This document shows, piece after piece, positions 1-64,000 of a stretch of 64,000 nt of DNA (positions within the stretch are counted from its first letter, which is position 1; every line of letters begins with the position of its first letter). Source of the stretch: Saccharothrix obliqua. Lineage in GTDB: Bacteria > Actinomycetota > Actinomycetes > Mycobacteriales > Pseudonocardiaceae. Made by a program: the position numbers and the translations under genes. Location of the stretch: assembly GCF_019375475.1 (NCBI RefSeq), contig NZ_JAHXGQ010000001.1, positions 248,001 through 312,000 of the forward strand, in the 5' to 3' direction. A model generated the notes under the pieces. The model was not told the origin of the DNA, did not search any database, and saw only the letters and a program-made list of their open reading frames with translations.

Positions 1-38
1 GACGGTGGCGCACCACCCGTGCAGCGCTAGCACGCGGA

Positions 39-86
39 CCCGGCCGGGGCACGCGCCCCGGCCGGGCGGTCCGCTTGGTGGACCGC
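39..86. terminator. tandem GC-rich hairpins at the left edge
   Basis: Two adjacent inverted repeats. CCCGGCCGGGGC (39-50) pairs perfectly with 55-66 across a 4-nt loop, and GCGGTCC (66-72) pairs with 80-86. No U-tract follows. They probably end transcription of a gene left of the window, upstream of the TetR gene. A role in the TetR leader is the alternative. Confidence 0.4.
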
Positions 87-153
87 GCTTGCGCGTGGCG
101 GCCGGGGGGCGAAGGCTGGGCGGCGCACCGACCGCACACAGCTCGGAGCCGCG

Positions 154-792
154 ATGCCGCACCGGACGCCGCAGCAACCGCGCGCGCACGCCACCCGGCA
201 GGCGATCCTCCGGGCGGCGGCCGAGGAGTTCGACCGCCTGGGTTACGCGGGTGCGCCGCTGAGCGCCATCCTGGACCGCAGCGGGGTCACCAAGGGCGCG
301 TTCTACTTCCACTTCCCGTCCAAGGCGGCGTTGGCGTCGGCCATCGCCCGCGCGCAGGACGACGTCTGGCCCGTTCTCACCCGCGCGTGGCGGGACCGCG
401 GGCTCGACCCCCTGCGCACCCTGGTCGGCCTGCTGGAGGAAGCCGCGGCGCGGCTGTCCGACGACGTCGTGCTGCGGGCCGGCGTGCGGATCACCGCCGA
501 CCGGGAGTTCGGCCACGTCGGCCTCGCCACGTCGCACCTGCGTTGGGAGGCGGTGCTCGTCGACCTGCTGGACGCGGCCCGCGCGGCGGGCCAGCTGCGG
601 CGCGGCGTCGACCCGCGGGGCGCGGCGCGGACCCTCACCGCCGCCGTCCTGGGCGCGCGCCTGATCGCCACCGCCACCACGCGCTGCGCCGACTACCCGG
701 ACCGGGTGCGCGAGATGTGGCGGTTCGTCCTGCCCGGTATCGCGACCGACGAGTGGTGTGCCGAGGCGATTGCCCGGCCCGCTGTTTTGTGA
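154..792 (+). CDS. TetR-family regulator, gamma-butyrolactone-receptor (ScbR/ArpA) type
   Basis: A 212-residue DNA-binding regulator. The N-terminal TetR helix-turn-helix (about residues 10-64) contains SGVTKGAFYFHFPSK. The middle VLRAGVRI stretch and a Trp-rich C-terminus resemble ScbR/ArpA/CprB receptors, which bind gamma-butyrolactone signals and repress antibiotic and development genes. This subfamily call is by resemblance only. The stop codon lies inside a near-perfect palindrome that also reaches the start of the next gene, so the protein may control that gene, although the palindrome does not look like a classical ARE operator. The ligand is unknown. Confidence 0.8.
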   Translation: MPHRTPQQPRAHATRQAILRAAAEEFDRLGYAGAPLSAILDRSGVTKGAFYFHFPSKAALASAIARAQDDVWPVLTRAWRDRGLDPLRTLVGLLEEAAARLSDDVVLRAGVRITADREFGHVGLATSHLRWEAVLVDLLDAARAAGQLRRGVDPRGAARTLTAAVLGARLIATATTRCADYPDRVREMWRFVLPGIATDEWCAEAIARPAVL

Positions 793-805
793 CACTGTCA
801 CAAAA
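785..805. promoter_or_regulatory. palindromic operator candidate
   Basis: Perfect 10-bp arms TTTTGTGACA (785-794) and TGTCACAAAA (796-805) flank one central base. The site contains the TetR stop codon (790-792), and its last base is the A of the ATG at 805. A repressor bound here would cover the start of the SCO6745-family gene. The TetR protein encoded just upstream is the obvious candidate binder, by inference. Confidence 0.7.
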
Positions 806-1536
806 TGGCTCCTCTGGCGGAACGGACCAGGCGGCCCCTGGTCGAACTGGGCGGCCGGTTCATGGTCTCCACCGAACTCGCCGCCCGCGAGCAGGGCGTG
901 GGCCTGCCGCCCCGGACGCTCTACTTCCGCGGTCGCACGGCCGTGCTCGGCGACCCGCCCGCCGACGTCGTCGCCGCCGTGCTCGGCATCTTCCCCACCC
1001 GGGTGGTGGAGAAGTCACTCGTCCGTGGTTTCCCGGCGACCCGCGCGATCGAGGCGTACCTGGGCGCGTGCTGGGACTGGGCGCGGGACGCCTTCTCCGC
1101 CGCCGACCGGCCGGGCCGGCTCGCCGACCTGGGCTTCGCGGTCGCCGACGCGGCCGACCCGTCCGCGCTGCCGCTGTTCCAGGGCTGGCGCGGCGCGAAC
1201 CGGCCCGACGACGCGGCGGCCCGCCTCGGGCACGCCCTGATGCTGTTGCGCGAGCTGCGTGGCGGCCTGCACTTCGCCGCGTTGCGCGCCGTGGGCCTCA
1301 CCGTCGCGCAGGCCGTCGCGCTGGACCCCGGCGGCGGTCGCGGGCGGCTGCGGCGCACGGGCTGGCACCCCGACGAGGTGGACGCCCTCGTGGCCGCCGT
1401 CGAGGGCCGGGCCGACCTCGCCGCGCGGTGGCGGGAGGCGGAGCGGCTGACCGACGAGCGGTTCGAGGAGGCGCTGGGCGTCCTCGGTGCGGGGGACCGG
1501 GAGGCGTTCGCCGCTGGGCTGGAGGCGCTCGGGTGA
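805..1536 (+). CDS. SCO6745 (SalK-like) family protein of unknown function
   Basis: A 243-residue, mostly helical soluble protein. It matches the SCO6745 family pattern: an N-terminal RTRRPLVELGG-like helix, then FRGRTAVLG, a PLFQGWR segment, and LLRELRGGLHFAALRAVGL followed by the RRTGWHPDEVD segment. These families have a winged-helix-like part and no assigned reaction. The ATG at 805 is chosen because family similarity begins there. No Shine-Dalgarno is visible and the start abuts the palindrome, so the mRNA may be leaderless or coupled to the TetR gene ending 12 bases upstream. Confidence 0.65.
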   Translation: MAPLAERTRRPLVELGGRFMVSTELAAREQGVGLPPRTLYFRGRTAVLGDPPADVVAAVLGIFPTRVVEKSLVRGFPATRAIEAYLGACWDWARDAFSAADRPGRLADLGFAVADAADPSALPLFQGWRGANRPDDAAARLGHALMLLRELRGGLHFAALRAVGLTVAQAVALDPGGGRGRLRRTGWHPDEVDALVAAVEGRADLAARWREAERLTDERFEEALGVLGAGDREAFAAGLEALG

Positions 1537-1540
1537 CCCG

Positions 1541-1585
1541 AACGGGGGTGGAAAACGCAGGTCAACGCGTTGTGCCACCCCCGTT
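1541..1585 (+). terminator. terminator after the SCO6745-family gene
   Basis: AACGGGGGTGG (1541-1551) pairs perfectly with CCACCCCCGTT (1575-1585), with a 23-nt loop and a short T run after the stem. It lies 4 bases after the upstream stop codon and just before the tRNA promoter. Confidence 0.65.
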
Positions 1586-1614
1586 TTGGAGTACGCGCGA
1601 CTGTGCCCTATGCT
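1586..1614 (+). promoter_or_regulatory. putative tRNA operon promoter
   Basis: TTGGAG (1586-1591) and TATGCT (1609-1614) are separated by 17 bp. This is a good match to a housekeeping sigma-70 (HrdB/SigA) promoter, about 70 bp before tRNA-Glu. Confidence 0.5.
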
Positions 1615-1686
1615 TATCGTGCTTCCACCGGACAGCGTGGAGGGCCTGGGAACGAAGGCGGCCCAAGAGGCTGCCGGAGGAATCGG

Positions 1687-1759
1687 GTCCCCATCGTCTA
1701 GCGGCCTAGGACCCCGCCCTTTCAAGGCGGTAGCGCGGGTTCGAATCCCGTTGGGGGCA
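1687..1759 (+). tRNA. tRNA-Glu (anticodon TTC)
   Basis: A full cloverleaf is visible: acceptor GTCCCCA pairs with TGGGGGC, the T-arm carries GGTTCGAATCC, and the anticodon loop CTTTCAA gives TTC. The discriminator base is A and CCA is not encoded. It is the first of a Glu-Asp-Phe cluster, a common actinobacterial arrangement. Confidence 0.95.
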
Positions 1760-1772
1760 CGTAGTACAGCAA

Positions 1773-1846
1773 GGCCCAGTGGCGCAGTTGGTTAGCGCGT
1801 CGCCCTGTCACGGCGAAGGTCGCGGGTTCGAGTCCCGTCTGGGTCG
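1773..1846 (+). tRNA. tRNA-Asp (anticodon GTC)
   Basis: Acceptor GGCCCAG pairs with CTGGGTC. The anticodon loop CTGTCAC gives GTC, and the T-arm carries GGTTCGAGTCC. The discriminator is G and no CCA is encoded. It lies 13 bases after tRNA-Glu. Confidence 0.95.
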
Positions 1847-1880
1847 CAAGGCAGTTCGGCTACACGGCCGATCCGCTACC

Positions 1881-1957
1881 GGCCAGGTAGCTCAGTTGGT
1901 ACGAGCGACCGCCTGAAAAGCGGTAGGTCGGCGGTTCGACCCCGCCCCTGGCCACCA
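1881..1957 (+). tRNA. tRNA-Phe (anticodon GAA)
   Basis: Acceptor GGCCAGG pairs with CCTGGCC, and the anticodon loop CTGAAAA gives GAA. Unlike its two neighbours this gene encodes the 3' CCA (1955-1957). It ends the cluster, 10 bases before a strong terminator. Confidence 0.95.
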
Positions 1958-1966
1958 CTTCGAGTG

Positions 1967-1999
1967 GAAAACCCCATCCGGTTCCCGGGTGGGGTTTTC
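1967..1999. terminator. bidirectional terminator, tRNA cluster / phosphatase gene
   Basis: GAAAACCCCATCC (1967-1979) pairs with GGGTGGGGTTTTC (1987-1999), with one wobble. The T run on the plus strand and the A run on the left arm let it work in both directions, for the tRNAs and for the convergent phosphatase gene. Confidence 0.8.
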
Positions 2000-2007
2000 T
2001 GCTTTTC

Positions 2008-2754
2008 TCACGGGAACCGCACCACTGCCAAAGCCTGGTCGTCGTGTGTTTTCGAGCGCGGCCAACGGCGGTGGTCGACATCACCCCGTTCCGCTTCCCG
2101 GATCGCGTCCAACACCGATTCCGGGCCATTCGCGGAAGTGACGTCCAACACCTCCTGCCAATCCGCGAACAAGCCGTAGTCGTCCACGCCGCACGCGACG
2201 CCGTCCGTCGCCAGCACGATCGCGTGGACCGCGTCACGCCGCCACGTCCGCCGCACCGCCCGGTACGCGGCGGCCGGGTCCGCCTCGGCCACCCAGAAGC
2301 CGCCCTCGCGGTTGCGCCAGTCCGTGACCCTGCTCACCTTCCCGCGCAGGTCGCGCAGCCGGTCGTCGGCCACCACGTCCACCCCGTGCTCGCCGAACAC
2401 CGCCACGGGGCTGTCGGCGAGCACCAGCACGTCCACGGCCTCGTCGGTCCACCGGGCGATCGCGACGGTGCTGGACGGCGAGTCTCCCGGCGTCAGGCCG
2501 TGCGCGTCGGCCAGGCGCTTGATCGCGGCGGCCAGTTCGTCGGCCAGGTCCCCGTCCAGGTCCCCGTCCGGGGGCGTCAGCTCGGCGGCCAGCCGGGCGG
2601 AGTGCCAGCCGCCGTCCCGGACGCGGGGTGTCGGGGACGTGGCCCCGTCCAGCAGCACGACGGCGTTGGGCAGCACGACGACCCGGTCCTCGGTGGGGCG
2701 GGGCCTGCCGTCCGCGCCGACACCGGCGCGCTCGGCGGTGGTGATCTCCGGCAT
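2008..2754 (-). CDS. PP2C-like serine/threonine phosphatase
   Basis: About 248 residues. PPM/PP2C metal-site motifs are visible in order: EDR near the N-terminus, VVLLDGATSP, LATDGVACG, and a C-terminal DDQALAVVRF. The family dephosphorylates Ser/Thr, using aspartates that hold two Mn/Mg ions. At about 250 residues this is a minimal catalytic domain with no sensor or membrane part. The ATG at 2754 is preferred over a TTG at 2775, because the upstream TTGACA belongs to the promoter/operator. TAGGCT (2767-2762, minus strand) lies 7 nt before the ATG, which suggests a leaderless transcript. It diverges from the HTH/Clp-N pair and shares its operator region. Confidence 0.75.
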   Translation of the reverse strand: MPEITTAERAGVGADGRPRPTEDRVVVLPNAVVLLDGATSPTPRVRDGGWHSARLAAELTPPDGDLDGDLADELAAAIKRLADAHGLTPGDSPSSTVAIARWTDEAVDVLVLADSPVAVFGEHGVDVVADDRLRDLRGKVSRVTDWRNREGGFWVAEADPAAAYRAVRRTWRRDAVHAIVLATDGVACGVDDYGLFADWQEVLDVTSANGPESVLDAIREAERGDVDHRRWPRSKTHDDQALAVVRFP

Positions 2755-2769
2755 GACGCCGAGCCTATG

Positions 2770-2814
2770 TGTCAACCTGGGTTGACAAACGGGCTCTTGT
2801 CAACCAAAGTTGAC
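2770..2814. promoter_or_regulatory. two copies of a GTCAAC-N4-GTTGAC operator
   Basis: TGTCAAC-N4-GTTGACA spans 2770-2787 and GTCAAC-N4-GTTGAC spans 2799-2814, with centres 28 bp apart. The first lies in the likely phosphatase promoter. The second ends 4 bases before the ATG of the HTH gene. TTGACA at 2782-2787 may be the rightward -35 box. The HTH protein encoded at 2818 is the likely binder, by inference. Confidence 0.7.
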
Positions 2815-2817
2815 GGC

Positions 2818-3033
2818 ATGACAGAGGCAACGGAACTCGCCTCGGCGGCGGGCGACCAGGACCCCAGGGTCGGGCTGAGGGCGGTCGGCGCACTGCGCCG
2901 GCTGCTGGAGCAGCTCGAAGCGGTCCAGGTGCGCAACGCCCGCGCGCGGGGGTGGTCGTGGCAGGAGATCGCGGCCGAGCTGGGCGTCACCCGGCAGGCC
3001 GTCCACAAGAAGCACGGGGGTGGTGGTCGATGA
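2818..3033 (+). CDS. small helix-turn-helix protein
   Basis: 71 residues. The C-terminal half is a compact HTH (WSWQEIAAELGVTRQAVHKK, about residues 46-65), ending in a short Gly-rich tail. The N-terminal half is a predicted helix (VGLRAVGALRRLLEQLEAVQ) that could dimerise. The ATG at 2818 lies 4 bases after a GTCAAC/GTTGAC palindrome with no clear Shine-Dalgarno, suggesting leaderless expression and autorepression. It overlaps the Clp-N gene by 4 bases (ATGA). Such HTH/Clp-N pairs recur in actinobacteria, so the Clp-N protein may modulate this regulator. Confidence 0.8.
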   Translation: MTEATELASAAGDQDPRVGLRAVGALRRLLEQLEAVQVRNARARGWSWQEIAAELGVTRQAVHKKHGGGGR

Positions 3034-3557
3034 TCGGCGAGCGGTTCACCAGGGACGCGCGCATGGCGGTCCACGCGGCGGCCGAGGAGGCGCAGCGCGC
3101 CGAGGCACCCGAGATCGGGCCCGAGCACCTGTTGCTCGCGTTGCTCGACACGCCGGTGCTGGCGTCGTTCGACCTGGCGCGTGACGAGGTCGAGCAGGCG
3201 TTCCGCGCCGCCCGCCGCCAGGGCGGGCTCACCGACGCCGACGCCGCCGCCCTGCGCGGGCTCGGCATCGACGTGGACCAGGTCGTGGCGTCGGTCGAGC
3301 GGACGTTCGGGGAGGGCGCGCTCGACCGGCCCGTGAAGCGCAGGCGGTGGTTCGGTGGGGTGCCGTTCAACGACGCCGCCAAGCAGGCGCTGACGCGGAG
3401 CATCGTCGAGGCCCGCGACCTCGGTCACGGCAGCCTCGGCAAGGAGCACCTGGTGCTGGCGCTGTTGTCCGGGCGGGGTGTGGTGGTCGAGGTCCTCGCC
3501 GCCCGCGGCGTGGACTACCCGGAGGTCAGGCGGCGGGTCGCGAGTTCGACCAGGTGA
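3030..3557 (+). CDS. stand-alone Clp N-terminal domain protein
   Basis: 175 residues with two Clp-N repeats: FTRDARMAVHAAAEEA with GPEHLLLALL (about residues 6-40), and FNDAAKQALTRSIVEA with GKEHLVLALL (about 110-145). In ClpA/ClpC this domain binds substrates and adaptors. Here there is no AAA+ ATPase module, so the protein cannot unfold substrates itself. It may act as an adaptor, decoy or regulator (inference). The start overlaps the HTH gene as ATGA, implying coupled translation, and the 3' end overlaps the convergent yczE-like gene by 32 bases. Confidence 0.8.
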   Translation: MIGERFTRDARMAVHAAAEEAQRAEAPEIGPEHLLLALLDTPVLASFDLARDEVEQAFRAARRQGGLTDADAAALRGLGIDVDQVVASVERTFGEGALDRPVKRRRWFGGVPFNDAAKQALTRSIVEARDLGHGSLGKEHLVLALLSGRGVVVEVLAARGVDYPEVRRRVASSTR

Positions 3558-4176
3558 CCAGCGGCAGGAACGCCTGGGTCAGCGGTCCGATGGCCAGGGC
3601 GTAGAGGACGGTGCCGATGCCGACCGTGCCGCCGAGCAGCCAGCCGCCCGCCAGCACGGTCAGCTCCACCGCGGTGCGCACCAACCGCAGCGAGGTCCCG
3701 GTCCGCGCGCAGAAGCCGGTCGTCAGGCCGTCGCGCGGGCCGGGGCCCAGCCGTGCTCCGATGTAGACGGCGGCGGCCAGCCCGTTCAGCACGATGCCCG
3801 CCACCAGGAACCCGATCCGCGGTGCCAGGTCCGTCGGCGCGGGCAGGACGGCGAGCGTCACGTCCACGGCCACGCCGATCAGCACCACGTTGCTGACCGT
3901 GCCCACACCCGGCCGTTGGCGCAGCGGGATCCAGCACAGCAGCACCAGCGCGCCCACGGCGATCGTGATCGTGCCGAAGCTCAGGCCGGTGCGCTTGGTC
4001 AGGCCCTCGTGCAGCACGTCCCACGGGTCCAGGCCGAGCGTCGCGCGGATCTGGAGGCCCATACTCACGCCGTACAGCAACAGGCCGGCGAAGAGCTGCG
4101 GCAGCCTGCGGGCGGGTGCGACGGAGACCGGGACGGTGGTGAGGGCGGCGAGCATGTGGCCATCGTCGGATTTCAT
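3526..4176 (-). CDS. YczE/YitT-like integral membrane protein
   Basis: About 216 residues with five hydrophobic segments. It has family-typical stretches: GLLLYGVSMGLQIRATLG, then LDPWDVLHEGL, and GARLGPGPRDGL. The last two are the paired [LG]-x-[DG]PWD/GPRD signatures of YczE proteins. The transport function is not established. The ATG at 4176 is chosen; an in-frame ATG at 4155 is possible. It diverges from a MocR regulator across a 40-bp gap. MocR-YczE divergent pairs are known in several phyla, and the regulator there is called YczR. Confidence 0.75.
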   Translation of the reverse strand: MKSDDGHMLAALTTVPVSVAPARRLPQLFAGLLLYGVSMGLQIRATLGLDPWDVLHEGLTKRTGLSFGTITIAVGALVLLCWIPLRQRPGVGTVSNVVLIGVAVDVTLAVLPAPTDLAPRIGFLVAGIVLNGLAAAVYIGARLGPGPRDGLTTGFCARTGTSLRLVRTAVELTVLAGGWLLGGTVGIGTVLYALAIGPLTQAFLPLVTWSNSRPAA

Positions 4177-4214
4177 TGGCTTTGTTTTCCAGAGCCAAAG
4201 TTCAATAATTGGCC
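4175..4214. promoter_or_regulatory. MocR operator candidate with three half-sites
   Basis: The short intergenic region has TTGGCT (4176-4181), its inverted copy AGCCAA (4193-4198), and a further AATTGGCC (4207-4214). Together they give one inverted repeat and a direct repeat about 32 bp apart. MocR regulators typically bind such mixed repeats in divergent promoters, so this is the likely YczR-type site. Confidence 0.55.
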
Positions 4215-4216
4215 TC

Positions 4217-5680
4217 ATGAACCACGACGTCCCACCAGGTGGACGTATATCCGGATTCCGGCTCGCCCGCCTCCTCGGCGAGTGGCGTCGTCGCGGCGCC
4301 CGCCAGGGCTCGGCGGACCTGGCCGCCGCCATCCGGATGCTCGTCCTCGACGGCCGCCTGCCCGCCGGCACCCGCCTGCCCGCCGAGCGCGAGCTGGCCG
4401 AGGCGTTGCCCGTGAGCCGGACCATGATCACGGCGGCGCTCGACCAGTTGCGGGCCGAGGGGCTGGTGGCCAGCAAGCGGGGCGCCGGGACGTGGATCAG
4501 CCTGCCCGCCGGCGGGTCGCTCGGGATCGTGCCGGACACCCCGCTGGTCGGGCACAGCATGGTCGACTTCGCCCGCGCCGCGCCGCCCGCCGTGCCCGGG
4601 GTGCCCGCCGCGTTCGACCGCGTGCGGCGGCGGTTGCCGGAGCAGCTCGCCAACCACGGTTACTACGAGCACGGGTTGCCCGACCTGCGGCGACGCATCG
4701 CCGCCCGGTACGAGGCGCGTGGGTTGCCCACGTCGCCCGACCAGATCGTGGTGACCAGCGGGGCGCAGCACGCGTTGGCGTTGGCGTTGCGGTTGCTCAC
4801 CGGGCCCGGCGACCGGGTGCTGGTGGAGCAGCCCAGTTACCCCAACGCGCTGGACGCGATCAAGGCGGTGTCCGCCATACCCGTGCCCGTGGCCATGACC
4901 GAGACCGGCTGGGACCTGCCCGGGATGGCCGCGGCGTTCCGCCAGGCCGCGCCGCGCATGGCGTACCTGGTGCTGGACTTCCAGAACCCGACCGCCCACC
5001 GGTTGGCCGCCGAGGGGCGGGCGGAACTCGCCGACCTGGCCCGCCGTGCCCGCACGCCGTTGGTCGTGGACGAGACCGTGGTGGAGCTGGACTTGGACGG
5101 GGACCCCCTCGACGGGCCGCCGCCGATGGCGTCGTTCGCGGAGGACCTGGTGATTACGCTGGGTTCGGCGAGCAAGGCGTACTGGGGTGGGTTGCGGATC
5201 GGCTGGATCCGGGCGTCGACCGAGGTCGTGCACCGGCTCGTGTCGACCCGGACGGCGCTCGACCTCGGGTCGGCGGTGTTCGAGCAGATGGTGTTGGCGG
5301 ACCTGATGGCGGACCCCGACGCGGTGCTGGCCGAGCGGCGGGCCCTGCTGGCGGCGCAGCGGGACGTGTTGATGGCGGGGCTGCGCGAGCACTGCCCCCG
5401 GTGGGACTTCCGCCGGCCCGCGGGTGGGTTGAGCGTGTGGTGCGAGTTGGACGCGCCGATCAGCACGCGGGTGGCCGTGGTGGCGCAGAACCACGGGGTG
5501 CGGTTGGCGCCCGGGTCGAGGTTCGGCGCGCACGGCGGGTTCGAGCGTTGGCTGCGGCTGCCGTACGTGCTGCCGGCGGAGGTGCTGAAGGAGGCCGTGC
5601 GCCGGCTGGGCCTGGTCGCCGAATCCGTCGCCGGCACCGCCGTGACCACGGAAACCGACGCCACCATGCCCGTCGCCTAA
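4217..5680 (+). CDS. MocR-type (GntR-aminotransferase fusion) regulator
   Basis: 487 residues. An N-terminal GntR winged helix (about 30-95, LPAERELAEALPVSRTMI and GLVASKRGAG) is joined to a fold-type I aminotransferase domain. PLP features are present: GAQHALALAL, DFQNPTAH, VDET, and the Schiff-base lysine K320 in LGSASKAYWGGLRIGW. MocR proteins sense PLP or PLP-ligand complexes and usually control a neighbouring gene. Here that is the divergent yczE-like gene, so this is probably a YczR orthologue. There is no sign of PdxS/PdxT genes nearby, which argues against PdxR. Confidence 0.85.
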   Translation: MNHDVPPGGRISGFRLARLLGEWRRRGARQGSADLAAAIRMLVLDGRLPAGTRLPAERELAEALPVSRTMITAALDQLRAEGLVASKRGAGTWISLPAGGSLGIVPDTPLVGHSMVDFARAAPPAVPGVPAAFDRVRRRLPEQLANHGYYEHGLPDLRRRIAARYEARGLPTSPDQIVVTSGAQHALALALRLLTGPGDRVLVEQPSYPNALDAIKAVSAIPVPVAMTETGWDLPGMAAAFRQAAPRMAYLVLDFQNPTAHRLAAEGRAELADLARRARTPLVVDETVVELDLDGDPLDGPPPMASFAEDLVITLGSASKAYWGGLRIGWIRASTEVVHRLVSTRTALDLGSAVFEQMVLADLMADPDAVLAERRALLAAQRDVLMAGLREHCPRWDFRRPAGGLSVWCELDAPISTRVAVVAQNHGVRLAPGSRFGAHGGFERWLRLPYVLPAEVLKEAVRRLGLVAESVAGTAVTTETDATMPVA

Positions 5681-6564
5681 GCCACCCACCCCTCGCCCTT
5701 CCGAGCCTCGCCCCTCCGCGCCCGCCCACCAGCGCGCCCGCCCACCAGCGCGCTACCCCCTGGCGCACTCCACGCCTCCGCACCCGACTCGTTCCGCGCC
5801 GCCAGCCCCATCCCGCACCCCGATCAGCTCCGCGCCCGATCAGGCCCGCTGCCGCGCGGACCGCTCGCCGCCCGCTGCCTGCCGCCCACGCAGCTCCGGC
5901 GGCTAACGGCCCCGCCGCTCAATCAACCCCGGCGGACCGGGCTGGTAGCCGCAGTGCCGCGCACGCCCCGCGGGAGCGGGACTGCCGTTCGGCTGGCATC
6001 GCCGTACCGCCCGCCTGGCCCGGCACTCCCCAGGCCCGGCACTCCCTGAGGTCGGCGCTGCCCGGGACGGGCGCTGCTTCCTGGTCGGGTTCCGCTGGCA
6101 GGGCGACGGGCGGGTATGGGCGAAGGGGCGAGCGGGCGGCGCGAGGTCGGTGCGCGGGTGCAAGCTCACGAGGGCTTGCGGTGAGACCGGGGGGCCTCGG
6201 CTCGCGGTGGGCACGAGGCTTGCGGTGCACACGAGCGCTTGCGGTGCGGGCACACGCGGTCGGCTGCGGTGTGGCGCAGGGAGCGTGGCGTCGTGGGGGC
6301 GGGGCGCGGGCTGTGGTGCGAGCGGTGGGGTGGGGGCTGCGGGGTGGGGTGCGATTTTGCGGGGTTGGAGTGGTGGGCGTGGCTGGCCTTGTGGATGGGG
6401 ATTTGCGGGGTGGGCGCTGCGCCGGGGGTGCCGCCTTCCTCTCGTCCGGCAACGAAATCTGTATCTCGTAAGTTCCCGAATCCGGTGTGGATTGTTGAGG
6501 TTCGCTCGGATGGGTGGTGAATGGTTACTCGGGGCACTTGGTGGGTGGTTTTCGATTTCCACTC
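5681..6564. other. gene-poor, low-complexity GC-rich stretch
   Basis: No credible gene is seen. Reading frames are open on both strands only because of composition, and their products are Pro/Arg/Ala-rich with no motif. It contains a short tandem GCGCCCGCCCACCA repeat near 5718-5750 and three GCTTGCGGTG copies between about 6170 and 6250. AT content rises from 6440 to 6560. 6666-6859, after the hairpins, likewise holds no recognisable gene. Confidence 0.6.
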
Positions 6565-6665
6565 ATCGGGGCTCCGGCGCAGCCCCTCGTTGAGCCGGAG
6601 CCCCGATGGGCGGGCCGTGGACCTGCGGCGGGGACGCTCCAGGGATGGCGTCCCCGGCCGCAGGT
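6565..6665. repeat. two large adjacent hairpins
   Basis: ATCGGGGCTCCGGC (6565-6578) pairs perfectly with 6594-6607 across a 15-nt loop. The 17-nt arm 6621-6637 pairs with 6648-6665, with one bulged G and a 10-nt loop. Neither is followed by a T run. They sit at the end of the gene-poor stretch, 195 bp beyond the 3' end of the proline-rich gene. Confidence 0.7.
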
Positions 6666-6859
6666 TCCCGTGGGATCCCGTGGGCACAGGGGCAGTGTGC
6701 GGACGGGATCGTGCCCGTTCCCGCCGGGGCGCGGTCGGCGGGACGGGGAGTCATGGGGGTCACCCAGGTGGGCGGGGGTGTGTGCATACGGATGAAAAAG
6801 GGTGAAAGAGACTGGGACGGCGGGTGGCGTGCGTTTCGGGCAGACCGGTGCCGTCTTGT

Positions 6860-7960
6860 TCAGTCGGGTGACGTGCTGGGCAGACCCGGGATGCTGCCCG
6901 GTGATGGCGCGTCCTCGCGCTGCTCCACCGTCCACGCGGTGGGCGGGGTCAACCCGTCCTGCCCCGCCGCGGACGCGGTTACGCCGCCTCGGTGGCCGCT
7001 CGAACTGTCACCGCAGCCGCTGGACGACGACGCCGTGGTCGGCGCGGCCGGTGCCTGCTTGGGCGCGGGGGACGGCGTGGGCGCCTCGGGGTTTTCCCAA
7101 GTCACTGCCGTGTTGGCCGGTTGGTCGTCGGCCGCGGGCGGCGGGAGCTGGGTGGGCGTGCTGGGTGCGGGGGCCTGGTGGAGCGGCGGTTTCGCCTCGG
7201 GCACCGCGCGCGATTGGAGCTGGGGCTCGGTGGCCTGCTGGTCCGGGGGCGTCGCCGAGTCCGGTGGCGCGCTCGGGCGGAGCACGTTCTTCGCCGCCAC
7301 CTTCGCCTCGTACTGCTCGGCCGGCAGGGTGTTCGACACCGTGCCCGTCCGGGACGACCTGCTGTCCGAGCCCGCGGTGGAACCAGTGGCACCGGTGGCC
7401 TCGGAGTCGCCGGTGAGGCTGTCCGATTCAGGGTCCGACACCGGGTCCGGGTCGGGGCTGGGGACGGTGACGGGCGGGTCGAGGTCGACGTCGAAATCGG
7501 TGGACGGCTCGTCGGCGGGCCAGAGCGGGTCGGCCGTGGTCTGGGTGGTCCAGGGCTCGTCCGGTGTGGACGATGGCGCTGGGGACGCGGGCGCTGTCAC
7601 CAGGAGGGGGAGCGCCGGTACGGGCACCGCGGCCGGCTGCGGGAGGGGTACCGCCGGGGCCGGGAAGGACGCGGTGGCCGGGTCGGTCGCGGGCACGGCG
7701 ACGGGGTCGGGCACGGCGACGAGGTCGGGCACCGCGACGGGGTCGGGCACCGCGACGGGGTCGGGCGCGGCGGCCGGGAGGGCGGTGGCCGGGTTCACCA
7801 CCAGGTTCACCAGGTCGAGCGGCTTTCGTGGCGCTTCCGGGTGGTCTTCGGCGTTGGCCGCGCCGCCGCAGAGGAGCCACGCCGCCGTGGCCAGACCGCC
7901 CACGGCGAGGGCCCGGAGCAGCAGCGATCCGCTGCGGCGCGCCGCGTCGGAGACTGCCAC
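6860..7960 (-). CDS. secreted Pro/Ala/Ser/Thr-rich protein
   Basis: 366 residues. A signal peptide is visible: basic start, hydrophobic core LLLRALAVGGLATAAWLL, then GGAANAED (cleavage about residue 38). The mature part is low-complexity Pro/Ala/Thr/Ser with four near-identical VAVPDP repeats (about residues 67-90), and it ends in a segment containing GCGDSSSGHRGG. There is no catalytic domain. It resembles extended cell-wall or surface hypothetical proteins of actinomycetes, and the function is unknown. It diverges from the subtilase gene, with a 228-bp gap. The long open frame and signal peptide on this strand support it over the overlapping frames. Confidence 0.6.
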   Translation of the reverse strand: MAVSDAARRSGSLLLRALAVGGLATAAWLLCGGAANAEDHPEAPRKPLDLVNLVVNPATALPAAAPDPVAVPDPVAVPDLVAVPDPVAVPATDPATASFPAPAVPLPQPAAVPVPALPLLVTAPASPAPSSTPDEPWTTQTTADPLWPADEPSTDFDVDLDPPVTVPSPDPDPVSDPESDSLTGDSEATGATGSTAGSDSRSSRTGTVSNTLPAEQYEAKVAAKNVLRPSAPPDSATPPDQQATEPQLQSRAVPEAKPPLHQAPAPSTPTQLPPPAADDQPANTAVTWENPEAPTPSPAPKQAPAAPTTASSSSGCGDSSSGHRGGVTASAAGQDGLTPPTAWTVEQREDAPSPGSIPGLPSTSPD

Positions 7961-8188
7961 CGTGGATCACCACCGTTCCGGTCACGGCGAACGGGACGGG
8001 ACCGTTCGAGGTCGACGTTCTGCTATGTCTAGCACTGGTGACCGCATTTTCGTACGTTCTGGCGCGGAACCCACTCGGAAGGGCGGTGCGGTGCGGCTGT
8101 CCGGGGCTGTCGTGCCGGTCCGTGAACACCGTCCGTCGTGTTCAGCGGATCGGGTGATGTCGGCGGGCGTCCGCTGTGGACGGCGGGC

Positions 8189-9241
8189 ATGGTGTCCTTT
8201 GTGGCCTCAACCGACCTCATCTCCCTGGTGGAACTCGCCGAGCGGTGGCGGGCGGAACAGCCCTCGCTGGTCGTGCACGACCCCGGCGGTCCGCAGGAGT
8301 GTTTGCTCCGTTCGGGTGAAGTGCTGGTCTACTCGGGCGGCACCCGGGTGGAGCTGGAGCGGTTGCGCCGTTGGGTGGACCGGGTCGAGGAGCCGGCCGG
8401 GGGCGTCACGCGCGTCCGCCTGCGGCCGGGTGCGGAGCCGGTGGCGGTCGCCGCGGACGGCGGACCGGCCGTCGCGCCGAACCACGTGCACGTCGGCAGC
8501 CCGATCATGCTCGGCACGGCCCGACCGCTGCCCGCGCCCGCGGACGAGCCGGCCACGCCCGCCGACGAGCGGTGGCCGGTGGTGGTCGCGGTGCTCGACA
8601 CCGGCCTGGACCCGCACCCCTGGTTCGCCGCCCGGCCGTGGTTCGACGCCGGCGTGCCGGAGGTGCTCGACGCCGACGGCCGCCCCGGCCAGGACCGGCA
8701 GGCCGGGCACGGCACGTTCGTCACGGGTGTCCTCTTGCAACACGCGCCCGGTGTCCAAGTGCGACCGAAGCGCGTGCTGTCGTCGCTCGGTCTCACCGAC
8801 GACGTGACCGTCGCACGCGGACTACGGGCGTCACGCGACGCGGACGTCGTCGTGCTCACCTCCGGCTGCCACACCGCCGACGACGAGTGCCCGCCCGTGC
8901 TGCGGCACGAGGTGGCACGGCTCGGCGGCATCGTCGTGGCGGCGGCGGGCAACGGTGGCACGACGCGCCCGGTGTGGCCGGCCGCGTTGCCGTCCGTGGT
9001 GGCGGTCGGCGCGGACGCCGACTTCTCCAACCGCGGCCCGTGGGTGGACGCGATCGCGCCGGGCGTGGACGTGACCAGCAGCTTCGTCCGCCTCACCGAG
9101 TCACGCGAGTACGGCTACGCGCGGTGGAGCGGCACGTCGTTCGCCGCGCCGCGGGTCGCGGCCGACCTCGCGCGGCTGCGGCACGAGGGGGTGCCCGCGG
9201 CCGAGGCCGTCCGCCGGGTCACCGCCCTCCAGCCGACCTAA
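8189..9241 (+). CDS. subtilisin-like (S8) serine protease, CHAT-associated
   Basis: About 350 residues. The catalytic set is complete: D137 (VLDTGLD), H174 (GHGTFVTGV), oxyanion N255 (AAAGNGG) and S317 (GTSFAAP). There is no signal peptide or pro-domain, so it is probably cytoplasmic. The first 130 residues are a separate domain of unknown fold. The ATG at 8189 is chosen; a GTG at 8138 is in frame, and neither has a strong Shine-Dalgarno. The gene ends tail-to-tail with the CHAT gene, the stops sharing bases (TAA 9239-9241, TAG 9240-9238). An intracellular subtilase beside a CHAT protease suggests a proteolytic relay (inference). Confidence 0.85.
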   Translation: MVSFVASTDLISLVELAERWRAEQPSLVVHDPGGPQECLLRSGEVLVYSGGTRVELERLRRWVDRVEEPAGGVTRVRLRPGAEPVAVAADGGPAVAPNHVHVGSPIMLGTARPLPAPADEPATPADERWPVVVAVLDTGLDPHPWFAARPWFDAGVPEVLDADGRPGQDRQAGHGTFVTGVLLQHAPGVQVRPKRVLSSLGLTDDVTVARGLRASRDADVVVLTSGCHTADDECPPVLRHEVARLGGIVVAAAGNGGTTRPVWPAALPSVVAVGADADFSNRGPWVDAIAPGVDVTSSFVRLTESREYGYARWSGTSFAAPRVAADLARLRHEGVPAAEAVRRVTALQPT

Positions 9242-11328
9242 CCGGCCCCGACGCACACGAAGCCCAGGTCGCCGTGCCGGGCCTGGGCCTCGGCCAGCGC
9301 TCGCGCCGGCGGTCCGGGACGGGCGTGCAGGGCGATCGCCAGGTCCACCACGCGGTCGTCGGGCACGGCCCGCACGCTCGCGATCACGGTCCGCGCGCCC
9401 CGCCGCACCAACGCGTTCGCCAAACCGGAATCGCACGCCGACAACACCACCAGCGACGGCGCTTTCGCCAACCGGTCGAAGTCGTACCCGTAGAGCGGGC
9501 CGTCCGCGAGTCGCAAATGGGACAACAGCGGAACGTCGGTCCGTCGAACGCCGTGTGCCGCGATGTGCACGACATCCGCACTTTCCATTCCAGCCAGTGC
9601 CGCATCGGCGGTGTGTGCGATTTGTCCACCGTGGACGCGGTGGAGTGCATTGATTTCCCGATCGGCGTGACGGAGGCCCGGTCCGCGAATCCACAGCTTT
9701 TCGCGGTACGAGGGCCTTCGCCGGGTCGCGGCCAGCCACGTGCCCGCGGACGGCGCGGTGGTGACCGGACGCCCGTGCAGGGACGGCAGCGCGGCCCACG
9801 GCACCTGGTCGAGTTCGGGACCGGGGACGATCACCAGTGGGCGGTCGCCCGCCGATGCCAGCAGTGCGTCCAGGTAGGACAGAGCTGGTCGGGTTTCCTT
9901 CAGCTCCAGGGTTTTCGCGTGCCGCGCGGCGTCGGCGGCCGGGCCGAGGTCGTGGAGCGCGCAGCGGCCGGCGGTCACCGCCACGCCGAGCAGCCGGCCG
10001 CGGTGGCGGAGGAACACGAGCATCGCCTTGTCACCCAACGCGTCCGTGAGGTCCGCGAGGTCGAGCGGCGGCGGGGTGGTGGTGCCGGCGGCCAGGGAGA
10101 GGCGGCGGACCTCGCGTTCCAGGGCGGTGGTGCGGTGGTGGTCGGTGGTGCGGCGGAGTCCGGCCAGCGCGGCGGCGGTGTCGGCGGGCGCGGGGCAGTG
10201 CGACCGGCGCTCGGCCCAGCGGACGGCGGCACGGGCGTCACCGCCGGTCAGGGCGTGTGCCAGGGCGGTCGCCGCCAGTTCGGTGCCCGGCCACGTGGTG
10301 GGTTGGTGCAGCCGCAGCCCCGCCCGGCACGCCGCCACGGCCGCGCGTCTCGTGGGTGCGGTGCGGGCGCGGGCGAGCCAGCCGATCGCACGGGCACGCG
10401 GGGTGCCGGTGTCGCGCGGGACGTCGCGCGGCGCGACGGGCAGGCGGAGTTCCGCCGCGTCGTCGTGGTGGCCGCGCCGGGCGCACGCGGCGGCGGTGGC
10501 CGTGCGGGAACCGGGCCGGCCCGCGCGGATCGCCACGGCGCGGGCCGCCGGGACGTGGCCGGACCGGTGCTGGTCGCGGAACAGGGATTCCGCGCGTTCG
10601 GCGAGCGCGCGGGCGGTCCGGCGGTCGCGGTCGCGGAGCGCGCAACGGGCGGCCAGCAGCAGGGCGTCGGGCAGGTGGGCGCCCCGGTCGCCGCGGTCGA
10701 GCAGGTCCGCGGCGCGGTGCAGCACGTCTCGCGCCTCGCGGACCAGGTCGAGGCGCAGCAACGCGTGGGCGCGGTCCACCAGGGCCTCCGGGCGGCGGGT
10801 GGTGCGCAGACCGGCACGCGTCGCCTCCTCGAAGTGGCGCAACGCGGCTGCCGGGTCGCCCGCGACCAGCGCCGTGAAACCCCTGTTGTGCAGGCAGGTC
10901 GCGGCTCGCTCGGGCTCGCCGAGCGCGGTCAGCGCGGCGTGCGCGGCGGTGAGGTCGGCGTCCGCCCGGCCGAGGTGGAGCGCCTGGGTGCGGGCGATGC
11001 CGCGACCGACGAGGGCGTTCGCCAGCCACCGGTCGTCGCCGGTCGCGCGCAGTCCCCGGATGGCGCGGGTGAGGGTCGCGATCGCCGGTACCGGTGTGCC
11101 CCGGCGGCACTGGGCCAGGCCGCGCAGGCAGTCCGCGCGGTGCCGGTCCGCGCCGGTGAACGTGGTGGTGGCCAGGTGCCGGGCGAACGCCGCGGTGTCG
11201 CCGCGGTCCAGCGCGATCCACGCCGCGGTGAGCCGGGCCGCCGGGTCGTCGGCGTCGGCCAGCACGTGGGCGGCGGCTCGCAGGCGGCCCCGTTCGACCA
11301 GGTCGAGGGCCTGCGCGTGCGGGGTCAC
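9238..11328 (-). CDS. TPR-CHAT caspase-like protease
   Basis: 696 residues. The N-terminal ~420 residues are helical TPR-like repeats (for example CLHNRGFTALVAGDPAAALRHF). The C-terminal CHAT domain carries the His-Cys dyad H592 (VVHIAAHG) and C632 (VVLSACDSG). CHAT proteases are the caspase-HetF-related clan CD peptidases, and bacterial members act in conflict and suicide systems. The GTG start overlaps the upstream gene (GTGA). It forms an operon with a small beta-rich protein and a sigma factor, and converges on an S8 protease. The TPR part is the probable sensor or scaffold, and the substrate is unknown. Confidence 0.88.
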   Translation of the reverse strand: MTPHAQALDLVERGRLRAAAHVLADADDPAARLTAAWIALDRGDTAAFARHLATTTFTGADRHRADCLRGLAQCRRGTPVPAIATLTRAIRGLRATGDDRWLANALVGRGIARTQALHLGRADADLTAAHAALTALGEPERAATCLHNRGFTALVAGDPAAALRHFEEATRAGLRTTRRPEALVDRAHALLRLDLVREARDVLHRAADLLDRGDRGAHLPDALLLAARCALRDRDRRTARALAERAESLFRDQHRSGHVPAARAVAIRAGRPGSRTATAAACARRGHHDDAAELRLPVAPRDVPRDTGTPRARAIGWLARARTAPTRRAAVAACRAGLRLHQPTTWPGTELAATALAHALTGGDARAAVRWAERRSHCPAPADTAAALAGLRRTTDHHRTTALEREVRRLSLAAGTTTPPPLDLADLTDALGDKAMLVFLRHRGRLLGVAVTAGRCALHDLGPAADAARHAKTLELKETRPALSYLDALLASAGDRPLVIVPGPELDQVPWAALPSLHGRPVTTAPSAGTWLAATRRRPSYREKLWIRGPGLRHADREINALHRVHGGQIAHTADAALAGMESADVVHIAAHGVRRTDVPLLSHLRLADGPLYGYDFDRLAKAPSLVVLSACDSGLANALVRRGARTVIASVRAVPDDRVVDLAIALHARPGPPARALAEAQARHGDLGFVCVGAG

Positions 11329-11720
11329 GCGACGAACCAGGGCGTGGCGCGGGCGCCGTCGAGCACGACGCGCAGCGGGCCGGGTGGGACGTGGTCGAGG
11401 TGGAACCAGCCGTCCGGGTCGACGGCGGTGGTCCGCGTGCCGCCCGGCCAGTGCGCGGTGGCGTGCCCGGCCGGGGCGTGGCCGGTCAGGCGCAGGCCGG
11501 TGGCGGTGGGTTCCAGGCGCAGGTCGAGGTCGGTGAAGCGCATGGTGCGGTGGCCGGTGCCACGCATCCCGCCTGGCGTGGTGCGGGCCGAGTCGGTGAG
11601 CAGGTCGAGCGGGTCGGCGTGGAGGCGGGTGGCGAGGGCGTCGCGGGCGTGCGTGACGAGGCGGGCGGGTGGCGGGTCGAGGCGGTCGAGCACGTCGGCC
11701 AGCGCGGCGAGCAGCGTCAT
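11325..11720 (-). CDS. small linker protein of the CHAT operon
   Basis: 131 residues with no named family recognised. An N-terminal helix (LLAALADVLDRLDPPPARLVTHARDAL) is followed by a beta-rich part with alternating hydrophobics, DLDLRLEPTATGLRLTGHAP and WFHLDHVPPGPLRVVLDG. The latter resembles carboxypeptidase-regulatory-like (Ig/transthyretin) beta-sandwich domains. It overlaps the sigma gene upstream (ATGA) and the CHAT gene downstream (GTGA), so all three are translated together. It could be an anti-sigma or adaptor between the sigma factor and the protease. That is inference from position only. Confidence 0.7.
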   Translation of the reverse strand: MTLLAALADVLDRLDPPPARLVTHARDALATRLHADPLDLLTDSARTTPGGMRGTGHRTMRFTDLDLRLEPTATGLRLTGHAPAGHATAHWPGGTRTTAVDPDGWFHLDHVPPGPLRVVLDGARATPWFVA

Positions 11721-12265
11721 CGGACGGCCTCCGTCGTCGCCAGGCGTCGGCGCAGGGCCTCCAGGCACCGGCCGCGGGTGGGGCCGAGGCTGTTCGGCGG
11801 GATGCCGGTGGCCTCCGCGACCTGCTGGAACGTCAGTTCCGGCGCGAACGCGAGCAGGCGCAGCAGGCGGCGGCAGCGGTCGGGGAGGGTGTGGTAGGCG
11901 CGCCACAGCCGGCGTCGGGTGTCGTCGGCGATCGCGATGTCCTCCGGGGTGGGCGCCTCGTCGACCGAGTCCCACAGGTCGACCGGGCGCTCGCGACCGC
12001 GGAGCCTCAGCGTGGTCAGCGACTCGCGGCGGGCGGCGGTGGTGAGCCACGCGCTCAGCCGGTCGGGGCGGCGGATGGTGGCGGCGTGCTCGGCGAGGAG
12101 CAGCCAGACGGTCTGGTTGACGTCGGCCGCGTCGTCGTGGCTCAGGCCGTGGGAGCGGGCCACCGCCCACACCAGGCGCACGTGCCGGCGGACGATCTCC
12201 TCCCAGGCGGCGTGGTCGCCCTCGCGGGCGCGGATCAGCAGGTCGGCGGTGGTGTGATCTCGCAT
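11717..12265 (-). CDS. ECF-type sigma-70 factor of the CHAT module
   Basis: 182 residues with sigma region 2 (AREGDHAAWEEIVRRHVRLVWAVA through DDAADVNQTVW) and region 4 (LPDRCRRLLRLLAF, FQQVAEATGIPPNSLGPTRGRCLEAL). This is the two-domain ECF layout without sigma-1 or sigma-3. There is no classical zinc anti-sigma next door; the two downstream genes take that place, coupled by an ATGA overlap. The ATG at 12265 has no close Shine-Dalgarno. It probably directs transcription of its own operon and perhaps the convergent protease (inference). Confidence 0.88.
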   Translation of the reverse strand: MRDHTTADLLIRAREGDHAAWEEIVRRHVRLVWAVARSHGLSHDDAADVNQTVWLLLAEHAATIRRPDRLSAWLTTAARRESLTTLRLRGRERPVDLWDSVDEAPTPEDIAIADDTRRRLWRAYHTLPDRCRRLLRLLAFAPELTFQQVAEATGIPPNSLGPTRGRCLEALRRRLATTEAVR

Positions 12266-12381
12266 GTCGGTTGTGAGGAACCGTCGACTCCGCCGGATCC
12301 CGTTGCCGCCTGAAGGTGTGGTTTCGGGAACCGGCCGCCCCCGCGCCACGTCTACGGCCGCCGCGCGGGGTGGGGAGCGGC

Positions 12382-14616
12382 CTACTCGGTGCGCAGACCG
12401 TCGGGGCGGATGGCCTGGCGGAGGGCGGGGAGGGTGCACAGGGCCACCACCAGCACCACGATCGCCGCCGGTGCGGCCGTCGTCGTCAGCTCCACCCACG
12501 TGACCCGGAACCGGTCCGGCGGCGACACCAGCCACGCCACGCCCAACCCGACCGGCACGGCCAGGGCGATGCCCAGCGCGGCGGGGATGGCGGACTGCCA
12601 CAGGGCCGCCGCGGTCAGCACCCTCGGCGGCACGCCGTTGGCCACCAGCACGGCCGTGTGGCGGCGGCGTTCCCAGACCTGGTCGACGGCTGCCGCCGCG
12701 AGGCCCACCACGGCCAGCAGGGTCAGCAGCACGGACCCGCCGATGACGCCGCTGCGCAACGACGTGAACAACTCGACCTGCCCGGCCTCGACCGTCGTCG
12801 GCAGCGTCACGGCCCGGTCCACGCGCCCCGTCGCGGCCAGCAGCCGGTCGCCGAAACCCTGGTCCGGGTCGCCCACGACGACCAGCTGCGCGGGCGGCAC
12901 GGCGTCCAGCACCGGGTCCGCCCCGGCCGCCACGAACAGGCCGGCCGCCTCGCCCGGCACCGTCCGGTGCGGCGGCACGACCCACGGGTGCCCCCCGACG
13001 ACCAGGCTCGTCCCCGCCGCGGGCACGTCCGCGCCGCCCGCCGTCCGGTACGCGACACCCGGCACGCAGTCGGTCACCCGCAGCCGTTCGGCGATCTCCG
13101 CGCAGTCGGTGCTCACCACCAGCGCCCGCACGTCGCCACGCGGCGCGTACGTGCGCACCTCGCTGACCCGCCGCACGCCGCCGACCAACGCGATCGCCTC
13201 CTCCAACGACCGGACGGGCGTGCGGTCGGACAACGCGAGCACCCACCGGTCGGCGTCGGGGTCGAGCGCCGTCTCGGCGGCCGACCGGGCGGCGGCGCCG
13301 AGCAGCACCTGGAGCGCCAGCGAACCGGCGAGCACCACGACGACCCCGGACACCACGCGTGGCACGGCCACGTCGGACCGCAAGGCGCGCACGGCGAGCA
13401 ACGGCGCGACGCCCTCCGGGCGCAACCCGTCCGCGACCCGCCCCACCAGCCACGGCAGCACCGCGCCCGTGCCGGCGAGCACCAACGCGATGCCGACGCC
13501 CAACGCGCCCGCGGTGGTCGAGTCGAACATCGCCCGACCCGTGCTGCCCACGACGGACACCACGACCAGCACCACCGAACCCGCGCCCAGCAACGCGAAC
13601 CGCCACCACGTCCGCCGCGGCGGCACCGAGGCGGCGGTGTTGTGGCCGAGCGGCCCGACGTCGACCGAGCGCAGGCCCACCAGTGCCGCCACCACCGCGA
13701 CCACCGGCACGCCGAGCGCGATCAGCACGCCGAGCAGGGGATCGGGCAGCAGGTCGGTCGGGAAGAACCCGACGCCCTCGACCTCGATGAACCTGGCCAG
13801 CGGCCGGGTCGCGAAGAACAACGCCACGCCGACCAGCAGGCCCAGCACAGCGCCCGCCAGCGTCTCGCCGCTCGCGATGCGGCGCACTTGGGCACGGCTG
13901 CCGCCGACGACCCGGATCGCGGCCAGCCGCCGGGCGCGGCCGGTCGCGCCGAGCCGGGTGGCGACCAGCACGAAGATGCCCAGCGGCACGAGCAGCGCCC
14001 CGATCGCGGCGGCCACCAGCAGCCGGTACACCGGCGGCAGCACCGACCGGGGCCGCTCGCCGCCGAAACCGGCGGCCGGGTGCGCGCCGTCGGCGTGCAC
14101 GGGCGCCAGGCCCGCGTAGAACACCAACGACTTGGGACGCGGCAGCCCCGCGTCGGCGATGACCCCGATGACCCGCTCCGGGAAGCGGGCGCGCACCGAG
14201 TCGTCGGTCTGGATCAAGTTCAGCAGTTCGGGTGACACCACCACCTCGCCCGGCTCGGGCAGCCGCGCCACACCGGGCGGCGCGGGCTTGTCCGGACCGG
14301 TGGCGGCCAGTTCGAGGCCGGTGATGCGGCGGCCCTGCCACGACACCACGACCTCACGCGCCCGCAGCGGCCCGGCCCCGGTCAGGTCGAGGGTGGCGGC
14401 ACGCACCCGCTCCGACTTGGCCTCGCGGGCGGGCCCGACCGACGCGGCGAGCAGCAGCACCACCACGCCCAGCCCGACGCCCGCCGCGGTGAGCGCCAGC
14501 CTGGCCCACGAGGTCCGGCTGCCCCCGACGGCCAGCCGGACCCCGAGGACCAGGTCCGTGAGCCACCCCGTCCGCACCGGGATACGTCCTGGGGTGGCCC
14601 ATCGCACGCGCTTCAC
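12382..14616 (-). CDS. FtsX-like ABC exporter permease (second)
   Basis: 744 residues with about ten hydrophobic segments: one near the N-terminus (ARLALTAAGVGLGVVVLLLA), a central cluster, and three at the C-terminus. This is the duplicated FtsX/MacB-permease layout with a large extracytoplasmic loop after the first segment. Its N-terminus (DLVLGVRLAVGG) parallels the upstream permease (DLALGVRLALGG), so the two are paralogues. A GTG start at 14616 is used; a GTG about 14 codons inside is possible. It is the last gene of the PadR-ABC operon. Such systems export lipids, peptides or drugs, and the substrate is unknown. Confidence 0.8.
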   Translation of the reverse strand: MKRVRWATPGRIPVRTGWLTDLVLGVRLAVGGSRTSWARLALTAAGVGLGVVVLLLAASVGPAREAKSERVRAATLDLTGAGPLRAREVVVSWQGRRITGLELAATGPDKPAPPGVARLPEPGEVVVSPELLNLIQTDDSVRARFPERVIGVIADAGLPRPKSLVFYAGLAPVHADGAHPAAGFGGERPRSVLPPVYRLLVAAAIGALLVPLGIFVLVATRLGATGRARRLAAIRVVGGSRAQVRRIASGETLAGAVLGLLVGVALFFATRPLARFIEVEGVGFFPTDLLPDPLLGVLIALGVPVVAVVAALVGLRSVDVGPLGHNTAASVPPRRTWWRFALLGAGSVVLVVVSVVGSTGRAMFDSTTAGALGVGIALVLAGTGAVLPWLVGRVADGLRPEGVAPLLAVRALRSDVAVPRVVSGVVVVLAGSLALQVLLGAAARSAAETALDPDADRWVLALSDRTPVRSLEEAIALVGGVRRVSEVRTYAPRGDVRALVVSTDCAEIAERLRVTDCVPGVAYRTAGGADVPAAGTSLVVGGHPWVVPPHRTVPGEAAGLFVAAGADPVLDAVPPAQLVVVGDPDQGFGDRLLAATGRVDRAVTLPTTVEAGQVELFTSLRSGVIGGSVLLTLLAVVGLAAAAVDQVWERRRHTAVLVANGVPPRVLTAAALWQSAIPAALGIALAVPVGLGVAWLVSPPDRFRVTWVELTTTAAPAAIVVLVVALCTLPALRQAIRPDGLRTE

Positions 14617-14671
14617 GTACTTAGAGACGGTTCAGGACCCCTTTCCGTGGCCCGCGCGGTTCGGATTGCCG

Positions 14672-16984
14672 TCATTCCGAGCGCAGGCCCAGCGCGCCCG
14701 TCGCCCGCCGCAACGCCGGCAGCGACAGCAGGGTCACCACCACGACCAGCAGGGCCGCCGCACCGCTGAGCAGGCCGACCCCGGCCCAGTCGATGACGAT
14801 CGGCTGCTCCACGACGCGCAGCAGCAGGACCGCCAGACCGGCGCCGACGGCCACCGCCACCAGCACGGACAGCAGGAGCGGCAGGGCGTTCTGCCACAGC
14901 ATCGACCGGGCTAGGGCGCCTCGCGGCACGCCGCTCGCGGCCAGGACCGCCAGCGGTCGCCTGCGCTCGCGGACCTGCTCCAGGGCCAGGATCAGCAGGC
15001 TCGCCCCGGCCAGCAGCAGCGTGGCCAGCGAACCCGCCAGCAGCGCCCGGCGGATGCTCAGGAACTGCTTGGCCTGGTCTTCCTGGTTGTTCTCATCGGC
15101 GTAGTACGCGTAGGCGCGCCACGTCATCGGGCCGATCAGGTTGCGCACGTCCTCCGCGACGCCCGACCGGTCCGGGTCGACGCGCACCATGATCGACGAG
15201 CCGCGGACCGGCACGTCCAGGCCGGCGAGCGCACCCGGCGTCAGCAGCATCCCCGAGGTCGCGTGCCGCGCGAACTCCTCGGGCGGCCCGACCTCGCGGT
15301 ACTCCGGAACCGTCCACTTGGGACCGGTCACCTGCTCGCCGTCGGAGTTCCAGATCACCGTCACCTCGGTGCCCGGCGGCGCGTCCGGCTCGTGGTTGGT
15401 GTACGCGCCGTTGCGCAGGTAGAAGGAGTCACCGTCCTGACAGGAGTCCAGCTTCGCCTGGGTGCGGAGCGTGTCGCAGGTCGCGACCATGGCCGAGGTG
15501 TAGTCGTCCTCCCCGTACTTGAACGACACCCACGAGAGCACGTCCACCTTGTGCACGAGGGGCGAGTCCTTCAGCAGGCGGGCGGCCTCGTCGGCGGTGC
15601 CGCGCGGTGCTTCGCCGTCGAGGCTCACCACCATCCGCGAGTGGTCGGTGCTGCTCGTCGGCCGGTCCACGAGCTTGGTCTCCGCGCTCACCATCACCGA
15701 CTGGAGCGCGATGCCGCCCGCGAGGACCACCGCCACGCCGCCGACGACCCGCGCCGCCGTGCCGGACTCCAACTGGAGCCGGCGCACGGCGAGCTGCCAC
15801 GACGGCGCGCCGCCGTGCAGCCGCCCGACGACGCGCTCCACCAGCCACGGCAGCAGCAGCGGGATGCTCAGCATCAGCAGCAGGATGCCGCCGATCACCA
15901 GCGTCTCGGACACGTCACCGCCGCGCTCGCCCATCTCGCCGGCCTGGCTGATCAACGCCGCCGCGCCGAGCACGGCCGGGATGAGCCGCCACCACATCAC
16001 GCGGCGCACGGGCTTCGCCCGCCGCACCACGCCCAGCGGCTCGATCACCGTGCGCCGCATGGAGACCTGCGACGTGACCACGGCCAGCAAGGGCACCAGG
16101 ACGGCGATGAGCAGCGCAAGCAGCGGCGACGGCATCGCGTCGCCGACGAACACGCTGATGCCCATCACCTCGACCTGCTCGGTGAACTGGCGCGCCCCCG
16201 CGAACGCCACCGCGCCCAGGACGAGACCCGCCAGCGCGCCGAGCAACGCCTCGCCCGCGGCGATCCGCCGCACGCGTTGCGCGCCCGCGCCGACCAGCCG
16301 CAACGCGGCCAGCCTCCGGTCCCGCTCCGCGCCCGCCAGGCGGGTGGTGATGCCGACGAACACCAGCACCGGGAACAGCAGCGCGACCAGGCCGACCATG
16401 ACCAGCAGCGACAGGACCGGGTCGAACGTGCGGCGCGTCACGTCGCCGCCGAAGCCCCGGACCGCGGTGCTCGCGTCCTGCTGCACGGTCCGGTCGCCCG
16501 CGATGAACGACAGGTCGTTCGGCGCGTTGAGGCCGTCCTGCCCGATCACCCCGACCCGGCGTTGCGGGAAGCGCTCGCGCAGCCGCTCGCCCTCCGGGGA
16601 GTCGAGCAGTTCGGCGAGCGCGGGTGACACGGCGATCTCGCCGACGCCGGGCACCCTCGACACGCCCGGCGGCACCGGTGCGCCCGGACCGCTCGGCAGC
16701 ACGAAGCTGCCGGAGATCGGGCGGCTCTCGAACTGCGTACCCCAGGTCTTGAGGTACAGCACGTCGCCGGTCACGGCGTTGCCGCGGCCGACGTACTGCT
16801 TGTGGTTGAGCGCGGTGCGGTCGTTGCGCTCGGCGAGCATCGTCGGCACGGACGACGCGGCGAGCAGCACGACGACACCGATGCCGATGCCGACCGCGGT
16901 GAGCGCCAGCCGCACCCACGACGTGCGACCGCCGCCGAGCGCCAGGCGGACGCCCAGCGCCAGGTCGGGGAACCAGTTCTTCAT
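14672..16984 (-). CDS. FtsX-like ABC exporter permease (first)
   Basis: 770 residues. A membrane segment near residues 25-45 (VRLALTAVGIGIGVVVLLAA) precedes an extracytoplasmic region. A central transmembrane cluster and a C-terminal cluster (SLATLLLAGASLLILAL, then two more) complete the FtsX permease. The ATG at 16984 has a strong GGGGGA-type Shine-Dalgarno and overlaps the stop of a 35-codon ORF (ATGA). It is the partner of the ATPase two ORFs upstream, with a 55-bp gap to the second permease. Confidence 0.85.
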   Translation of the reverse strand: MKNWFPDLALGVRLALGGGRTSWVRLALTAVGIGIGVVVLLAASSVPTMLAERNDRTALNHKQYVGRGNAVTGDVLYLKTWGTQFESRPISGSFVLPSGPGAPVPPGVSRVPGVGEIAVSPALAELLDSPEGERLRERFPQRRVGVIGQDGLNAPNDLSFIAGDRTVQQDASTAVRGFGGDVTRRTFDPVLSLLVMVGLVALLFPVLVFVGITTRLAGAERDRRLAALRLVGAGAQRVRRIAAGEALLGALAGLVLGAVAFAGARQFTEQVEVMGISVFVGDAMPSPLLALLIAVLVPLLAVVTSQVSMRRTVIEPLGVVRRAKPVRRVMWWRLIPAVLGAAALISQAGEMGERGGDVSETLVIGGILLLMLSIPLLLPWLVERVVGRLHGGAPSWQLAVRRLQLESGTAARVVGGVAVVLAGGIALQSVMVSAETKLVDRPTSSTDHSRMVVSLDGEAPRGTADEAARLLKDSPLVHKVDVLSWVSFKYGEDDYTSAMVATCDTLRTQAKLDSCQDGDSFYLRNGAYTNHEPDAPPGTEVTVIWNSDGEQVTGPKWTVPEYREVGPPEEFARHATSGMLLTPGALAGLDVPVRGSSIMVRVDPDRSGVAEDVRNLIGPMTWRAYAYYADENNQEDQAKQFLSIRRALLAGSLATLLLAGASLLILALEQVRERRRPLAVLAASGVPRGALARSMLWQNALPLLLSVLVAVAVGAGLAVLLLRVVEQPIVIDWAGVGLLSGAAALLVVVVTLLSLPALRRATGALGLRSE

Positions 16985-17088
16985 CGTCGTCCCCCGACCG
17001 GGCCGCGACGGGCGGGCAGGGGGCGGGTCGCGCGGGCGGCGACCGCGTGCCGGGCCCAGCGGGCCACCGAGTTGAGCAGGTGGGTCAT
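16981..17088 (-). CDS. 35-residue ORF coupled inside the ABC operon
   Basis: The ATG at 17088 overlaps the ATPase stop (ATGA), and the stop overlaps the ATG of the first permease (again ATGA). The product starts with a possible amphipathic helix (LLNSVARWARHAVAARA) and ends in a basic Pro/Gly/Arg tail. No family is recognised. The exact fit between two genes argues for translation, either as a small accessory peptide or simply as a coupling device that carries ribosomes to the permease start. Confidence 0.5.
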   Translation of the reverse strand: MTHLLNSVARWARHAVAARATRPLPARRGPVGGRR

Positions 17089-17762
17089 CGGGCCGGCTCC
17101 ACCTCGCGGGAACGGCCGTCGCGGACGACCACCTCGCGGTCGGAGTAGGCCGCCACCCTGGCCTCGTGGGTGACCAGCACCACGGCCGCGTTGGTCTCCT
17201 TCGCCGCGGTGGTGAGCAGCTGCATCACGCGCTCGCCGTTCAGGGAGTCCAGGGCGCCGGTCGGCTCGTCGGCGAACACCACGCGCGGGCCGGTCACCAG
17301 GGCGCGGGCCACGGCCACGCGCTGACCCTGGCCGCCGGAGGTCTCGCCGGGGCGCTTGTCCGCCACGTCCGCCACCTCCAGGCGGTCCAGCCACTCCCGC
17401 GCCCGCGCCTCGGCCGGCCGCCGCTTCAGGCCGCCCAGGCGCAGCGGCAGCGCCACGTTCTCCAGGCAGCTCAGCTCGGGCACGAGCTGGCCGAACTGGA
17501 ACACGAAGCCGAAGTCGGTGCGGCGCAGCTCGCTGCGCCGCCCGTCGGGCATGGCGCTCAGCTCGACGTCGCGGTAGCGGACCACGCCGGAGTCCGGCGT
17601 GAGGATGCCGGCCATGCAGTGCAGCAGCGTCGACTTGCCCGAACCGGATGGGCCCATCACGGCCACCACCTCGCCCGCGCGGACGCTCAGGCCCGCGCCG
17701 TCCAGCGCCGGGGTCGGGCCGAAGGACTTGCGCAGGTCGACGGCTTCCAGCAGCGCGGTCAC
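17085..17762 (-). CDS. ABC transporter ATP-binding protein (MacB/LolD type)
   Basis: 225 residues. Walker A MGPSGSGKST, Q-loop FVFQFGQLVPELS, signature SGGQGQRVAVARAL (first position altered to TSGGQ), Walker B VVFADEPTGALDS and switch His VLVTHEARVA are all present. This is the LolD/MacB-like single-domain ATPase that pairs with FtsX permeases. The GTG start overlaps the PadR stop (GTGA). It supplies ATP hydrolysis for the two permeases downstream. Confidence 0.93.
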   Translation of the reverse strand: MTALLEAVDLRKSFGPTPALDGAGLSVRAGEVVAVMGPSGSGKSTLLHCMAGILTPDSGVVRYRDVELSAMPDGRRSELRRTDFGFVFQFGQLVPELSCLENVALPLRLGGLKRRPAEARAREWLDRLEVADVADKRPGETSGGQGQRVAVARALVTGPRVVFADEPTGALDSLNGERVMQLLTTAAKETNAAVVLVTHEARVAAYSDREVVVRDGRSREVEPAR

Positions 17763-18292
17763 CGGCCCACCCCCGCGAGCTGGGCGGAGAGCTGCCCGAG
17801 GCGGGCCGCGGTCAGCTCCAGCCACCGGAGGTCGGCCTCCAGGTGGAACAGGGCGTGGTCGCAGATGAGCTGGTCGGCGAGGTCGCCGTCGGCCTTGCGC
17901 TTGGTCAGCGCGCGCATCGTGCCCAGGTGCGCGGCCCGCTGGACGTCCAGCACGTCGTCCGCGTTCCGCCCGGACAGCAGGGCCAGCACGACCTTCGCGT
18001 ACAGGGTGTTCTGGAGGTAGGGCTCCGGCTTCTCCGGGGTGCCCAGCCACTGCTCGACGTCGGTCACGCCCGCGTCGGTGATGGCGTACCGCTTGCGCTC
18101 CGGACCGTCACCCGACTCGACGCCCGCCTCCTCCACCAGGCCGTTGCGCAGCAGTCGGGACAGGGTGGTGTAGACCTGCCCGTAGTGCAGCGGCCGGTCC
18201 TGGCCGAAGCGCTCGTCGTAGGCCCTCTTCAGGTCGTACCCGTGGCGCGGACCCTTTTCGAGCAGGCCCAACAGGGTGTGTCCAATCGACAT
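17759..18292 (-). CDS. PadR-family repressor of the ABC operon
   Basis: 177 residues. The N-terminal PadR winged helix has the family start (SIGHTLLGLLEKGPRHGYDLKRAY) and the GQVYTTLSRLLRNGLV recognition region. The C-terminal part is helical (subfamily s1, Vir_act_alpha_C-like). PadR repressors release DNA on binding drugs or phenolics and often control an adjacent ABC exporter. It is first in the operon, with a 17-bp palindrome 10 bp upstream of its ATG, so autoregulation is likely. Confidence 0.9.
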   Translation of the reverse strand: MSIGHTLLGLLEKGPRHGYDLKRAYDERFGQDRPLHYGQVYTTLSRLLRNGLVEEAGVESGDGPERKRYAITDAGVTDVEQWLGTPEKPEPYLQNTLYAKVVLALLSGRNADDVLDVQRAAHLGTMRALTKRKADGDLADQLICDHALFHLEADLRWLELTAARLGQLSAQLAGVGR

Positions 18293-18301
18293 GGGCAGGA
18301 C

Positions 18302-18318
18302 TATACACAGCGTGTATA
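18302..18318. promoter_or_regulatory. PadR operator candidate
   Basis: Perfect palindrome TATACAC-N3-GTGTATA, 10-26 bp upstream of the PadR start codon. It is AT-rich in GC-rich surroundings. PadR proteins typically bind ATAC/GTAT-type palindromes, so this is probably the autoregulatory site. Confidence 0.75.
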
Positions 18319-18433
18319 CACCGGGTTCATAGCCCGATCGGCCGTCGCCCGAACGGGCAAGCAGGCTAACCGACGAAAATCAGTTGACGGTTACTTCGCC
18401 ACATCACGTCCCGGCGACGCCTACAGTGGTGGG

Positions 18434-18970
18434 GTGACTGGTCTGGCGGCCGGCTGGGACCACGCGGCTCTCGCGCAGGGTCGAGCCGGCGATGCGGAAC
18501 ACGATGTGGAGCTGCTGCTCGCTTTCCTGAACACCCGGGACCTCGAACTCGGCACGGACGTCCTGGACGACGTGGCCGCTTGGCGCGCGTGGGTCACCGA
18601 ACGCGGCCTAGGCGCCGTGGGTGACCTGGACGAGGCCCGTGCCGTCCGCACCTCGTTGCGGGCGACCCTGGGTGAACGGCACGACGGACCCGATCCCACC
18701 CCGGCCGCGGGCCTGATCCGCGTCGACCTCAGCCGCGGCGTGCCGACGATGTCCAGCGAGGACGCGTTGGGCGCGGTGCTGGGCGCGGCGGCGCGGCTCG
18801 CGGTGCTCGGGACGTGGGAGCGGTTCAAGATCTGCCAGGCGGACGGCTGCCTCTGGGCGTTCTTCGACCGGTCCCGCAACCGGTCGCGCACCTGGTGCTC
18901 CATGCAGGTGTGCGGCAACCGCGAGAAGGCGCGCAACTTCCGCGAGCGCCGGGCGCTGAGCGTGTCCTGA
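18434..18970 (+). CDS. CGNR zinc-finger (ABATE domain) protein
   Basis: 178 residues. The N-terminal ~120 residues match the ABATE domain (VELLLAFLNTRD, WVTERGL, ARAVRTSLRATL). The C-terminal CGNR zinc ribbon has CQADGC and WCSMQVCGNREK. The family is predicted to be stress-linked RNA- or DNA-binding regulators, and no mechanism is established. The GTG start at 18434 is used. It diverges from the PadR operon across about 140 bp. Confidence 0.88.
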   Translation: MTGLAAGWDHAALAQGRAGDAEHDVELLLAFLNTRDLELGTDVLDDVAAWRAWVTERGLGAVGDLDEARAVRTSLRATLGERHDGPDPTPAAGLIRVDLSRGVPTMSSEDALGAVLGAAARLAVLGTWERFKICQADGCLWAFFDRSRNRSRTWCSMQVCGNREKARNFRERRALSVS

Positions 18971-18972
18971 GG

Positions 18973-19004
18973 GTGTGACCCGCCCCGCCCGGGGCGGGTC
19001 ACAC
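18973..19004. terminator. bidirectional terminator
   Basis: GTGTGACCCGCCCC (18973-18986) pairs perfectly with GGGGCGGGTCACAC (18991-19004) around a 4-nt loop. It lies between the convergent CGNR and DUF445 genes and includes the DUF445 stop codon. Confidence 0.85.
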
Positions 19005-20255
19005 CACCCACTGCCCGATCGAGTAGATCACCAGGCCGGCCAGCGCGCCCACCACCGTGCCGTTGATGCGGATGAACTGGAGGTCGCGGCCGACCTGGAG
19101 TTCGATCTTGCGGGACGTCTCCTCGGCGTCCCAGCGCTCCACGGTGTCGGTGATCAGCGTGGTGATCTCGTCGCGGTAGTTGCCGACGACGTGGCCCGCG
19201 GCGTCCTCCAGCCACCCGTCCACCTTGGCGCGCAGCGACTCGTCGGACACCAACCGCGCGCCGAACGACATCAGTCCCTCGCGGATGCGCTTGCGCAGCT
19301 CGGACGACGGGTCCTCGGCGGCGGCCAGCAGCATCCCCTTGGCCGTGCCCCAGGCGGACCCGATCAGCCGCTGCACGTCGGGGTGGTCCACCACCTGCTG
19401 CTTGACGGCCTCGGCGCGCTCCATGGTGGCCGGGTCGTGCTGGAGGTCGCCCGCGAACTCGATCAGGAAGTGGTCGACGGCCTGCCGCATCGGGTGGTTG
19501 ACGTCGGTCTTCACCGCCCACGCGAAGTTCAGCAGCTCGTTGTAGACCTTGTCGCCGAGCATGGAGTCCACGAACCGCGGGGACCACACCGGCGAGCGCT
19601 CGGTGACCAGGCCGCTCACGCGGTCGTAGTTGTCGCGCACCCAGTCGTAGGCCCGGTCGCACATCAGGTCCACCAGCTTGTGGTGCGCGCCGTCGGTGAG
19701 CACGCGCCCGAGCAGCCTGCCCAGCGGCGGGCCCCACGGCTGCTCGGTCAGCCGCCGCACCACGGCCTGCTCCACGATGGCCTGCACATCGTCATCCCGA
19801 AGGACCCTGATCGCGCCCTTCACCACGTTCGACAGCTCCGCCGTCACCCGTTCGGCGTGCTCCGGTTCGGCGATCCACGCGCCGACCCGCCGCGCCACGC
19901 CGACCCGCCGCAGCTTGTCCCGCACCACCTCCTGGGACAGGAAGTTCGTCCCGACGAACGACCCGAGGGCGTCGCCGAACGTGTTCTTGCGGGTCGGGAT
20001 GATCGCTGTGTGCGGGATGGGCAGCCCCAACGGCCTGCGGAACAGGGCCGTCACGGCGAACCAGTCGGCGAGCGCGCCCACCATGCCCGCCTCGGCCGCC
20101 GCGCGCACGTACCCGATCCAGGCCGGTCCGCGTGCCTCGAACAGCAGCGCCACCAGGAAGACGGCGGTGGCGGCCAGGAAGAAGCCGGTCGCGACGAGCT
20201 TCATCCGGCGCAGGTCCCGGCGCTTGAGCTGGTCGGCCGCGGTCAGTTGCTCCAC
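18999..20255 (-). CDS. DUF445 membrane protein
   Basis: 418 residues. There is one N-terminal membrane segment (KLVATGFFLAATAVFLVALLF), then the DUF445 hallmark AAEAGMVGALADWFAVTALFRRPLGLPIPHTAIIP, a long helical soluble part, and a C-terminal membrane segment (NGTVVGALAGLVIYSIGQW). The family (YheB/YjiN-like) is envelope-associated with no known reaction. A 29-bp gap separates its start from the divergent aminotransferase, so the two promoters must overlap. Confidence 0.9.
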   Translation of the reverse strand: MEQLTAADQLKRRDLRRMKLVATGFFLAATAVFLVALLFEARGPAWIGYVRAAAEAGMVGALADWFAVTALFRRPLGLPIPHTAIIPTRKNTFGDALGSFVGTNFLSQEVVRDKLRRVGVARRVGAWIAEPEHAERVTAELSNVVKGAIRVLRDDDVQAIVEQAVVRRLTEQPWGPPLGRLLGRVLTDGAHHKLVDLMCDRAYDWVRDNYDRVSGLVTERSPVWSPRFVDSMLGDKVYNELLNFAWAVKTDVNHPMRQAVDHFLIEFAGDLQHDPATMERAEAVKQQVVDHPDVQRLIGSAWGTAKGMLLAAAEDPSSELRKRIREGLMSFGARLVSDESLRAKVDGWLEDAAGHVVGNYRDEITTLITDTVERWDAEETSRKIELQVGRDLQFIRINGTVVGALAGLVIYSIGQWVV

Positions 20256-20284
20256 GGCGCCATTGTCCGTGAAGATTCGACCTT

Positions 20285-21457
20285 GTGCGGGAACCAGCGC
20301 TTGTCACCAGGATGCGGCCGTTCACCTCGACGATCTTCGCGGAGATGACCGCGTTGGCGACCCGCACCGGGGCGGTGAACCTCGGCCAGGGCTTCCCCGA
20401 CACGGACGGGCCCGCCGGGATGCTCGCGGTCGCCAAGGAGTCCATCGACGGCGGCCTGAACCAGTACCCGCCGGGTCCGGGGATGCCGGTCCTGCGGGAG
20501 GCGATCGCCGAGCACCGCGCCCGGTTCGGGACCCGCTACGACCCGGAGACCGAGGTCCTGGTCACGGTCGGCGCCACGGAGGCGATCGCGGCGAGCCTGC
20601 TGGCCCTGGTCGAGCCGGGCGACGAGGTGGTGCTGATCGAGCCCTACTACGACTCGTACGCGGCGTCCGTGGCGCTGGCCGGCGCGACGCGCCGCGCGGT
20701 GGGCCTGGTCGAGGAGCCCGGCACCGGCCGGCTCGGCCTGGACGTGGCGGCGCTGCGGGCGGCGGTCGGCCCGCGGACCAGGGCGCTGCTGCTGAACTCG
20801 CCCCACAACCCGACCGGCACCGTGCTCAACCGCGCCGAGCTGACCGAGGTCGCCCGGCTGTGCGTCGAGCACGACCTGGTCGCCATCACCGACGAGGTGT
20901 ACGAGCACCTGGTGTTCGACGACCACGAGCACGTGCCGCTGGCGACGCTGCCCGGCATGGCCGAGCGGACCGTGACGATCTCCGGCGCGGGCAAGACGTT
21001 CAACTGCACCGGCTGGAAGATCGGTTGGGCGTGCGGGCCCGCCGGGCTGGTGTCGGCGGTGCGGGCGGCCAAGCAGTTCCTCACGTTCGTCGGCGGCGCG
21101 CCGTTCCAGCCGGCCGTGGCGCACGCCCTGCGGCACGAGCTGGACTGGGTGGCCCGGCTGCGGTCGTCGTTGCAGGACAAGCGGTCGCGGCTGGCGGAGG
21201 GGCTGACCGACGCCGGGTTCGCGGTGCGGCCGAGCGAGGGCACGTACTTCATCACCGCCGACGTCCGCCCGCTCGGCTTCACCGACGGCGCGGAGCTGTG
21301 CCGGGAGCTGCCGGGGCGGATCGGGGTGGCGGGCGTGCCCGTGCAGGTGTTCACCGACCACCCCGACCAGTGGCGGCACCTGGTGCGGTTCGCGTTCTGC
21401 AAGCGGGACGAGGTGCTGGACGAGGCGGTCCGCCGGCTGCGGGGGCTACGCGTCTGA
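20285..21457 (+). CDS. dapC: PLP aminotransferase, DapC-like
   Basis: 390 residues, fold-type I class I/II aminotransferase. It has GFPDTDGP, NQYPPGPGMPVLREAIA, LLNSPHNPTGTVL, ITDEVYEHLVF, and the PLP lysine K237 in SGAGKTFNCTGWKIGW. This pattern is typical of actinobacterial N-succinyldiaminopimelate aminotransferase DapC (Rv0858c type), but kynurenine/methionine aminotransferases share it, so the substrate is uncertain. It starts with GTG. Its last 12 bases overlap the convergent NACHT gene. Confidence 0.7.
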   Translation: MREPALVTRMRPFTSTIFAEMTALATRTGAVNLGQGFPDTDGPAGMLAVAKESIDGGLNQYPPGPGMPVLREAIAEHRARFGTRYDPETEVLVTVGATEAIAASLLALVEPGDEVVLIEPYYDSYAASVALAGATRRAVGLVEEPGTGRLGLDVAALRAAVGPRTRALLLNSPHNPTGTVLNRAELTEVARLCVEHDLVAITDEVYEHLVFDDHEHVPLATLPGMAERTVTISGAGKTFNCTGWKIGWACGPAGLVSAVRAAKQFLTFVGGAPFQPAVAHALRHELDWVARLRSSLQDKRSRLAEGLTDAGFAVRPSEGTYFITADVRPLGFTDGAELCRELPGRIGVAGVPVQVFTDHPDQWRHLVRFAFCKRDEVLDEAVRRLRGLRV

Positions 21458-23389
21458 CCGCACCGCGACCGGCGTGCCCGCCAGCCGCTCCTGCACCAGC
21501 ACGTGCCGGAACTGGTAGCTCGCGCCCGCCTGCCGCAGCACGCCGAGCCGGCGGGCGTCCTCCAGGAACACCGTCAGCTCCCACGGCAGCTTGCCGCGCA
21601 GCGCCAGCCACACCCGCGCCACGGTGAACCACCACCAGCGCAGGTGCAGCGCGGACAGCGCGAAGCCGACCATCAGCCCGCAGGCGAGGCCGAGCCCGAC
21701 CATGCCGGTCCGGTTCGGCCCGAACACCAGGCCCGCCGCCGCGCCGAACACCACACCCGGCACCAGCGAGCCCGTCCACACCGCGATCCGGTCCCGCGCC
21801 ATCGTCCACTTCGGACTGGTGGGGCGGCTCAGCTCGGCGCTGCTGCCCAGCGCGAACCGCAACGCGACCGCGACGGCCAGGCCGAGCCCGACCACCAGGC
21901 CCGCGGCCAACCCGTACAACGCGCCGAACACCAGGCCGACCGCCGTGCCCAGCACGCCGCTGACCAGCACCAGGCTGCGCCACGCGCCGAGCTTCGGCCG
22001 GGGCGCGCGGTCCCGGGCCGCGTGCAGGGCGGCGGCGGCGATCGCGACGCCCGCCACGAGGCCGGTGGTGGGCGCGAGCTTCGGCGTGCCGGCGTACGCC
22101 ATCAGCCAGCCGACGCCGAAACCGCCGACCACGCCGAGGGCGAGCGCGCCGAGCACCGCGAGCCACCGGCTGTTCACCGACCGCCGCAGCTCCCACCACG
22201 CCAGGTCGGTGACGCCGCGCGACCGCAGCTCCGTCGCCAGGAACACCAGCCACCGCCGGGCGCGGTCGCTCGGCCACACCTGGCTCGCGCGAGCCATCCG
22301 CGCCGCCTCGCGGTCGCCGAACGCGCCCGCGACCAGGGCGTCCACCAGGTGCGCCTCGATCGACGCCCGGTCCGGGAACCGGGCGCGGTCGAGCAGTTCG
22401 CTCGGCTCGCCGTCCGCGTACACCACGCTCGCGAGGCCCACGGCGAGCGGTGTGGACAGCGCCTCGGCCAGCCGGTCGTCCGGTTCCGCACGCAGGTGCA
22501 GGAAGATCGGCTCCCAGCGGGCCGCGGTCACCGGGTCGCTGTGCGCGCGCAGGTAGCCCGCGACCTCCTCGTGGTCCAGCGGGTGCAGCGTCACCACGTC
22601 CGCGCCCGCGACCGGGACGCCCGCGTCGGCGAACGCGTCCGAGCGGCTGGTCAGCACCAGCTGCGCGGACACCGGGAACGCGCGGTTGATCCCGCCCAGC
22701 GCGTCCGCGCGCTTGGTGGCGGCGATGCGGTCCAGCCCGTCCAGCACGGGCAGCACGCGGCGCTGCTCGACCAGCAGCTCACCGGCGTAGCTGCCGTACA
22801 GCTCGGTGTTGCGCAGCGCCGGGTGCTCCTCGTACAGCCGGCGGGTCAGCCACGTGCGGACGTCCTCGCGGTCCGGGTCCCACGTGGACAGCGACAGCAG
22901 CAGCGGCACCGGGCCGTTCTCGTGCCGGTCCAGCAGGCCGAGGGTGAGCAGCATCGCGATGGTGCTCTTGCCCGCGCCCGGCTCGCCGAGGAACACCATG
23001 CGCGGGTGTCGCTCGAACGCGCCCACGACGGCGTCGCCGCGACCCGGTCTGCCCTGCTCGGAACTCCAGTGCACGGCCAGCGCGCCGTCGTCGAGGCCGC
23101 GGGCGCGGCACTCGTCCACCCACTGCGCGCGCAACGACGTGGCCAGCTCGCGCACGGCCGCGTCGAGGGCGGCGTCCGTGGCGAGGCCGGCGGCGCGCTT
23201 GCGCTGCAACCAGGGGTCGAACGCGGCGAGGTAGGCGAGGAAGCCCACCGCGAGCGCGGACAGCCACAGGGCGGGCTCGATGCCGTAGTCCGTGACGAAC
23301 AACCCGGCCGCCGCGAGGAGGGCGGTCAGGACACAGCCGAGGAGCACGGCGCGCTGGCGAAATCGGGACACGGAGGCATCATGACCCAC
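21446..23389 (-). CDS. membrane-anchored NACHT NTPase
   Basis: 647 residues. Two membrane segments lie at the N-terminus (about 12-58). A NACHT domain follows, with Walker A GEPGAGKST (K141), Walker B VLPVLDGLDRI, and a sensor stretch LVLTSRSDAF. The C-terminal third has four to six membrane segments rich in Gly/Val/Ala instead of LRR, WD40 or TPR repeats. STAND NACHT proteins switch on by oligomerising and often act in defence or signalling. A receptor with a membrane C-terminus may sense or damage the envelope (inference). The GTG at 23389 is used; a GTG six codons in is possible. Confidence 0.82.
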   Translation of the reverse strand: MGHDASVSRFRQRAVLLGCVLTALLAAAGLFVTDYGIEPALWLSALAVGFLAYLAAFDPWLQRKRAAGLATDAALDAAVRELATSLRAQWVDECRARGLDDGALAVHWSSEQGRPGRGDAVVGAFERHPRMVFLGEPGAGKSTIAMLLTLGLLDRHENGPVPLLLSLSTWDPDREDVRTWLTRRLYEEHPALRNTELYGSYAGELLVEQRRVLPVLDGLDRIAATKRADALGGINRAFPVSAQLVLTSRSDAFADAGVPVAGADVVTLHPLDHEEVAGYLRAHSDPVTAARWEPIFLHLRAEPDDRLAEALSTPLAVGLASVVYADGEPSELLDRARFPDRASIEAHLVDALVAGAFGDREAARMARASQVWPSDRARRWLVFLATELRSRGVTDLAWWELRRSVNSRWLAVLGALALGVVGGFGVGWLMAYAGTPKLAPTTGLVAGVAIAAAALHAARDRAPRPKLGAWRSLVLVSGVLGTAVGLVFGALYGLAAGLVVGLGLAVAVALRFALGSSAELSRPTSPKWTMARDRIAVWTGSLVPGVVFGAAAGLVFGPNRTGMVGLGLACGLMVGFALSALHLRWWWFTVARVWLALRGKLPWELTVFLEDARRLGVLRQAGASYQFRHVLVQERLAGTPVAVRSDA

Positions 23390-23444
23390 CAGTCACCGTT
23401 GGTGCTGGCATGGTCACCCTTGTGTCGTGCGTACGCTCGGGTAC

Positions 23445-23939
23445 GTGATCTGCCCCAAGTGCCAGGACCTGATGCGCACCATCACCCGCGGCGCGGTCCA
23501 CATCGAGCAGTGCGACAACTGCAAGGGCGTGTTCCTGGACGGCGGCGAGCTGGAACAGATCATCGCGGCCGAGCACGCGCACTACGCGCAACCAGCCGCC
23601 CCGTACGCACCGCCGGTCGCGGAGCCGGGTTCGCCGCCGTACGCACCGCCCGCGGCGGAGCCGGGCGCGCCGCAGCCGTACGCGCCGCCCGCCGCGGAGT
23701 CCGGTGCGCCGCCGCCGTACCAGCCGCCGCCCGCGTCACCGTCCACGCCGCACACCGGACCGCACGCGGTGCCGCACACGGGGCCGCACGAGCCGGCCCA
23801 CCCGGGTTCGCCGCCGCCCTACCAGCCGCCGCCCGGCACCGGGACGTACCCGCAGCCGTACCCGCCGCAGTCCTACCCGCAACAGCCGTACCCGCCGCAC
23901 CGCCGCCGACGCAGCTTCCTGGAGGAGCTGTTCGACTGA
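23445..23939 (+). CDS. zf-TFIIB domain protein with Pro/Tyr-rich tail
   Basis: About 164 residues. An N-terminal zinc ribbon (CPKCQDLM ... CDNCKGVFLDGGELE) matches the zf-TFIIB family of small bacterial proteins. A long low-complexity region follows with repeated AEPGxPxPYAPP units and PYPPQ tail motifs, ending in a basic patch and RRSFLEELFD. The function is unknown. A GTG at 23445 is preferred because family members begin MICPKC; a GTG at 23427 is also in frame. Confidence 0.8.
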   Translation: MICPKCQDLMRTITRGAVHIEQCDNCKGVFLDGGELEQIIAAEHAHYAQPAAPYAPPVAEPGSPPYAPPAAEPGAPQPYAPPAAESGAPPPYQPPPASPSTPHTGPHAVPHTGPHEPAHPGSPPPYQPPPGTGTYPQPYPPQSYPQQPYPPHRRRRSFLEELFD

Positions 23940-23943
23940 CCGG

Positions 23944-25080
23944 TCACAGGTCCCACGTCAGCTCCGAGCCGTCCAGGGCGAACCACTGGCGCGCGGCCGT
24001 GGCGGTGAACGCGAACCGGTGCCGGCGCGGGCGGCCCAGCGAGCGCCACCGGCGGTGGGCGTCCTCGGCGAGCGCCCACAGCCGGCGCGGCCCGCCCTCG
24101 TCCACCACCGCGCCCCGGTGCCGCACCCACGAGCCGTCCGGGTGGACCAGCCGCACCGGGTCCAGGCCCACGGCCACGCCCGGCAACGCGAGACCGGCGA
24201 AGAACTCGAACCCGGACAGCGGGTCCAACGCGGTGCGCGCGGGCAGCGGGGTGGGTCGCGTGATCGCGGCGGGCGCGCGCCGGGCCCGGTGCAACGCCTC
24301 GTCCGCCCACGCCTGCCGGTGCGCGCGCAGCGGCATGAACCGGCCGTCCTCCCGCAGCACCCGGCCGGTCGCCGCGCCGTCCCGCACCACCAGCCGCAGC
24401 AACCCCGCGCCGAGCGGGCGGTTGAGCGTGGTCACCACGACACCGCCCGGCTCGGCCTGCGCCGGCCACGCGGGCGGGAGGCGGGACACCGCGCACGTGC
24501 CCAGGACCCGGCGGTACGGCGCGTGCTCCGGCACGCCGCGCTCGCCGTCGCCGACCACGCAGCGCGGGTGGCGGCCCACCTCGGCCAGCGCCCGCACGGC
24601 GCGGGCGTGCACGTCGGGGTCCACGTCGACGGAGGTCACCGCGCCGTCGCCGAGCACGTGGGCGAGCAGCGCCGCGTTGTAGCCGGTGCCGGTGCCGATC
24701 TCCAGGACGGTGTCGCCCGGCCGGGCGTCCAGCGCGGCGAGCATCACGGCCATGATCGTCGGCATACTGGACGAACTGGTGGGCACCCCGTGCACGACAC
24801 CGTCCGCGGCTGCTTGCTCCCAGGCGGCCTCGGAGCCGTTGAGCTGGGTCACGCACACGTCGTCGCGGTAGACCAGCGACAGGAAGTCCGGGTGGTCGGC
24901 ACCCACCGCCACCCAGCCGCCCCGCGGGGCGGGCACGAACAGCCGGGGCACGAAGACGTGGCGCGGCACCTGCCGAAACGCCTCCGCCCACGGCCCTTCG
25001 GCGAGCACGCCGGCCTGCACCAGCGTGGCCACCAGGTCCTCGCGGAGGTGCGCGGCGCGGTCGGCGTGGTACACCACCAC
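23944..25080 (-). CDS. PCMT-like SAM methyltransferase
   Basis: About 378 residues. The N-terminal part matches protein-L-isoaspartate O-methyltransferase: RHVFVPRLF, a TSSSSMPTIMAVML substrate loop, and the SAM motif VLEIGTGTGYNAALLAHVLG, followed by VTSVDVDP. The last ~150 residues are a separate region (GFEFFAGLALPGV and RHRFAFTATAARQW) seen in actinomycete PCMT relatives. Such enzymes either repair isoaspartate or make it in RiPPs, but no precursor is seen here. The start is uncertain among three consecutive GTG codons (25080 used). Confidence 0.75.
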   Translation of the reverse strand: MVVYHADRAAHLREDLVATLVQAGVLAEGPWAEAFRQVPRHVFVPRLFVPAPRGGWVAVGADHPDFLSLVYRDDVCVTQLNGSEAAWEQAAADGVVHGVPTSSSSMPTIMAVMLAALDARPGDTVLEIGTGTGYNAALLAHVLGDGAVTSVDVDPDVHARAVRALAEVGRHPRCVVGDGERGVPEHAPYRRVLGTCAVSRLPPAWPAQAEPGGVVVTTLNRPLGAGLLRLVVRDGAATGRVLREDGRFMPLRAHRQAWADEALHRARRAPAAITRPTPLPARTALDPLSGFEFFAGLALPGVAVGLDPVRLVHPDGSWVRHRGAVVDEGGPRRLWALAEDAHRRWRSLGRPRRHRFAFTATAARQWFALDGSELTWDL

Positions 25081-25115
25081 CCCACGGTAGACCTGTGCGC
25101 GAGCCCACGTCCGGA

Positions 25116-25145
25116 CTGCTAGCAGAGCGCTTGCAGGAGCTAGCA
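25116..25145. promoter_or_regulatory. three helically phased CTAGCA/CTTGCA half-sites
   Basis: CTAGCA at 25119-25124, CTTGCA at 25130-25135 and CTAGCA at 25140-25145 are direct repeats spaced 11 and 10 bp, so they lie on one DNA face. The first is inside a 10-bp palindrome, CTGCTAGCAG. They lie 40-70 bp before the XRE gene and are probably its autoregulatory site. Confidence 0.55.
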
Positions 25146-25184
25146 CCCGCGCGTACGGTCGGTGGTGACCGAGGAGGTGTCGCG

Positions 25185-25601
25185 GTGGTGGACGAGCCGG
25201 CGGAGCAGGAGACCGGCGGGCGGAAATCGCTCGACCGGGCGGTGGCCGACCTCGGTCGCGACATCGGCGAGTACATCCGCCAGCAACGCAGCACGGCCAA
25301 GATCTCGCTGCGCCAGCTCGCGAAGCTCGCGGGGGTGTCCAACCCCTACCTGAGCCAGATCGAACGCGGTCTGCGCAAGCCCAGCGCGGAGATCCTGCAA
25401 CAGATCGCCAAGGGGCTGCGGATCTCGGCCGAGGCGCTGTACGTCGAGGCCGGGATTTTGGAGCAGCGGGAGGGCGGCGCCCTGGCGGGCGCCATCGCCA
25501 CCGCACCGGACCTCACCGAGCGGCAGAAGCAGGTGCTGCTCGACGTCTACGAGTCGTTCCGGCGGGAGAACGCCGCCACCACAACCAAGCCCGAGGAGTG
25601 A
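25185..25601 (+). CDS. XRE-family transcriptional regulator (Rv0474-like)
   Basis: 138 residues. The XRE helix-turn-helix (about 25-80) is canonical: SLRQLAKLAGVSNPYLSQIERGLRKPSAEILQQIAKGL. The C-terminus (TERQKQVLLDVYESFRREN) is helical. Position directly before an HbhA-like gene and a DUF2516 gene matches Rv0474-Rv0475-Rv0476 of M. tuberculosis. The GTG at 25185 is supported by a GAGGAGG Shine-Dalgarno 7 nt upstream. Phased half-sites in its promoter suggest autoregulation. Confidence 0.9.
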   Translation: MVDEPAEQETGGRKSLDRAVADLGRDIGEYIRQQRSTAKISLRQLAKLAGVSNPYLSQIERGLRKPSAEILQQIAKGLRISAEALYVEAGILEQREGGALAGAIATAPDLTERQKQVLLDVYESFRRENAATTTKPEE

Positions 25602-25606
25602 GCCAC

Positions 25607-26272
25607 ATGCCGAACCTCCCCAGCACCGAAGAGCTGCGCAAGGCGGGCGAGCAGGTCGTCGCCGCCGCGCGCACGCCGCTGCTCGCCGCCCTCGGCGCGG
25701 GCGACCTGGCCGCGAAGGCCGTGGTCGACGCGCTGAACAAGACCAGGGAGCGCGCGGAGGCGGCCCGGACCGCCGCCGAGTCGACCGACCTCAAGGACCT
25801 CAAGGAGCGGTTCGACCCGGCCGAGCTGCGCAAGGTCGTGGACGCCTACACCCAGTCCGCGCTGAACCTCTACCAGTACCTCGCCGAGCACGGCCAGGAG
25901 GCGTTGGACCGGCTCAAGAGCCAGCCGCAGCTCCAGAAGGCGCTCAGCCAGGTGGAGGAGGCCGTCGAGACCGCGCAGAAGCGCACCGAGGCCGCCGCCT
26001 CGGACGCCCGCGACCTCGCCGACGACGTGCTCGGCAAGGTGAGCCGCCGCACCCGCTCGGTGGGCGAGAAGGTCGCGCACGAGGTGGACCGGGCGAGCGA
26101 CCGGCTGGCCGAGACCGTCTCCGAGGCCGGCGACGACGTGGCGCACGAGGTCCGCAGCACCAGCCGCAAGGCCGCGAACCGCACGTCGGCGGCCCGGTCC
26201 GCGCCGACCACGCGCAAGCCCGCCGCACCGCGGCCGACGGCCGCGAAGAAGCCGGCCGACCCCGCCGAGTGA
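25607..26272 (+). CDS. HbhA-like coiled-coil protein with basic tail
   Basis: 221 residues. It starts with PSTEELRKAGEQVVAAAR and a long helical coiled-coil rich in Ala/Glu/Lys, then a C-terminal Lys/Arg/Pro/Ala region with TTRKPAAPRP and KKPAD. This is the layout of heparin-binding haemagglutinin HbhA (Rv0475). In mycobacteria the Lys-rich tail binds heparan sulfate; in a non-pathogen, roles in envelope organisation or lipid bodies are more likely. The ATG at 25607 with GAGGAG is preferred to the GTG overlapping the upstream stop. Confidence 0.82.
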   Translation: MPNLPSTEELRKAGEQVVAAARTPLLAALGAGDLAAKAVVDALNKTRERAEAARTAAESTDLKDLKERFDPAELRKVVDAYTQSALNLYQYLAEHGQEALDRLKSQPQLQKALSQVEEAVETAQKRTEAAASDARDLADDVLGKVSRRTRSVGEKVAHEVDRASDRLAETVSEAGDDVAHEVRSTSRKAANRTSAARSAPTTRKPAAPRPTAAKKPADPAE

Positions 26273-26352
26273 GCGCACCGCCACGGGGCGTCCTGCCCGG
26301 GACGTCCCGTTTCGGCTGTACCCCGGGCGCGCACCGCACGTAGGCTGGGCGC

Positions 26353-26676
26353 GTGTCCCCCTTCCAGTTCCCGGCCCTGGACCTGATCTTCCTCGACGCG
26401 TGGATCATGCTCCTGGCGTACTACGCCGGGCTGATCCTGGGCGTTTTCGCGTTCGTCCACGCCCTCACCCAGCGCGCGGACGCCTACACCGCGGCCGAAC
26501 GGCTCACCAAGCCCGCGTGGCTCGGCATCACCGGCGGCGGCGCGTTCGCGCTGCTGCTGTTCAGCCTCAACGGCCCCGGCGCGATGTTCTGGTTGGCCGG
26601 CCTGGTCGCCGTGCTGGTCTACCTGGTGGACGTGCGCCCGCGGCTGATCGAAGTGCAGCGCGGCCCGCGTTGGTGA
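26353..26676 (+). CDS. DUF2516 membrane protein (Rv0476-like)
   Basis: 107 residues with three hydrophobic segments: IMLLAYYAGLILGVFAFVHAL, then WLGITGGGAFALLLFSL, and AMFWLAGLVAVLVYLVDV. It ends with VRPRLIEVQRG, typical of DUF2516. The function is unknown. Conserved position after hbhA supports orthology with Rv0476. It starts with GTG, and its stop overlaps the hydrolase start (GTGA). Confidence 0.88.
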   Translation: MSPFQFPALDLIFLDAWIMLLAYYAGLILGVFAFVHALTQRADAYTAAERLTKPAWLGITGGGAFALLLFSLNGPGAMFWLAGLVAVLVYLVDVRPRLIEVQRGPRW

Positions 26677-27332
26677 CGCACCGGGCCTACGGCTCGGGCA
26701 CACCGGTCACCCTCGTCGGGCACGGCCTGGGCGCGACACCCGGCGAGATGCGCCTGCCGACCACCGGCCTGCGCGGCACCAAGGTCGTCGTCACGCTGCC
26801 GTCGCACGGCGACGAGCCGGACGCGCCCGCCGGGTACTGGACCTACCGCCGGATCGCCGCCGACCTGCGCCGGGTCGCCCGCGAGGTGGGCGCGACGCAG
26901 GCCGTCGGCGTGTCGCTGACGGCGGGCGCGCTGCTGGCGCTGCTCGCCGAGGAGCCGGACGCGTTCGAGCGGGTCGCCCTGCTGCTGCCGGCCGTGCTGG
27001 ACGAGCCGCGCCGGCTGCTCGCCCGCGAGTACGCGATCAACGTCGTCGGCGGCCCGCCCGAGTACCAGGAGCAGCGGCGGCGGGCGTTCGACCGGTTGGG
27101 TGGCGCGCTCGCCGAGCTGCCCGGCCAGGTCGCGGTGCCCGACCGGGCGCTGCTCCGGGCCGTGCGCGTGCCGGTGCTGGTGGTGGGCGCGACGCGGGAC
27201 CCGCTGCACCCGCGCGAGGTGGCCGAGGCCGCGGCTGCCGCGCTGCCCGCGGGCCGGCTGGAGCTGGTGCCGTCCTGGTTGACCCATCGGGGTGACGTGC
27301 GTCGGTGGTTGGGCGATTTCCTCGGCGGGTAG
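26673..27332 (+). CDS. alpha/beta hydrolase
   Basis: 219 residues. Family features are the oxyanion region VTLVGHGLGA, nucleophile elbow GVSLTAG (Ser within GxSxxG), acid in VLVVGATRDPLHP, and a candidate His in the final SWLTHRG. The substrate is unknown. The GTG at 26673 overlaps the DUF2516 stop, so the two are coupled. This compact hydrolase lacks a lid domain, consistent with a small esterase or thioesterase. Confidence 0.8.
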   Translation: MTHRAYGSGTPVTLVGHGLGATPGEMRLPTTGLRGTKVVVTLPSHGDEPDAPAGYWTYRRIAADLRRVAREVGATQAVGVSLTAGALLALLAEEPDAFERVALLLPAVLDEPRRLLAREYAINVVGGPPEYQEQRRRAFDRLGGALAELPGQVAVPDRALLRAVRVPVLVVGATRDPLHPREVAEAAAAALPAGRLELVPSWLTHRGDVRRWLGDFLGG

Positions 27333-27341
27333 CCGAGGTGC

Positions 27342-27887
27342 ATGGCCGAACAGAAGAAGATCGCATTCCTGGTCGACACGGAGGGGATCGAGCAGGTCGA
27401 GCTGACCGACCCCTGGCAGCACGTCGAGAAGGCGGGCGCGGTCCCCAGGCTGCTCGCGCCGAAGCTCGGGCAGGTGCAGGGGTTCGACCACCTGACACCC
27501 GCCGACAAGTTCGACGTGGACGTGCCGTTCGCGCACGCGGACCCGGCCGACTACGACGGGATCGTCATCCCGGGCGGTGTGGCGAACGCCGACTTCCTGC
27601 GCATGGACCGCGACGCGGTGGCGTTCGTGAAGGCGCACGTCGCGGCCGGCAAGCCGGTCGCCTCCATCTGCCACGGCCCGTGGCTGCTGGTGGAGGCCGA
27701 CGTGGTGCGGGGCAAGATGCTGACCTCGTTCCCGAGCCTCGCCACCGACATCCGCAACGCGGGCGGCGACTGGGCGGACGTGGAGGTGCGCACCTGCGAC
27801 CACCACGGTTGGACCCTGGTGACCAGCCGCAACCCCGACGACCTGCCCGCGTTCAACCGCGAGGCGCTCAAGGCGTTCGGGCTGTAG
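27342..27887 (+). CDS. DJ-1/PfpI family protein (YraA/YhbO-like)
   Basis: 181 residues with the class I glutamine-amidotransferase-like fold. It has catalytic-type Cys in ASICHGPWLLVEAD, the acidic partner in DTEGIEQVEL, and IVIPGGVANADFLR. PfpI-like members are reported as proteases, or as deglycases/glyoxalases protecting against methylglyoxal. Length and motifs fit YraA/YhbO. It starts 10 bases after the hydrolase gene and is followed by a clean terminator. Confidence 0.88.
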   Translation: MAEQKKIAFLVDTEGIEQVELTDPWQHVEKAGAVPRLLAPKLGQVQGFDHLTPADKFDVDVPFAHADPADYDGIVIPGGVANADFLRMDRDAVAFVKAHVAAGKPVASICHGPWLLVEADVVRGKMLTSFPSLATDIRNAGGDWADVEVRTCDHHGWTLVTSRNPDDLPAFNREALKAFGL

Positions 27888-27897
27888 CCCGGGTGGG

Positions 27898-27925
27898 CCC
27901 GCGGGGATGTGCACCTCCCCGCGGG
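27898..27925. terminator. bidirectional terminator
   Basis: CCCGCGGGG (27898-27906) pairs perfectly with CCCCGCGGG (27917-27925) and is followed by TTT. It serves the PfpI gene and the convergent MerR gene, whose stop begins 3 bases further on. Confidence 0.8.
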
Positions 27926-27927
27926 TT

Positions 27928-28689
27928 TCACAGCCGCGCGTCCGCGTAGGCCGCGATGGCGTCGCGAACCCACTCCGCCAAGCCCTCGGCGTGGGCGTCG
28001 AACTGCACCTTGAAGTCCGGTGCGTCCACGTACAGCCGGCCCAGGCCCGTGTACGACTCGCGGTCTGGGGTCCAGCTCCGGCAGATCCACCGGTAGTGCC
28101 GCTCGGTCACGTCCAGCGCCTCCGGCGCGCCCGGCGCGACACCCGCGTCGAACAACGCGCCCATCGCCTCGGCGACCGCGTGCCACTCCGCCATGAACTC
28201 CTCGGCGTCCGGCTTCGTCCACCCGCTCATCCGGCGCTTGCTCTCCGCGACGTGCTCACGCACGCCCTCGCCGTAGCGCTGCACGAGTTCGTCCTCGTAC
28301 CGCGCCTGCCGGTCGGCGTCGAAGCCGTCGAACAACTCCTCGACCCGCATCCCCTGCTCACCTCCCTCCAGTTCCCGAACGGTCCGGGCGACGGTTTCCG
28401 CCAGCACGTCCAGCCGCTCCCGCTCCGCCCGCAGCCACCGCTCGTGGTTGCGCAGCACGTCCACCTCGCGCCGCCGGCCGTCCAGGACGCGGGCCACCGT
28501 GTCCAGGTCCAGGCCGAGGTCGCGCAGCAGCAGGATCCGCTGGAGCCGCAACAGCTGCTCCCGCTCGTAGTAGCGGTAGCCGTTGCCGCCGATCCACGCG
28601 GGCGGCAGCAGGCCGATGGCGTCGTAGTGCCGCAGCGTCCGCGACGTCACCTTGGACATCCGCGCGACCTGCGCGATCGACCAGGCCAT
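27928..28689 (-). CDS. MerR-family regulator with TipAS-like effector domain
   Basis: 253 residues. The N-terminal MerR winged helix is WSIAQVARMSKVTSRTLRHYDAIGLLPPAW, followed by the YRYYEREQLLRLQRILLLRDLGLDLDTVARVLD coiled-coil. The C-terminal ~110 residues match the TipAS antibiotic-recognition domain (DADRQARYEDELVQRYGEG, VAESKRRMSGW, GLGRLYVDAPDF). TipA-type proteins activate transcription on binding thiopeptides. A GGAGGTGA Shine-Dalgarno precedes the ATG. A dyad of the MerR kind lies 36-56 bp upstream. Confidence 0.92.
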   Translation of the reverse strand: MAWSIAQVARMSKVTSRTLRHYDAIGLLPPAWIGGNGYRYYEREQLLRLQRILLLRDLGLDLDTVARVLDGRRREVDVLRNHERWLRAERERLDVLAETVARTVRELEGGEQGMRVEELFDGFDADRQARYEDELVQRYGEGVREHVAESKRRMSGWTKPDAEEFMAEWHAVAEAMGALFDAGVAPGAPEALDVTERHYRWICRSWTPDRESYTGLGRLYVDAPDFKVQFDAHAEGLAEWVRDAIAAYADARL

Positions 28690-28724
28690 GCCCCGTCACC
28701 TCCTCGTGCCGACCACGCTAGGGG

Positions 28725-28745
28725 TTGACGTGACGTCAACGTCAA
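28725..28745. promoter_or_regulatory. MerR-type operator
   Basis: TTGACGT (28725-28731) and ACGTCAA (28739-28745) form a dyad with a 7-bp spacer, enclosing a nested TGACGTCA. MerR regulators bind such dyads between -35 and -10 boxes. The site lies between the MerR gene and the divergent deacylase gene and may serve both. Confidence 0.65.
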
Positions 28746-28768
28746 GGCGAGCCGGCAGGATGTGCGGC

Positions 28769-29317
28769 GTGTGGACCATCGCCGGAACCCTGCGCCCCGT
28801 GCCCGCCGCCGACCGGCTCGACCTGGTGCCCCCACCGGTCGCCGCCGCGCTGGGCGCCCTCACCGACGCCGACCGGGTCTCCGTCGTGGAGATCGACGCC
28901 GCGCTCGCCGACACGGCGGAGTTCTGCGCGCATTACGGCGTGCCGGTGGAGGCGTCCGCGAACTGCGTGATCGTCGCCGGCAAGCGGGGTGACGCGGTGC
29001 GGTACGCGGCGTGCGTCGTGCTGGCCACCACCCGCGCCGACGTGAACGGCGTGGTGCGCAAGCGGCTGGAGGCGCGGCGCGCGTCGTTCGCGCCGATGGA
29101 CGAGGCCGTCGCCCGCACCGGCATGGAGTACGGCGGCATCACGCCGATCGGGCTGCCCGCCGACTGGCCGGTGCTGCTCGCGCCCGAGGTCGCCGCCGCG
29201 CCGGAGCTGGTGATCGGCAGCGGTGTCCGGGGCAGCAAGCTGCTGGTGCCCGGCGCCGTGCTGGCGAAGCTGCCCGGCGCGGAGGTGCTCGACGGCCTCG
29301 GCCGCGCGATCGGCTGA
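28769..29317 (+). CDS. YbaK/ProX-type aminoacyl-tRNA deacylase-like protein
   Basis: About 182 residues. It matches the YbaK/EbsC fold: PVEASANCVIVAGKRGDAVRYAACVVLATTRADVNGVVRKRL with the conserved Lys in VAGKR, and GMEYGGITPIGLP. The family hydrolyses mischarged aminoacyl-tRNAs in trans. The GTG at 28769 (AGGA 8 nt upstream) is used; an ATG at 28760 is equally possible. It diverges from the MerR gene, and its stop abuts the convergent LOG-family gene. Confidence 0.8.
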   Translation: MWTIAGTLRPVPAADRLDLVPPPVAAALGALTDADRVSVVEIDAALADTAEFCAHYGVPVEASANCVIVAGKRGDAVRYAACVVLATTRADVNGVVRKRLEARRASFAPMDEAVARTGMEYGGITPIGLPADWPVLLAPEVAAAPELVIGSGVRGSKLLVPGAVLAKLPGAEVLDGLGRAIG

Positions 29318-30394
29318 TCAGGCCGTCGTGCGCGCGTAGTCGCCGAGGAACGCCACGGCCTCGGCGACGTCGTCGGTGACCAGGATCCAGCGCTCCGCCT
29401 CGCGGCCACGCGCCAGGCGGCGCACCAGCGGCGCGGCGGGCACCTCGTCCACCCAGAAGTCGGTGCCCAGGAACACCATCGGCGCGGCCGGACCGACCGA
29501 GCCGTAGTGGTTCTGGGTGTAGTCCTGGAACACCTCCTGCACGGTGCCCGCGCTGCCCGGCGTGTAGACGATGCCGCCCGTGGCGACGGTGAGCAGGCCG
29601 TCCTCGCGGACCGAGTTGGCGAAATACTTGGCGTGCCGCTCGCACGCCGGGTTCGGCGGCTCGTGGCCGTAGAACCAGGTGGGGATGCCGATCGTGCGCG
29701 GCTTGTCGAAACCGGGCAGGTCGGCGGGGAACGCCGCGAGCCACCGGCCGACGGACTCGGCGTCGTGGCCGAACGCGGGCACCCGCGCGACGTCGCGCAG
29801 CACCTCCCGGTCCACCCCGACCCGCACGCCCAGCGGCACCGCCTCCATCGCACCCGGACCGCCGCCGGTGAGCACGGTGAACCCCGCGTCGCCCAGGGCC
29901 GCGCCCAGCTCGACGGCCCGCCGGTAGCCCGCGGTGTCGCGGCCCAGCGCGTGCCCGCCCATGACGGCGACCGGCGTGCCGGTCAGCACCTCGGCCAGGG
30001 CTTCGGTGATCGCGTGGTCGTGCAGCCGCTCGGCCAGCGCGTGCAGCGGGTCCGGGTGGTGGCCCTGCTGCCTGGTGTGCCGGTAGATCCGGGCGTCCGG
30101 GGTGTCCGCGTACGACGCGGGCCGGGCGGGGTCGAACCCCGCGAACAGCTCCGCCGGGGTGTAGAGCGACGACCGGTACACCCGGTAGGGGACGTCGGGG
30201 ATGTTGGGGAACACCAACGCGCCCGCCGCGTCCGCGCGGCGCTGCCCGGTGGCCGAGAGGGCGCACCCGAGGAACACCGCGCCGTCCAACGGCACCCGCA
30301 ACTCCTCGCCGCTCAGGTCGAGTCCGACGAGGACCGCGCCACGCAGGTCGGTGGCGGCGCGGAACTGCTCCGGGTCCGTGATCTCGGTGCGCAC
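29318..30394 (-). CDS. LOG/Rossmann-fold nucleotide-binding family protein
   Basis: 358 residues. A C-terminal lysine-decarboxylase-like Rossmann domain carries GGHALGRD, LTGGGPGAMEA, and TPGSAGTVQEVFQ, a variant of the PGGxGTxxE motif of cytokinin phosphoribohydrolases (LOG). The N-terminal ~110 residues are a separate region (LDGAVFLGCALS and ALVFPNIPDVPYRVYRSSLY). It may cleave nucleoside monophosphates to free base and ribose phosphate, but this long subtype is not assigned. It starts with GTG at 30394. Convergent with the deacylase gene without a gap. Confidence 0.8.
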   Translation of the reverse strand: MRTEITDPEQFRAATDLRGAVLVGLDLSGEELRVPLDGAVFLGCALSATGQRRADAAGALVFPNIPDVPYRVYRSSLYTPAELFAGFDPARPASYADTPDARIYRHTRQQGHHPDPLHALAERLHDHAITEALAEVLTGTPVAVMGGHALGRDTAGYRRAVELGAALGDAGFTVLTGGGPGAMEAVPLGVRVGVDREVLRDVARVPAFGHDAESVGRWLAAFPADLPGFDKPRTIGIPTWFYGHEPPNPACERHAKYFANSVREDGLLTVATGGIVYTPGSAGTVQEVFQDYTQNHYGSVGPAAPMVFLGTDFWVDEVPAAPLVRRLARGREAERWILVTDDVAEAVAFLGDYARTTA

Positions 30395-30669
30395 GGGCGA
30401 AGCCTACGTCGACGCGGTCGGTGCTTCGGCGGTGCTCCGGGGGCGCTCGCGCAGCGCTCCGGCGGCACCGGTCGGAGGCTTCGGGGCGCTGTGGGCGGTG
30501 CTTCGGCGGTGCTCGCGCTGGGCCGGCGGCGCGCTGCGGGGGTGTTCGGGCGGCGCTCCCGGCCGGGCGCGTTGATCGCGGGTGTGGTCGAGGTTCCGGT
30601 GGTGTGGCGGGGATGCGGTGTGCCGTGCGGGGATCGGGACGGGTCCGTTGCCCGAACGGGACGGGTTCC
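30395..30669. other. intergenic, no gene seen
   Basis: GC-rich spacer between the LOG gene and the RiPP promoter. It contains irregular repeats of the form CTTCGGCGGTGCT and GGCGGCGCT. No start with a Shine-Dalgarno and no conserved motif was found. Confidence 0.5.
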
Positions 30670-30699
30670 TTGACCGCGTCGTCGGCCCGGAACTAACAC
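30670..30699 (+). promoter_or_regulatory. putative promoter of the RiPP locus
   Basis: TTGACC (30670-30675) and TAACAC (30694-30699) are separated by 18 bp, about 45 bp before the precursor gene. A small dyad CCGTT-N5-AACGG (30645-30659) lies just upstream and could be an operator. Confidence 0.5.
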
Positions 30700-30742
30700 T
30701 GGGAGAGCACCATTCCCGCCCGTTCGAGGAAAGGGGAAGGCC

Positions 30743-30820
30743 ATGTCGCTCGTGCGTCTGGTCAAGCGCGTCATGCCGCGGCGGAGCCTGAAGGCGTACG
30801 CCTGGTACGGCTGGCTCTGA
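30743..30820 (+). CDS. atropopeptide (tryptorubin-type) RiPP precursor
   Basis: 25 codons from ATG 30743 to TGA, with a strong Shine-Dalgarno (AAGGGGAAGG). The N-terminal 19 residues are a basic leader (VRLVKRVMPRR, then SLKAY). The C-terminus is AWYGWL, an aromatic hexapeptide of the form AWYxWx, like the tryptorubin A core AWYIWY. In that family a single P450 crosslinks Trp and Tyr side chains and backbone, then the leader is removed. Here W21, Y22 and W24 are the expected crosslink sites. The P450 gene lies 71 bp downstream. No separate protease, transporter or tailoring gene is adjacent. Confidence 0.88.
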   Translation: MSLVRLVKRVMPRRSLKAYAWYGWL

Positions 30821-30840
30821 CGGACATCTCCACCGAATCC

Positions 30841-30870
30841 CCGCGCCGCCGGCGGAAACCGGCGGCGCGG
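30841..30870 (+). terminator. attenuator-like hairpin between precursor and P450
   Basis: CCGCGCCGCCGG (30841-30852) pairs perfectly with CCGGCGGCGCGG (30859-30870) across a 6-nt loop. It lies 20 bp after the precursor stop. Such hairpins often protect the precursor mRNA and reduce read-through to the enzyme, giving excess precursor over P450. Confidence 0.65.
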
Positions 30871-30891
30871 GCCGGCCGGACGGGGGACGAA

Positions 30892-31932
30892 ATGGCACGC
30901 ACCGGGGAGAAAACCCGGCGGACGGTGTTCGCGCCGCGCATCGCGGAGCTTTTCCGGGCGCACCGGGGCGAACCGCTGTTCCGCCTCGAACCGGACACCA
31001 TCGGCGTCGCGGGGCCCGACCTGATGGACGCGCTCCTGCGCGCCCGGCCCGCCAACGCCGAGGAGCGGCCCACGTTCAAACCCGTGCTGGGCCGCCACGT
31101 CACGCGTGCCGAGTCGGCCGCGCTCATGCGCGCCGTCGGCGCCGACGTCCGCGCCGCGCTGGGCACACCGCCCACACCGGACCCGGCCGCGCTGGTCGGC
31201 CGGTGGCCGGGCGTGGCCCACAACTACCTGCGGGACCTGGTGTTCGGCCGGGAGCACCGCCGGTTCCGGGTCCTCGTGGACCGCCGGCTCGAACTCACCC
31301 CGAAGATCACCTGGGCCGCGGTCACCACGGGCGCGGCGATGCTGTGGCGACCGGGCTCCGGCCCGACGTCCCACCTCGCGTCGCTGGTGCTCGACGCGGA
31401 CAACTTCCCCGACCGGCGGTTCGCGATGTACCTGTACCGCCGGGTTGCCGCGCCGGTGTGCTTCACGGTCGCGGCGCTCGTCACCAACGCGTTGTGGCTC
31501 GGTGCGCCGTTCGACGACGACACCCCGAACCGGCACCTGATCGACGAGGCGCTGCGCCTGCTGCCACCGTCCTGGAACATCCTGCGCGTCGCGTCACCGG
31601 AGTTCGGCGCGGTGGACCGGCGGATCGGGGCGGCCGACGACGTGCTGCTGCTGCCGCTGCTCAGCCACCGCGACCCGGCGCTGTGGGACGACCCGGACGG
31701 GTTCCGGCCGGAGCGCTGGCGCGGGCTCGACCCCGACCACGCGCCCGGCTACCTCCCGTTCGGCCACGTCCGCGAGCGCTGCTGGGGCCGCAACATGGTG
31801 CTGCCGCTGGCCGAGCACCTGCTGGACGCGGTGCGCCGCGGCGGACTCACCGTCGACCCGCGCCAGACCACCGGCCGGGTGCCGCTGGACGGCCTGCTGG
31901 AGGTGGCGGACGTCCGGGTGGTCCGGCGCTAG
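30892..31932 (+). CDS. short divergent cytochrome P450, RiPP-crosslinking
   Basis: 346 residues, against about 400 for typical actinomycete P450s. The heme site is FGHVRERCWG with thiolate C297; the usual Gly (FGxG) and the His/Arg two before Cys are Val and Glu. K-helix E219-ALR-R222 and FRPERW are present. The I-helix region (AALVTNALWLGAP) lacks the normal acid-alcohol (D/E)T pair. Together with the upstream AWYGWL precursor this fits the P450s that make biaryl and C-N bonds in atropopeptides. The ATG at 30892 follows GGGGGA. Its stop overlaps the purU stop (CTAG). Confidence 0.88.
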   Translation: MARTGEKTRRTVFAPRIAELFRAHRGEPLFRLEPDTIGVAGPDLMDALLRARPANAEERPTFKPVLGRHVTRAESAALMRAVGADVRAALGTPPTPDPAALVGRWPGVAHNYLRDLVFGREHRRFRVLVDRRLELTPKITWAAVTTGAAMLWRPGSGPTSHLASLVLDADNFPDRRFAMYLYRRVAAPVCFTVAALVTNALWLGAPFDDDTPNRHLIDEALRLLPPSWNILRVASPEFGAVDRRIGAADDVLLLPLLSHRDPALWDDPDGFRPERWRGLDPDHAPGYLPFGHVRERCWGRNMVLPLAEHLLDAVRRGGLTVDPRQTTGRVPLDGLLEVADVRVVRR

Positions 31933-32810
31933 AAGATGACGGTCCGGTTGCCGTGCACCAGCACCCGGTCCTCCAGGTGCCACCGCAGACCACGCGCCAG
32001 CACCACCTTCTCGATGTCGCGGCCCTTGCGCACCATGTCCGGGATCGAGTCGCCGTGGTCCACCCGGATCACGTCCTGCTCGACGATCGGGCCCTGGTCC
32101 AGGTCGGCCGTCACGTAGTGGCACGTCGCGCCGACCAGCTTCACGCCCCGCCCGTGCGCCTGGTGGTAGGGCCGCGCGCCGACGAACGACGGCAGGAAGC
32201 TGTGGTGGATGTTCAACGCCCGGCCCGCCCAGTCCGCGCACAGCTCGGTCGGCAGGATCTGCATGAAGCGCGCCAGCACCACGGCGTGCGGCCGGTGCGC
32301 GTCCACGAGCTGCCGCAGCTGCGCGAACGCCGCCAGCCGCCCCTCCGGGTCGTTGGCCGGGAACGGCACGTGGTGGAACGGGATGCCGTGCGCCCGCGTG
32401 ATGTCCGCCAGGTCGGCGTGGTTGCCGATCACGGCGGGCACGTCCACGTCCAGCTCGCGCGAGGCGACCCGGCCCAGCAGGTCGTACAGGCAGTGCCCCT
32501 CCTTGGACACCAGCAACACCACCCGCCGCCGCTCGCCGGTGTCGGTGACCCGCCAGTTGGCCTGCGCGCCCAGCTCGCGCGCCACCAGCCCGAACCGCGC
32601 CCGCAGTTCGTCCACGCCGAACGGCAGCGAGTCGGCACGCACCTCCTGGCGGGTGAAGAACCAGTTCGTCGCCGGGTCGGTGTGGTAGGCCGCCTCCACG
32701 ATCCAACCGCCGTGCTCGGCCAGGAACGAGGAGATCCGGGCCACGATGCCGGTGCGGTCCGGGCAACCGAAGGTGATCACGTAGCGGCGTTCAGGCTGGG
32801 GCACGGCCAC
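31929..32810 (-). CDS. purU: formyltetrahydrofolate deformylase
   Basis: 293 residues. An N-terminal ACT domain (YVITFGCPDRTGIVARISSFLAEHGGWI) is followed by a formyltransferase-type catalytic domain, with VIGNHADL, RFMQILP, LNIHHSFLPSFVGARPYHQAHGRGVKLVGATCHYVT and DLDQGPIVEQDV. PurU hydrolyses 10-formyl-THF to formate and THF, balancing one-carbon pools and feeding purine synthesis. It is convergent with the P450 gene, with stops overlapping. The MDMPI-family gene ends 6 bp away from its start. Confidence 0.95.
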   Translation of the reverse strand: MAVPQPERRYVITFGCPDRTGIVARISSFLAEHGGWIVEAAYHTDPATNWFFTRQEVRADSLPFGVDELRARFGLVARELGAQANWRVTDTGERRRVVLLVSKEGHCLYDLLGRVASRELDVDVPAVIGNHADLADITRAHGIPFHHVPFPANDPEGRLAAFAQLRQLVDAHRPHAVVLARFMQILPTELCADWAGRALNIHHSFLPSFVGARPYHQAHGRGVKLVGATCHYVTADLDQGPIVEQDVIRVDHGDSIPDMVRKGRDIEKVVLARGLRWHLEDRVLVHGNRTVIF

Positions 32811-32816
32811 GAGTAT

Positions 32817-33536
32817 CTACGGTCGGGGCAACGCGTCGAGCAGCGACCTGTCGCCGGCGACGTCCACACCGCTCGGCCGACCCCACGCGGCCCGGTACAA
32901 CGCGTCCGCCGTGCCCGTCACGGTGACGTCCGCGCCGTTCGCCGCCGGGACGACCCGGGGTGCTTCGCCCGGTGTGACGTGCAGCTCCCACACCCGGTCC
33001 ACGTCGGTGGCGTGCCACCGCAGCCGCCCGGCCCTGGTGACCGGCTTGCGCTGCGTCGCGCGCACCACCAGCCGGGTCAGGAACTCGTCCACGCCGTCGG
33101 CCGCGAACTCCGGGTCGTAGAGCGGGTCCGGTACCGCGGTGTCCGGGCGGGCGTGTTCGGCGTCCAGGCGGTGGATGGCGATCTCGTGCGCCTGCCGCCG
33201 GGCCCAGAAGGCGGCGGTGCGTGGTCCGACGAACGTCCACGCGGGTGTGTCGGGCGTGGCCGCGGTGAGCGCGCCGTGCAGCTCGGCGAAGCGGGCGTCC
33301 CACCACGCCAGCACGTCGTCCCACCCGTCGGGCGGCGCCGGGGCGGGTGGGCGTTCGCCGTCGGGTGGCGTGCGCAACGCGGCCAGCGCCCACGAGTGCA
33401 CGGAGGCCAGGTGGCGCACCAGGTCACGCACGTCCCAGCCGGGGCAGGTGGGCACCGGCGCACCGGGCCCGGCGGCCGTCGCGGCGGCCCGCAGCGCCCG
33501 GTACTGGAGATCCGCTTGGTCGAGGAAGTACCGCAC
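32817..33536 (-). CDS. maleylpyruvate isomerase (MDMPI) family protein
   Basis: 239 residues. The N-terminal DinB-like four-helix bundle of the mycothiol-dependent family has VPTCPGWDVRDLVRHLASVHSWA, then WARRQAHEIAIHRLDAE with the metal-type histidines. The C-terminal MDMPI domain follows (VWELHVTP and VTGTADALYRAAWGR). Members use mycothiol as cofactor, which fits mshA in the same window; the substrate is usually unknown. It lies 6 bp upstream of purU on the same strand, so the two are probably co-transcribed. Confidence 0.85.
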   Translation of the reverse strand: MRYFLDQADLQYRALRAAATAAGPGAPVPTCPGWDVRDLVRHLASVHSWALAALRTPPDGERPPAPAPPDGWDDVLAWWDARFAELHGALTAATPDTPAWTFVGPRTAAFWARRQAHEIAIHRLDAEHARPDTAVPDPLYDPEFAADGVDEFLTRLVVRATQRKPVTRAGRLRWHATDVDRVWELHVTPGEAPRVVPAANGADVTVTGTADALYRAAWGRPSGVDVAGDRSLLDALPRP

Positions 33537-33544
33537 TCGGCCAG

Positions 33545-33744
33545 CCTAGGGCTTGTTCTCGCCGGATGTGGTCGGTCTTTCCCGCGCCGGCGGGGGTCCT
33601 GGAGGCTGCGGCCCCGCGAAACTTTCAGGGAGCCTGCCTGATAGTTGGCGCCCTGCCGCTAGGCGGCGAGGGAGCCCTGCCTGAGCGCTGTCCTCCCGCG
33701 CCGGCGGGGGCGGGTCGCGCTTCGGTTTGAGGACACGCCCTAGG
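33545..33744. mobile_element. MITE-like element of about 200 bp
   Basis: Terminal inverted repeats CCTAGGGCTTGTTCTC (33545-33560) and GAGGACACGCCCTAGG (33729-33744) match at 14 of 16 positions. Both ends carry CTAG, which could be target sequence. Inside, a 17-bp direct repeat TCCCGCGCCGGCGGGGG occurs near each end, and the related GGAGCCTGCCTGA / GGAGCCCTGCCTGA occur between them. There is no ORF. The form suggests a non-autonomous relative of an IS5-like transposon. Its right CTAG supplies the TAG stop of the methyltransferase gene. Confidence 0.55.
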
Positions 33745-34546
33745 GTCGCACCGAGTCCCACGGCACCGTGAGTTCGCCCAACCGCCACCGCCGCCGGTCG
33801 TCCAGGACGGGCCAGCGCTCGGACAGCAACGCCGCCGCCTCCACCCACCGGGCACGCGGGCCGTACGGCGCGAACGTCGCCGCCGTCGCCCAGCACGCGT
33901 CCAACTCGGCGAGCAGGGCGTGCACGCGCTCACCCGGCACGTTGCGGTGGATCAACGCCTTCGGCAGGCGCTCCGCCAGATCACCCGGCGTCTCCAGGTC
34001 GGCGGGCAGGCAGGACAGGGTCAACGTGCGCGGCCCGTCCTCGGCGGTCAGCGCGACCCACGCGCAGCGGCGTCCGATCTCGTCGCACGTGCCCTCCACC
34101 AGCACACCACCGGGCGCGAGCCGGCCGAGCATCGTGGTCCACGCCTCGTTCGCCTGCTCCTCGGTGTACTGGCGCAGCACGTTGAACGCGCGCAGCAGCA
34201 CCGGGCGGCGACCGGCCAGCTCGAAACCGCCGCGGCGGAACTCCAGGCGGGGCGGGTCGGCGACGGCCGCGCCCGCCGCGACCCGCTCCGGGTCCAGCTC
34301 CAGGCCGAGCACGCGCAGGTCCGGGCGCAGCGGTCGGAGGCGGTCCGCCAGCTCGACCGTGGTGACCGGCGACGAGCCGTAGCCGAGGTCGACCACCAGC
34401 GGGTCGGCGGTGTCGCGCAGCAGGTCGCCGCACGCGTGCGCCACCCACCGGTCGACCCGGCGGAGGCGGTTCGGGTTCGTGGTGCCCCTGGTCGGCAGGC
34501 CGAGCGCGCGGGCCCGGCCGGCCGCTAGGCGTGGCGCGCGAGCCAT
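33740..34546 (-). CDS. class I SAM-dependent methyltransferase
   Basis: 268 residues. A Rossmann SAM motif LVVDLGYGSSPVTTVELA is followed by acidic LGLELDPERV, then FNVLRQYTEEQA and LAPGGVLVEGTCDEIGRR. Only class membership can be stated. The gene starts inside the DUF2505 gene (22-bp overlap) and runs with it, a pair often seen upstream of murB in actinobacteria. The last codon and stop (CCC TAG) lie in the end of the MITE-like element. Confidence 0.8.
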   Translation of the reverse strand: MARAPRLAAGRARALGLPTRGTTNPNRLRRVDRWVAHACGDLLRDTADPLVVDLGYGSSPVTTVELADRLRPLRPDLRVLGLELDPERVAAGAAVADPPRLEFRRGGFELAGRRPVLLRAFNVLRQYTEEQANEAWTTMLGRLAPGGVLVEGTCDEIGRRCAWVALTAEDGPRTLTLSCLPADLETPGDLAERLPKALIHRNVPGERVHALLAELDACWATAATFAPYGPRARWVEAAALLSERWPVLDDRRRWRLGELTVPWDSVRP

Positions 34547-35022
34547 TCGGCGGTGAACCCGGTCTCCTCGTCCAGCAGCCGCGCCACCTGCTCCGCGACC
34601 ATCTTCTCCAGCTTGCCGCCGAGCAGCGGGACACCCACCTTGACCTGACCCGCGAGGGTGAGGGTGCTCCCACCACCGGGCGCGTCGGCGAGCGTGATCG
34701 TGCCGTCCAGGCGGCCCGGCACGCCGGTCAGCACCACCTCGACGGTGCCCGTGAACCCGGCCTCGGTCCAGCTCTCGGCGCGGTCGACCACCAGGTCGCC
34801 ACCGAGCACACCGCGCACCGCCTGCGGCAGCTTGTCCGCCGGCACGCCCTGCCTGAGCTGGTAGGACGTCGTGCCGCCGGTGGTGGTGAACGCCACCAGC
34901 GCCGCGCCGGCCCCGCCCATGGCCGCGAGCCGGTCCCGGAGGAAGGTCTCGTCGACGAGGGCGGCGTACACGTCCGACGCCGGCCGCGGGGACGTCGTCT
35001 GGTGCTCGATGCGGCGTGCCAT
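34525..35022 (-). CDS. DUF2505 (START/SRPBCC-like) protein
   Basis: 165 residues. It starts ARRIEHQTTSPRPASDVYAALVDETFLRDRLAAMGG and ends with VKVGVPLLGGKLEKMVAEQVARLLDEE, both typical of DUF2505. The fold is START/Bet v1-like and probably binds a hydrophobic ligand. It resembles Rv0481c, which likewise lies just before murB. It diverges from murB with only 25 bp between start codons. Confidence 0.85.
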   Translation of the reverse strand: MARRIEHQTTSPRPASDVYAALVDETFLRDRLAAMGGAGAALVAFTTTGGTTSYQLRQGVPADKLPQAVRGVLGGDLVVDRAESWTEAGFTGTVEVVLTGVPGRLDGTITLADAPGGGSTLTLAGQVKVGVPLLGGKLEKMVAEQVARLLDEETGFTAEWLARHA

Positions 35023-35047
35023 GGCGCGAAGGCTACCGTTGGCGGTC

Positions 35048-36139
35048 GTGACCACCCCGCTGTCCAGTGCCCGAGCGCGTGCCCACGTGCCGCTGGCCGA
35101 GCGCACCACGCTGCGGCTCGGTGGGCCCGCGGCGCGGTTCGTCCGCGCCACCACCTCCGCCGAACTCGTCGACGCCGTGCGCGCGCTCGACGTGGCGGGC
35201 GAACCCCTCCTGCTGCTCGGCGGCGGCTCCAACCTCGTGGTGGGCGACGCCGGTTTCCCGGGCACCGCCGTGCAGGTGGCGACCCGCGGCCGGCGGCTCG
35301 ACCCGCTCGGCGACGGCCTCGTGCAGCTGACCGTCGAGGCGGGCGAGGACTGGGACGCCGTGGTCGCCGAGGCCGTGTCGCAGGGCCTGGGCGGGTTGGA
35401 GTGCCTGTCCGGCATACCCGGCCAGGTCGGCGCGACACCGGTGCAGAACGTCGGCGCGTACGGCGTGGAGGTCGCGCAGGTGCTCACGTCGGTCGACCTG
35501 CTGGACCGCCGCACGGGCCGCGTGCACCAGCGGCCCGCCGAGGCGCTGGGCCTGGCCTACCGCACGAGTGTGCTGAAGGGCACGGACCACGCGGTGGTGC
35601 TGCGTGCCCGGTACGCGTTGACCTCCGGCGGGCAGTCCGCGCCCATCCGGTACGCCGAGCTGGCACGCGTCCTCGGCGTCGCGCACGGCGACCGCGTGCC
35701 CGCCGACGCGGCGCGGCAGGCCGTGCTGGAACTGCGGCGCGGCAAGGGGATGGTGCTCGACGCGGCCGACCACGACACGTGGAGCGCGGGTTCCTTCTTC
35801 ACCAACCCGGTGCTGGACGACTCGACGCTGACCGGTGTCCTGATCCGGATCGCGGAACGGCTCGGCAGGCACGTCGACGTGCCGACCTACCCGGCGGGTC
35901 CGGGGCAGCGCAAGCTGTCCGCCGCGTGGCTGATCGAACGCGCCGGCTTCACCCGCGGCCACCGGGGTCCCGGCGGGCGGGTCGCGTTGTCCGGCAAGCA
36001 CACCCTGGCCCTGACCAACCGCGGCGGCGCGTCCACCGAGGACCTGCTGGACCTGGCGCGCGAAGTGCGCGACGGGGTGCGCGCGGCGTTCGGCGTGGAG
36101 CTGCGGCCCGAGCCGGTGCTGGTGGGGTGCGAGATCTGA
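35048..36139 (+). CDS. murB: UDP-N-acetylenolpyruvoylglucosamine reductase
   Basis: 363 residues. The FAD-binding domain has TTLRLGGPAARFV and LLLGGGSNLVV, then GLGGLECLSGIPGQVGATPVQNVGAYG. The C-terminal substrate domain has AGSFFTNPV with the proton-donor Ser, and KLSAAWLIERAGF. It reduces UDP-GlcNAc-enolpyruvate to UDP-MurNAc with NADPH, the second committed step of peptidoglycan precursor synthesis. A GTG start at 35048 is used. The genomic position equals Rv0482. Confidence 0.96.
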   Translation: MTTPLSSARARAHVPLAERTTLRLGGPAARFVRATTSAELVDAVRALDVAGEPLLLLGGGSNLVVGDAGFPGTAVQVATRGRRLDPLGDGLVQLTVEAGEDWDAVVAEAVSQGLGGLECLSGIPGQVGATPVQNVGAYGVEVAQVLTSVDLLDRRTGRVHQRPAEALGLAYRTSVLKGTDHAVVLRARYALTSGGQSAPIRYAELARVLGVAHGDRVPADAARQAVLELRRGKGMVLDAADHDTWSAGSFFTNPVLDDSTLTGVLIRIAERLGRHVDVPTYPAGPGQRKLSAAWLIERAGFTRGHRGPGGRVALSGKHTLALTNRGGASTEDLLDLAREVRDGVRAAFGVELRPEPVLVGCEI

Positions 36140-36231
36140 GCCCAGCGGACCCGACCGGCCGAACGGGTGACTGGGTGTGACGAAACTTCACTGCGCGCGT
36201 TTCATGGAGTCAGAGGTAGTTGGAGGTCGTC

Positions 36232-37188
36232 ATGGCAGGCGACGGGCGCGCGGTGGTCAGGCCGATCAAGCGGCTGGTCGAGGACGACTTCCTGGGGCGG
36301 CCCGGGGTCGTCGGCGTCGACATCGGTGAGAAGGTCGTGGGCGGGCGCGGCACCGGGGTGCCCGCCATCGTGGTGTACGTGCGGCGCAAGCGGTCCGCCG
36401 CTCGGTTCACCATTCCGCCGGACGTGCTGGGCGTGCCGACGGACGTCGTGGAGGACACGTTCCTGCCGCACCACACGCTCGCCTCGCCGGAGGGCGTGAG
36501 CGGCGCGGAGCGGCACGAGCTGCTGCTCGGCGGGATCGGCGTCGGGCCGAGCCGGGCGGTGCGGCTGGTGCCGCCGGACGTGCCGGCGGTCGACGACTAC
36601 CTGGTGGCGGGCACCCTGGGGGCTTTCGTCACACCACGCGGGAAGCGCCGGACCATGGCGCTGACGGCGTTCCACATCGCGTGCGTGGACGACGCGTGGG
36701 CCGTCGGCGACCCGATGGTCCACCCGTCCCGCGTGGACGGCGGGCACCCGTACCGCGACCGGATCGGCGTGCTCGCGCGGGCGGCGCTGTCCGGGACCGT
36801 GGACGCCGCCGCGATCCTGCTCACCACACCACGCACGCGGCCCGAGGTGGTGGGGCTCGGAACCGTTGCGGGGCCGGGCAAGGCGCGGGTCGGGCAGCAC
36901 GTGCGCAAGCGCGGCCGGACGACGGCGCTCACCGAGGGCGTGGTGGCGTCCACCGACGCGGCGATCACGCTGGACTTCGGGGTCGGGCTGGGCGTGCGGA
37001 CGCTGCGCGACCAGATCCGCGTGGAGGGGCCGTTCGGCTACCACGGTGATTCCGGCGCGGTGCTGCTGGACGACGCGAACCACGTGGTCGGCCTGTACTG
37101 CGGCGGCAGCCGGTCGCGGGCGTTCGCCAACCCCATCGCGAACGTCCTCGACCAGCTCGACGTGGACCTGCTGCCCGTGGAGCCGTGA
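36232..37188 (+). CDS. trypsin-like serine peptidase, cytoplasmic
   Basis: 318 residues. The C-terminal half has a chymotrypsin-like core: LTAFHIACVDD (catalytic His candidate), and GYHGDSGAVLLDDANHVVGLYCGG with the GDSGA nucleophile and following strand. The N-terminal half (PGVVGVDIGEKVVGGRGTGVPAIVVYVRRK) resembles the propeptide-like domain of similar actinomycete proteins. No signal peptide is seen. It may act in NACHT/conflict-type or housekeeping proteolysis; the target is unknown. The ATG at 36232 has a GGAGG Shine-Dalgarno 5 nt upstream. Confidence 0.72.
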   Translation: MAGDGRAVVRPIKRLVEDDFLGRPGVVGVDIGEKVVGGRGTGVPAIVVYVRRKRSAARFTIPPDVLGVPTDVVEDTFLPHHTLASPEGVSGAERHELLLGGIGVGPSRAVRLVPPDVPAVDDYLVAGTLGAFVTPRGKRRTMALTAFHIACVDDAWAVGDPMVHPSRVDGGHPYRDRIGVLARAALSGTVDAAAILLTTPRTRPEVVGLGTVAGPGKARVGQHVRKRGRTTALTEGVVASTDAAITLDFGVGLGVRTLRDQIRVEGPFGYHGDSGAVLLDDANHVVGLYCGGSRSRAFANPIANVLDQLDVDLLPVEP

Positions 37189-37197
37189 CGCCGGCGG

Positions 37198-37929
37198 TCA
37201 GCCCCGGTGCACCCGGCTCGCCGACGCCTGCGCCCGCGGCTTCAGCTCGATGCGGTCCAGGTTCACGTGGGACGGCCGGGTCACCGCGAACGCGATGACG
37301 TCCGCCACGTCGTCGGCCGTGAGCGCCTCCACACCGGCGTACACGGCGGCGGCGCGGTCGGCGTCGCCGGCGAACCGGTTCACCGAGAAGTCCGTCTCCA
37401 CCATGCCGGGCAGGACTTCCGTCACGCGGACCGGCTGCCCCAGCAGTTCGCCGCGCAGCGTGCGGTGCAGCGCGGACTGCGCGTGCTTCGCCGACGTGTA
37501 GCCGGATCCGTTGTCGTACGCCTCGAACGCGGCCACCGACGTGACCGTGACGACGTGGCCGTCACCGGACGCGATCAAGGCCGGGAGCAGGCCCTTCGTC
37601 ACGCGCAGCGTGCCGAGGACGTTGGTCTCCCACATCCAGCGCCAGTCCTCCTCGTCGGCCGACAGCACCGGGTCCAGGCCACGCGCGCCACCCGCGTTGT
37701 TGACCAGCACGCGTGCTTCCGGCACGGCCGCGAGGAACGCCGCGACCGACGAGGGCGAGGTCACGTCCAGCTCGACGGCCGTCCCCCCGATGTCATCCGC
37801 GATAGTCTGGAGCAGGTCGAGCCGTCGGGCGCCCAGCACGACGTGGAACCCCTCGGCGGCGAGCCTGCGGGCGGTGGCCTCACCGATACCCGCGCTGGCT
37901 CCGGTGACGACTGCGATAGGACGGGTCAC
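37198..37929 (-). CDS. SDR-family oxidoreductase (Rv0484c-like)
   Basis: 243 residues, classical short-chain dehydrogenase. The NADP site is VVTGASAGIGEATA, with VLVNNAGGARG and the catalytic Ser-Tyr-Lys in VTSVAAFEAYDNGSGYTSAKHAQ, then LPGMVETDF. These are YdfG/serine-3-dehydrogenase-like enzymes. The substrate is not predictable. It starts with GTG at 37929, divergent from the L,D-transpeptidase gene as in M. tuberculosis (Rv0483/Rv0484c). Confidence 0.9.
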   Translation of the reverse strand: MTRPIAVVTGASAGIGEATARRLAAEGFHVVLGARRLDLLQTIADDIGGTAVELDVTSPSSVAAFLAAVPEARVLVNNAGGARGLDPVLSADEEDWRWMWETNVLGTLRVTKGLLPALIASGDGHVVTVTSVAAFEAYDNGSGYTSAKHAQSALHRTLRGELLGQPVRVTEVLPGMVETDFSVNRFAGDADRAAAVYAGVEALTADDVADVIAFAVTRPSHVNLDRIELKPRAQASASRVHRG

Positions 37930-38007
37930 AACGGCGATCCTAGGTGTGTGATGCGGAACACTCGCACCGAAAGCCCGGGTGGACGTCCTTCGTTCGGGAG
38001 GTCGAAA

Positions 38008-39153
38008 GTGCGCAAGAGACTGGCAGCGCTGCTGCTCGGTGTGGTTTTCCTCGCCGGCTGCTCCGCCGAGGTGCGATCCGGCACGCCCCAGGCGGAGGGC
38101 GGCGACCGCCCGCCCGTGGCGAAGTTCACCACCGCGCCCGCCGACGGCGCGACCGAGGTGCCGGTGAACCAACCGGTCCAGGTCACGGTGGCGGAGGGCG
38201 CCATCGACCAGGTCGCGCTGACCAACCCGGAGGGACAGCCCGTCGAGGGCAAGGTGTCCGACGACAAGAAGACGTGGACGAGCACCGAACCGCTCGGCTA
38301 CGGCAAGAGCTACGCCTACCAGGGCACCGCGACCGGCACCGACGGCAAGAAGGTCGAGCTGAAGGGCGCGTTCACCACGCTGACCCCGGCGTCGCAGGTG
38401 CGTGCCACGCTGTTCCCCGGCGACGACCAGACCGTCGGCGTCGCCGTGCCGATCATGGTCCGGTTCGAGGCGGACGTGACCGACCGCGCCAGCGCCGAGA
38501 AGGCGTTGACCGTGACGAACTCGGCGAACGTCAAGGGCGGTTGGGCGTGGCTCAACTCGCGCGAGGTGCACTACCGCCCGGAGACGTACTGGCCCGCGAA
38601 CACCAAGGTGCACGTCGAGGCCAAGCTGTACGGCGTGCCCTACGGCGGCGGCGCGTTCGGCAAGGCCGACGTGACGAGCGACTTCACCATCGGCCGCAAC
38701 CAGGTCGTGAAGATCGACACCCCGTCGCACCAGCTCGTGGTGCAGCGCGACGGGCAGACCGTGGCCACCTACCCGGCGTCGTTCGGCAAGGACGCCGACC
38801 CCGAGCTGACCACCCCGAACGGCACGTTCGTGGTGATGCAGAAGGACCCGCAGTTCAGCTTCGACAACCCGCGCTACGGCTACACCAACGTGCTGAAGAA
38901 GTGGGCGGTCCGCTTCTCCAACCACGGTGAGTTCATCCACGAGAACAACGACAACGCGGGCAACATCGGCCGGGCGAACACCTCGCACGGGTGCGCCAAC
39001 CTGCTGGAGGCCGACGCGAAGGCGTACTACGACAGCGCGCTGGTCGGCGACCCGGTCGAGGTCACCGGTTCGATCACCACGCTGCCCGCCCAGTACGACT
39101 GGTACGACTGGCAGGTCCCGTGGTCCCAGTGGCAGACCATGTCCGCCCTCTGA
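38008..39153 (+). CDS. lipoprotein L,D-transpeptidase (LprQ/Ldt-like)
   Basis: 381 residues. The signal has lipobox FLAGC with lipidated C18. Two Ig-like domains (PVNQPVQVTVAEG and the PGDDQTVGVAVPIMVRFEADV region) precede a YkuD catalytic domain with HGEFIHEN and SHGC (H327, C329). These enzymes form 3-3 meso-DAP crosslinks in peptidoglycan and resist most penicillins but not carbapenems. It ends in a Trp/Tyr-rich tail (YDWYDWQVPWSQW) as in mycobacterial Ldt proteins. The GTG at 38008 is supported by GGGAGG and the signal peptide; an upstream ATG (37951) is less likely. Confidence 0.92.
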   Translation: MRKRLAALLLGVVFLAGCSAEVRSGTPQAEGGDRPPVAKFTTAPADGATEVPVNQPVQVTVAEGAIDQVALTNPEGQPVEGKVSDDKKTWTSTEPLGYGKSYAYQGTATGTDGKKVELKGAFTTLTPASQVRATLFPGDDQTVGVAVPIMVRFEADVTDRASAEKALTVTNSANVKGGWAWLNSREVHYRPETYWPANTKVHVEAKLYGVPYGGGAFGKADVTSDFTIGRNQVVKIDTPSHQLVVQRDGQTVATYPASFGKDADPELTTPNGTFVVMQKDPQFSFDNPRYGYTNVLKKWAVRFSNHGEFIHENNDNAGNIGRANTSHGCANLLEADAKAYYDSALVGDPVEVTGSITTLPAQYDWYDWQVPWSQWQTMSAL

Positions 39154-39166
39154 CCCGACCCGCCTC

Positions 39167-39204
39167 CCACCGCCCGGACCGGCCACCGCCGCTCCGGGCG
39201 GTGG
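39167..39204 (+). terminator. terminator after the L,D-transpeptidase gene
   Basis: CCACCGCCCGGA (39167-39178) pairs perfectly with TCCGGGCGGTGG (39193-39204) around a 14-nt loop. It starts 14 bp after the stop codon. Confidence 0.7.
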
Positions 39205-39275
39205 CGTTCCCGGCCTGGTTGTGATGTGCGCATTCATCGGGAAGCGATGAAGTCGGTGCCGCGTTGTGGTAGGGC

Positions 39276-40064
39276 GTGCTGACTTCTCTCCTCACCGCCG
39301 GCGGTGTCCGGCTGGCCGTCCGCGAGTCGGGTCCGGTCGGTGGCCCGGCGGTCGTGCTGGTGCACGGTTGGGCCCAGTCCGGGGAGGTGTGGCCGGCGCA
39401 CCCGGCACACCGCTCGTACGCGGTGGACCTGCGTGGCCACGGCGAGTCCGACGCGCCCGCCGACGGCTACGACGACCCGGCCGCGTGGGCGGACGACCTG
39501 GCGGCGGTGCTCGCGCACACCGGGCCCGCGGTGCTGGTCGGCTGGTCGTACGGGGGCCTGGTGCTCACCGACTACCTGCGCGTGCGCGGCGCGGACCTGG
39601 TGCGCGGGCTGGTGCTGGTCGGCGCGATCACCGAGAACGGCCGCGACCGGCCGGGCGGTGCGACCGGGCCGGTGCCGCGCCGGGTGCTGCCCGCGGCGTT
39701 GTCGGACGACCCGGCGGTGGCCGTGCCCGCGCTGCTGGAGTTCTGCGCCGCGCACGACCTGCCCGACGTGGAGGTGCAGCGGATGCTCGGCACCGCGTTG
39801 CGCGTGCCGCCACGCGTGCGTCGCGCCCTGCTCAGCCGGGACGTGGGCAGCGCCGAGGTGCTGACCGCCGTCGACCGGCCCACCCTGGTGGTGCACGGCA
39901 CCGCCGACCAGGTGGTCGCGCCGAGCGCGGCCGAGTACGCGGCGGCGACCGTGCCGGGAGCCGAGTTGCGCTGGTACGACGGAGTGGGCCACCTGCCGTT
40001 CCGCGAGCGGCCGGAGCGGTTCGCGGCCGACCTGGCGGCGTTCGTCGCGGAGGTCGGGCGGTGA
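39276..40064 (+). CDS. alpha/beta hydrolase upstream of mshA
   Basis: 262 residues. It has the oxyanion loop [20 protein letters not shown], nucleophile elbow VGWSYGG, acid in [10 protein letters not shown], and final GVGHLPFRE with the catalytic His. This is a typical esterase/haloperoxidase-like hydrolase; the substrate is unknown. It starts with GTG, and its stop overlaps the mshA start (GTGA), so it is co-translated with mycothiol biosynthesis. A mycothiol link is position-based inference only. Confidence 0.87.
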
Positions 40065-41314
40065 AGCGCGTCGCGGTCCTCTCGGTGCACACGTCACCGC
40101 TGGAACAGCCCGGCACGGGCGACGCGGGCGGCATGAACGTCTACGTCGTGCAGACCGCCATTCGCATGGCCGAGCGCGGCATCGAGGTGGAGGTGTTCAC
40201 CCGGGCCACGTCGTCCGACCTGCCGCCGGTCGCGGAACTCGCGCCCGGCGTGAAGGTGCGGCACGTGGTGGCGGGCCCGTTCGAGGGACTGGGCAAGGAG
40301 GAGCTGCCGGGCCAGCTGTGCGCGTTCACGGCGGGCGTGCTGCGTGCCGAGGCGCGGCACGAGCCCGGCCACTACGACGTGGTGCACTCGCACTACTGGC
40401 TGTCCGGCCAGGTCGGGTGGCTGGCGCGGGAGCGCTGGGGCGTGCCGCTGGTGCACACCGCGCACACCCTGGCGAAGGTGAAGAACGCGAACCTGGCCGC
40501 GTGCGACACGCCGGAGCCGCGGATGCGCGTGATCGGCGAGGAGCAGGTGGTCGCCGAGGCCGACATGCTGGTCGCGAACACCGACGTCGAGGCGGCCGAG
40601 CTGGTCGGCCTGTACGCGGCGGACCCGGCGAAGGTGCTGGTCGTGCCGCCGGGCGTGGACCTCGACCGGTTCACGCCGGGCGACCGGGACGCCGCCCGCG
40701 CGGCGCTCGGCGTGCGCCCGGACGACGTGGTGCTGGCGTTCGTGGGCCGCATCCAGCCGTTGAAGGGGCCGGACGTGCTGCTGCGCGCCGCCGCCGAGCT
40801 GCTGTTCCGCGCGCCGGAGCTGCGGGACCGGCTGGTGGTGCTGGTGGTCGGCGGACCGTCGGGTAGCGGCATGCAGACGCCCGAGGAGCTGAAGCGGCTC
40901 GCGGGTGAGCTGGGCATCTCGGACGTGGTGCGGTTCCTGCCGCCGCAGGGCGGCGCGGCGCTGGCCCGCGTGTACCGGGCGGCGGACGTGGTGGCCGTGC
41001 CCAGCCACAACGAGTCGTTCGGCCTGGTGGCGCTGGAGGCGCAGGCGTGCGGCACGCCCGTGGTGGCGGCGGCGGTCGGCGGGTTGCCGGTGGCGGTGCG
41101 GGACGGCGTGTCCGGTGCGCTGGTGGACGGGCACGACCCGGCCGCGTGGGCGCGGGTGCTGGCGGACGTGGCGTTGCACCCCGCCCACCGCGAGGAGCTG
41201 GCGGCCAACGCCGTCGGCCACGCCCGCCGGTTCTCCTGGGAGCGGACGACTGATTCACTGCTGGCGGGGTACGCCCGGGCACGGGACGTGTTCCGCGAGG
41301 AGGTGTTCGCTTGA
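40061..41314 (+). CDS. mshA: D-inositol-3-phosphate glycosyltransferase
   Basis: 417 residues, GT4 family. It begins with the MshA signature [26 protein letters not shown]. It also has the [14 protein letters not shown] inositol-phosphate site, a [13 protein letters not shown] phosphate-binding loop, and [19 protein letters not shown] with the nucleotide-sugar EX7E motif. MshA transfers GlcNAc to 1L-inositol-1-phosphate, the first step of mycothiol synthesis, which fits the MDMPI-family gene nearby. It is the Rv0486 orthologue. Confidence 0.97.
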
Positions 41315-41793
41315 AACCGGACGAGGTCATCCGGTCCGCTTTGGACGAACGGGAGCTGAAGTACACCAACCCGGAGCCGGGCAAGTTCTTCGTCACGCTG
41401 CCGGGCGCGAAGAAGCTCCAGACCAACTGCTGGCTCGTGGTGGGCAGGCACGCGCTGGTGGTGGAGGCGTTCGTGTGCCGCAACCCGGACGAGGCGCACC
41501 AGGACGTGTACCGCTTCCTGTTGCGCCGCAACGCGAAGCTCTACGGCGTGCACTACACCGTCGACACCCGCGGCGACATCTACCTGGTCGGCCGGATACC
41601 GCCGCACGCCGTGACGGCGGACGAGCTGGACCGCGTCCTGGGTCAGGTGGTGGAGGCCGCGGACGGTGATTTCAACACGCTGCTGGAGATCGGGTTCAAG
41701 GGCGCGATCCGCCGCGAGTGGGACTGGCGCGTGTCGCGTGGCGAGTCCCTGGCGAACCTCCAGGCGTTCCGGCACCTGGTGGACACCGACTGA
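41311..41793 (+). CDS. YbjN-domain protein (Rv0487-like)
   Basis: 160 residues with the YbjN/TY3B-like fold: [50 protein letters not shown], then [25 protein letters not shown]. The family resembles type III secretion chaperones, and no reaction is known. It starts with TTG at 41311 overlapping the mshA stop (TTGA), with a GAGGAGG Shine-Dalgarno about 7 nt upstream. It is conserved next to mshA in actinobacteria. Confidence 0.9.
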
Positions 41794-41874
41794 GCCCGAA
41801 TCGTGATCAACGGCCGCGCAACGGGTTCCGCCGCGCGGCCCGTCCTCCGGTCGAAGCGACCACAGGAGGGGATC

Positions 41875-42723
41875 ATGGGCAGACGGGTGGCAGCCGCGGT
41901 GCTGGCGTTAGCCGCGTTGGCCGGGTGTTCGTCGAATTCCGGCAGCACGACGGCCGTCGCGCCGGGCGCGGCGCAGGAGGCGAAGCCGGGCGCGGGTGAT
42001 CCGGACGCCGCCGCGAAGGCGCCGGAGGACAAGCGCGCCGCGGCCGAGCCGGCGACGTCGAACCGGCAGCTCGTGCGCATCGGGTCGGTGCGGCTCCAGG
42101 CGCCGGACGTCGCGGGCACGGCGGCCAGGGTGAACGACGTGGTGCTGGCGCAGGGCGGGTACGTCGCGTCGGAGAACCTGACGGACAACAACGCCACCAC
42201 GACGTTGCGCGTGCCCGGCGACCGGTTGGACGCGGTCATGAAGGCCGTCGGCGAGCTGCCCGACGTGCGGGTGGCCGAGCGCACCGTGCGCACCGAGGAC
42301 GTGACCGACCAGGTGGTGGACGTCGAGGCGCGGATCGCCAACCAGCGGGCGAGCGTGGAGCGGGTGCGCGCGCTGCTGGACCGCGCGACGACCACGGCCG
42401 AGATCACCCAGATCGAGTCCGAGCTGACCAGGCGGCAGGGCGAGCTGGAATCGCTGCTGCGCCGCCACGACACGCTCAAGGGCCAGGCGGCCATGTCCAC
42501 GCTGACCGTCGCGATCGGCCGGACCGACCGGGCACCGGCCGCGCCGGCCGAGGACGACGACTTCCTGACCGCGCTCGCGGGCGGCTGGCACGCCCTGACG
42601 GCGGCGCTCGGGTGGTTGCTGATCGTGATCGGGCGGGTGCTGCCGTTCGCCGTGGTGCTCGGCGCGCCGCTGCTCGGATACCTCGCGTGGCGTCGTCGCC
42701 GCAAAGGTGCGGTCACACCCTGA
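41875..42723 (+). CDS. DUF4349 lipoprotein
   Basis: 282 residues. The signal peptide ends in LAGC with C18 as lipid attachment site. A low-complexity linker is followed by the DUF4349 domain (VRIGSVRLQAPDV, ENLTDNNATTTLRVPGDRLDAVM, and a coiled coil VVDVEARIANQRASVERVRALLDRATTTAEITQIESELTRRQGELESL) and a C-terminal membrane segment with RRRR anchor. An outer-leaflet lipoprotein with a coiled coil and a C-terminal anchor suggests an envelope sensor or scaffold. The ATG at 41875 has an AGGAGGGG Shine-Dalgarno. Confidence 0.88.
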   Translation: MGRRVAAAVLALAALAGCSSNSGSTTAVAPGAAQEAKPGAGDPDAAAKAPEDKRAAAEPATSNRQLVRIGSVRLQAPDVAGTAARVNDVVLAQGGYVASENLTDNNATTTLRVPGDRLDAVMKAVGELPDVRVAERTVRTEDVTDQVVDVEARIANQRASVERVRALLDRATTTAEITQIESELTRRQGELESLLRRHDTLKGQAAMSTLTVAIGRTDRAPAAPAEDDDFLTALAGGWHALTAALGWLLIVIGRVLPFAVVLGAPLLGYLAWRRRRKGAVTP

Positions 42724-42784
42724 GACCCGAACGGACCCGACTTCCTGACGAAAACGCTACTGCGGGTGTGCGCGCGACGGGGAG

Positions 42785-43054
42785 CGCGGGGCGGCTTGGG
42801 AGAGAGGGGGAGTCGCGAGTCAAGCCGCCCCGCGTAGGTCCCCGCTTGTGGGGGGATCCGGGCGGGGGGAGCCCGACAATCCCAGCGGGCCGCGGTTCGA
42901 CGGGGGGATTGCGAACCGCGGTGGTGCCTTCCGGGTCGTTGGAGTGCGTGGGAGCCGACCCGTTCGGACCCTGTCAACTTGGCAGATCGCCGGCGATCCC
43001 CACAAGGGTTCGCGTTACTCCATTCGAGTGTTATCGGCGTGGATTGGTAACGCG
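42785..43054. repeat. cluster of strong inverted repeats in a 421-bp gap
   Basis: Four structures in order: CGCGGGGCGGCTTG (42785-42798) with 42821-42834; CCGCGGTTCG (42890-42899) with 42912-42921; palindrome GATCGCCGGCGATC (42985-42998); CGCGTTAC (43011-43018) with 43047-43054. All arms are perfect. The gap 42724-43144 has no credible ORF. The first hairpin can be the terminator of the DUF4349 gene. The rest may be a 5' leader or a structured RNA of the CoA-ligase gene. Confidence 0.6.
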
Positions 43055-43144
43055 AGCGTGATCTTCGGCGTGCCTTGACCCCGAATGTGTCGTGGCTCAC
43101 GATGGCGGGATCGTTTTCCCACCGGCGAGTAGTGAGGCTGCCGC

Positions 43145-44707
43145 ATGGTGTTCCGCAGTCCGTTCCCCGACGTCGACCTCCCCGACGTGCCGCTGCACGA
43201 GCTGTTGTTCGCCGACCTGGCCGGGCGCGCGGACCGGGTGGCGCTGGTCGACGGCACGTCCGGCGCGTCCCTCACCTACGCCGGGCTCGCGGGGGCGGTG
43301 GACCGCCTCGCCGCCGCGCTCGCCGAACGGGGGGTCGGCAAGGGCGACGTGGTGGGCATCCTCTGCCCCAACACCCCTTACTACGCCGTGGTCTTCCACG
43401 GCGTGCTGCGTGCCGGCGCGACCGCCACCACCATCAACGCGCTCTACACCGCCGACGACGTGGCGGACCAGCTCGCCGACGCCGGGGCGAAGATGTTGTT
43501 CACCGTCTCCGCGCTGCTGCCCACCGCCGCGCCGGGCGCGCGCCGGGCCGGTGTCGCCGACGTCGTCGTGCTCGACCGGGCCGAGGGCTACCCCGACCTG
43601 GCCGGGCTGCTGACGTCCATGGGTCCGGCGCCGCGGGTGGCGATCGACCCGGCCGAGGACGTGGCCGTGCTGCCCTACTCGTCCGGCACCACCGGGCGGG
43701 CCAAGGGCGTCATGCTGACCCATCGGAACCTGGTCGCGAACATCGTGCAGTGCGGTCCGCTGCTGAAGGTCGACGCGGAGACGCGCATCCTCGCCGTGCT
43801 CCCGTTCTTCCACATCTACGGGATGCAGGTGCTGATGAACAACGGCCTGCACGTCGGCGCGACCGTCGTGACCCTGCCGCGGTTCGACCTGCGCGAGTTC
43901 CTGCGCGTCATCCAAGACCACCGCACCGACCGGGTGTACATCGCGCCGCCGATCGCCGTCGCGCTCGCCAAGCACCCGTTGGTGGACGAGTACGACCTGT
44001 CCGCCGTGGACACGGTCTTCTCCGGCGCGGCCCCGCTGGACGTCGACCTGGCGGCGGCCGTCGCGCGCCGCCTGGGCTGCCGCGTGGTCCAGGGGTACGG
44101 CATGACCGAGATGAGCCCGGTCAGCCACGCCATCCCGGACGGGCGCGACGACATCCCCGTGGGCACCGTCGGCGTGACCGCGCCCAACATGGAGTGCCGC
44201 GTCGTGGACCCGGCGACCGGCGAGGACGTGGGTGTCGGCGAGCGCGGCGAGCTGTGGTGCCGGGGCCCGAACGTCATGAAGGGCTACCTGAACGACCCCG
44301 AGGCCACCGCCGCCACCCTGGACGCCGAGGGCTGGCTGCGCACGGGCGACGTCGCCGTGATCGACGGTGACGGGTTGGTGAGCATCGTCGACCGGGTCAA
44401 GGAGCTGATCAAGTACAAGGGCTACCAGGTGCCGCCGGCGGAGCTGGAGGCGTTGCTGCTGACGCACCCGGCCATCGCCGACGCGGCGGTCGTGGGCGTG
44501 CGTGACGGTGAGGGGGAGGAGGTGCCCAAGGCGTTCGTCGTGCGGCAGGCGGGGGCGGCCCTGGACGGGGCCGCCGTGATGTCCTTCGTGGCCACCCGCG
44601 TCGCACCGCACAAGAAGGTCCGGGAGGTCGAGTTCATCGAGGCCATCCCGAAGTCGGCCTCCGGCAAGATCCTGCGGAAGGACCTGCGGGCGCGGGAACG
44701 CGGCTGA
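43145..44707 (+). CDS. 4-coumarate:CoA ligase-like acyl-CoA synthetase
   Basis: 520 residues, ANL superfamily. Motifs: P-loop YSSGTTGRAKGVMLTH, LPFFHIYGM, GYGMTEMSPVSH, GWLRTGDV, VDRVKELIKYKGYQVPPAELE and the C-terminal catalytic Lys in PKSASGKILRKDLR. The pattern fits plant and Streptomyces 4CL/cinnamoyl-CoA ligases, activating aryl or fatty acids through an adenylate. No phenylpropanoid genes adjoin, so the physiological acid is open. Confidence 0.88.
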   Translation: MVFRSPFPDVDLPDVPLHELLFADLAGRADRVALVDGTSGASLTYAGLAGAVDRLAAALAERGVGKGDVVGILCPNTPYYAVVFHGVLRAGATATTINALYTADDVADQLADAGAKMLFTVSALLPTAAPGARRAGVADVVVLDRAEGYPDLAGLLTSMGPAPRVAIDPAEDVAVLPYSSGTTGRAKGVMLTHRNLVANIVQCGPLLKVDAETRILAVLPFFHIYGMQVLMNNGLHVGATVVTLPRFDLREFLRVIQDHRTDRVYIAPPIAVALAKHPLVDEYDLSAVDTVFSGAAPLDVDLAAAVARRLGCRVVQGYGMTEMSPVSHAIPDGRDDIPVGTVGVTAPNMECRVVDPATGEDVGVGERGELWCRGPNVMKGYLNDPEATAATLDAEGWLRTGDVAVIDGDGLVSIVDRVKELIKYKGYQVPPAELEALLLTHPAIADAAVVGVRDGEGEEVPKAFVVRQAGAALDGAAVMSFVATRVAPHKKVREVEFIEAIPKSASGKILRKDLRARERG

Positions 44708-44824
44708 CCCGGTCGGCGTCGGGTGGTGTTCTCCGGGAGCGCGGCGCGCCCTCGTGTCACCTGGTCGGGTTGATCCACCGGCTTCGGCCGGCGCTCCGGC
44801 CACCGGGCGGACAGCATCTTCGGT

Positions 44825-44843
44825 GCTCCGGGCCTCCCGGAGC
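44825..44843 (+). terminator. hairpin upstream of the small secreted protein
   Basis: GCTCCGGG (44825-44832) pairs perfectly with CCCGGAGC (44836-44843) around a 3-nt loop. It may end the CoA-ligase transcript or structure the leader of the small gene 32 bp further on. Confidence 0.45.
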
Positions 44844-44874
44844 GGATCCCAGCCCCGAACCGTACGGAGTACAC

Positions 44875-45063
44875 ATGCGCACGCTCGGCAAGCTCGTCGC
44901 CTCGACGGCCGCCGCCCTCGTCATCACCGCGCCGGTCGCGAACGCGGCCCCGGCGATCGGCGGTCTGCCCAACCTCGCGACGAACGGCGGCGGCCCCCTC
45001 AGCCTCGTGCAGCCGGTCACCCAGATCGCGAAGCCGCTGCTCGGCCAGATCCTCGGCGGCTGA
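44875..45063 (+). CDS. 62-residue secreted protein
   Basis: A signal peptide is clear (RTLGKLVASTAAALVITAPVANAAPA, cleavage after ANA-A about residue 25). It leaves a mature part of about 37 residues, with Gly/Leu/Pro and PVTQIAKPLLGQILGG at the C-terminus. There is no Cys and no recognised family. Small secreted actinomycete proteins of this size include chaplin-like and alpha-helical surface peptides, but no chaplin domain is present. The ATG at 44875 has GGAG about 8 nt upstream. Confidence 0.65.
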   Translation: MRTLGKLVASTAAALVITAPVANAAPAIGGLPNLATNGGGPLSLVQPVTQIAKPLLGQILGG

Positions 45064-45159
45064 CCGCGGGCCGGGCACCCGGCGGGACGGGCCGCCGGGC
45101 GCCCGGCGCGCGTGCCGGGTTGGCGGGGGCGCGACCAGCGGATATGGCAGAGTTGCGCC

Positions 45160-45906
45160 ATGGCTGTCGGAACCCTGGTGCTGCTCCGCCACGGCGAGAG
45201 CGTGTGGAACGCGGAGAACCTGTTCACCGGCTGGGTGGACGTCCCCCTGTCGGACAAGGGCGTGACCGAGGCGCGGCGCGGCGGCGAGTTGCTGCGCGCG
45301 GCGGACCTGCTGCCCGACGTGGTGCACACCTCGCTGCTGCGGCGGGCGATCACCACCGCGAACCTGGCGCTGGACGCGGCCGACCGCCACTGGATCCCGG
45401 TGCGCCGCGACTGGCGGCTCAACGAGCGCCACTACGGCGCGCTCCAGGGCAAGAACAAGAAGCAGACCCTGGACGAGTTCGGCGAGGAGCAGTTCATGCT
45501 CTGGCGCCGCTCCTACGACACCCCGCCGCCGCCCATCGAGCCGGGCTCGGAGTACAGCCAGGACGCGGACGCGCGGTACGCCGACCTCGGCCCGGACCTG
45601 CCGCTCACCGAGTGCCTGCTGGACGTGGTGAAGCGGATGCTGCCGTACTGGGAGACCGCGATCGTGCCGGACCTGCGCGCGGGCCGCACCGTCCTGGTCG
45701 CGGCGCACGGCAACTCGCTGCGCGCCCTCGTGAAGCACCTGGACGGCATCTCCGACGAGGCCATCGCGGGCCTCAACATCCCCACCGGCATCCCGCTGCG
45801 CTACGACCTGGACGAGGCGCTCAAGCCCGTCCGGCCGGGTGGCGAGTACCTCGACCCGGACGCCGCGGCGGACGCGATCAAGGCCGTGGCGAACCAGGGG
45901 CGTTGA
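45160..45906 (+). CDS. gpmA: 2,3-bisphosphoglycerate-dependent phosphoglycerate mutase
   Basis: 248 residues. The phospho-His motif LLRHGES has H11. [46 protein letters not shown] and [19 protein letters not shown] (second His) match dPGM. It interconverts 3- and 2-phosphoglycerate in glycolysis. It is the Rv0489 orthologue, immediately before senX3-regX3 as in mycobacteria. Confidence 0.96.
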
Positions 45907-46009
45907 GACCGGGGCGTTGAGCCCGGGGCACCGAACCGGGCCGGTCGGTGCGGGCCGGTCGAATTGGGCCTGCTCGGTGCGGGCCGGTCGGTGCGGGCCT
46001 GTGTGCTGT

Positions 46010-46149
46010 GGACCGACCGGTGCGGACCGACTGCTGCGGACCGACCGGTGCGGACCGACTGCTGCGGACCGACCGGTGCGGACCGACTGCTGCGGACCGA
46101 CCGGTGCGGACCGACTGCTGCGGACCGACCGGTGCGGACCGACCGGTGC
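46010..46149. repeat. 14-bp tandem repeat array (minisatellite)
   Basis: Ten consecutive 14-bp units alternate between GGACCGACCGGTGC and GGACCGACTGCTGC in the order ABABABABAA, giving a 28-bp higher-order unit. Degenerate copies continue on both sides, about 45940-46170. The array lies between gpmA and senX3. All six frames stay open because of the repeat, and no gene is implied. After it, 46171-46427 holds a T7 run and the hairpin listed separately. Confidence 0.95.
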
Positions 46150-46327
46150 GGGCTGTTCGCTGCGGGCCGTTTTGGTGCGAGGGCGTTGAGCCGTGCGTGT
46201 TTTTTTAGCCACGCTCCGTGCATAACGCTCAATTCCGGCATTCTTTCTCGCGACACCCGGAAGAGGCCCCGCGTATCACCGGGTGGCACCTGGTGGACCT
46301 CATTGGACACGATTGGGTGAACTGAAG

Positions 46328-46359
46328 CCGTCCGGCGGGAGAACATCACCGCCGGACGG
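46328..46359. promoter_or_regulatory. hairpin in the senX3 leader
   Basis: CCGTCCGGCGG (46328-46338) pairs perfectly with CCGCCGGACGG (46349-46359) around a 10-nt loop, about 70 bp before the senX3 start. Just upstream GGGTGAAC (46315-46322) is the complement of a PHO-box-like GTTCACCC half-site. An attenuator or promoter-proximal control element is plausible. Confidence 0.45.
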
Positions 46360-46428
46360 TGTCGCCGGTGTCACGAACCACGCGTGCGGGCTAGGCCGCA
46401 CCCGCCCTGAGCTGCTTACGATGCGACC

Positions 46429-47622
46429 GTGACCGCAACGGGTTACCTCGTCCTGTCGATCGGCGCTCTGCTGATCGGCGGCGCGGCCTTCGTCGTGGGA
46501 CGGGTTACCGCCCGACCCCGCGCCGAGCGCCCCGCCGGCCTCACCGTCGCCGACCTCATGGCCATGGTGGTCCAGTCCTCCCACGACGGCATCACCGTCC
46601 TCAACGCGTTCGGGGACGTCGTGCTGCACAACCCGCGCGCCGAGGAACTCGGCGTCGTGCGCAACAACCGGGTGGACGACCGCGCGCGCCGCGCGGCCGA
46701 ACTCGCGCGGGAAACCGGCGAGGTCGTGCAGGTCGACCTGTCCTCCCTGGAGGTCAAGGGCCGCCAGCCGGAGGCCGTGCACGCGCAGGTCAAGGTGATC
46801 ACCGACGGGTTCGTGGTGGTGGACGCCTCGGACGAGTCGGAAGCGGTCCGCCTGGAAGCCACCCGGCGTGACTTCGTGGCCAACGTCAGCCACGAGCTGA
46901 AGACGCCGGTCGGCGCGCTCGCCCTGCTCGCCGAAGCCGTCCTGGACGCCGCCGACGACCAGGAGGAGGTGCGCCGGTTCAGCGCCAAGATCATGCAGGA
47001 GGCCACCCGCCTCGGCACCCTGGTCACCGAGCTGATCGCGTTGTCCCGCCTCCAGGGCGCGGAGAAGCTGCCCGAGCTGAACCGGGTCGGCGTGGATGTC
47101 GTCATAGACGAGGCGATGAGCCGCTCGAAGCTCGCCGCCGAGTCGGTCGGCATCGAGATCACCACCGACGAACCCAGCGGCCTGGAGGTCGAGGGCGACC
47201 GCACCCTGCTGGTCACCGCCCTGAGCAACCTGCTGGACAACGCGGTCGCCTACTCGCCGCCCGGCAGCCCCGTCTCGGTCAGCCGCAAGCTGGTCGCGGG
47301 TTTCGTGGAGATCGCCGTCACCGACCGCGGCATCGGCATCGCCGAGGACCAGCAGACCCGCGTGTTCGAGCGGTTCTACCGCGTCGACCGGGCGCGGTCG
47401 CGGGCCACCGGCGGCACCGGGCTCGGCCTCGCCATCGTCAAGCACGTCGCCGCCAACCACGGCGGCGAGGTGAAGCTGTGGAGCCTGCCCGGCACCGGGT
47501 CCACCTTCACCCTGCGCATCCCGGCGCACCCCGACCGGGAGGAGCGCACCGCCGACCTGTCCAAGCCGGAAATCGTCGTCCCTGTGCCGACCAGCGCGGG
47601 CAAACTCGGAGGAGAGCTGTGA
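46429..47622 (+). CDS. senX3: phosphate-sensing histidine kinase
   Basis: 397 residues. There is one N-terminal membrane segment (YLVLSIGALLIGGAAFVVG), then a PAS-like domain (VQSSHDGITVLNAFGDVVLHN), and a HisKA dimerisation domain with H155 in FVANVSHELKTPVGAL. The ATPase domain has N box LSNLLDNAVAYS, G1 DRGIGIAE, F box FERFYR and G2 GGTGLGLAIVK. SenX3 signals phosphate limitation through the Pst/PhoU system. It starts with GTG and overlaps regX3 (GTGA). Confidence 0.95.
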   Translation: MTATGYLVLSIGALLIGGAAFVVGRVTARPRAERPAGLTVADLMAMVVQSSHDGITVLNAFGDVVLHNPRAEELGVVRNNRVDDRARRAAELARETGEVVQVDLSSLEVKGRQPEAVHAQVKVITDGFVVVDASDESEAVRLEATRRDFVANVSHELKTPVGALALLAEAVLDAADDQEEVRRFSAKIMQEATRLGTLVTELIALSRLQGAEKLPELNRVGVDVVIDEAMSRSKLAAESVGIEITTDEPSGLEVEGDRTLLVTALSNLLDNAVAYSPPGSPVSVSRKLVAGFVEIAVTDRGIGIAEDQQTRVFERFYRVDRARSRATGGTGLGLAIVKHVAANHGGEVKLWSLPGTGSTFTLRIPAHPDREERTADLSKPEIVVPVPTSAGKLGGEL

Positions 47623-48299
47623 CCAGGGTGCTCATCGTGGAGGACGAGGAGTCCTTCGCCGACCCGCTCGCCTTTTTGCTGCGCAAGGAGGGGTTCACCG
47701 CCGCGCTCGCCGCCACCGGTCAGGAGGCGCTGGAGGAGTTCGACCGCAACGGCGCCGACATCGTGCTGCTCGACCTCATGCTGCCCGGCATGAGCGGCAC
47801 CGACGTGTGCAAGCAGCTCCGCGCCCGCTCCGCCGTGCCAGTGATCATGGTCACGGCGCGGGACAGCGAGATCGACAAGGTGGTCGGCCTCGAACTGGGC
47901 GCCGACGACTACGTCACCAAGCCCTACTCGGCCCGCGAGCTGATCGCCCGCATCCGCGCCGTGCTCCGCCGCGGCGGCGAGTCCGAGGAGCTGTTGCCGC
48001 AGGTCCTGGAGGCGGGACCGGTCCGGATGGACGTCGAGCGGCACGTCGTGACGGTCGACGGCGGCGAGGTCAACCTGCCGCTGAAGGAGTTCGACCTGCT
48101 GGAGTACCTGCTCCGCAACGTCGGCCGCGTGCTCACCAGGGGCCAGCTCATCGACCGGGTGTGGGGCGCGGACTACGTCGGCGACACCAAAACCCTGGAC
48201 GTGCACGTCAAACGCCTGCGGTCGAAGATCGAACCCGACCCGTCGACACCGCGTCACCTGGTGACGGTGCGGGGACTGGGCTACAAGTTCGAGTCCTGA
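47619..48299 (+). CDS. regX3: phosphate-responsive OmpR-type regulator
   Basis: 226 residues. The receiver domain has acidic pocket VEDEESF, phosphorylated D52 in LLDLMLPGMSG, and the conserved Lys in YVTKPYS. The C-terminal winged helix (PLKEFDLLEYLLRNVGRVLTRGQLIDRVWG, TLDVHVKRLRSKIE) binds direct repeats. RegX3/PhoP activates the phosphate-starvation regulon. The GTG start overlaps the senX3 stop, with a GGAGGAG Shine-Dalgarno. Confidence 0.96.
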   Translation: MTRVLIVEDEESFADPLAFLLRKEGFTAALAATGQEALEEFDRNGADIVLLDLMLPGMSGTDVCKQLRARSAVPVIMVTARDSEIDKVVGLELGADDYVTKPYSARELIARIRAVLRRGGESEELLPQVLEAGPVRMDVERHVVTVDGGEVNLPLKEFDLLEYLLRNVGRVLTRGQLIDRVWGADYVGDTKTLDVHVKRLRSKIEPDPSTPRHLVTVRGLGYKFES

Positions 48300-48327
48300 C
48301 TCCGCCGACCGGGTACGGTGTCCCCCC

Positions 48328-49350
48328 GTGCGCCTAGGGGTGCTTGATGTCGGGTCGAACACCGTCCACCTCTTGGTGGTGGACGCTCATCGTGGTGCCC
48401 ACCCGACGCCGATGAGTTCCGAGAAGTCCGTGCTCCGCCTGGCCGAACAGCTGGACGGGGACGGGCTCCTCACCAAAGCCGGTGCGGACCAGCTGGTGCG
48501 CACGGTCGCGGCCACCAAGGCGTCCGCCGCCCGGCTGGGCTGCGACGACCTGATGGCGTTCGCCACGTCCGCGGTCCGCGAGGCGGGCAACTCGGCGGCC
48601 GTGCTGGACCGGGTGCGCCAGGAGACCGGCGTCGACCTCCAGGTGCTGTCCGGCGAGGACGAGGCGCGGTACACGTTCCTCGCCGTCCGGCGCTGGTACG
48701 GGTGGTCGGCGGGCCGGCTGCTCAGCCTCGACATCGGCGGCGGCTCGCTGGAGCTGGCCGTCGGCGTCGACGAGGAGCCGGAAGGCGCGTTCTCCCTGCC
48801 GCTCGGCGCGGGCCGCCTCACCCGCACCCGCTTCCGGAACGACCCGCCCACGCGGGCCGAGATCCGCGACACCACCGAGTGGCTGGACGACCAGATCGCG
48901 CCGGTCGCCAAGAAGATCCGCCGCGTCGGCTCGCCCGACCGGGTCGTCGCGACCTCGAAGACGTTCCGCACGCTGGCCCGGCTCACCGGCGCCGCGCCGT
49001 CGTCCGCCGGACCGCGGGCCCGCCGCGTGCTCACCCACGCCGGGCTGCGGCAGCTCACCGGGTTCATCTCGCGGATGTCCGGGCAGGACCTCGCGGAGCT
49101 GGAGGGCGTCAGCGCCGGACGGGCCCACCAGCTCGTCGCCGGGGCGCTGGTGGCCGAGGCCACCATGCGAGCCCTGTCACTCGGTGAGCTGGAGATCTGC
49201 CCCTGGGCGCTGCGGGAAGGTGTCATCCTGCGTCGGCTGGACCACACTAACGGGTCGGACCACGGCGAAGATCGGGACACCCCGGCTGCCCGCACCCGGC
49301 GGCCGGGCGACACTGGACGGACTGGCCGCCACGGGGCACGGTGGAGTTGA
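48328..49350 (+). CDS. ppx: Ppx/GppA exopolyphosphatase family protein
   Basis: 340 residues of the short (Ppx1) type. An ASKHA ATPase-like fold is marked by LDVGSNTVHLLVVD, AVREAGN, and LSLDIGGGSLELAVG. The long C-terminal HD-like extension of E. coli Ppx is missing, as in mycobacterial Ppx1 (Rv0496), which hydrolyses polyphosphate and/or pppGpp. It follows regX3, linking polyphosphate turnover to phosphate control. The stop TGA shares its A with the next ATG. Confidence 0.9.
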   Translation: MRLGVLDVGSNTVHLLVVDAHRGAHPTPMSSEKSVLRLAEQLDGDGLLTKAGADQLVRTVAATKASAARLGCDDLMAFATSAVREAGNSAAVLDRVRQETGVDLQVLSGEDEARYTFLAVRRWYGWSAGRLLSLDIGGGSLELAVGVDEEPEGAFSLPLGAGRLTRTRFRNDPPTRAEIRDTTEWLDDQIAPVAKKIRRVGSPDRVVATSKTFRTLARLTGAAPSSAGPRARRVLTHAGLRQLTGFISRMSGQDLAELEGVSAGRAHQLVAGALVAEATMRALSLGELEICPWALREGVILRRLDHTNGSDHGEDRDTPAARTRRPGDTGRTGRHGARWS

Positions 49351-50498
49351 TGAGTCGAGAGAGCGAGTCGGAGCAGACCCAGCGCACGGTCGCGGAGTTG
49401 CTCGCCCAGTACGGCGGGGGCTCCGGCGACGTGACGCCGCGTCGGCGACGGCGCCGCGCCGAGGACGCCTCGGACACCGCTCCGCAGGCGATCATCGAGC
49501 GGGTCAACTCCGACAGCGGGCGGTTGTTGCCGATCAGGGACGAGCCGGAGGGCGCGGCACCGGCCGGGCCACCGCCGGTGCCCGGTCCGCCCGTGTCGGG
49601 TCCGCCCGTGTCGGGTCCACCGGTGTCGGGTCCACCCGTGTCCGGGCCGCCGGTTCCGCCGGTCGGGCCGCCGCCCGCGCCGCCTCGGCGGGAGGTGGAC
49701 GCCGAGCGGACCGCCTACCAGCCGCCGGTTCGGCCTGAGCCGCCTCAGCCTCCGGTTCGGCCGGAGGGGCGACCGGAGGGACGTCCGGAGGGCCGGGAGC
49801 GCCGCGTGCCCGCGCCGAGCCCCGCCGAGGAGACCCAGCAGGTCCCGCCGGTCGTGGCCGCCGAGCGGACCAGCGTGGTGCGGCCCGTCGAGCCCATGAC
49901 CGAGCAGTTGCCCCGGATCACGGACAAGCTCACCCCGAACGTCCCGCTGGAGTCGCTGCCGACGGAGTCGGTGCTGATCGTGCCGCCGGCGCCGCCGGAG
50001 CTGCCCGCGCCGCTGCCCGACCAGACCGCCGAGGACTGGTTCGGCGAGGACGAGCCGCCCGCCGCGGAGCCCGAGAGCACCCAGTTCCACCCCTACGTCG
50101 AAGAGGAAGACGACGAGGGGAATCCGGAGAGCACGCAGTTCCACCCCTACGTCGACGACGACGAGGAGGACGAGGACGACGAGGAGCCCGCGGGCCTCGC
50201 CGACGTCGGGGAGGAAGAGGAGCCCGCCGAGCGCTCGCCCGGCAAGGAGTGGCTGTTCATGATCGGCCAGCTCGCGATCGGCGTGATCGGCGGCGCGGCG
50301 CTCTGGCTCGGGTTCAGCTTCCTCTGGCGCACCCTCGCCCCGGCGGCCCTGGTCGTCGCGCTCGCCGTGACGGTCGGGCTGGTGATGCTGGTCCGCAAGA
50401 TCCGCCGCGCGGACGACCTCCAGACGACGATCCTGGCGGTGCTGGTCGGCCTCATCGTGACGGTTTCGCCGGCGGCCATGCTGCTGGTGAAGTCTTGA
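49350..50498 (+). CDS. Pro-rich membrane protein (Rv0497-like)
   Basis: 382 residues. The conserved N-terminus TVAELLAQYGG is followed by a basic RRRRRR patch, a low-complexity region with five GPPVS/GPPVP units and three PEGR units, then two ESTQFHPYV copies in an acidic stretch (EEDDE and DDDEEDEDDEE). At the C-terminus are three membrane segments. Thus a long disordered cytoplasmic arm is tied to the membrane. The function is unknown. Orthologues sit at the same place after ppx in mycobacteria. The ATG at 49350 (GGAG upstream) is preferred to the GTG at 49341. Confidence 0.85.
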   Translation: MSRESESEQTQRTVAELLAQYGGGSGDVTPRRRRRRAEDASDTAPQAIIERVNSDSGRLLPIRDEPEGAAPAGPPPVPGPPVSGPPVSGPPVSGPPVSGPPVPPVGPPPAPPRREVDAERTAYQPPVRPEPPQPPVRPEGRPEGRPEGRERRVPAPSPAEETQQVPPVVAAERTSVVRPVEPMTEQLPRITDKLTPNVPLESLPTESVLIVPPAPPELPAPLPDQTAEDWFGEDEPPAAEPESTQFHPYVEEEDDEGNPESTQFHPYVDDDEEDEDDEEPAGLADVGEEEEPAERSPGKEWLFMIGQLAIGVIGGAALWLGFSFLWRTLAPAALVVALAVTVGLVMLVRKIRRADDLQTTILAVLVGLIVTVSPAAMLLVKS

Positions 50499-51280
50499 TC
50501 CCGGTCGGCCTGTCCACGGCATCCGTGTGGCCCCAGCCGGCGGGCGCGGCGTTCGAGGCCGCGGGCGCGCTGGGGTACGACGGCGTCGAGGTCATGGTGT
50601 GGGCCGACCCGACCAGCCAGGACGTCCGGGCCTTGCAGCGCCTGTCCAACCGGGAGCGCGTGCCGGTGCTGGCGGTGCACTCGCCGTGCCTGCTGATCAG
50701 CCAGCGCGTGTGGTCGCCGGACCCCGTGGAGCGGCTGCGGCGCAGCGTCCGGGCGGCGGAGGAGCTGGGCGCGCGGACGGTCGTGGTGCACCCGCCGTTC
50801 CGCTGGCAGCGCAAGTACGCGGACGGCTTCGCCGACCTCGTGGCGGAGCTGGAGGACGGCAGCGGGATCGCGGTGGCCGTGGAGAACATGTTCCCGGTGC
50901 GCCGCGGCCTCGGTCGCGGGAGGTCCGTGCAGGTCACGGCGTTCCGCCCGTCGATAGACCCGACCGACGTCGGCCACCGCAACTACACGCTGGACCTGTC
51001 GCACGCCTCCGCCGCGAACGTCGACGCCATGGAGCTGGCGAAGCGGATGGGCGACGGCCTCACCCACGTCCACCTCGCCGACGGCACCGGGCTGCCCAAG
51101 GACCAGCACCTGATCCCCGGCCGGGGCAGCCAGCCGTGTGCCGAGCTGTGCGGCGTGCTGGGCCGCTCGGGTTTCACCGGCCAGGTCGTGCTGGAGGTCG
51201 ACACCCGCAAGGCGCGCACGGCCGGCGAGCGGCGTGAGCTGCTGGCCGAGTCGCTGGCGTTCGCCCGGACCCACCTCTGA
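50495..51280 (+). CDS. xylose isomerase-like TIM barrel protein (Rv0498-like)
   Basis: 261 residues, sugar-phosphate isomerase/epimerase family. Metal-ligand regions: GYDGVEVMVW, VLAVHSPCLL, VVVHPPFRWQ, IAVAVENMFP (Glu), YTLDLSHAS (Asp/His), and the final VVLEVDTRK (Glu). The substrate is unknown, and these enzymes often act on inositols or keto-sugars. The TTG start at 50495 overlaps the previous stop (TTGA). Confidence 0.87.
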   Translation: MIPVGLSTASVWPQPAGAAFEAAGALGYDGVEVMVWADPTSQDVRALQRLSNRERVPVLAVHSPCLLISQRVWSPDPVERLRRSVRAAEELGARTVVVHPPFRWQRKYADGFADLVAELEDGSGIAVAVENMFPVRRGLGRGRSVQVTAFRPSIDPTDVGHRNYTLDLSHASAANVDAMELAKRMGDGLTHVHLADGTGLPKDQHLIPGRGSQPCAELCGVLGRSGFTGQVVLEVDTRKARTAGERRELLAESLAFARTHL

Positions 51281-51351
51281 CCGGTCGGGTCGCTGACGAA
51301 ACCACCGCTGACCCGCTGCTTCCCCGGAGACCACCGGATAGGGTCTTGATC

Positions 51352-52272
51352 GTGAACCCCTTGCGCTCGTTGATCCTCGCCGCCGCGGACAACGACGCGG
51401 TGCGCCGGGTCGTCACGCGCGCACCGGTCAGCCGGGACGTGGTGCGCCGGTTCGTCGCCGGCGAGACGGTCGAGTCGGCGGTCGACACCACCGGAGACCT
51501 GGTGGAACACGGCCTGCGCGCGACCCTGGACCACCTGGGCGGGGAAGCCGCGAGCCGGGCCTCCGCCGAGCGGACCGTGCAGGCGTACCTGAAGCTGCTC
51601 GACCAGCTCCACGACACCGGCCTGGCCGCGGACGCCGAGGTCAGCGTCAAGCTGTCGGCGGTCGGTCTCGCGCATGGCGAGCGCCTCGCCCTGGACAACG
51701 CCTCCCGGATCTGCGCGGCGGCCGAGCAGGGCGGCACCACCGTGACGCTCGACATGGAGGACCACACGACGACGGACGCGACCCTGCGCGTCCTCGCCGA
51801 GCTGCGCCGGGCGTGGCCGTGGGTGGGCGCGGTGCTCCAGGCGTACCTGCGCCGGACGCTGGACGACTGCCGCGAACTCGCCGGTACGCGGGTGCGGCTG
51901 TGCAAGGGCGCCTACGCGGAACCGGCGTCGGTGGCGTTCACCGCGCCGCACGACGTGGACCTGAACTACGTGCGCTGCGCGAACGTGCTGCTGGCCGGCG
52001 GCGGCTACCCGATGTTCGCCACGCACGACCCGAGGCTGGTCGCGATCGTCGGAGAGCGGGCGCGGTGGCACGACCGCGCGGCCGGCGCGTTCGAGTACCA
52101 GATGCTGCACGGCGTCCGCCCGGCCGAGCAGGCGCGGCTGGCGGCGGAAGGGCACGTGGTGCGGGTGTACGTGCCCTTCGGCGAGCAGTGGTACGGGTAC
52201 CTGATGCGCAGGCTGGCCGAACGCCCGGCCAACGTGGCGTTTTTCCTGCGTTCGCTGGTCAGCCGCTCGTGA
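51352..52272 (+). CDS. proline dehydrogenase
   Basis: 306 residues, single-domain FAD PRODH. Motifs: AEVSVKLSAVG, TVTLDMEDHTTTDATL, VGAVLQAYLRRTLDD, RVRLCKGAYAEP, FATHDPRLV and FEYQMLHGVRP, and C-terminal VRVYVPFGEQWYGYLMRRLAERPAN. It oxidises proline to pyrroline-5-carboxylate. The partner P5C dehydrogenase is not in this window, while the reverse enzyme proC lies 1.3 kb downstream. The GTG at 51352 (NPLRSLIL start) is used; a TTG two codons upstream is possible. Confidence 0.93.
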   Translation: MNPLRSLILAAADNDAVRRVVTRAPVSRDVVRRFVAGETVESAVDTTGDLVEHGLRATLDHLGGEAASRASAERTVQAYLKLLDQLHDTGLAADAEVSVKLSAVGLAHGERLALDNASRICAAAEQGGTTVTLDMEDHTTTDATLRVLAELRRAWPWVGAVLQAYLRRTLDDCRELAGTRVRLCKGAYAEPASVAFTAPHDVDLNYVRCANVLLAGGGYPMFATHDPRLVAIVGERARWHDRAAGAFEYQMLHGVRPAEQARLAAEGHVVRVYVPFGEQWYGYLMRRLAERPANVAFFLRSLVSRS

Positions 52273-52280
52273 GGAGTGCT

Positions 52281-53087
52281 GTGACGTTCTCTGCTGCCAG
52301 TGCCGTGCGCCCGTTGGGCGACGGCACGTACACGGCGTCGCTGCCCGGCGAGTGGACGATCGGGCCGAAACCGCACGGCGGGTTCCTGCTCGCGCTGGCG
52401 GCGCGGGCCGCGGTGCACGCCGCCGAAGGAGCGGTGCCCGGCGCGGAGGCGTTGTCGCCGCTGGCGGTGAGCGCGCAGTTCCTGCGCGCGCCGGAGGTCG
52501 GGCCGGTGCTGCTGCGGACCGACGTGCGCAAGGCCGGCCGGACCGCCACGGTGGTGAACTGCGTGCTGGAGCAGCGTGGTCGGCCGTGTGTCGAGACGTC
52601 CGTGACGGTGGGCCGGATGCCCGCCCAGACCCCGGACTACGCCGACCTGCCGGACGTCCCGGCTGCGCCGCCGGCGGACGCCGTCGACCTGGCCACGTTG
52701 GGCGCGGGAGGCGTGTACAAGCTGGGCGCGGTGTGCGACGTCCGGCTCGCGGCGGAGGGTGCCGGGTTCCTCACCGGGAAGATCGGCGACCCGCTGTCGT
52801 TGACGTTGTGGGTCCGCCCGTTCGGGGAGCGGCCGGACCCGTACTTCGCTTTGGTCGCCGGGGACATCTCCATGCCGGTGACGTTCAACCTGGGGCGGTT
52901 CGGGTGGTCGCCCACCGTGCAGTTGACGGCGCTCCTGCGGGCGGAACCCGCTTCGGGGTGGTTGCGGGTGCGCGTGTCCAGCAGTGCCGTGCACGGGCAG
53001 TGGTTCGACGAGGACTTCGTGGTGATCGACGCCGCTGGGCGGCTGGTTTGTCAGGCTCGGCAGTTGGCGTTGACGCCTGCCGGGTGA
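52281..53087 (+). CDS. acyl-CoA thioesterase-like double hotdog protein
   Basis: 268 residues. The N-terminal hotdog has WTIGPKPHGGFLLALAARAAVHA and LSPLAVSAQFLRAPEVGPVLLRTDV, then GRTATVVNCVLEQRGRPCVETSVTVGR. The C-terminal hotdog has PYFALVAGDISMPVTFNLGRFGWSPTVQLTALLRAEPASGWLRVRVSS. This is the TesB-like 4HBT_3 arrangement. The substrate is a fatty acyl-CoA by family; chain length is unknown. The GTG at 52281 has GAGGAG just upstream, 9 bp after the PRODH stop. Confidence 0.85.
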   Translation: MTFSAASAVRPLGDGTYTASLPGEWTIGPKPHGGFLLALAARAAVHAAEGAVPGAEALSPLAVSAQFLRAPEVGPVLLRTDVRKAGRTATVVNCVLEQRGRPCVETSVTVGRMPAQTPDYADLPDVPAAPPADAVDLATLGAGGVYKLGAVCDVRLAAEGAGFLTGKIGDPLSLTLWVRPFGERPDPYFALVAGDISMPVTFNLGRFGWSPTVQLTALLRAEPASGWLRVRVSSSAVHGQWFDEDFVVIDAAGRLVCQARQLALTPAG

Positions 53088-53094
53088 GTGGCGG

Positions 53095-53310
53095 GGCCGC
53101 TTGAGCGGCGGGCTTCTTGCGTGCCTGGGCTTCTTGAGCGGCTGGGTTCGCAGTGCCCGGCATCGTGGTGCCTGGGTTCTTGAGTGCCTGGCTTCATGGT
53201 GCCCGGGCTCGTGGTGCCCGGCATCGTGGTGCCTGGGCTTCTTGCGTGCCGGCGTGGTGCCTGGGTTCTTGCGTGCCGGCGTGGTGCCTGGGTTCTTGCG
53301 TGCCTGGCAT
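53095..53310. repeat. imperfect GTGCCTGGGTTCTTG repeat array
   Basis: A 27-bp unit is repeated perfectly at 53244-53270 and 53271-53297. Diverged copies of GTGCCTGG(C/G)TTCTTG and GTGCCCGGCATCGTG lie on the left side. The array ends where the palindrome-rich stretch begins. Frames are open on both strands without plausible products. Confidence 0.8.
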
Positions 53311-53389
53311 CCCCGGCCAACCAGAGAGCGCATTGGATTAAAAGCGACGCTCGCCGCTTGGCAGGCCGCCAAGGAGAACTGGAAGAGCG

Positions 53390-53522
53390 CCGTCGTGTTC
53401 TCCCCGTATGGCCTGGTCAAGACAACCACACTCGTTCCCTGGGCGCAAACGAAAAGCGTGTTTGCGCCCAGGGAACGAGCGCGGTTCGCTGGCGCGCAGG
53501 CCATACGGGGAGAACACGACGG
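53390..53522. mobile_element. nested perfect palindrome, MITE-like
   Basis: Outer arms of 26 bp (53390-53415 and 53497-53522; left arm begins CCGTCGTGTTCTCC) are perfect inverted repeats. Inside them, 20-bp arms (53431-53450, beginning CTCGTTCCCTGG, and 53460-53479) are also perfect, with a 9-nt loop. The two stems are separated by unpaired 15 and 17 nt. A smaller dyad CTTGGC/GCCAAG lies at 53357-53373. No ORF or convincing target duplication is seen. It may be a small non-autonomous element, or a cruciform-forming repeat, 50 bp before proC. Confidence 0.6.
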
Positions 53523-53572
53523 AGGTGGTGTGTCGTGCCTTCGGCGGAATTCGCTCGTGGGAAACTGGGGGT

Positions 53573-54400
53573 ATGACGACGTCTACTACTACGACTATTG
53601 CTGTGCTTGGGGCCGGGAAGATCGGGGAGGCGTTGCTCTCCGGCCTGTTGCAAGGGGGGTGGGCTGCCGATCGGCTGTTGTTCACGGAAAAGCACCCTGA
53701 GCGGGCGGTTTCGTTGCGGGACCGGTACGGCGTTGACGGTACCGATGTGGCCGGGGCTGCGGGTCGGGCCGATGTGCTGGTGGTTGCCGTGAAGCCGCAG
53801 GACATCGGGCCGTTGTTGGACGAACTCGCGCCTGTGGTGCGGCCCGGGGTTTTGATCGTTTCCCTGTGCGCCGGGTTGCCCACCTCGTTGTTCGAGGCGC
53901 GGTTGCCCGGTGGCACGCCGGTGGTGCGGGTCATGCCCAACACGCCGATGGTGGTGGGTCAGGCGATGAGCGCCATTTCCGCCGGCCGTTTCGCCGGGGA
54001 GGAGCACCTGGTCCTGGTCGAGGAGTTGCTGTCGACCGTCGGCAAGGTGGCGCGGGTCCCCGAGAAGCAGCAGGACGCCGTCACCGCGTTGTCCGGCTCG
54101 GGGCCGGCGTACTTCTTCTTCCTCGTCGAGGCGATGATCGACGCCGGCATCCTGCTCGGCATCCCGCGCGACCTGGCCACCCGGTTGATCATCCAGTCCG
54201 CGGTGGGCGCGGCGTCGATGTTGGACCAGGGCGACCAGCACCCGGTGATCCTGCGCGAGGCGGTCACCTCGCCGGGCGGCACCACGATCACGGCCATCCG
54301 CGAGCTGGAGAAGCACGGCGTGCGGGCCGCGATGCTCGCCGCCATCGAAGCCGCCCGCGACCGTTCGGTGGAACTGGGACGCGCCCACGAGGGGGACTGA
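53573..54400 (+). CDS. proC: pyrroline-5-carboxylate reductase
   Basis: 275 residues. The Rossmann start TIAVLGAGKIGEALLSGLL is followed by VKPQDIGPLLDEL, VRVMPNTPMVVGQAMSAIS, TALSGSGPAYFFFLVEAMIDAG and TSPGGTTITAIRELEKHGVR, all ProC hallmarks. It makes proline from P5C with NAD(P)H. The ATG at 53573 has a GGGGG Shine-Dalgarno and is family-typical. It is the Rv0500 orthologue and is followed by bldC as in mycobacteria. Confidence 0.96.
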   Translation: MTTSTTTTIAVLGAGKIGEALLSGLLQGGWAADRLLFTEKHPERAVSLRDRYGVDGTDVAGAAGRADVLVVAVKPQDIGPLLDELAPVVRPGVLIVSLCAGLPTSLFEARLPGGTPVVRVMPNTPMVVGQAMSAISAGRFAGEEHLVLVEELLSTVGKVARVPEKQQDAVTALSGSGPAYFFFLVEAMIDAGILLGIPRDLATRLIIQSAVGAASMLDQGDQHPVILREAVTSPGGTTITAIRELEKHGVRAAMLAAIEAARDRSVELGRAHEGD

Positions 54401-54519
54401 TCCCGCCATTGGCCGTCGCACCAGTCCCACCTGTCCCGTTACTCTCAGGGCAGCACGTGCGTGTCGAACCGTCGGTGGGGAAGCCGACGGCACGACGCGT
54501 GTCGAAGGACGCGGTGAAC

Positions 54520-54729
54520 ATGCCGGAGGAGAACGATCGAGCATCCCTGGTCCAGGTCAAGTTCCTGACCGTCGCCGAGGTTGCGCTGGTGATGCGGGTG
54601 TCGAAGATGACGGTGTACCGGCTGGTGCACTCGGGCGAGCTGACCGCCGTGCGCGTCGGCAAGTCGTTCCGGGTGCCGGAGAAGGCGGTGCACGAGTACC
54701 TGAGGAACGCCTACTTCGACGCCGGGTGA
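54520..54729 (+). CDS. bldC: BldC developmental DNA-binding protein
   Basis: 69 residues, small MerR-like winged helix: FLTVAEVALVMRVSKMTVYRLVHSGELTAVRVGKSFRVPEKAVHEYLR. BldC holds Streptomyces in vegetative growth by binding head-to-tail repeats. The N-terminal short tail is typical. Position after proC is conserved (Rv0500A in M. tuberculosis). Confidence 0.95.
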   Translation: MPEENDRASLVQVKFLTVAEVALVMRVSKMTVYRLVHSGELTAVRVGKSFRVPEKAVHEYLRNAYFDAG

Positions 54730-54851
54730 GGGTCGGCGCCGGCAGCCGGGTAAACTGACAGGCCGTTCGTGCCTGGTGTCGGCGCGCCCTACCGTTGGGT
54801 GTCTCCACCGGCGCGTGGAAACACCTGACGTCTAGTGAGTGAGGGACCCGC

Positions 54852-54953
54852 ATGGGCTCGGTCATCAAGAAGCGCCGCAAGCGCATGTCGAAGAAGAAGC
54901 ACCGCAAGCTGCTGCGCAAGACGCGCGTCCAGCGTCGCAAGCGCGGCAAGTAG
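54852..54953 (+). CDS. small 30S ribosomal protein bS22 (AURKAIP1/COX24 family)
   Basis: 33 residues, extremely basic ([18 protein letters not shown], then [14 protein letters not shown]). This matches the actinobacterial bS22 found in mycobacterial ribosome structures (Rv0500B) near the decoding centre. The start ATG at 54852 is upstream of GTCATC. It lies between bldC and the epimerase gene as in M. tuberculosis. Confidence 0.95.
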
Positions 54954-55067
54954 GGGTCATCGGGCCGGCTGGGCGCGTGCCCGGCGGCCCGGCGGGTCTT
55001 TCGGGCGCCGGTTCCCCCGCGGGGACCGGCGCTTCCGCGTCCCCGGTGGTGGGTAGCATCCTGGGCG

Positions 55068-56105
55068 ATGGCACCCAAGGTCGTTCTGGTCACCGGTTGC
55101 AGCCGCTTCCTCGGCGGCCACCTCGTCGCGCGGTTCGCGGCCGACCCCGACGTCGAGCGGGTGCTGGGCGTGGACACCGAGCCGCCCTCGCGTGACCTGC
55201 TGCGGCGCATGGGGCGGGCCGAGTTCGTCCGCGCCGACATCCGCAACCCGCTCATCGCCAAGGTCGTCGCGTCGGCACGCGTCGACACCGTCGTGCACGC
55301 CTCGGTGACCGCCGACCCCGGCGGACCCGGCGGGCGGTCGGTGATGAAGGAGATGAACGTCATCGGCACGATGCAGCTGCTGGCCGCGTGCCAGAAGTCG
55401 CCGCACGTGCGCAAGCTGGTGGTGAAGTCGACCAGCGCCGTCTACGGGTCGTCGTCGCGGGACCCGGCGGTGTTCACCGAGGACATGGGCCCCAAGGACC
55501 TCCCGTCCAGCGGTTACGCGAAGGACGCCGTCGAGGTCGAGGGCTACGTGCGCGGGTTCGCCCGCCGCCGGCCCGACGTGGTGGTCACGGCGCTGCGCTT
55601 CACCAACTTCATCGGCCCCCGCATCGACACCGTGCTGACCAGGTACTTCGCCCTGCCCGTGGTGCCGACGATCATGGGCTACGACGCGCGCGTGCAGCTG
55701 CTGCACTCGGCCGACGCGCTGGCCGTGCTGGAGCGGGCCGCGCGGCACGACCTGCCGGGCGTGTTCAACGTGGGCGGTGACGGGGTGCTGCTGCTGTCGC
55801 AGGCCATCCGGCGTGCGGGCCGGCTGCCGCTGCCCGTGCCGAGCGCGGCGGTGCCCGTGGTGGGGCGGGTGTTCCGCAGCGCGCGCCTGGTGGACTTCTC
55901 GCCCGACCAGCTGCGGTTCCTCAACTGGGGCCGCGTGGTGGACACCGGGCTGCTCAAGCGCGAGTTCGGCTTCACGCCCCGGTGGACCACGCGCCAGGCG
56001 TTCGACGACTACGTGCACGGGCGGGGCCTGCGCCCGCTGATCGACCCCGGCCTGGTGGAGTCGGTGGAGCGCGGCGTGCTCGACGCGGCGGCGAGGCTGC
56101 GGTGA
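55068..56105 (+). CDS. NAD-dependent epimerase/dehydratase (Rv0501-like)
   Basis: 345 residues, extended SDR. It has VLVTGCSRFLGGHLVARF (NAD site), VHASVTADPGG, VKSTSAVYGSS, and the catalytic Tyr-Lys in GYAKDAVEVEGYV, then FTNFIGPRID. It is annotated galE2 in mycobacteria, but the glycine pattern is not a classical UDP-galactose epimerase. It ends with GTGA overlapping the acyltransferase gene, so the two work together, probably on envelope lipids or glycans (inference). Confidence 0.88.
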   Translation: MAPKVVLVTGCSRFLGGHLVARFAADPDVERVLGVDTEPPSRDLLRRMGRAEFVRADIRNPLIAKVVASARVDTVVHASVTADPGGPGGRSVMKEMNVIGTMQLLAACQKSPHVRKLVVKSTSAVYGSSSRDPAVFTEDMGPKDLPSSGYAKDAVEVEGYVRGFARRRPDVVVTALRFTNFIGPRIDTVLTRYFALPVVPTIMGYDARVQLLHSADALAVLERAARHDLPGVFNVGGDGVLLLSQAIRRAGRLPLPVPSAAVPVVGRVFRSARLVDFSPDQLRFLNWGRVVDTGLLKREFGFTPRWTTRQAFDDYVHGRGLRPLIDPGLVESVERGVLDAAARLR

Positions 56106-56950
56106 CGGCGGACCGGGAGGAGCGGCTCGCCGAGTTCCTGGCGTTCGTGCGGCGACGGCTGCGTGGCGAGTACGAGGTGGACGAGTTCGGCTTCGACGCC
56201 GACCTCACGGACCACCTGCTGATGCCGCCGCTGCGCCCGCTGTACGAGAAGTGGTTCCGGGTGGACACCACCGGCGTGCACCACGTGCCCGCGACGGGCG
56301 GTGCGCTGATCGTCGCCAACCACTCCGGCACGCTGCCCCTGGACGGCGTGATGACCGCCTACGCGGTGCGTGCCGAGCACCCGGCGGGGCGGCACCTGCG
56401 GATGCTGGGCGCGGACCTGGTGTTCAAGACGCCCGTGCTGGGCGCGCTGGCCCGCAAGTCCGGGCAGACGCTGGCCTGCACCCCCGACGCCGACCGGCTG
56501 CTGCGGGCCGGTGAGCTGGTGGGCGTCTGGCCGGAGGGCTTCAAGGGCATCGGGAAGCCGTTCAAGGACCGGTACAAGCTCCAGCGGTTCGGCCGCGGCG
56601 GGTTCGTGTCGGCGGCGTTGAACGCGGGCGTGCCGATCATCCCGTGCGCGATCGTGGGCGCCGAGGAGATCTACCCCAAGATCGGCGACGTGAAGGCCCT
56701 GGCCCGGCTGTTCGGCCTGCCCTACTTCCCGGTGACGCCGTTCTTCCCGCTGCTGGGCCCCCTCGGCGCCGTGCCGCTGCCGTCCAAGTGGTACATCGAG
56801 TTCGGCGAGCCCATCCCGACCGACGGGTTCGGCGAGCACGCCGCGGACGACCCGATGCTGGTGTTCAACCTGACCGACCAGGTGCGGGAGACCATCCAGC
56901 AGACCCTGTACCGGCTGCTCACGCAGAGGCGGAACGTCTTCTCGGGATGA
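56102..56950 (+). CDS. 1-acyl-glycerol-3-phosphate acyltransferase-like (Rv0502)
   Basis: 282 residues, PlsC superfamily. Block I is NHSGTLPLDG (NH-x4-D variant), block III GVWPEGFKGIGKPF and later FGRGGFVSAALNAGVPIIPCAIVGAEE. A hydrophobic stretch before block I suggests peripheral membrane binding. It probably acylates a lysophospholipid or related lipid. The GTG start overlaps the epimerase stop. Confidence 0.88.
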   Translation: MTADREERLAEFLAFVRRRLRGEYEVDEFGFDADLTDHLLMPPLRPLYEKWFRVDTTGVHHVPATGGALIVANHSGTLPLDGVMTAYAVRAEHPAGRHLRMLGADLVFKTPVLGALARKSGQTLACTPDADRLLRAGELVGVWPEGFKGIGKPFKDRYKLQRFGRGGFVSAALNAGVPIIPCAIVGAEEIYPKIGDVKALARLFGLPYFPVTPFFPLLGPLGAVPLPSKWYIEFGEPIPTDGFGEHAADDPMLVFNLTDQVRETIQQTLYRLLTQRRNVFSG

Positions 56951-57055
56951 CGACCACCCGGGCCGGGGCCGCGGTGCGGTCGACCAGGTGCTCTGCGCCA
57001 GGGCGTTGATCAGGCCGGACGTGCCGGCGGTTCCGGTCGCCGGTGCGCTTGGCGG

Positions 57056-57940
57056 TCAGCCACGGCGGCGGTAGGCGAGGCCGGCCGCGATGGCGCCCGC
57101 CAGGGCGCCCGCGCCCAGCACGGACGGCACGCCGATCCGCGCGGCCTTGCGGCCGGTGCGGAAGTCGCGGATCTCCCAGCCCCGCTGGCGGGCCGTGTCG
57201 CGCAGGCCCGAGTCCGGGTTGACCGCGACCGCGGTGCCGACCACCGACAGCATCGGGACGTCGTTCACCGAGTCCGAGTACGCGGTGCAGCGGCGCAGGT
57301 CCAGGCCCTCCTTCGCGGCCAGGGCGCGCACCGCGTGCGCCTTCGCGCGGCCGTGCAGGAGGTCGCCCACCAGCTTGCCGGTGTAGATGCCGTTCTCGCT
57401 CTCCGACACGGTGCCCAGCGCGCCGGTGAGGCCGAGCCGGCGGGCGATGATGCGGGCGAGTTCGACGGGGGTGGCGGTGACCAGCCAGACCCGCTGGCCG
57501 GCGTCCAGGTGCATCCGCGCCAGGGCCTGCGTGCCGGTCCAGATCTTGTCGGCCATCAGCTCGTCGTAGATCTCCTCGCCGAGGCTGACCAGCTCCGCCA
57601 CCGACCGGCCCGCCACGAACGACAACGCCTGCTCGCGGGACGCCTTCACGCTCTGCGGGTCCTCGCGCCCGCCCACCCGGAACTTGATCTGCTGCCACGC
57701 GAACCCGGCCAGGTCGGAGTTCTTGAAGTATTTGCGCGCCGCCAGGCCGCGCGCGAAGTGGAAGATCGACGCGCCCATCATCATCGTGTTGTCCACGTCG
57801 AAGAACGCGGCGGCGGTCAGGTCCGTCGTCGGGGTGTCCTCGCGCGCGCCGGCCAGCGCGGCCTCGGCCGAGGCTTCACCGGCCAGCGCGGCACGCCTCT
57901 CCCGCTCGGCCGAGCCCTCCACGACACGCCTTTTCACCAC
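57056..57940 (-). CDS. HAD-IB phosphatase (SerB1/Rv0505c-like)
   Basis: 294 residues. Motif [12 protein letters not shown] gives the nucleophile DxD; motif [14 protein letters not shown]; then a Lys in [12 protein letters not shown], and motif [18 protein letters not shown] members are phosphoserine-phosphatase-like; here a C-terminal membrane segment ([22 protein letters not shown]) suggests a membrane-bound phosphatase, perhaps for lysophosphatidic or other lipid phosphates. The GTG start at 57940 is used (a second GTG follows). The leader lies next to a tandem 23-bp repeat. Confidence 0.88.
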
Positions 57941-57948
57941 GTCAGCGC

Positions 57949-57994
57949 CTCCCAGCGTCCGATGGGGACAGCTCCCAGCGTCCGATGGGGACAG
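57949..57994. repeat. tandem 23-bp duplication in a gene leader
   Basis: A 23-bp unit beginning CTCCCAGCGTCCGATGG occurs twice head to tail (57949-57971, 57972-57994), exactly identical. On the minus strand each copy ends in CTGGGAG. The copy nearest the HAD gene gives its GGGAGG Shine-Dalgarno, about 9 nt before the GTG. Confidence 0.8.
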
Positions 57995-58080
57995 GGTAGC
58001 GATCAGGCACTGAGACCAACCAACCGTTCCGCCGGCTGCCGCGGTCCGGTCCCCCCGGCGCGGCTCGGGGCGGCGGTGGG

Positions 58081-59172
58081 TCAGCCGGTCAGGCCGGGCA
58101 GGGGGATGGGCAGGGTCAGCGTCGGGAGTTGGATCGGCGGCGTCGTGGTGTCGACCGGTGGCAGGGGCGCGGTCGGGCGTGCGGGGGTCGTCGGTGCGCC
58201 GGTGGCGGGTGGTGGGGCCTGCGGTGGGGCCGAGGTCGCGGGTGCGCCGGTGGGTGGCGGCTGGTTCGGCGGGGGTACGGGGGTGCCTGCCGCCGCCGTT
58301 GTCGTCGCGCGTGGTGGTGGGGCGGCGGTGGTGGCGGTGGGTGGTGGGGCGCAGTCGTCGGTCGCGGGCAGTGGGCCGATCTCGTCGAAGCGGTCGGTGG
58401 TGGGGCAGGTGGTCCTCGCCGCCAGGTCGATCGCGCGTCGTTCGATGCGGCCCAGCAGTTCGAGGGAGGTGCCCGTCCGTCCGGCCGCGTCGGAGGGCAG
58501 CCGGCCGCGCAGGTCGGTCAGCCGCGTCGACTGGGCCGTCGCCCAGTCGCGCAGTCCGTCCAGCGCCGCGCGGTCGGCGGTCGCGCCGTGCGCGGCCAGC
58601 ACGCGGGAACCGGCCGCGGCGTCGGCGTCGAAATCGGTCAACGCGGAGAGGTAACCGCCCAGCGGGCCGCCGCCGGAGTCGCGGTAGCGGTCGGCCATGG
58701 TCTCGATCTCCGCGACCCGGGCGGAGGCGAACTCCAGGCGCTTGTAGCCCTTGGACTCCTCGCCGAAGGTCAGGCCCAGCGTGGCCGACTCGGCGGTGCG
58801 CTTGACGCCGTACAGCGCGTCACCCGGCAATGCGTCGCGGGACAGCAGGAGGCTCATCCCGACGAGTGAGAACACCAGGCACAACGCGGCGGCCAGGGCC
58901 ACGGCCAGGCGACCGCGTGCTCCGCCGCCGCGGTGGCGTCGCGGGTCGACCGCCGTCAGCGGGGCCGGGCTCGCGCCGAGCACCCGTTCCCGCATCCGGG
59001 CCCTGGTCGCCTCGTCCGGGCCGCTCGACGCTGCGGCTTCCCGCAACAACGCCACCACGGCCAGCTCGTCGGCGAACGCCGGGTCGACCTCGTCGGGCAG
59101 CGCCTCGACGGCGCGGGCGAACCGCTCGCGCTGCCTGTGACGCCCTAGCGGCGTGATCCCTCTGCCCACCAT
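58081..59172 (-). CDS. rsbN: DUF5667 transmembrane anti-sigma factor (RsbN-like)
   Basis: 363 residues. The N-terminal cytoplasmic part ([29 protein letters not shown]) is followed by one membrane segment ([22 protein letters not shown]). The extracytoplasmic DUF5667 domain is [47 protein letters not shown]. The tail is Pro/Thr-rich. This is the layout of RsbN, the anti-sigma factor of BldN in Streptomyces. It lies 73 bp downstream of the sigma gene on the same strand. Confidence 0.85.
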
Positions 59173-59245
59173 CCCGCACCGACTCGTCAGGTGTTCCCGC
59201 CCGGAGCAACGAATCCGGCGGCGCCCGGGTTACGCGGACCGGCGT

Positions 59246-59878
59246 TCACCGCAGCCAGTTCGGCAGCAGTTGGGCCAGTCGGCGCACCGCGCGGTGTTGC
59301 AGGGCCTTGACGGCGCCTTCGTTGCGCCCCATCTTCGCGGCCGTCTCCGCCACGGACAAGCCCTGGATGAAACGGAGAGTGATGCATTCCCGCTGGTCCT
59401 CGCCTAACTGGGCGATGCAGCGCAGCAGCTCGGCGTTGGCCGCGTCGGTCAGCACCTCCTGCTCGGGACCGCTGGTGACCTCGCGGTTGTCGGCGGGCTC
59501 CGCGGTGGTGACCTCCAACCGGTACCGGCTGGACTTCACGTGGTCGAAGACGATGTTGCGCGCGATCGTGACGAACCACGCGCCGACGTCCCGGCCCTGG
59601 TAGCTGATGGAGCCGATGCTGCGCAGCGCGCGCAGGAACGTCTCGCTGGTGACGTCCTCGGCGAGGGTGCGGTCGCCGACCCGGAACAGCACGTACCGGA
59701 AGACCACGTCCACGTACCGGTCGTACAGGGCGCCGAACGCGTCCGTGTCGCCGGCTTGGGCGGCACGCACGAGGTCCCACGGCTCGGTCTCCACGCCCTC
59801 GATCGTGCTGGACCGGCTCCCCGCGCCCCACATCGAGCGGAGTGCTCGGACCGTCTTGTCGCGCGCGCTCGCGGTCAT
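59246..59878 (-). CDS. bldN: ECF sigma factor, BldN-like
   Basis: 210 residues. Region 2 has AAQAGDTDAFGALYDRYVDVVFRYVLFRVGDRTLAEDVTSETFLRAL, and region 4 has LGEDQRECITLRFIQGLSVAETAAKMGRNEGAVKALQHRAVRRL. It has about 35 residues before region 2, shorter than the Streptomyces BldN pro-sequence. The neighbouring DUF5667 anti-sigma gene and the same block as rex and hemA support BldN, which drives chaplin/rodlin and bldM genes during sporulation. The ATG at 59878 is used. Confidence 0.85.
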   Translation of the reverse strand: MTASARDKTVRALRSMWGAGSRSSTIEGVETEPWDLVRAAQAGDTDAFGALYDRYVDVVFRYVLFRVGDRTLAEDVTSETFLRALRSIGSISYQGRDVGAWFVTIARNIVFDHVKSSRYRLEVTTAEPADNREVTSGPEQEVLTDAANAELLRCIAQLGEDQRECITLRFIQGLSVAETAAKMGRNEGAVKALQHRAVRRLAQLLPNWLR

Positions 59879-60049
59879 CGGCTCGCGGCACCTCCACAGA
59901 GTCGCCGTCCGGGCAGCATACGTGTTGTTACTCCGTAGTAGGTAGCGTTGAGTTGTCGGCTGGTCACGCGCGTGTTGCGGGCCCTGCGTGCCGCCGCCCG
60001 CGCGTGACAGACTGCGCTGAGGTCCGCTCCGGTAAACCAGGAGGTCGAC

Positions 60050-61522
60050 TTGACCGTTCCCGATCGCAACGTCGCCGACCTGGTTCGCGCCTCCGCGCAC
60101 CGTGGACCCAAGCACGTGGCACTGGTCGATGTCACGACTGCGAACAGCTGTACCTGGGAGGAGTTCGACGCGTTCGTGGATCGCGAGGCCCACCGCCTGG
60201 TGGACGCCGGCCTCACGCCCGGTGACCGCGTCGTGGTGCGGCTGCCGACCGGTCTCGCGTTCTGCGTCGCCGTGTTCGGCGCGTTGCGCGCGGGCGGTGT
60301 CGTGGTGCCCACCGGTCCCGGGCAGCCCGCCCGCGAACTCCAGCGGATCGTCGCCGACAGCGGCGCGCGGCTGCTGGTCGGCGACGGCGGCGGCACCGAC
60401 GCCGAGGTGCTGCCCGCGCCGGAGCCCGTGCCCGGCGACCCGTTCCCGGCGATCGGCTCGGGCGAGGACGTGGCCGTGCTCGGCTACACCTCCGGCACGT
60501 CGGGCGTGCCGCGCGGCGCGATGCTGTCGCACCGGGCGCTGCTGGCCAACGTCGAGCAGTGCGCCGCGCTGCGCCCCGCGCCGGTGGCGGCGGGCGACCG
60601 GGTGCTGCTCGCGCTGCCGCTGTTCCACGTCTACGGGCTCGGCCCCGGCCTGCTCCAGGTCGCGGGCGCGGGCGCGACGGCCGTGCTGCTGGAGCGGTTC
60701 GACGCGGACGCCGCGCTCACCGCCATCCGCGAGCACCGGGTGACCGCGCTGGTCGGCGTGCCGCCGATGTACCGGGCGGTGCTGGCCCAGCCCGCCGAGC
60801 GGCTGCGGGAGGACCTGGCCACCGTGCGGTTGTTCACCTCCGGCGCGGCACCGCTGCCCGCGGGCGTGCTGGACGGGTTGCGGCAGGTCGTCGGCCTGCC
60901 CGTGTACGAGGGGTACGGCCTGACCGAGACCGGTCCCGTGCTGACCTCCACGCTGGTCGGCGGGCTCGCGAAACCCGGTTCGGTCGGCCGGGCGCTGCCC
61001 GGTGTCGAGGTGCGGCTGGTGGACACCGACGGCAGGCCGCTCGACCCGGACGAGGACGAGCCGGGCACCGGCCTGGTCGCGGCCCGCGGCGCGAACCTGT
61101 TCAGCGGCTACTGGCCGGACGGCGCGCACGGCCCCGACGCGGCCGGCTGGTTCCGCACCGGCGACGTCGGCTACCTGGACGAGGACGGCGACCTGCACCT
61201 GGTGGACCGGGCGGGCGACCTGATCATCGTCAACGGCTTCAACGTCTACCCGCACGAGGTGGAGCAGGTCGTCGCCGAGCTGCCGGGCGTGGCCGAGGCG
61301 GCGGCGGTGGGCGTGCCGGACGACCGGACCGGCGAGGCGGTGAAGGTCGTCGTCGTGCTCGGCGAGGGCGCGGACCTCACCGAGGACGCGGTGAAGGAGC
61401 ACTGCGCGGCCCGGCTGGCGAAGTTCAAGGTGCCCGCCGAGGTGGAGTTCGCCCACGCCCTGCCGCACTCGCCGACCGGCAAGCTCGCCCGCGCCCGGCT
61501 CCGGCTGCCGCTTGCGCCATGA
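60050..61522 (+). CDS. AMP-dependent acyl-CoA synthetase
   Basis: 490 residues, ANL family. Motifs: YTSGTSGVPRGAMLSH (P-loop), LPLFHVYGLG, YGLTETGPV, GWFRTGDVGYL, VDRAGDLIIVNGFNVYPHEVE, and C-terminal catalytic Lys in PHSPTGKLARARL. It is near fadD-like or long-chain CoA ligases. It starts with TTG at 60050 with an AGGAGG Shine-Dalgarno. It is divergent from bldN and 7 bp upstream of the glutaredoxin gene. Confidence 0.88.
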   Translation: MTVPDRNVADLVRASAHRGPKHVALVDVTTANSCTWEEFDAFVDREAHRLVDAGLTPGDRVVVRLPTGLAFCVAVFGALRAGGVVVPTGPGQPARELQRIVADSGARLLVGDGGGTDAEVLPAPEPVPGDPFPAIGSGEDVAVLGYTSGTSGVPRGAMLSHRALLANVEQCAALRPAPVAAGDRVLLALPLFHVYGLGPGLLQVAGAGATAVLLERFDADAALTAIREHRVTALVGVPPMYRAVLAQPAERLREDLATVRLFTSGAAPLPAGVLDGLRQVVGLPVYEGYGLTETGPVLTSTLVGGLAKPGSVGRALPGVEVRLVDTDGRPLDPDEDEPGTGLVAARGANLFSGYWPDGAHGPDAAGWFRTGDVGYLDEDGDLHLVDRAGDLIIVNGFNVYPHEVEQVVAELPGVAEAAAVGVPDDRTGEAVKVVVVLGEGADLTEDAVKEHCAARLAKFKVPAEVEFAHALPHSPTGKLARARLRLPLAP

Positions 61523-61529
61523 TGGTCGG

Positions 61530-61766
61530 GTGAGCCACCGCGTGACGCTGCTGAGCCGGGTCGACTGCCACTCCTGCGAACGGGCCGCCGCCGACCTGGC
61601 GCGGATCTGCGGCGAGCTGGGCGTGCCGTGGGAGGTCCAGGACGTCGACGGCGACCGCGAACTGCGTGCCGAGTACGGCGACCGCGTGCCGGTGATCCTG
61701 GTGGACGGCGTCGAGCACGGCTACTGGTCGGTCGAGGAGGACCGGCTGCGGGCGGCGCTCGCCTGA
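61530..61766 (+). CDS. glutaredoxin-like protein (Rv0508-type)
   Basis: 78 residues, DUF836/glutaredoxin-like. The CxxC motif is C13-HS-C16 in DCHSCERAAADLARI, and the fold ends in RVPVILVDGVEHGYWSVEEDRLRAAL with cis-Pro VPV. In organisms using mycothiol it may act as a thiol redox protein. GTG start at 61530. Its position between the acyl-CoA ligase and rex-hemA fits the mycobacterial glutaredoxin-hemA order. Confidence 0.9.
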   Translation: MSHRVTLLSRVDCHSCERAAADLARICGELGVPWEVQDVDGDRELRAEYGDRVPVILVDGVEHGYWSVEEDRLRAALA

Positions 61767-61886
61767 CCGGCCTCCTCCCGGTCGGGTGATCCGCGGCGAA
61801 CCGGGACGAGGCGGGCTCGGAACACCTCGGTGACCACCGGATCCGGTGAACCGGAGGGGCGTTCGGCCCGCACCACGTGAAGTTCG

Positions 61887-61942
61887 CCCGAAAGTGCTCC
61901 GCGCCGTCGCGTATCCACGCGGCGGCGCGGCTCACTTTCGGG
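61887..61942. repeat. large near-perfect hairpin before rex
   Basis: CCCGAAAGTG (61887-61896) pairs with CACTTTCGGG (61933-61942). Beyond a 2-nt internal mismatch (CT/CT), the 14-nt arm 61899-61912 pairs with 61917-61930, with one T-G wobble and a 4-nt loop. A 14-bp palindrome CACCGGATCCGGTG lies at 61835-61848. The hairpin is 44 bp before the Rex operator and may end the glutaredoxin transcript. Confidence 0.7.
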
Positions 61943-61985
61943 TCATGGGGGGCGTTGACCGGGACCAACCGGCGGGCCGCCGACT

Positions 61986-62003
61986 TTGTGCACACGTTCA
62001 CAA
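61986..62003. promoter_or_regulatory. Rex operator (ROP) of rex
   Basis: TTGTGCACACGTTCACAA matches the ROP consensus TGTGAA-N4-TTCACA with one difference (C for A in the left arm). It lies 77 bp upstream of the rex start. Rex binds such sites when NADH/NAD+ is low; a site before rex and hemA gives autoregulation and control of heme supply with respiration. Confidence 0.85.
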
Positions 62004-62079
62004 GCGGTACGGTGGGCGTGTCACTCCGCTGGTGGCGATACCCGGCGGGTCAGTGCTTCCGATGTCGAGGAGAGCCAGC

Positions 62080-62850
62080 GTGGTGGATCGGCGGGGCGAC
62101 GGTGACGAGGGCGTGACCACCACCTCGAAGCCGCCCGCCGAGTCGCCCGTCGACGTCCGCGAGCGGGCCCGTGCCATCCCGGAGGCGGCCGTCGCGCGGC
62201 TCGCCGTGTACCTGCGGGTGCTGTCCGGCATGGCCGAGCAGGGCGTGACGACCATCTCCAGCGAGGAGCTGGCGGGCGCGGCCGGGGTCAACTCGGCGAA
62301 GCTCCGCAAGGACCTCAGCTACATCGGGTCGTACGGCACGCGGGGTGTCGGGTACGACGTCGAGGTCCTCGTGAGCCACATCGAGCGCATCCTCGGGCTC
62401 ACCCGCAAGCACTCCGTCGCGGTCGTCGGGATCGGTAATCTTGGTCACGCGCTGGCCAACTACGGCGGCTTCCCCAGCCGGGGGTTCCCGGTGGCCGCGC
62501 TGTTCGACATCGACCCGGACCTGACCGGTGTGCCGGTAGGCGGAATCCCCGTCGACCACATCGATGACATCACCACCGTGTGCGCCGAGCGGGAGGTCTC
62601 GATCGGCGTCATCGCGACGCCCCCGCAGGCGGCTCAGGCGGTCTGCGACCGTTTGGTATCCGCCGGAGTGCAGTGCATCCTGAACTTCGCACCCGTCGTG
62701 CTCCAAGTGCCGGACTACGTCGAGGTGCGCAAGGTCGACCTGGCGGTCGAGATGCAGATCCTGTCGTTCCACGTCGCGCGGCGGGCTGACGAGGCCGCCG
62801 GTGACGTCGTCAACGGTGTCGGTGTGGACGGGGTGGTGATTCGCCCGTGA
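62080..62850 (+). CDS. rex: redox-sensing repressor Rex
   Basis: 256 residues. The N-terminal winged helix has [63 protein letters not shown]. The C-terminal Rossmann domain binds [23 protein letters not shown], then FDIDPDLTG and the swapped C-terminal helix [13 protein letters not shown]. The GTG at 62080 with GAGGAG upstream is preferred; an ATG at 62062 is in frame. It is co-directional with hemA 61 bp further on. The operator lies upstream. Confidence 0.95.
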
Positions 62851-62911
62851 TCGTGCGGGTAGTGGGCCGAACGGCCCCGGGTGGCGCGTCGGGTGCTGGC
62901 TCGGTGCCGGC

Positions 62912-64000
62912 ATGAGCGTCCTGGTCGTCGGGCTGTCCCATCGCACCACACCGGTGCCCGTGCTGGAACGCGCCGCCGTCGCGGACGCCGACCTCGGCAA
63001 GGTCCTCGACCAGCTGCTGAAGGCGCCCAGCGTGTCCGAGGCCGTGCTGCTGTCGACCTGCAACCGGGTCGAGGTGTACGCCGTGGTCGAGAGCTTCCAC
63101 GGCGGCGTGAACGAGGTCGTGGAGGTGCTCGCCCGGCAGTCCGGCGCGGAGCCCGGTGACCTGTTCGAGAACCTGTACGTGCACTACTCCGCCGCCGCCG
63201 TGGAACACCTGTTCTCGGTCGCGGGCGGCCTGGACTCGATGGTGGTCGGCGAGGCCCAGATCCTCGGCCAGCTCCGCACCGCCTACAACCGGGCGGACGA
63301 GGCGGGCGTGGTCGGCCGCGTCCTGCACGAGCTGGTCCAGCAGGCGCTGCGGGTCGGCAAGCGCGTGCACGCCGACACCGACATCGACCACGCGGGCGCG
63401 TCCGTGGTGTCCGAGGCGCTCGCCGACGCCGCGCGCGCCCTGGGCGGCCTGGCGGGCCGCACCGCCCTGATCGTGGGCGCGGGCTCGATGGGCGGCCTGG
63501 CCGCCGCGCACCTGCGCCGCGCGGGCATCGGCGAGGTCGTGGTCGCCAACCGCACCGCCGCCAACGGCGCGCGCCTGGCCACCGCGCTGGCGGCGGACGG
63601 CGTGCGTGCCCGTTCGACCGGCCTGACCGACCTGGTGGACGAGATCGCGCGGGCGGACGTCCTGTTCGCCTGCACCGGCTCCGCGGAGACCGTCGTCGGC
63701 GCCGAGCTGATCGGCGAGCGCGCGCCCGACCGGCCGCTGGTCGTGTGCGACCTCGGCCTGCCCAAGGACGTGGACCCCGCCGCCGAGCTGCTGTCCGGCG
63801 TGCGCGTGGTCGACCTGGAGACCCTGCAACGCCGCCTGTCCGACGCGCCCGCGGGCCTGGACGCCCAGCGGGCGGCGGAGATCGTGGCCGAGGAGGTCCG
63901 CGGTTACCTGGCCGGGCAGCGCTCGGCCGAGGTGACGCCGACCGTGACGGCACTGCGCAAGCGCGCCGCCGAGGTCGTCGACGCGGAGCTGCTGCGGCTG
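62912..64000 (+). CDS. hemA: glutamyl-tRNA reductase, partial at right edge
   Basis: 363 codons are visible and the frame is open at the window end. The catalytic C50 lies in [12 protein letters not shown], with [28 protein letters not shown], and the NADPH domain ([34 protein letters not shown]). It reduces Glu-tRNA to glutamate-1-semialdehyde, the first step of heme/cobalamin synthesis. It follows rex, as in Streptomyces, and the glutaredoxin gene. Confidence 0.96.

Follow-up and report, generated by a model that had tools for sequence, protein, structure and literature searches.

The locus described here raises a simple question: does a gene of 25 codons, followed by a cytochrome P450 gene within the window (the whole stretch of 64,000 nucleotides that was analysed), belong to a system for making a cross-linked peptide, and is its core, AWYGWL, out of the ordinary? 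The AWYGWL locus is a genuine but ordinary member of a known cross-linked peptide family; the hairpin in the spacer between its two genes is the more interesting side result and the part most worth following. The elements of the cassette are:

30726..30740, + strand: purine-rich Shine-Dalgarno stretch of the precursor gene, GAGGAAAGGGGAAGG, directly 5' of the ATG
30743..30820, + strand: precursor peptide gene, 25 aa plus stop; NF038372 (tryptorubin_fam) 40.2 bits, cut-off 33
30840..30871, + strand: intercistronic hairpin, perfect 13-bp GC-rich stem, loop of 6
30892..31932, + strand: atropopeptide-class cytochrome P450 gene, 346 aa; heme-ligand loop FGHVRERCWGR, Cys297

The product of the precursor ORF (30743-30820), as translated, is MSLVRLVKRVMPRRSLKAYAWYGWL. 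Its leader ends in RRSLKAY and carries the motif RSLK at residues 14-17, and the core AWYGWL occupies residues 20-25. NF038372 exceeds its cut-off both against the protein and, with 37.6 bits, in a genome scan; the precursor site is its single match in the 8.04-Mb genome, and none of 14 control genomes has a match. The preliminary description of a 25-codon gene with a Shine-Dalgarno sequence, in which AWYGWL follows a leader ending in SLKAY, is borne out by the ORF, the purine-rich stretch and NF038372 alike; the range it assigned to the locus, 30670..31932, does contain both genes but begins 73 bases 5' of the precursor ATG. An unusual base composition of the cassette was considered and rejected (GC 0.73-0.75, within the local range of 0.70-0.80 across 26000-36000).

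An atropopeptide is defined by a P450 of the class, a leader motif of the KSLK type (RSLK being a listed variant) and Trp at core position 2 (PMC11450843, available text). The locus has RSLK in its leader and Trp as the second residue of AWYGWL, and its P450 is assigned to the class by identity and by the tree, in which it shares a clade with SvaB (support 100/100), in place of the AtropoFinder classifier. An xWxxWx core with a KSLK-type motif, here AWYGWL after RSLK, also places it in the bitryptide subgroup. Judged from its sequence, the locus is very probably a minimal two-gene atropopeptide operon; the tryptorubin-type layout of precursor and P450 that had been proposed for it is supported by the precursor profile, the leader motif, the P450 tree and the conserved order of the genes. 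To a family in which more than 650 loci have been mined (PMC11450843, available text), AWYGWL adds a core not found in print: in the literature text available for searching, AWYGWL, AWYGW, WYGWI and WYGWL led to no atropopeptide paper, and the one match was an insect peptide study.

A spacer of 71 bases separates precursor and P450 genes, and no alternative P450 start (ATG, GTG or TTG) lies between the upstream in-frame stop and 30892. The enzyme had been called short; its 346 aa fall within the family length of 338-369 aa (30 loci, first start codon taken), and a truncated P450 was rejected on this ground and on that of an AlphaFold model with a mean pLDDT of 87.4. The top PDB matches of this model in Foldseek are P450s, with modest TMq values of 0.45-0.59 among the 50 matches listed, and the Pfam P450 model matches residues 216-302 only. 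The textbook heme loop of P450s follows the pattern FxxGxRxCxG. In 37 aligned atropopeptide P450s, Glu stands at the place of the textbook Arg (residues 290-300 of the window P450), and all of them share E-R-C-W around the heme Cys; the P450 of an Embleya locus (L125) reads ERCR at this Cys. The textbook helix I pattern is AGxxT; the helix I segment of the window P450 reads APVCFT (residues 187-192) and lies within a modelled helix, 172-204, with a block pLDDT of 91-96. P188, C190, F191 and T192 are likewise common to all 37 aligned P450s, and the acid-alcohol pair of the textbook helix is absent from the window P450 and its aligned relatives.

The position of the enzyme was defined by a P450 tree of 98 rows, obtained from 110 loci by dropping ten identical P450s together with L051 and L110. 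The window P450 lies in a clade of 36 rows, and its sister comprises 21 rows, including named Amycolatopsis species (support 99/93). The Streptomyces varsoviensis P450, located by the published sva coordinates (NZ_JOBF01000044.1), falls inside the same 36-row clade, with a branch that is rather long. In another tree, which has 58 rows and includes sequences from Embleya (TWFIWYS) and Streptomyces clavuligerus (AWYIWW), the clade is recovered (25 rows, 100/100) and both of these lie outside it. The phylogenetic comparison suggested earlier as a check thus places the window enzyme within the atropopeptide P450s, in the varsorubin clade, with the tryptorubin-type enzymes in another clade.

Within the 36-row clade, core residue 6 is always aliphatic (I in 33 rows, L in 2, V in 1) and residue 4 is nearly always Gly (G 34, Q 1, N 1). 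AWYGWI is the common core (32 of 36 rows), and AWYGWL is one I-to-L change away from it. Outside the clade, residue 6 is Tyr in 56 of 62 rows; Gly4 cores occur there twice as well (L005, L008), two cores end in Ile, and the WYGW label requires five changes on the 98-row tree, a pattern in the sequences that argues against a clean clade rule for Gly4 and aliphatic residue 6. An AWYGW core with an aliphatic end is a trait of the clade, found in 34 of 36 members, and not an oddity. Gly4 and Leu6 had been said to make the product unlike AWYIWY; the difference stands, but the implied novelty was overstated, Gly4 and an aliphatic residue 6 being normal for the clade.

What the cassette makes can be proposed by analogy with characterised relatives, which are the basis for inferring that crosslinks form, how many there are, and that proteolysis follows. 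The 25-aa precursor would be translated and its basic leader, with RSLK, would dock on the P450, which would oxidatively crosslink the aromatic side chains of AWYGWL; proteases encoded elsewhere would cut off the leader, perhaps together with Ala1. Varsorubin B1 (core SWYQWL) is a three-bridged product with a structure solved by NMR, its bonds being Trp-Trp C-C, Trp-Tyr C-N and Trp-backbone C-N (PMC11450843, available text). The likeliest bonds in AWYGWL would be those of varsorubin B1, namely Trp2-Trp5 C-C, Trp2-Tyr3 C-N and a Trp5-backbone C-N closure, and on this analogy we lean towards a three-bridge product. A mass shift of minus 2 H per crosslink had been predicted; this does not hold for varsorubin B1, in which three new bonds lower the mass by only 4 H relative to the linear peptide (PMC11450843, available text).

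Apart from the additional ether bridge of laurentirubin, residue 6 is the one core position that takes no part in the bicyclic ring system (PMC11450843, available text), so the lack of an aromatic residue there is expected to be harmless. The enzyme that turns SWYQWL into a three-bridged product belongs to the same clade; a missing third aromatic is therefore clade-typical, and the rings are not expected to be affected. The view that they can form without it, already taken in the preliminary description, agrees with the three-bridged product of a core that ends in Leu. As for position 4, ScaB still cyclised its own core when any of nine out of ten residues was placed there (all but Arg; Gly was outside the set), and it also cyclises XamA2 (WEGYISY), which has Gly at that place, forming one bridge according to the mass (PMC12352619, available text); at least one enzyme of the family thus tolerates Gly4. 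The available text of PMC11450843 and PMC12352619 yielded no WYGW product.

Within the same family, the P450 might instead install a single Trp-Trp bridge, giving a scabrirubin-like monocycle (WYGW, WYGWL or AWYGWL minus 2 H). Of 15 precursors given to ScaB, 13 received one bridge, XamA2 with its fourth-place Gly among them (PMC12352619, available text), and varsorubin B2a, a product of SvaB, likewise has a single bridge, so that two bridge patterns arise from one core; SvaB makes the three-bridged product too, however (PMC11450843, available text), and the window P450 sits in the varsorubin clade, apart from the Embleya L125 enzyme with its scabrirubin-type core TWFIWYS. We regard the monocycle as rather unlikely. 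For the three-bridged product, which is preferred, the exact bridge set is extrapolated, given the single bridge of ScaB and the two patterns of the varsorubin enzyme.

The varsorubin locus sva of S. varsoviensis resembles that of the window in its two genes, its final Leu and its spacer hairpin; its P450 is 67% identical to the window P450 and shares its 36-row clade, and its core differs in having Ser rather than Ala at position 1 and Gln rather than Gly at position 4. The computed masses of linear AWYGWL and linear WYQWL are equal. AWYGWI loci (Amycolatopsis, Streptomyces, Kitasatospora and Nocardia) share the gene order and the core except for Ile in place of Leu at position 6, with P450s 64-76% identical to that of the window; no product of these loci was found in the available text of PMC11450843 or PMC12352619. 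The tryptorubin A and amyxirubin (clavorubin) loci (AWYIWY, AWYIWW) have a precursor of the same family, the same leader motif and a P450 of the same class, but their P450s belong to another clade, and their cores have Ile4 and an aromatic residue 6. Scabrirubin (TWFIWYS, Embleya scabrispora), of the same RiPP family, carries a single C-N bridge and is trimmed from both termini (PMC11450843, available text). Its core was read here in another Embleya (L125), whose P450 is 59% identical to the window P450 and lies in the other clade, and whose spacer has a hairpin as in the window.

The distribution of cores was examined in two samples. An NF038372 match is present in 31 of 390 genomes from the same family, and in 30 of these it is above the cut-off. 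The cores of these 30 loci (window included) are AWYGWI in 21 and AWYLWY in 2, with AWYGWL, AWYGWY, AWYQWI, AWYGWD, AWYNWI, AWYIWW and AWYLWI occurring once each. When the 390 genomes were searched for a DNA pattern encoding AWYGW, then Leu or Phe, with TRR (stops, also TGG) after it, only the genome of the window gave a match. One genome of the sample (G136) shows a single TGA inside its NF038372 match. For the second sample, named species genomes were scanned with a 13-row P450 profile, and the best 80 of 128 were used. A KSLK-type precursor, recognised by sequence pattern, lies just upstream of the P450 in 79 of these best 80, so the conservation of the precursor, which had been proposed as a check, holds. 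AWYGWL is absent from the cores of these 79, and the identity of the window P450 to those of the 19 loci ranked best is 67-76%. The eightieth relative (L051, Amycolatopsis echigonensis) has a precursor frame at 4825-4902 in which TGA replaces the codon for core Trp2; its P450 frame stays open. A chance small ORF in the window was rejected in view of the above-cut-off NF038372 score, the single genome match, the empty control genomes and the upstream precursors of the P450 relatives.

The cassette lies between two genes:

29318..30394, strand opposite to the cassette: gene weakly matching the SLOG family, at 26.9 bits (cut-off 26.3)
31929..32810, convergent to the P450 gene: gene matching formyl transferase, which we take to be purU-like

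The 3' end of the P450 gene shares 4 bases with the purU-like gene. The SLOG-type and purU-like genes are found on one contig and in the same order in all 25 genomes of the genus, and all 24 congeners have both without the cassette. The two matches lie 1537 bases apart here, 28-364 in 20 congeners and 1011-1196 in the other 4 (L114-L117, from G009, G019, G001 and G013), where the gap holds an unrelated lipoprotein-like frame, judged by eye and shorter in L117. NF038372 matches one of the 25 genomes, and a search of the 24 congeners with the P450 gave nothing at E 1e-20; a tblastn search for cassette remnants with P450 and precursor in 9 of the 24 congener gaps gave only chance-level matches (E 0.2 or more). 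In the 25-genome sample the cassette is lineage-specific, most simply a gain.

Its presence in one of 25 genomes, and the stop in the core of one relative (L051), would also suit a decayed or silent cassette with no product. No sigma-70-like promoter was found in 30400-31000, which carries little weight since shuffles gave none either. Decay or silence is nevertheless very unlikely: both frames are open, and nothing is lost from the Shine-Dalgarno stretch, RSLK, the aromatic core residues, EALR or the heme-ligand loop. That the locus belongs to a different family of P450-modified RiPPs, of the biarylitide or aminopyruvatide type, is scarcely conceivable and was rejected: ApyO (NF050147) is the best NCBIfam match of the P450, but its 68.5 bits cover residues 215-323 only and fall far below the cut-off of 525 bits, the varsorubin enzyme scores similarly low (57.8 bits), and the precursor is of the 25-aa tryptorubin type, not the five-residue precursor of biarylitides (PMC13417212, available text).

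In the two-gene atropopeptide operon, which remains the preferred reading, the spacer stands out. A helix of at least 9 bp is present in the precursor-P450 spacer of 87 of 98 loci; among the controls, the stretch preceding the precursor has one in 16 of the 98, and two equal-length P450 coding stretches have one in 13 and 12. The mean folding z over the 98 loci is -3.18 for the spacer and -0.5, -0.16 and 0.27 for the controls. Ordinary co-directional spacers of 45-170 bases reach 9 bp in 5 of 27 cases (two stretches, one S. clavuligerus plasmid). In the 36-row clade, 34 members have the hairpin, and L035 and L037 are two of the 11 loci without it. Its position is conserved family-wide; the stem letters vary widely between groups. 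For the nearest relatives, 23 spacers were aligned; under their predicted consensus fold, pairing holds in 242 of 253 cells, and two-sided changes occur in 5 of 11 stem pairs, one of them well populated (C-G 11, T-A 8, G-C 2) and four from single rows; these counts are not independent because the 23 rows are related.

An ordinary intrinsic terminator was rejected: a terminator scan of 30400-31000 found none, and a T-rich tail (at least 4 T in the next 8 bases) follows in 6 of the 87 loci with the helix. A known Rfam element was likewise rejected, with none in 30400-32000 up to E 0.1. The words hairpin, terminator and intergenic are absent from the main text of PMC11450843 and PMC12352619, and no literature joining stem-loop, intergenic, precursor peptide, P450 and RiPP was found. 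The hairpin probably holds P450 output below precursor output, and may do so by attenuation or transcript stabilisation, with the precursor in excess. Such a limit would fit the report that a ribosome-binding site added before the P450 raised varsorubin yield 100-fold (PMC11450843, available text), and would offer a practical handle on production. A bolder reading, that the Gly4 and aliphatic-6 clade makes a distinct scaffold, its flexible Gly4 allowing a bridge pattern unseen with a bulky residue 4, and that the hairpin governs the precursor-to-P450 ratio family-wide, is unlikely. On a plasmid of S. clavuligerus, the AWYIWW cassette (L124, 1287-1370) has a precursor that is missing from the record's incomplete gene table; the P450 is present in 16 S. 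clavuligerus plasmid records.
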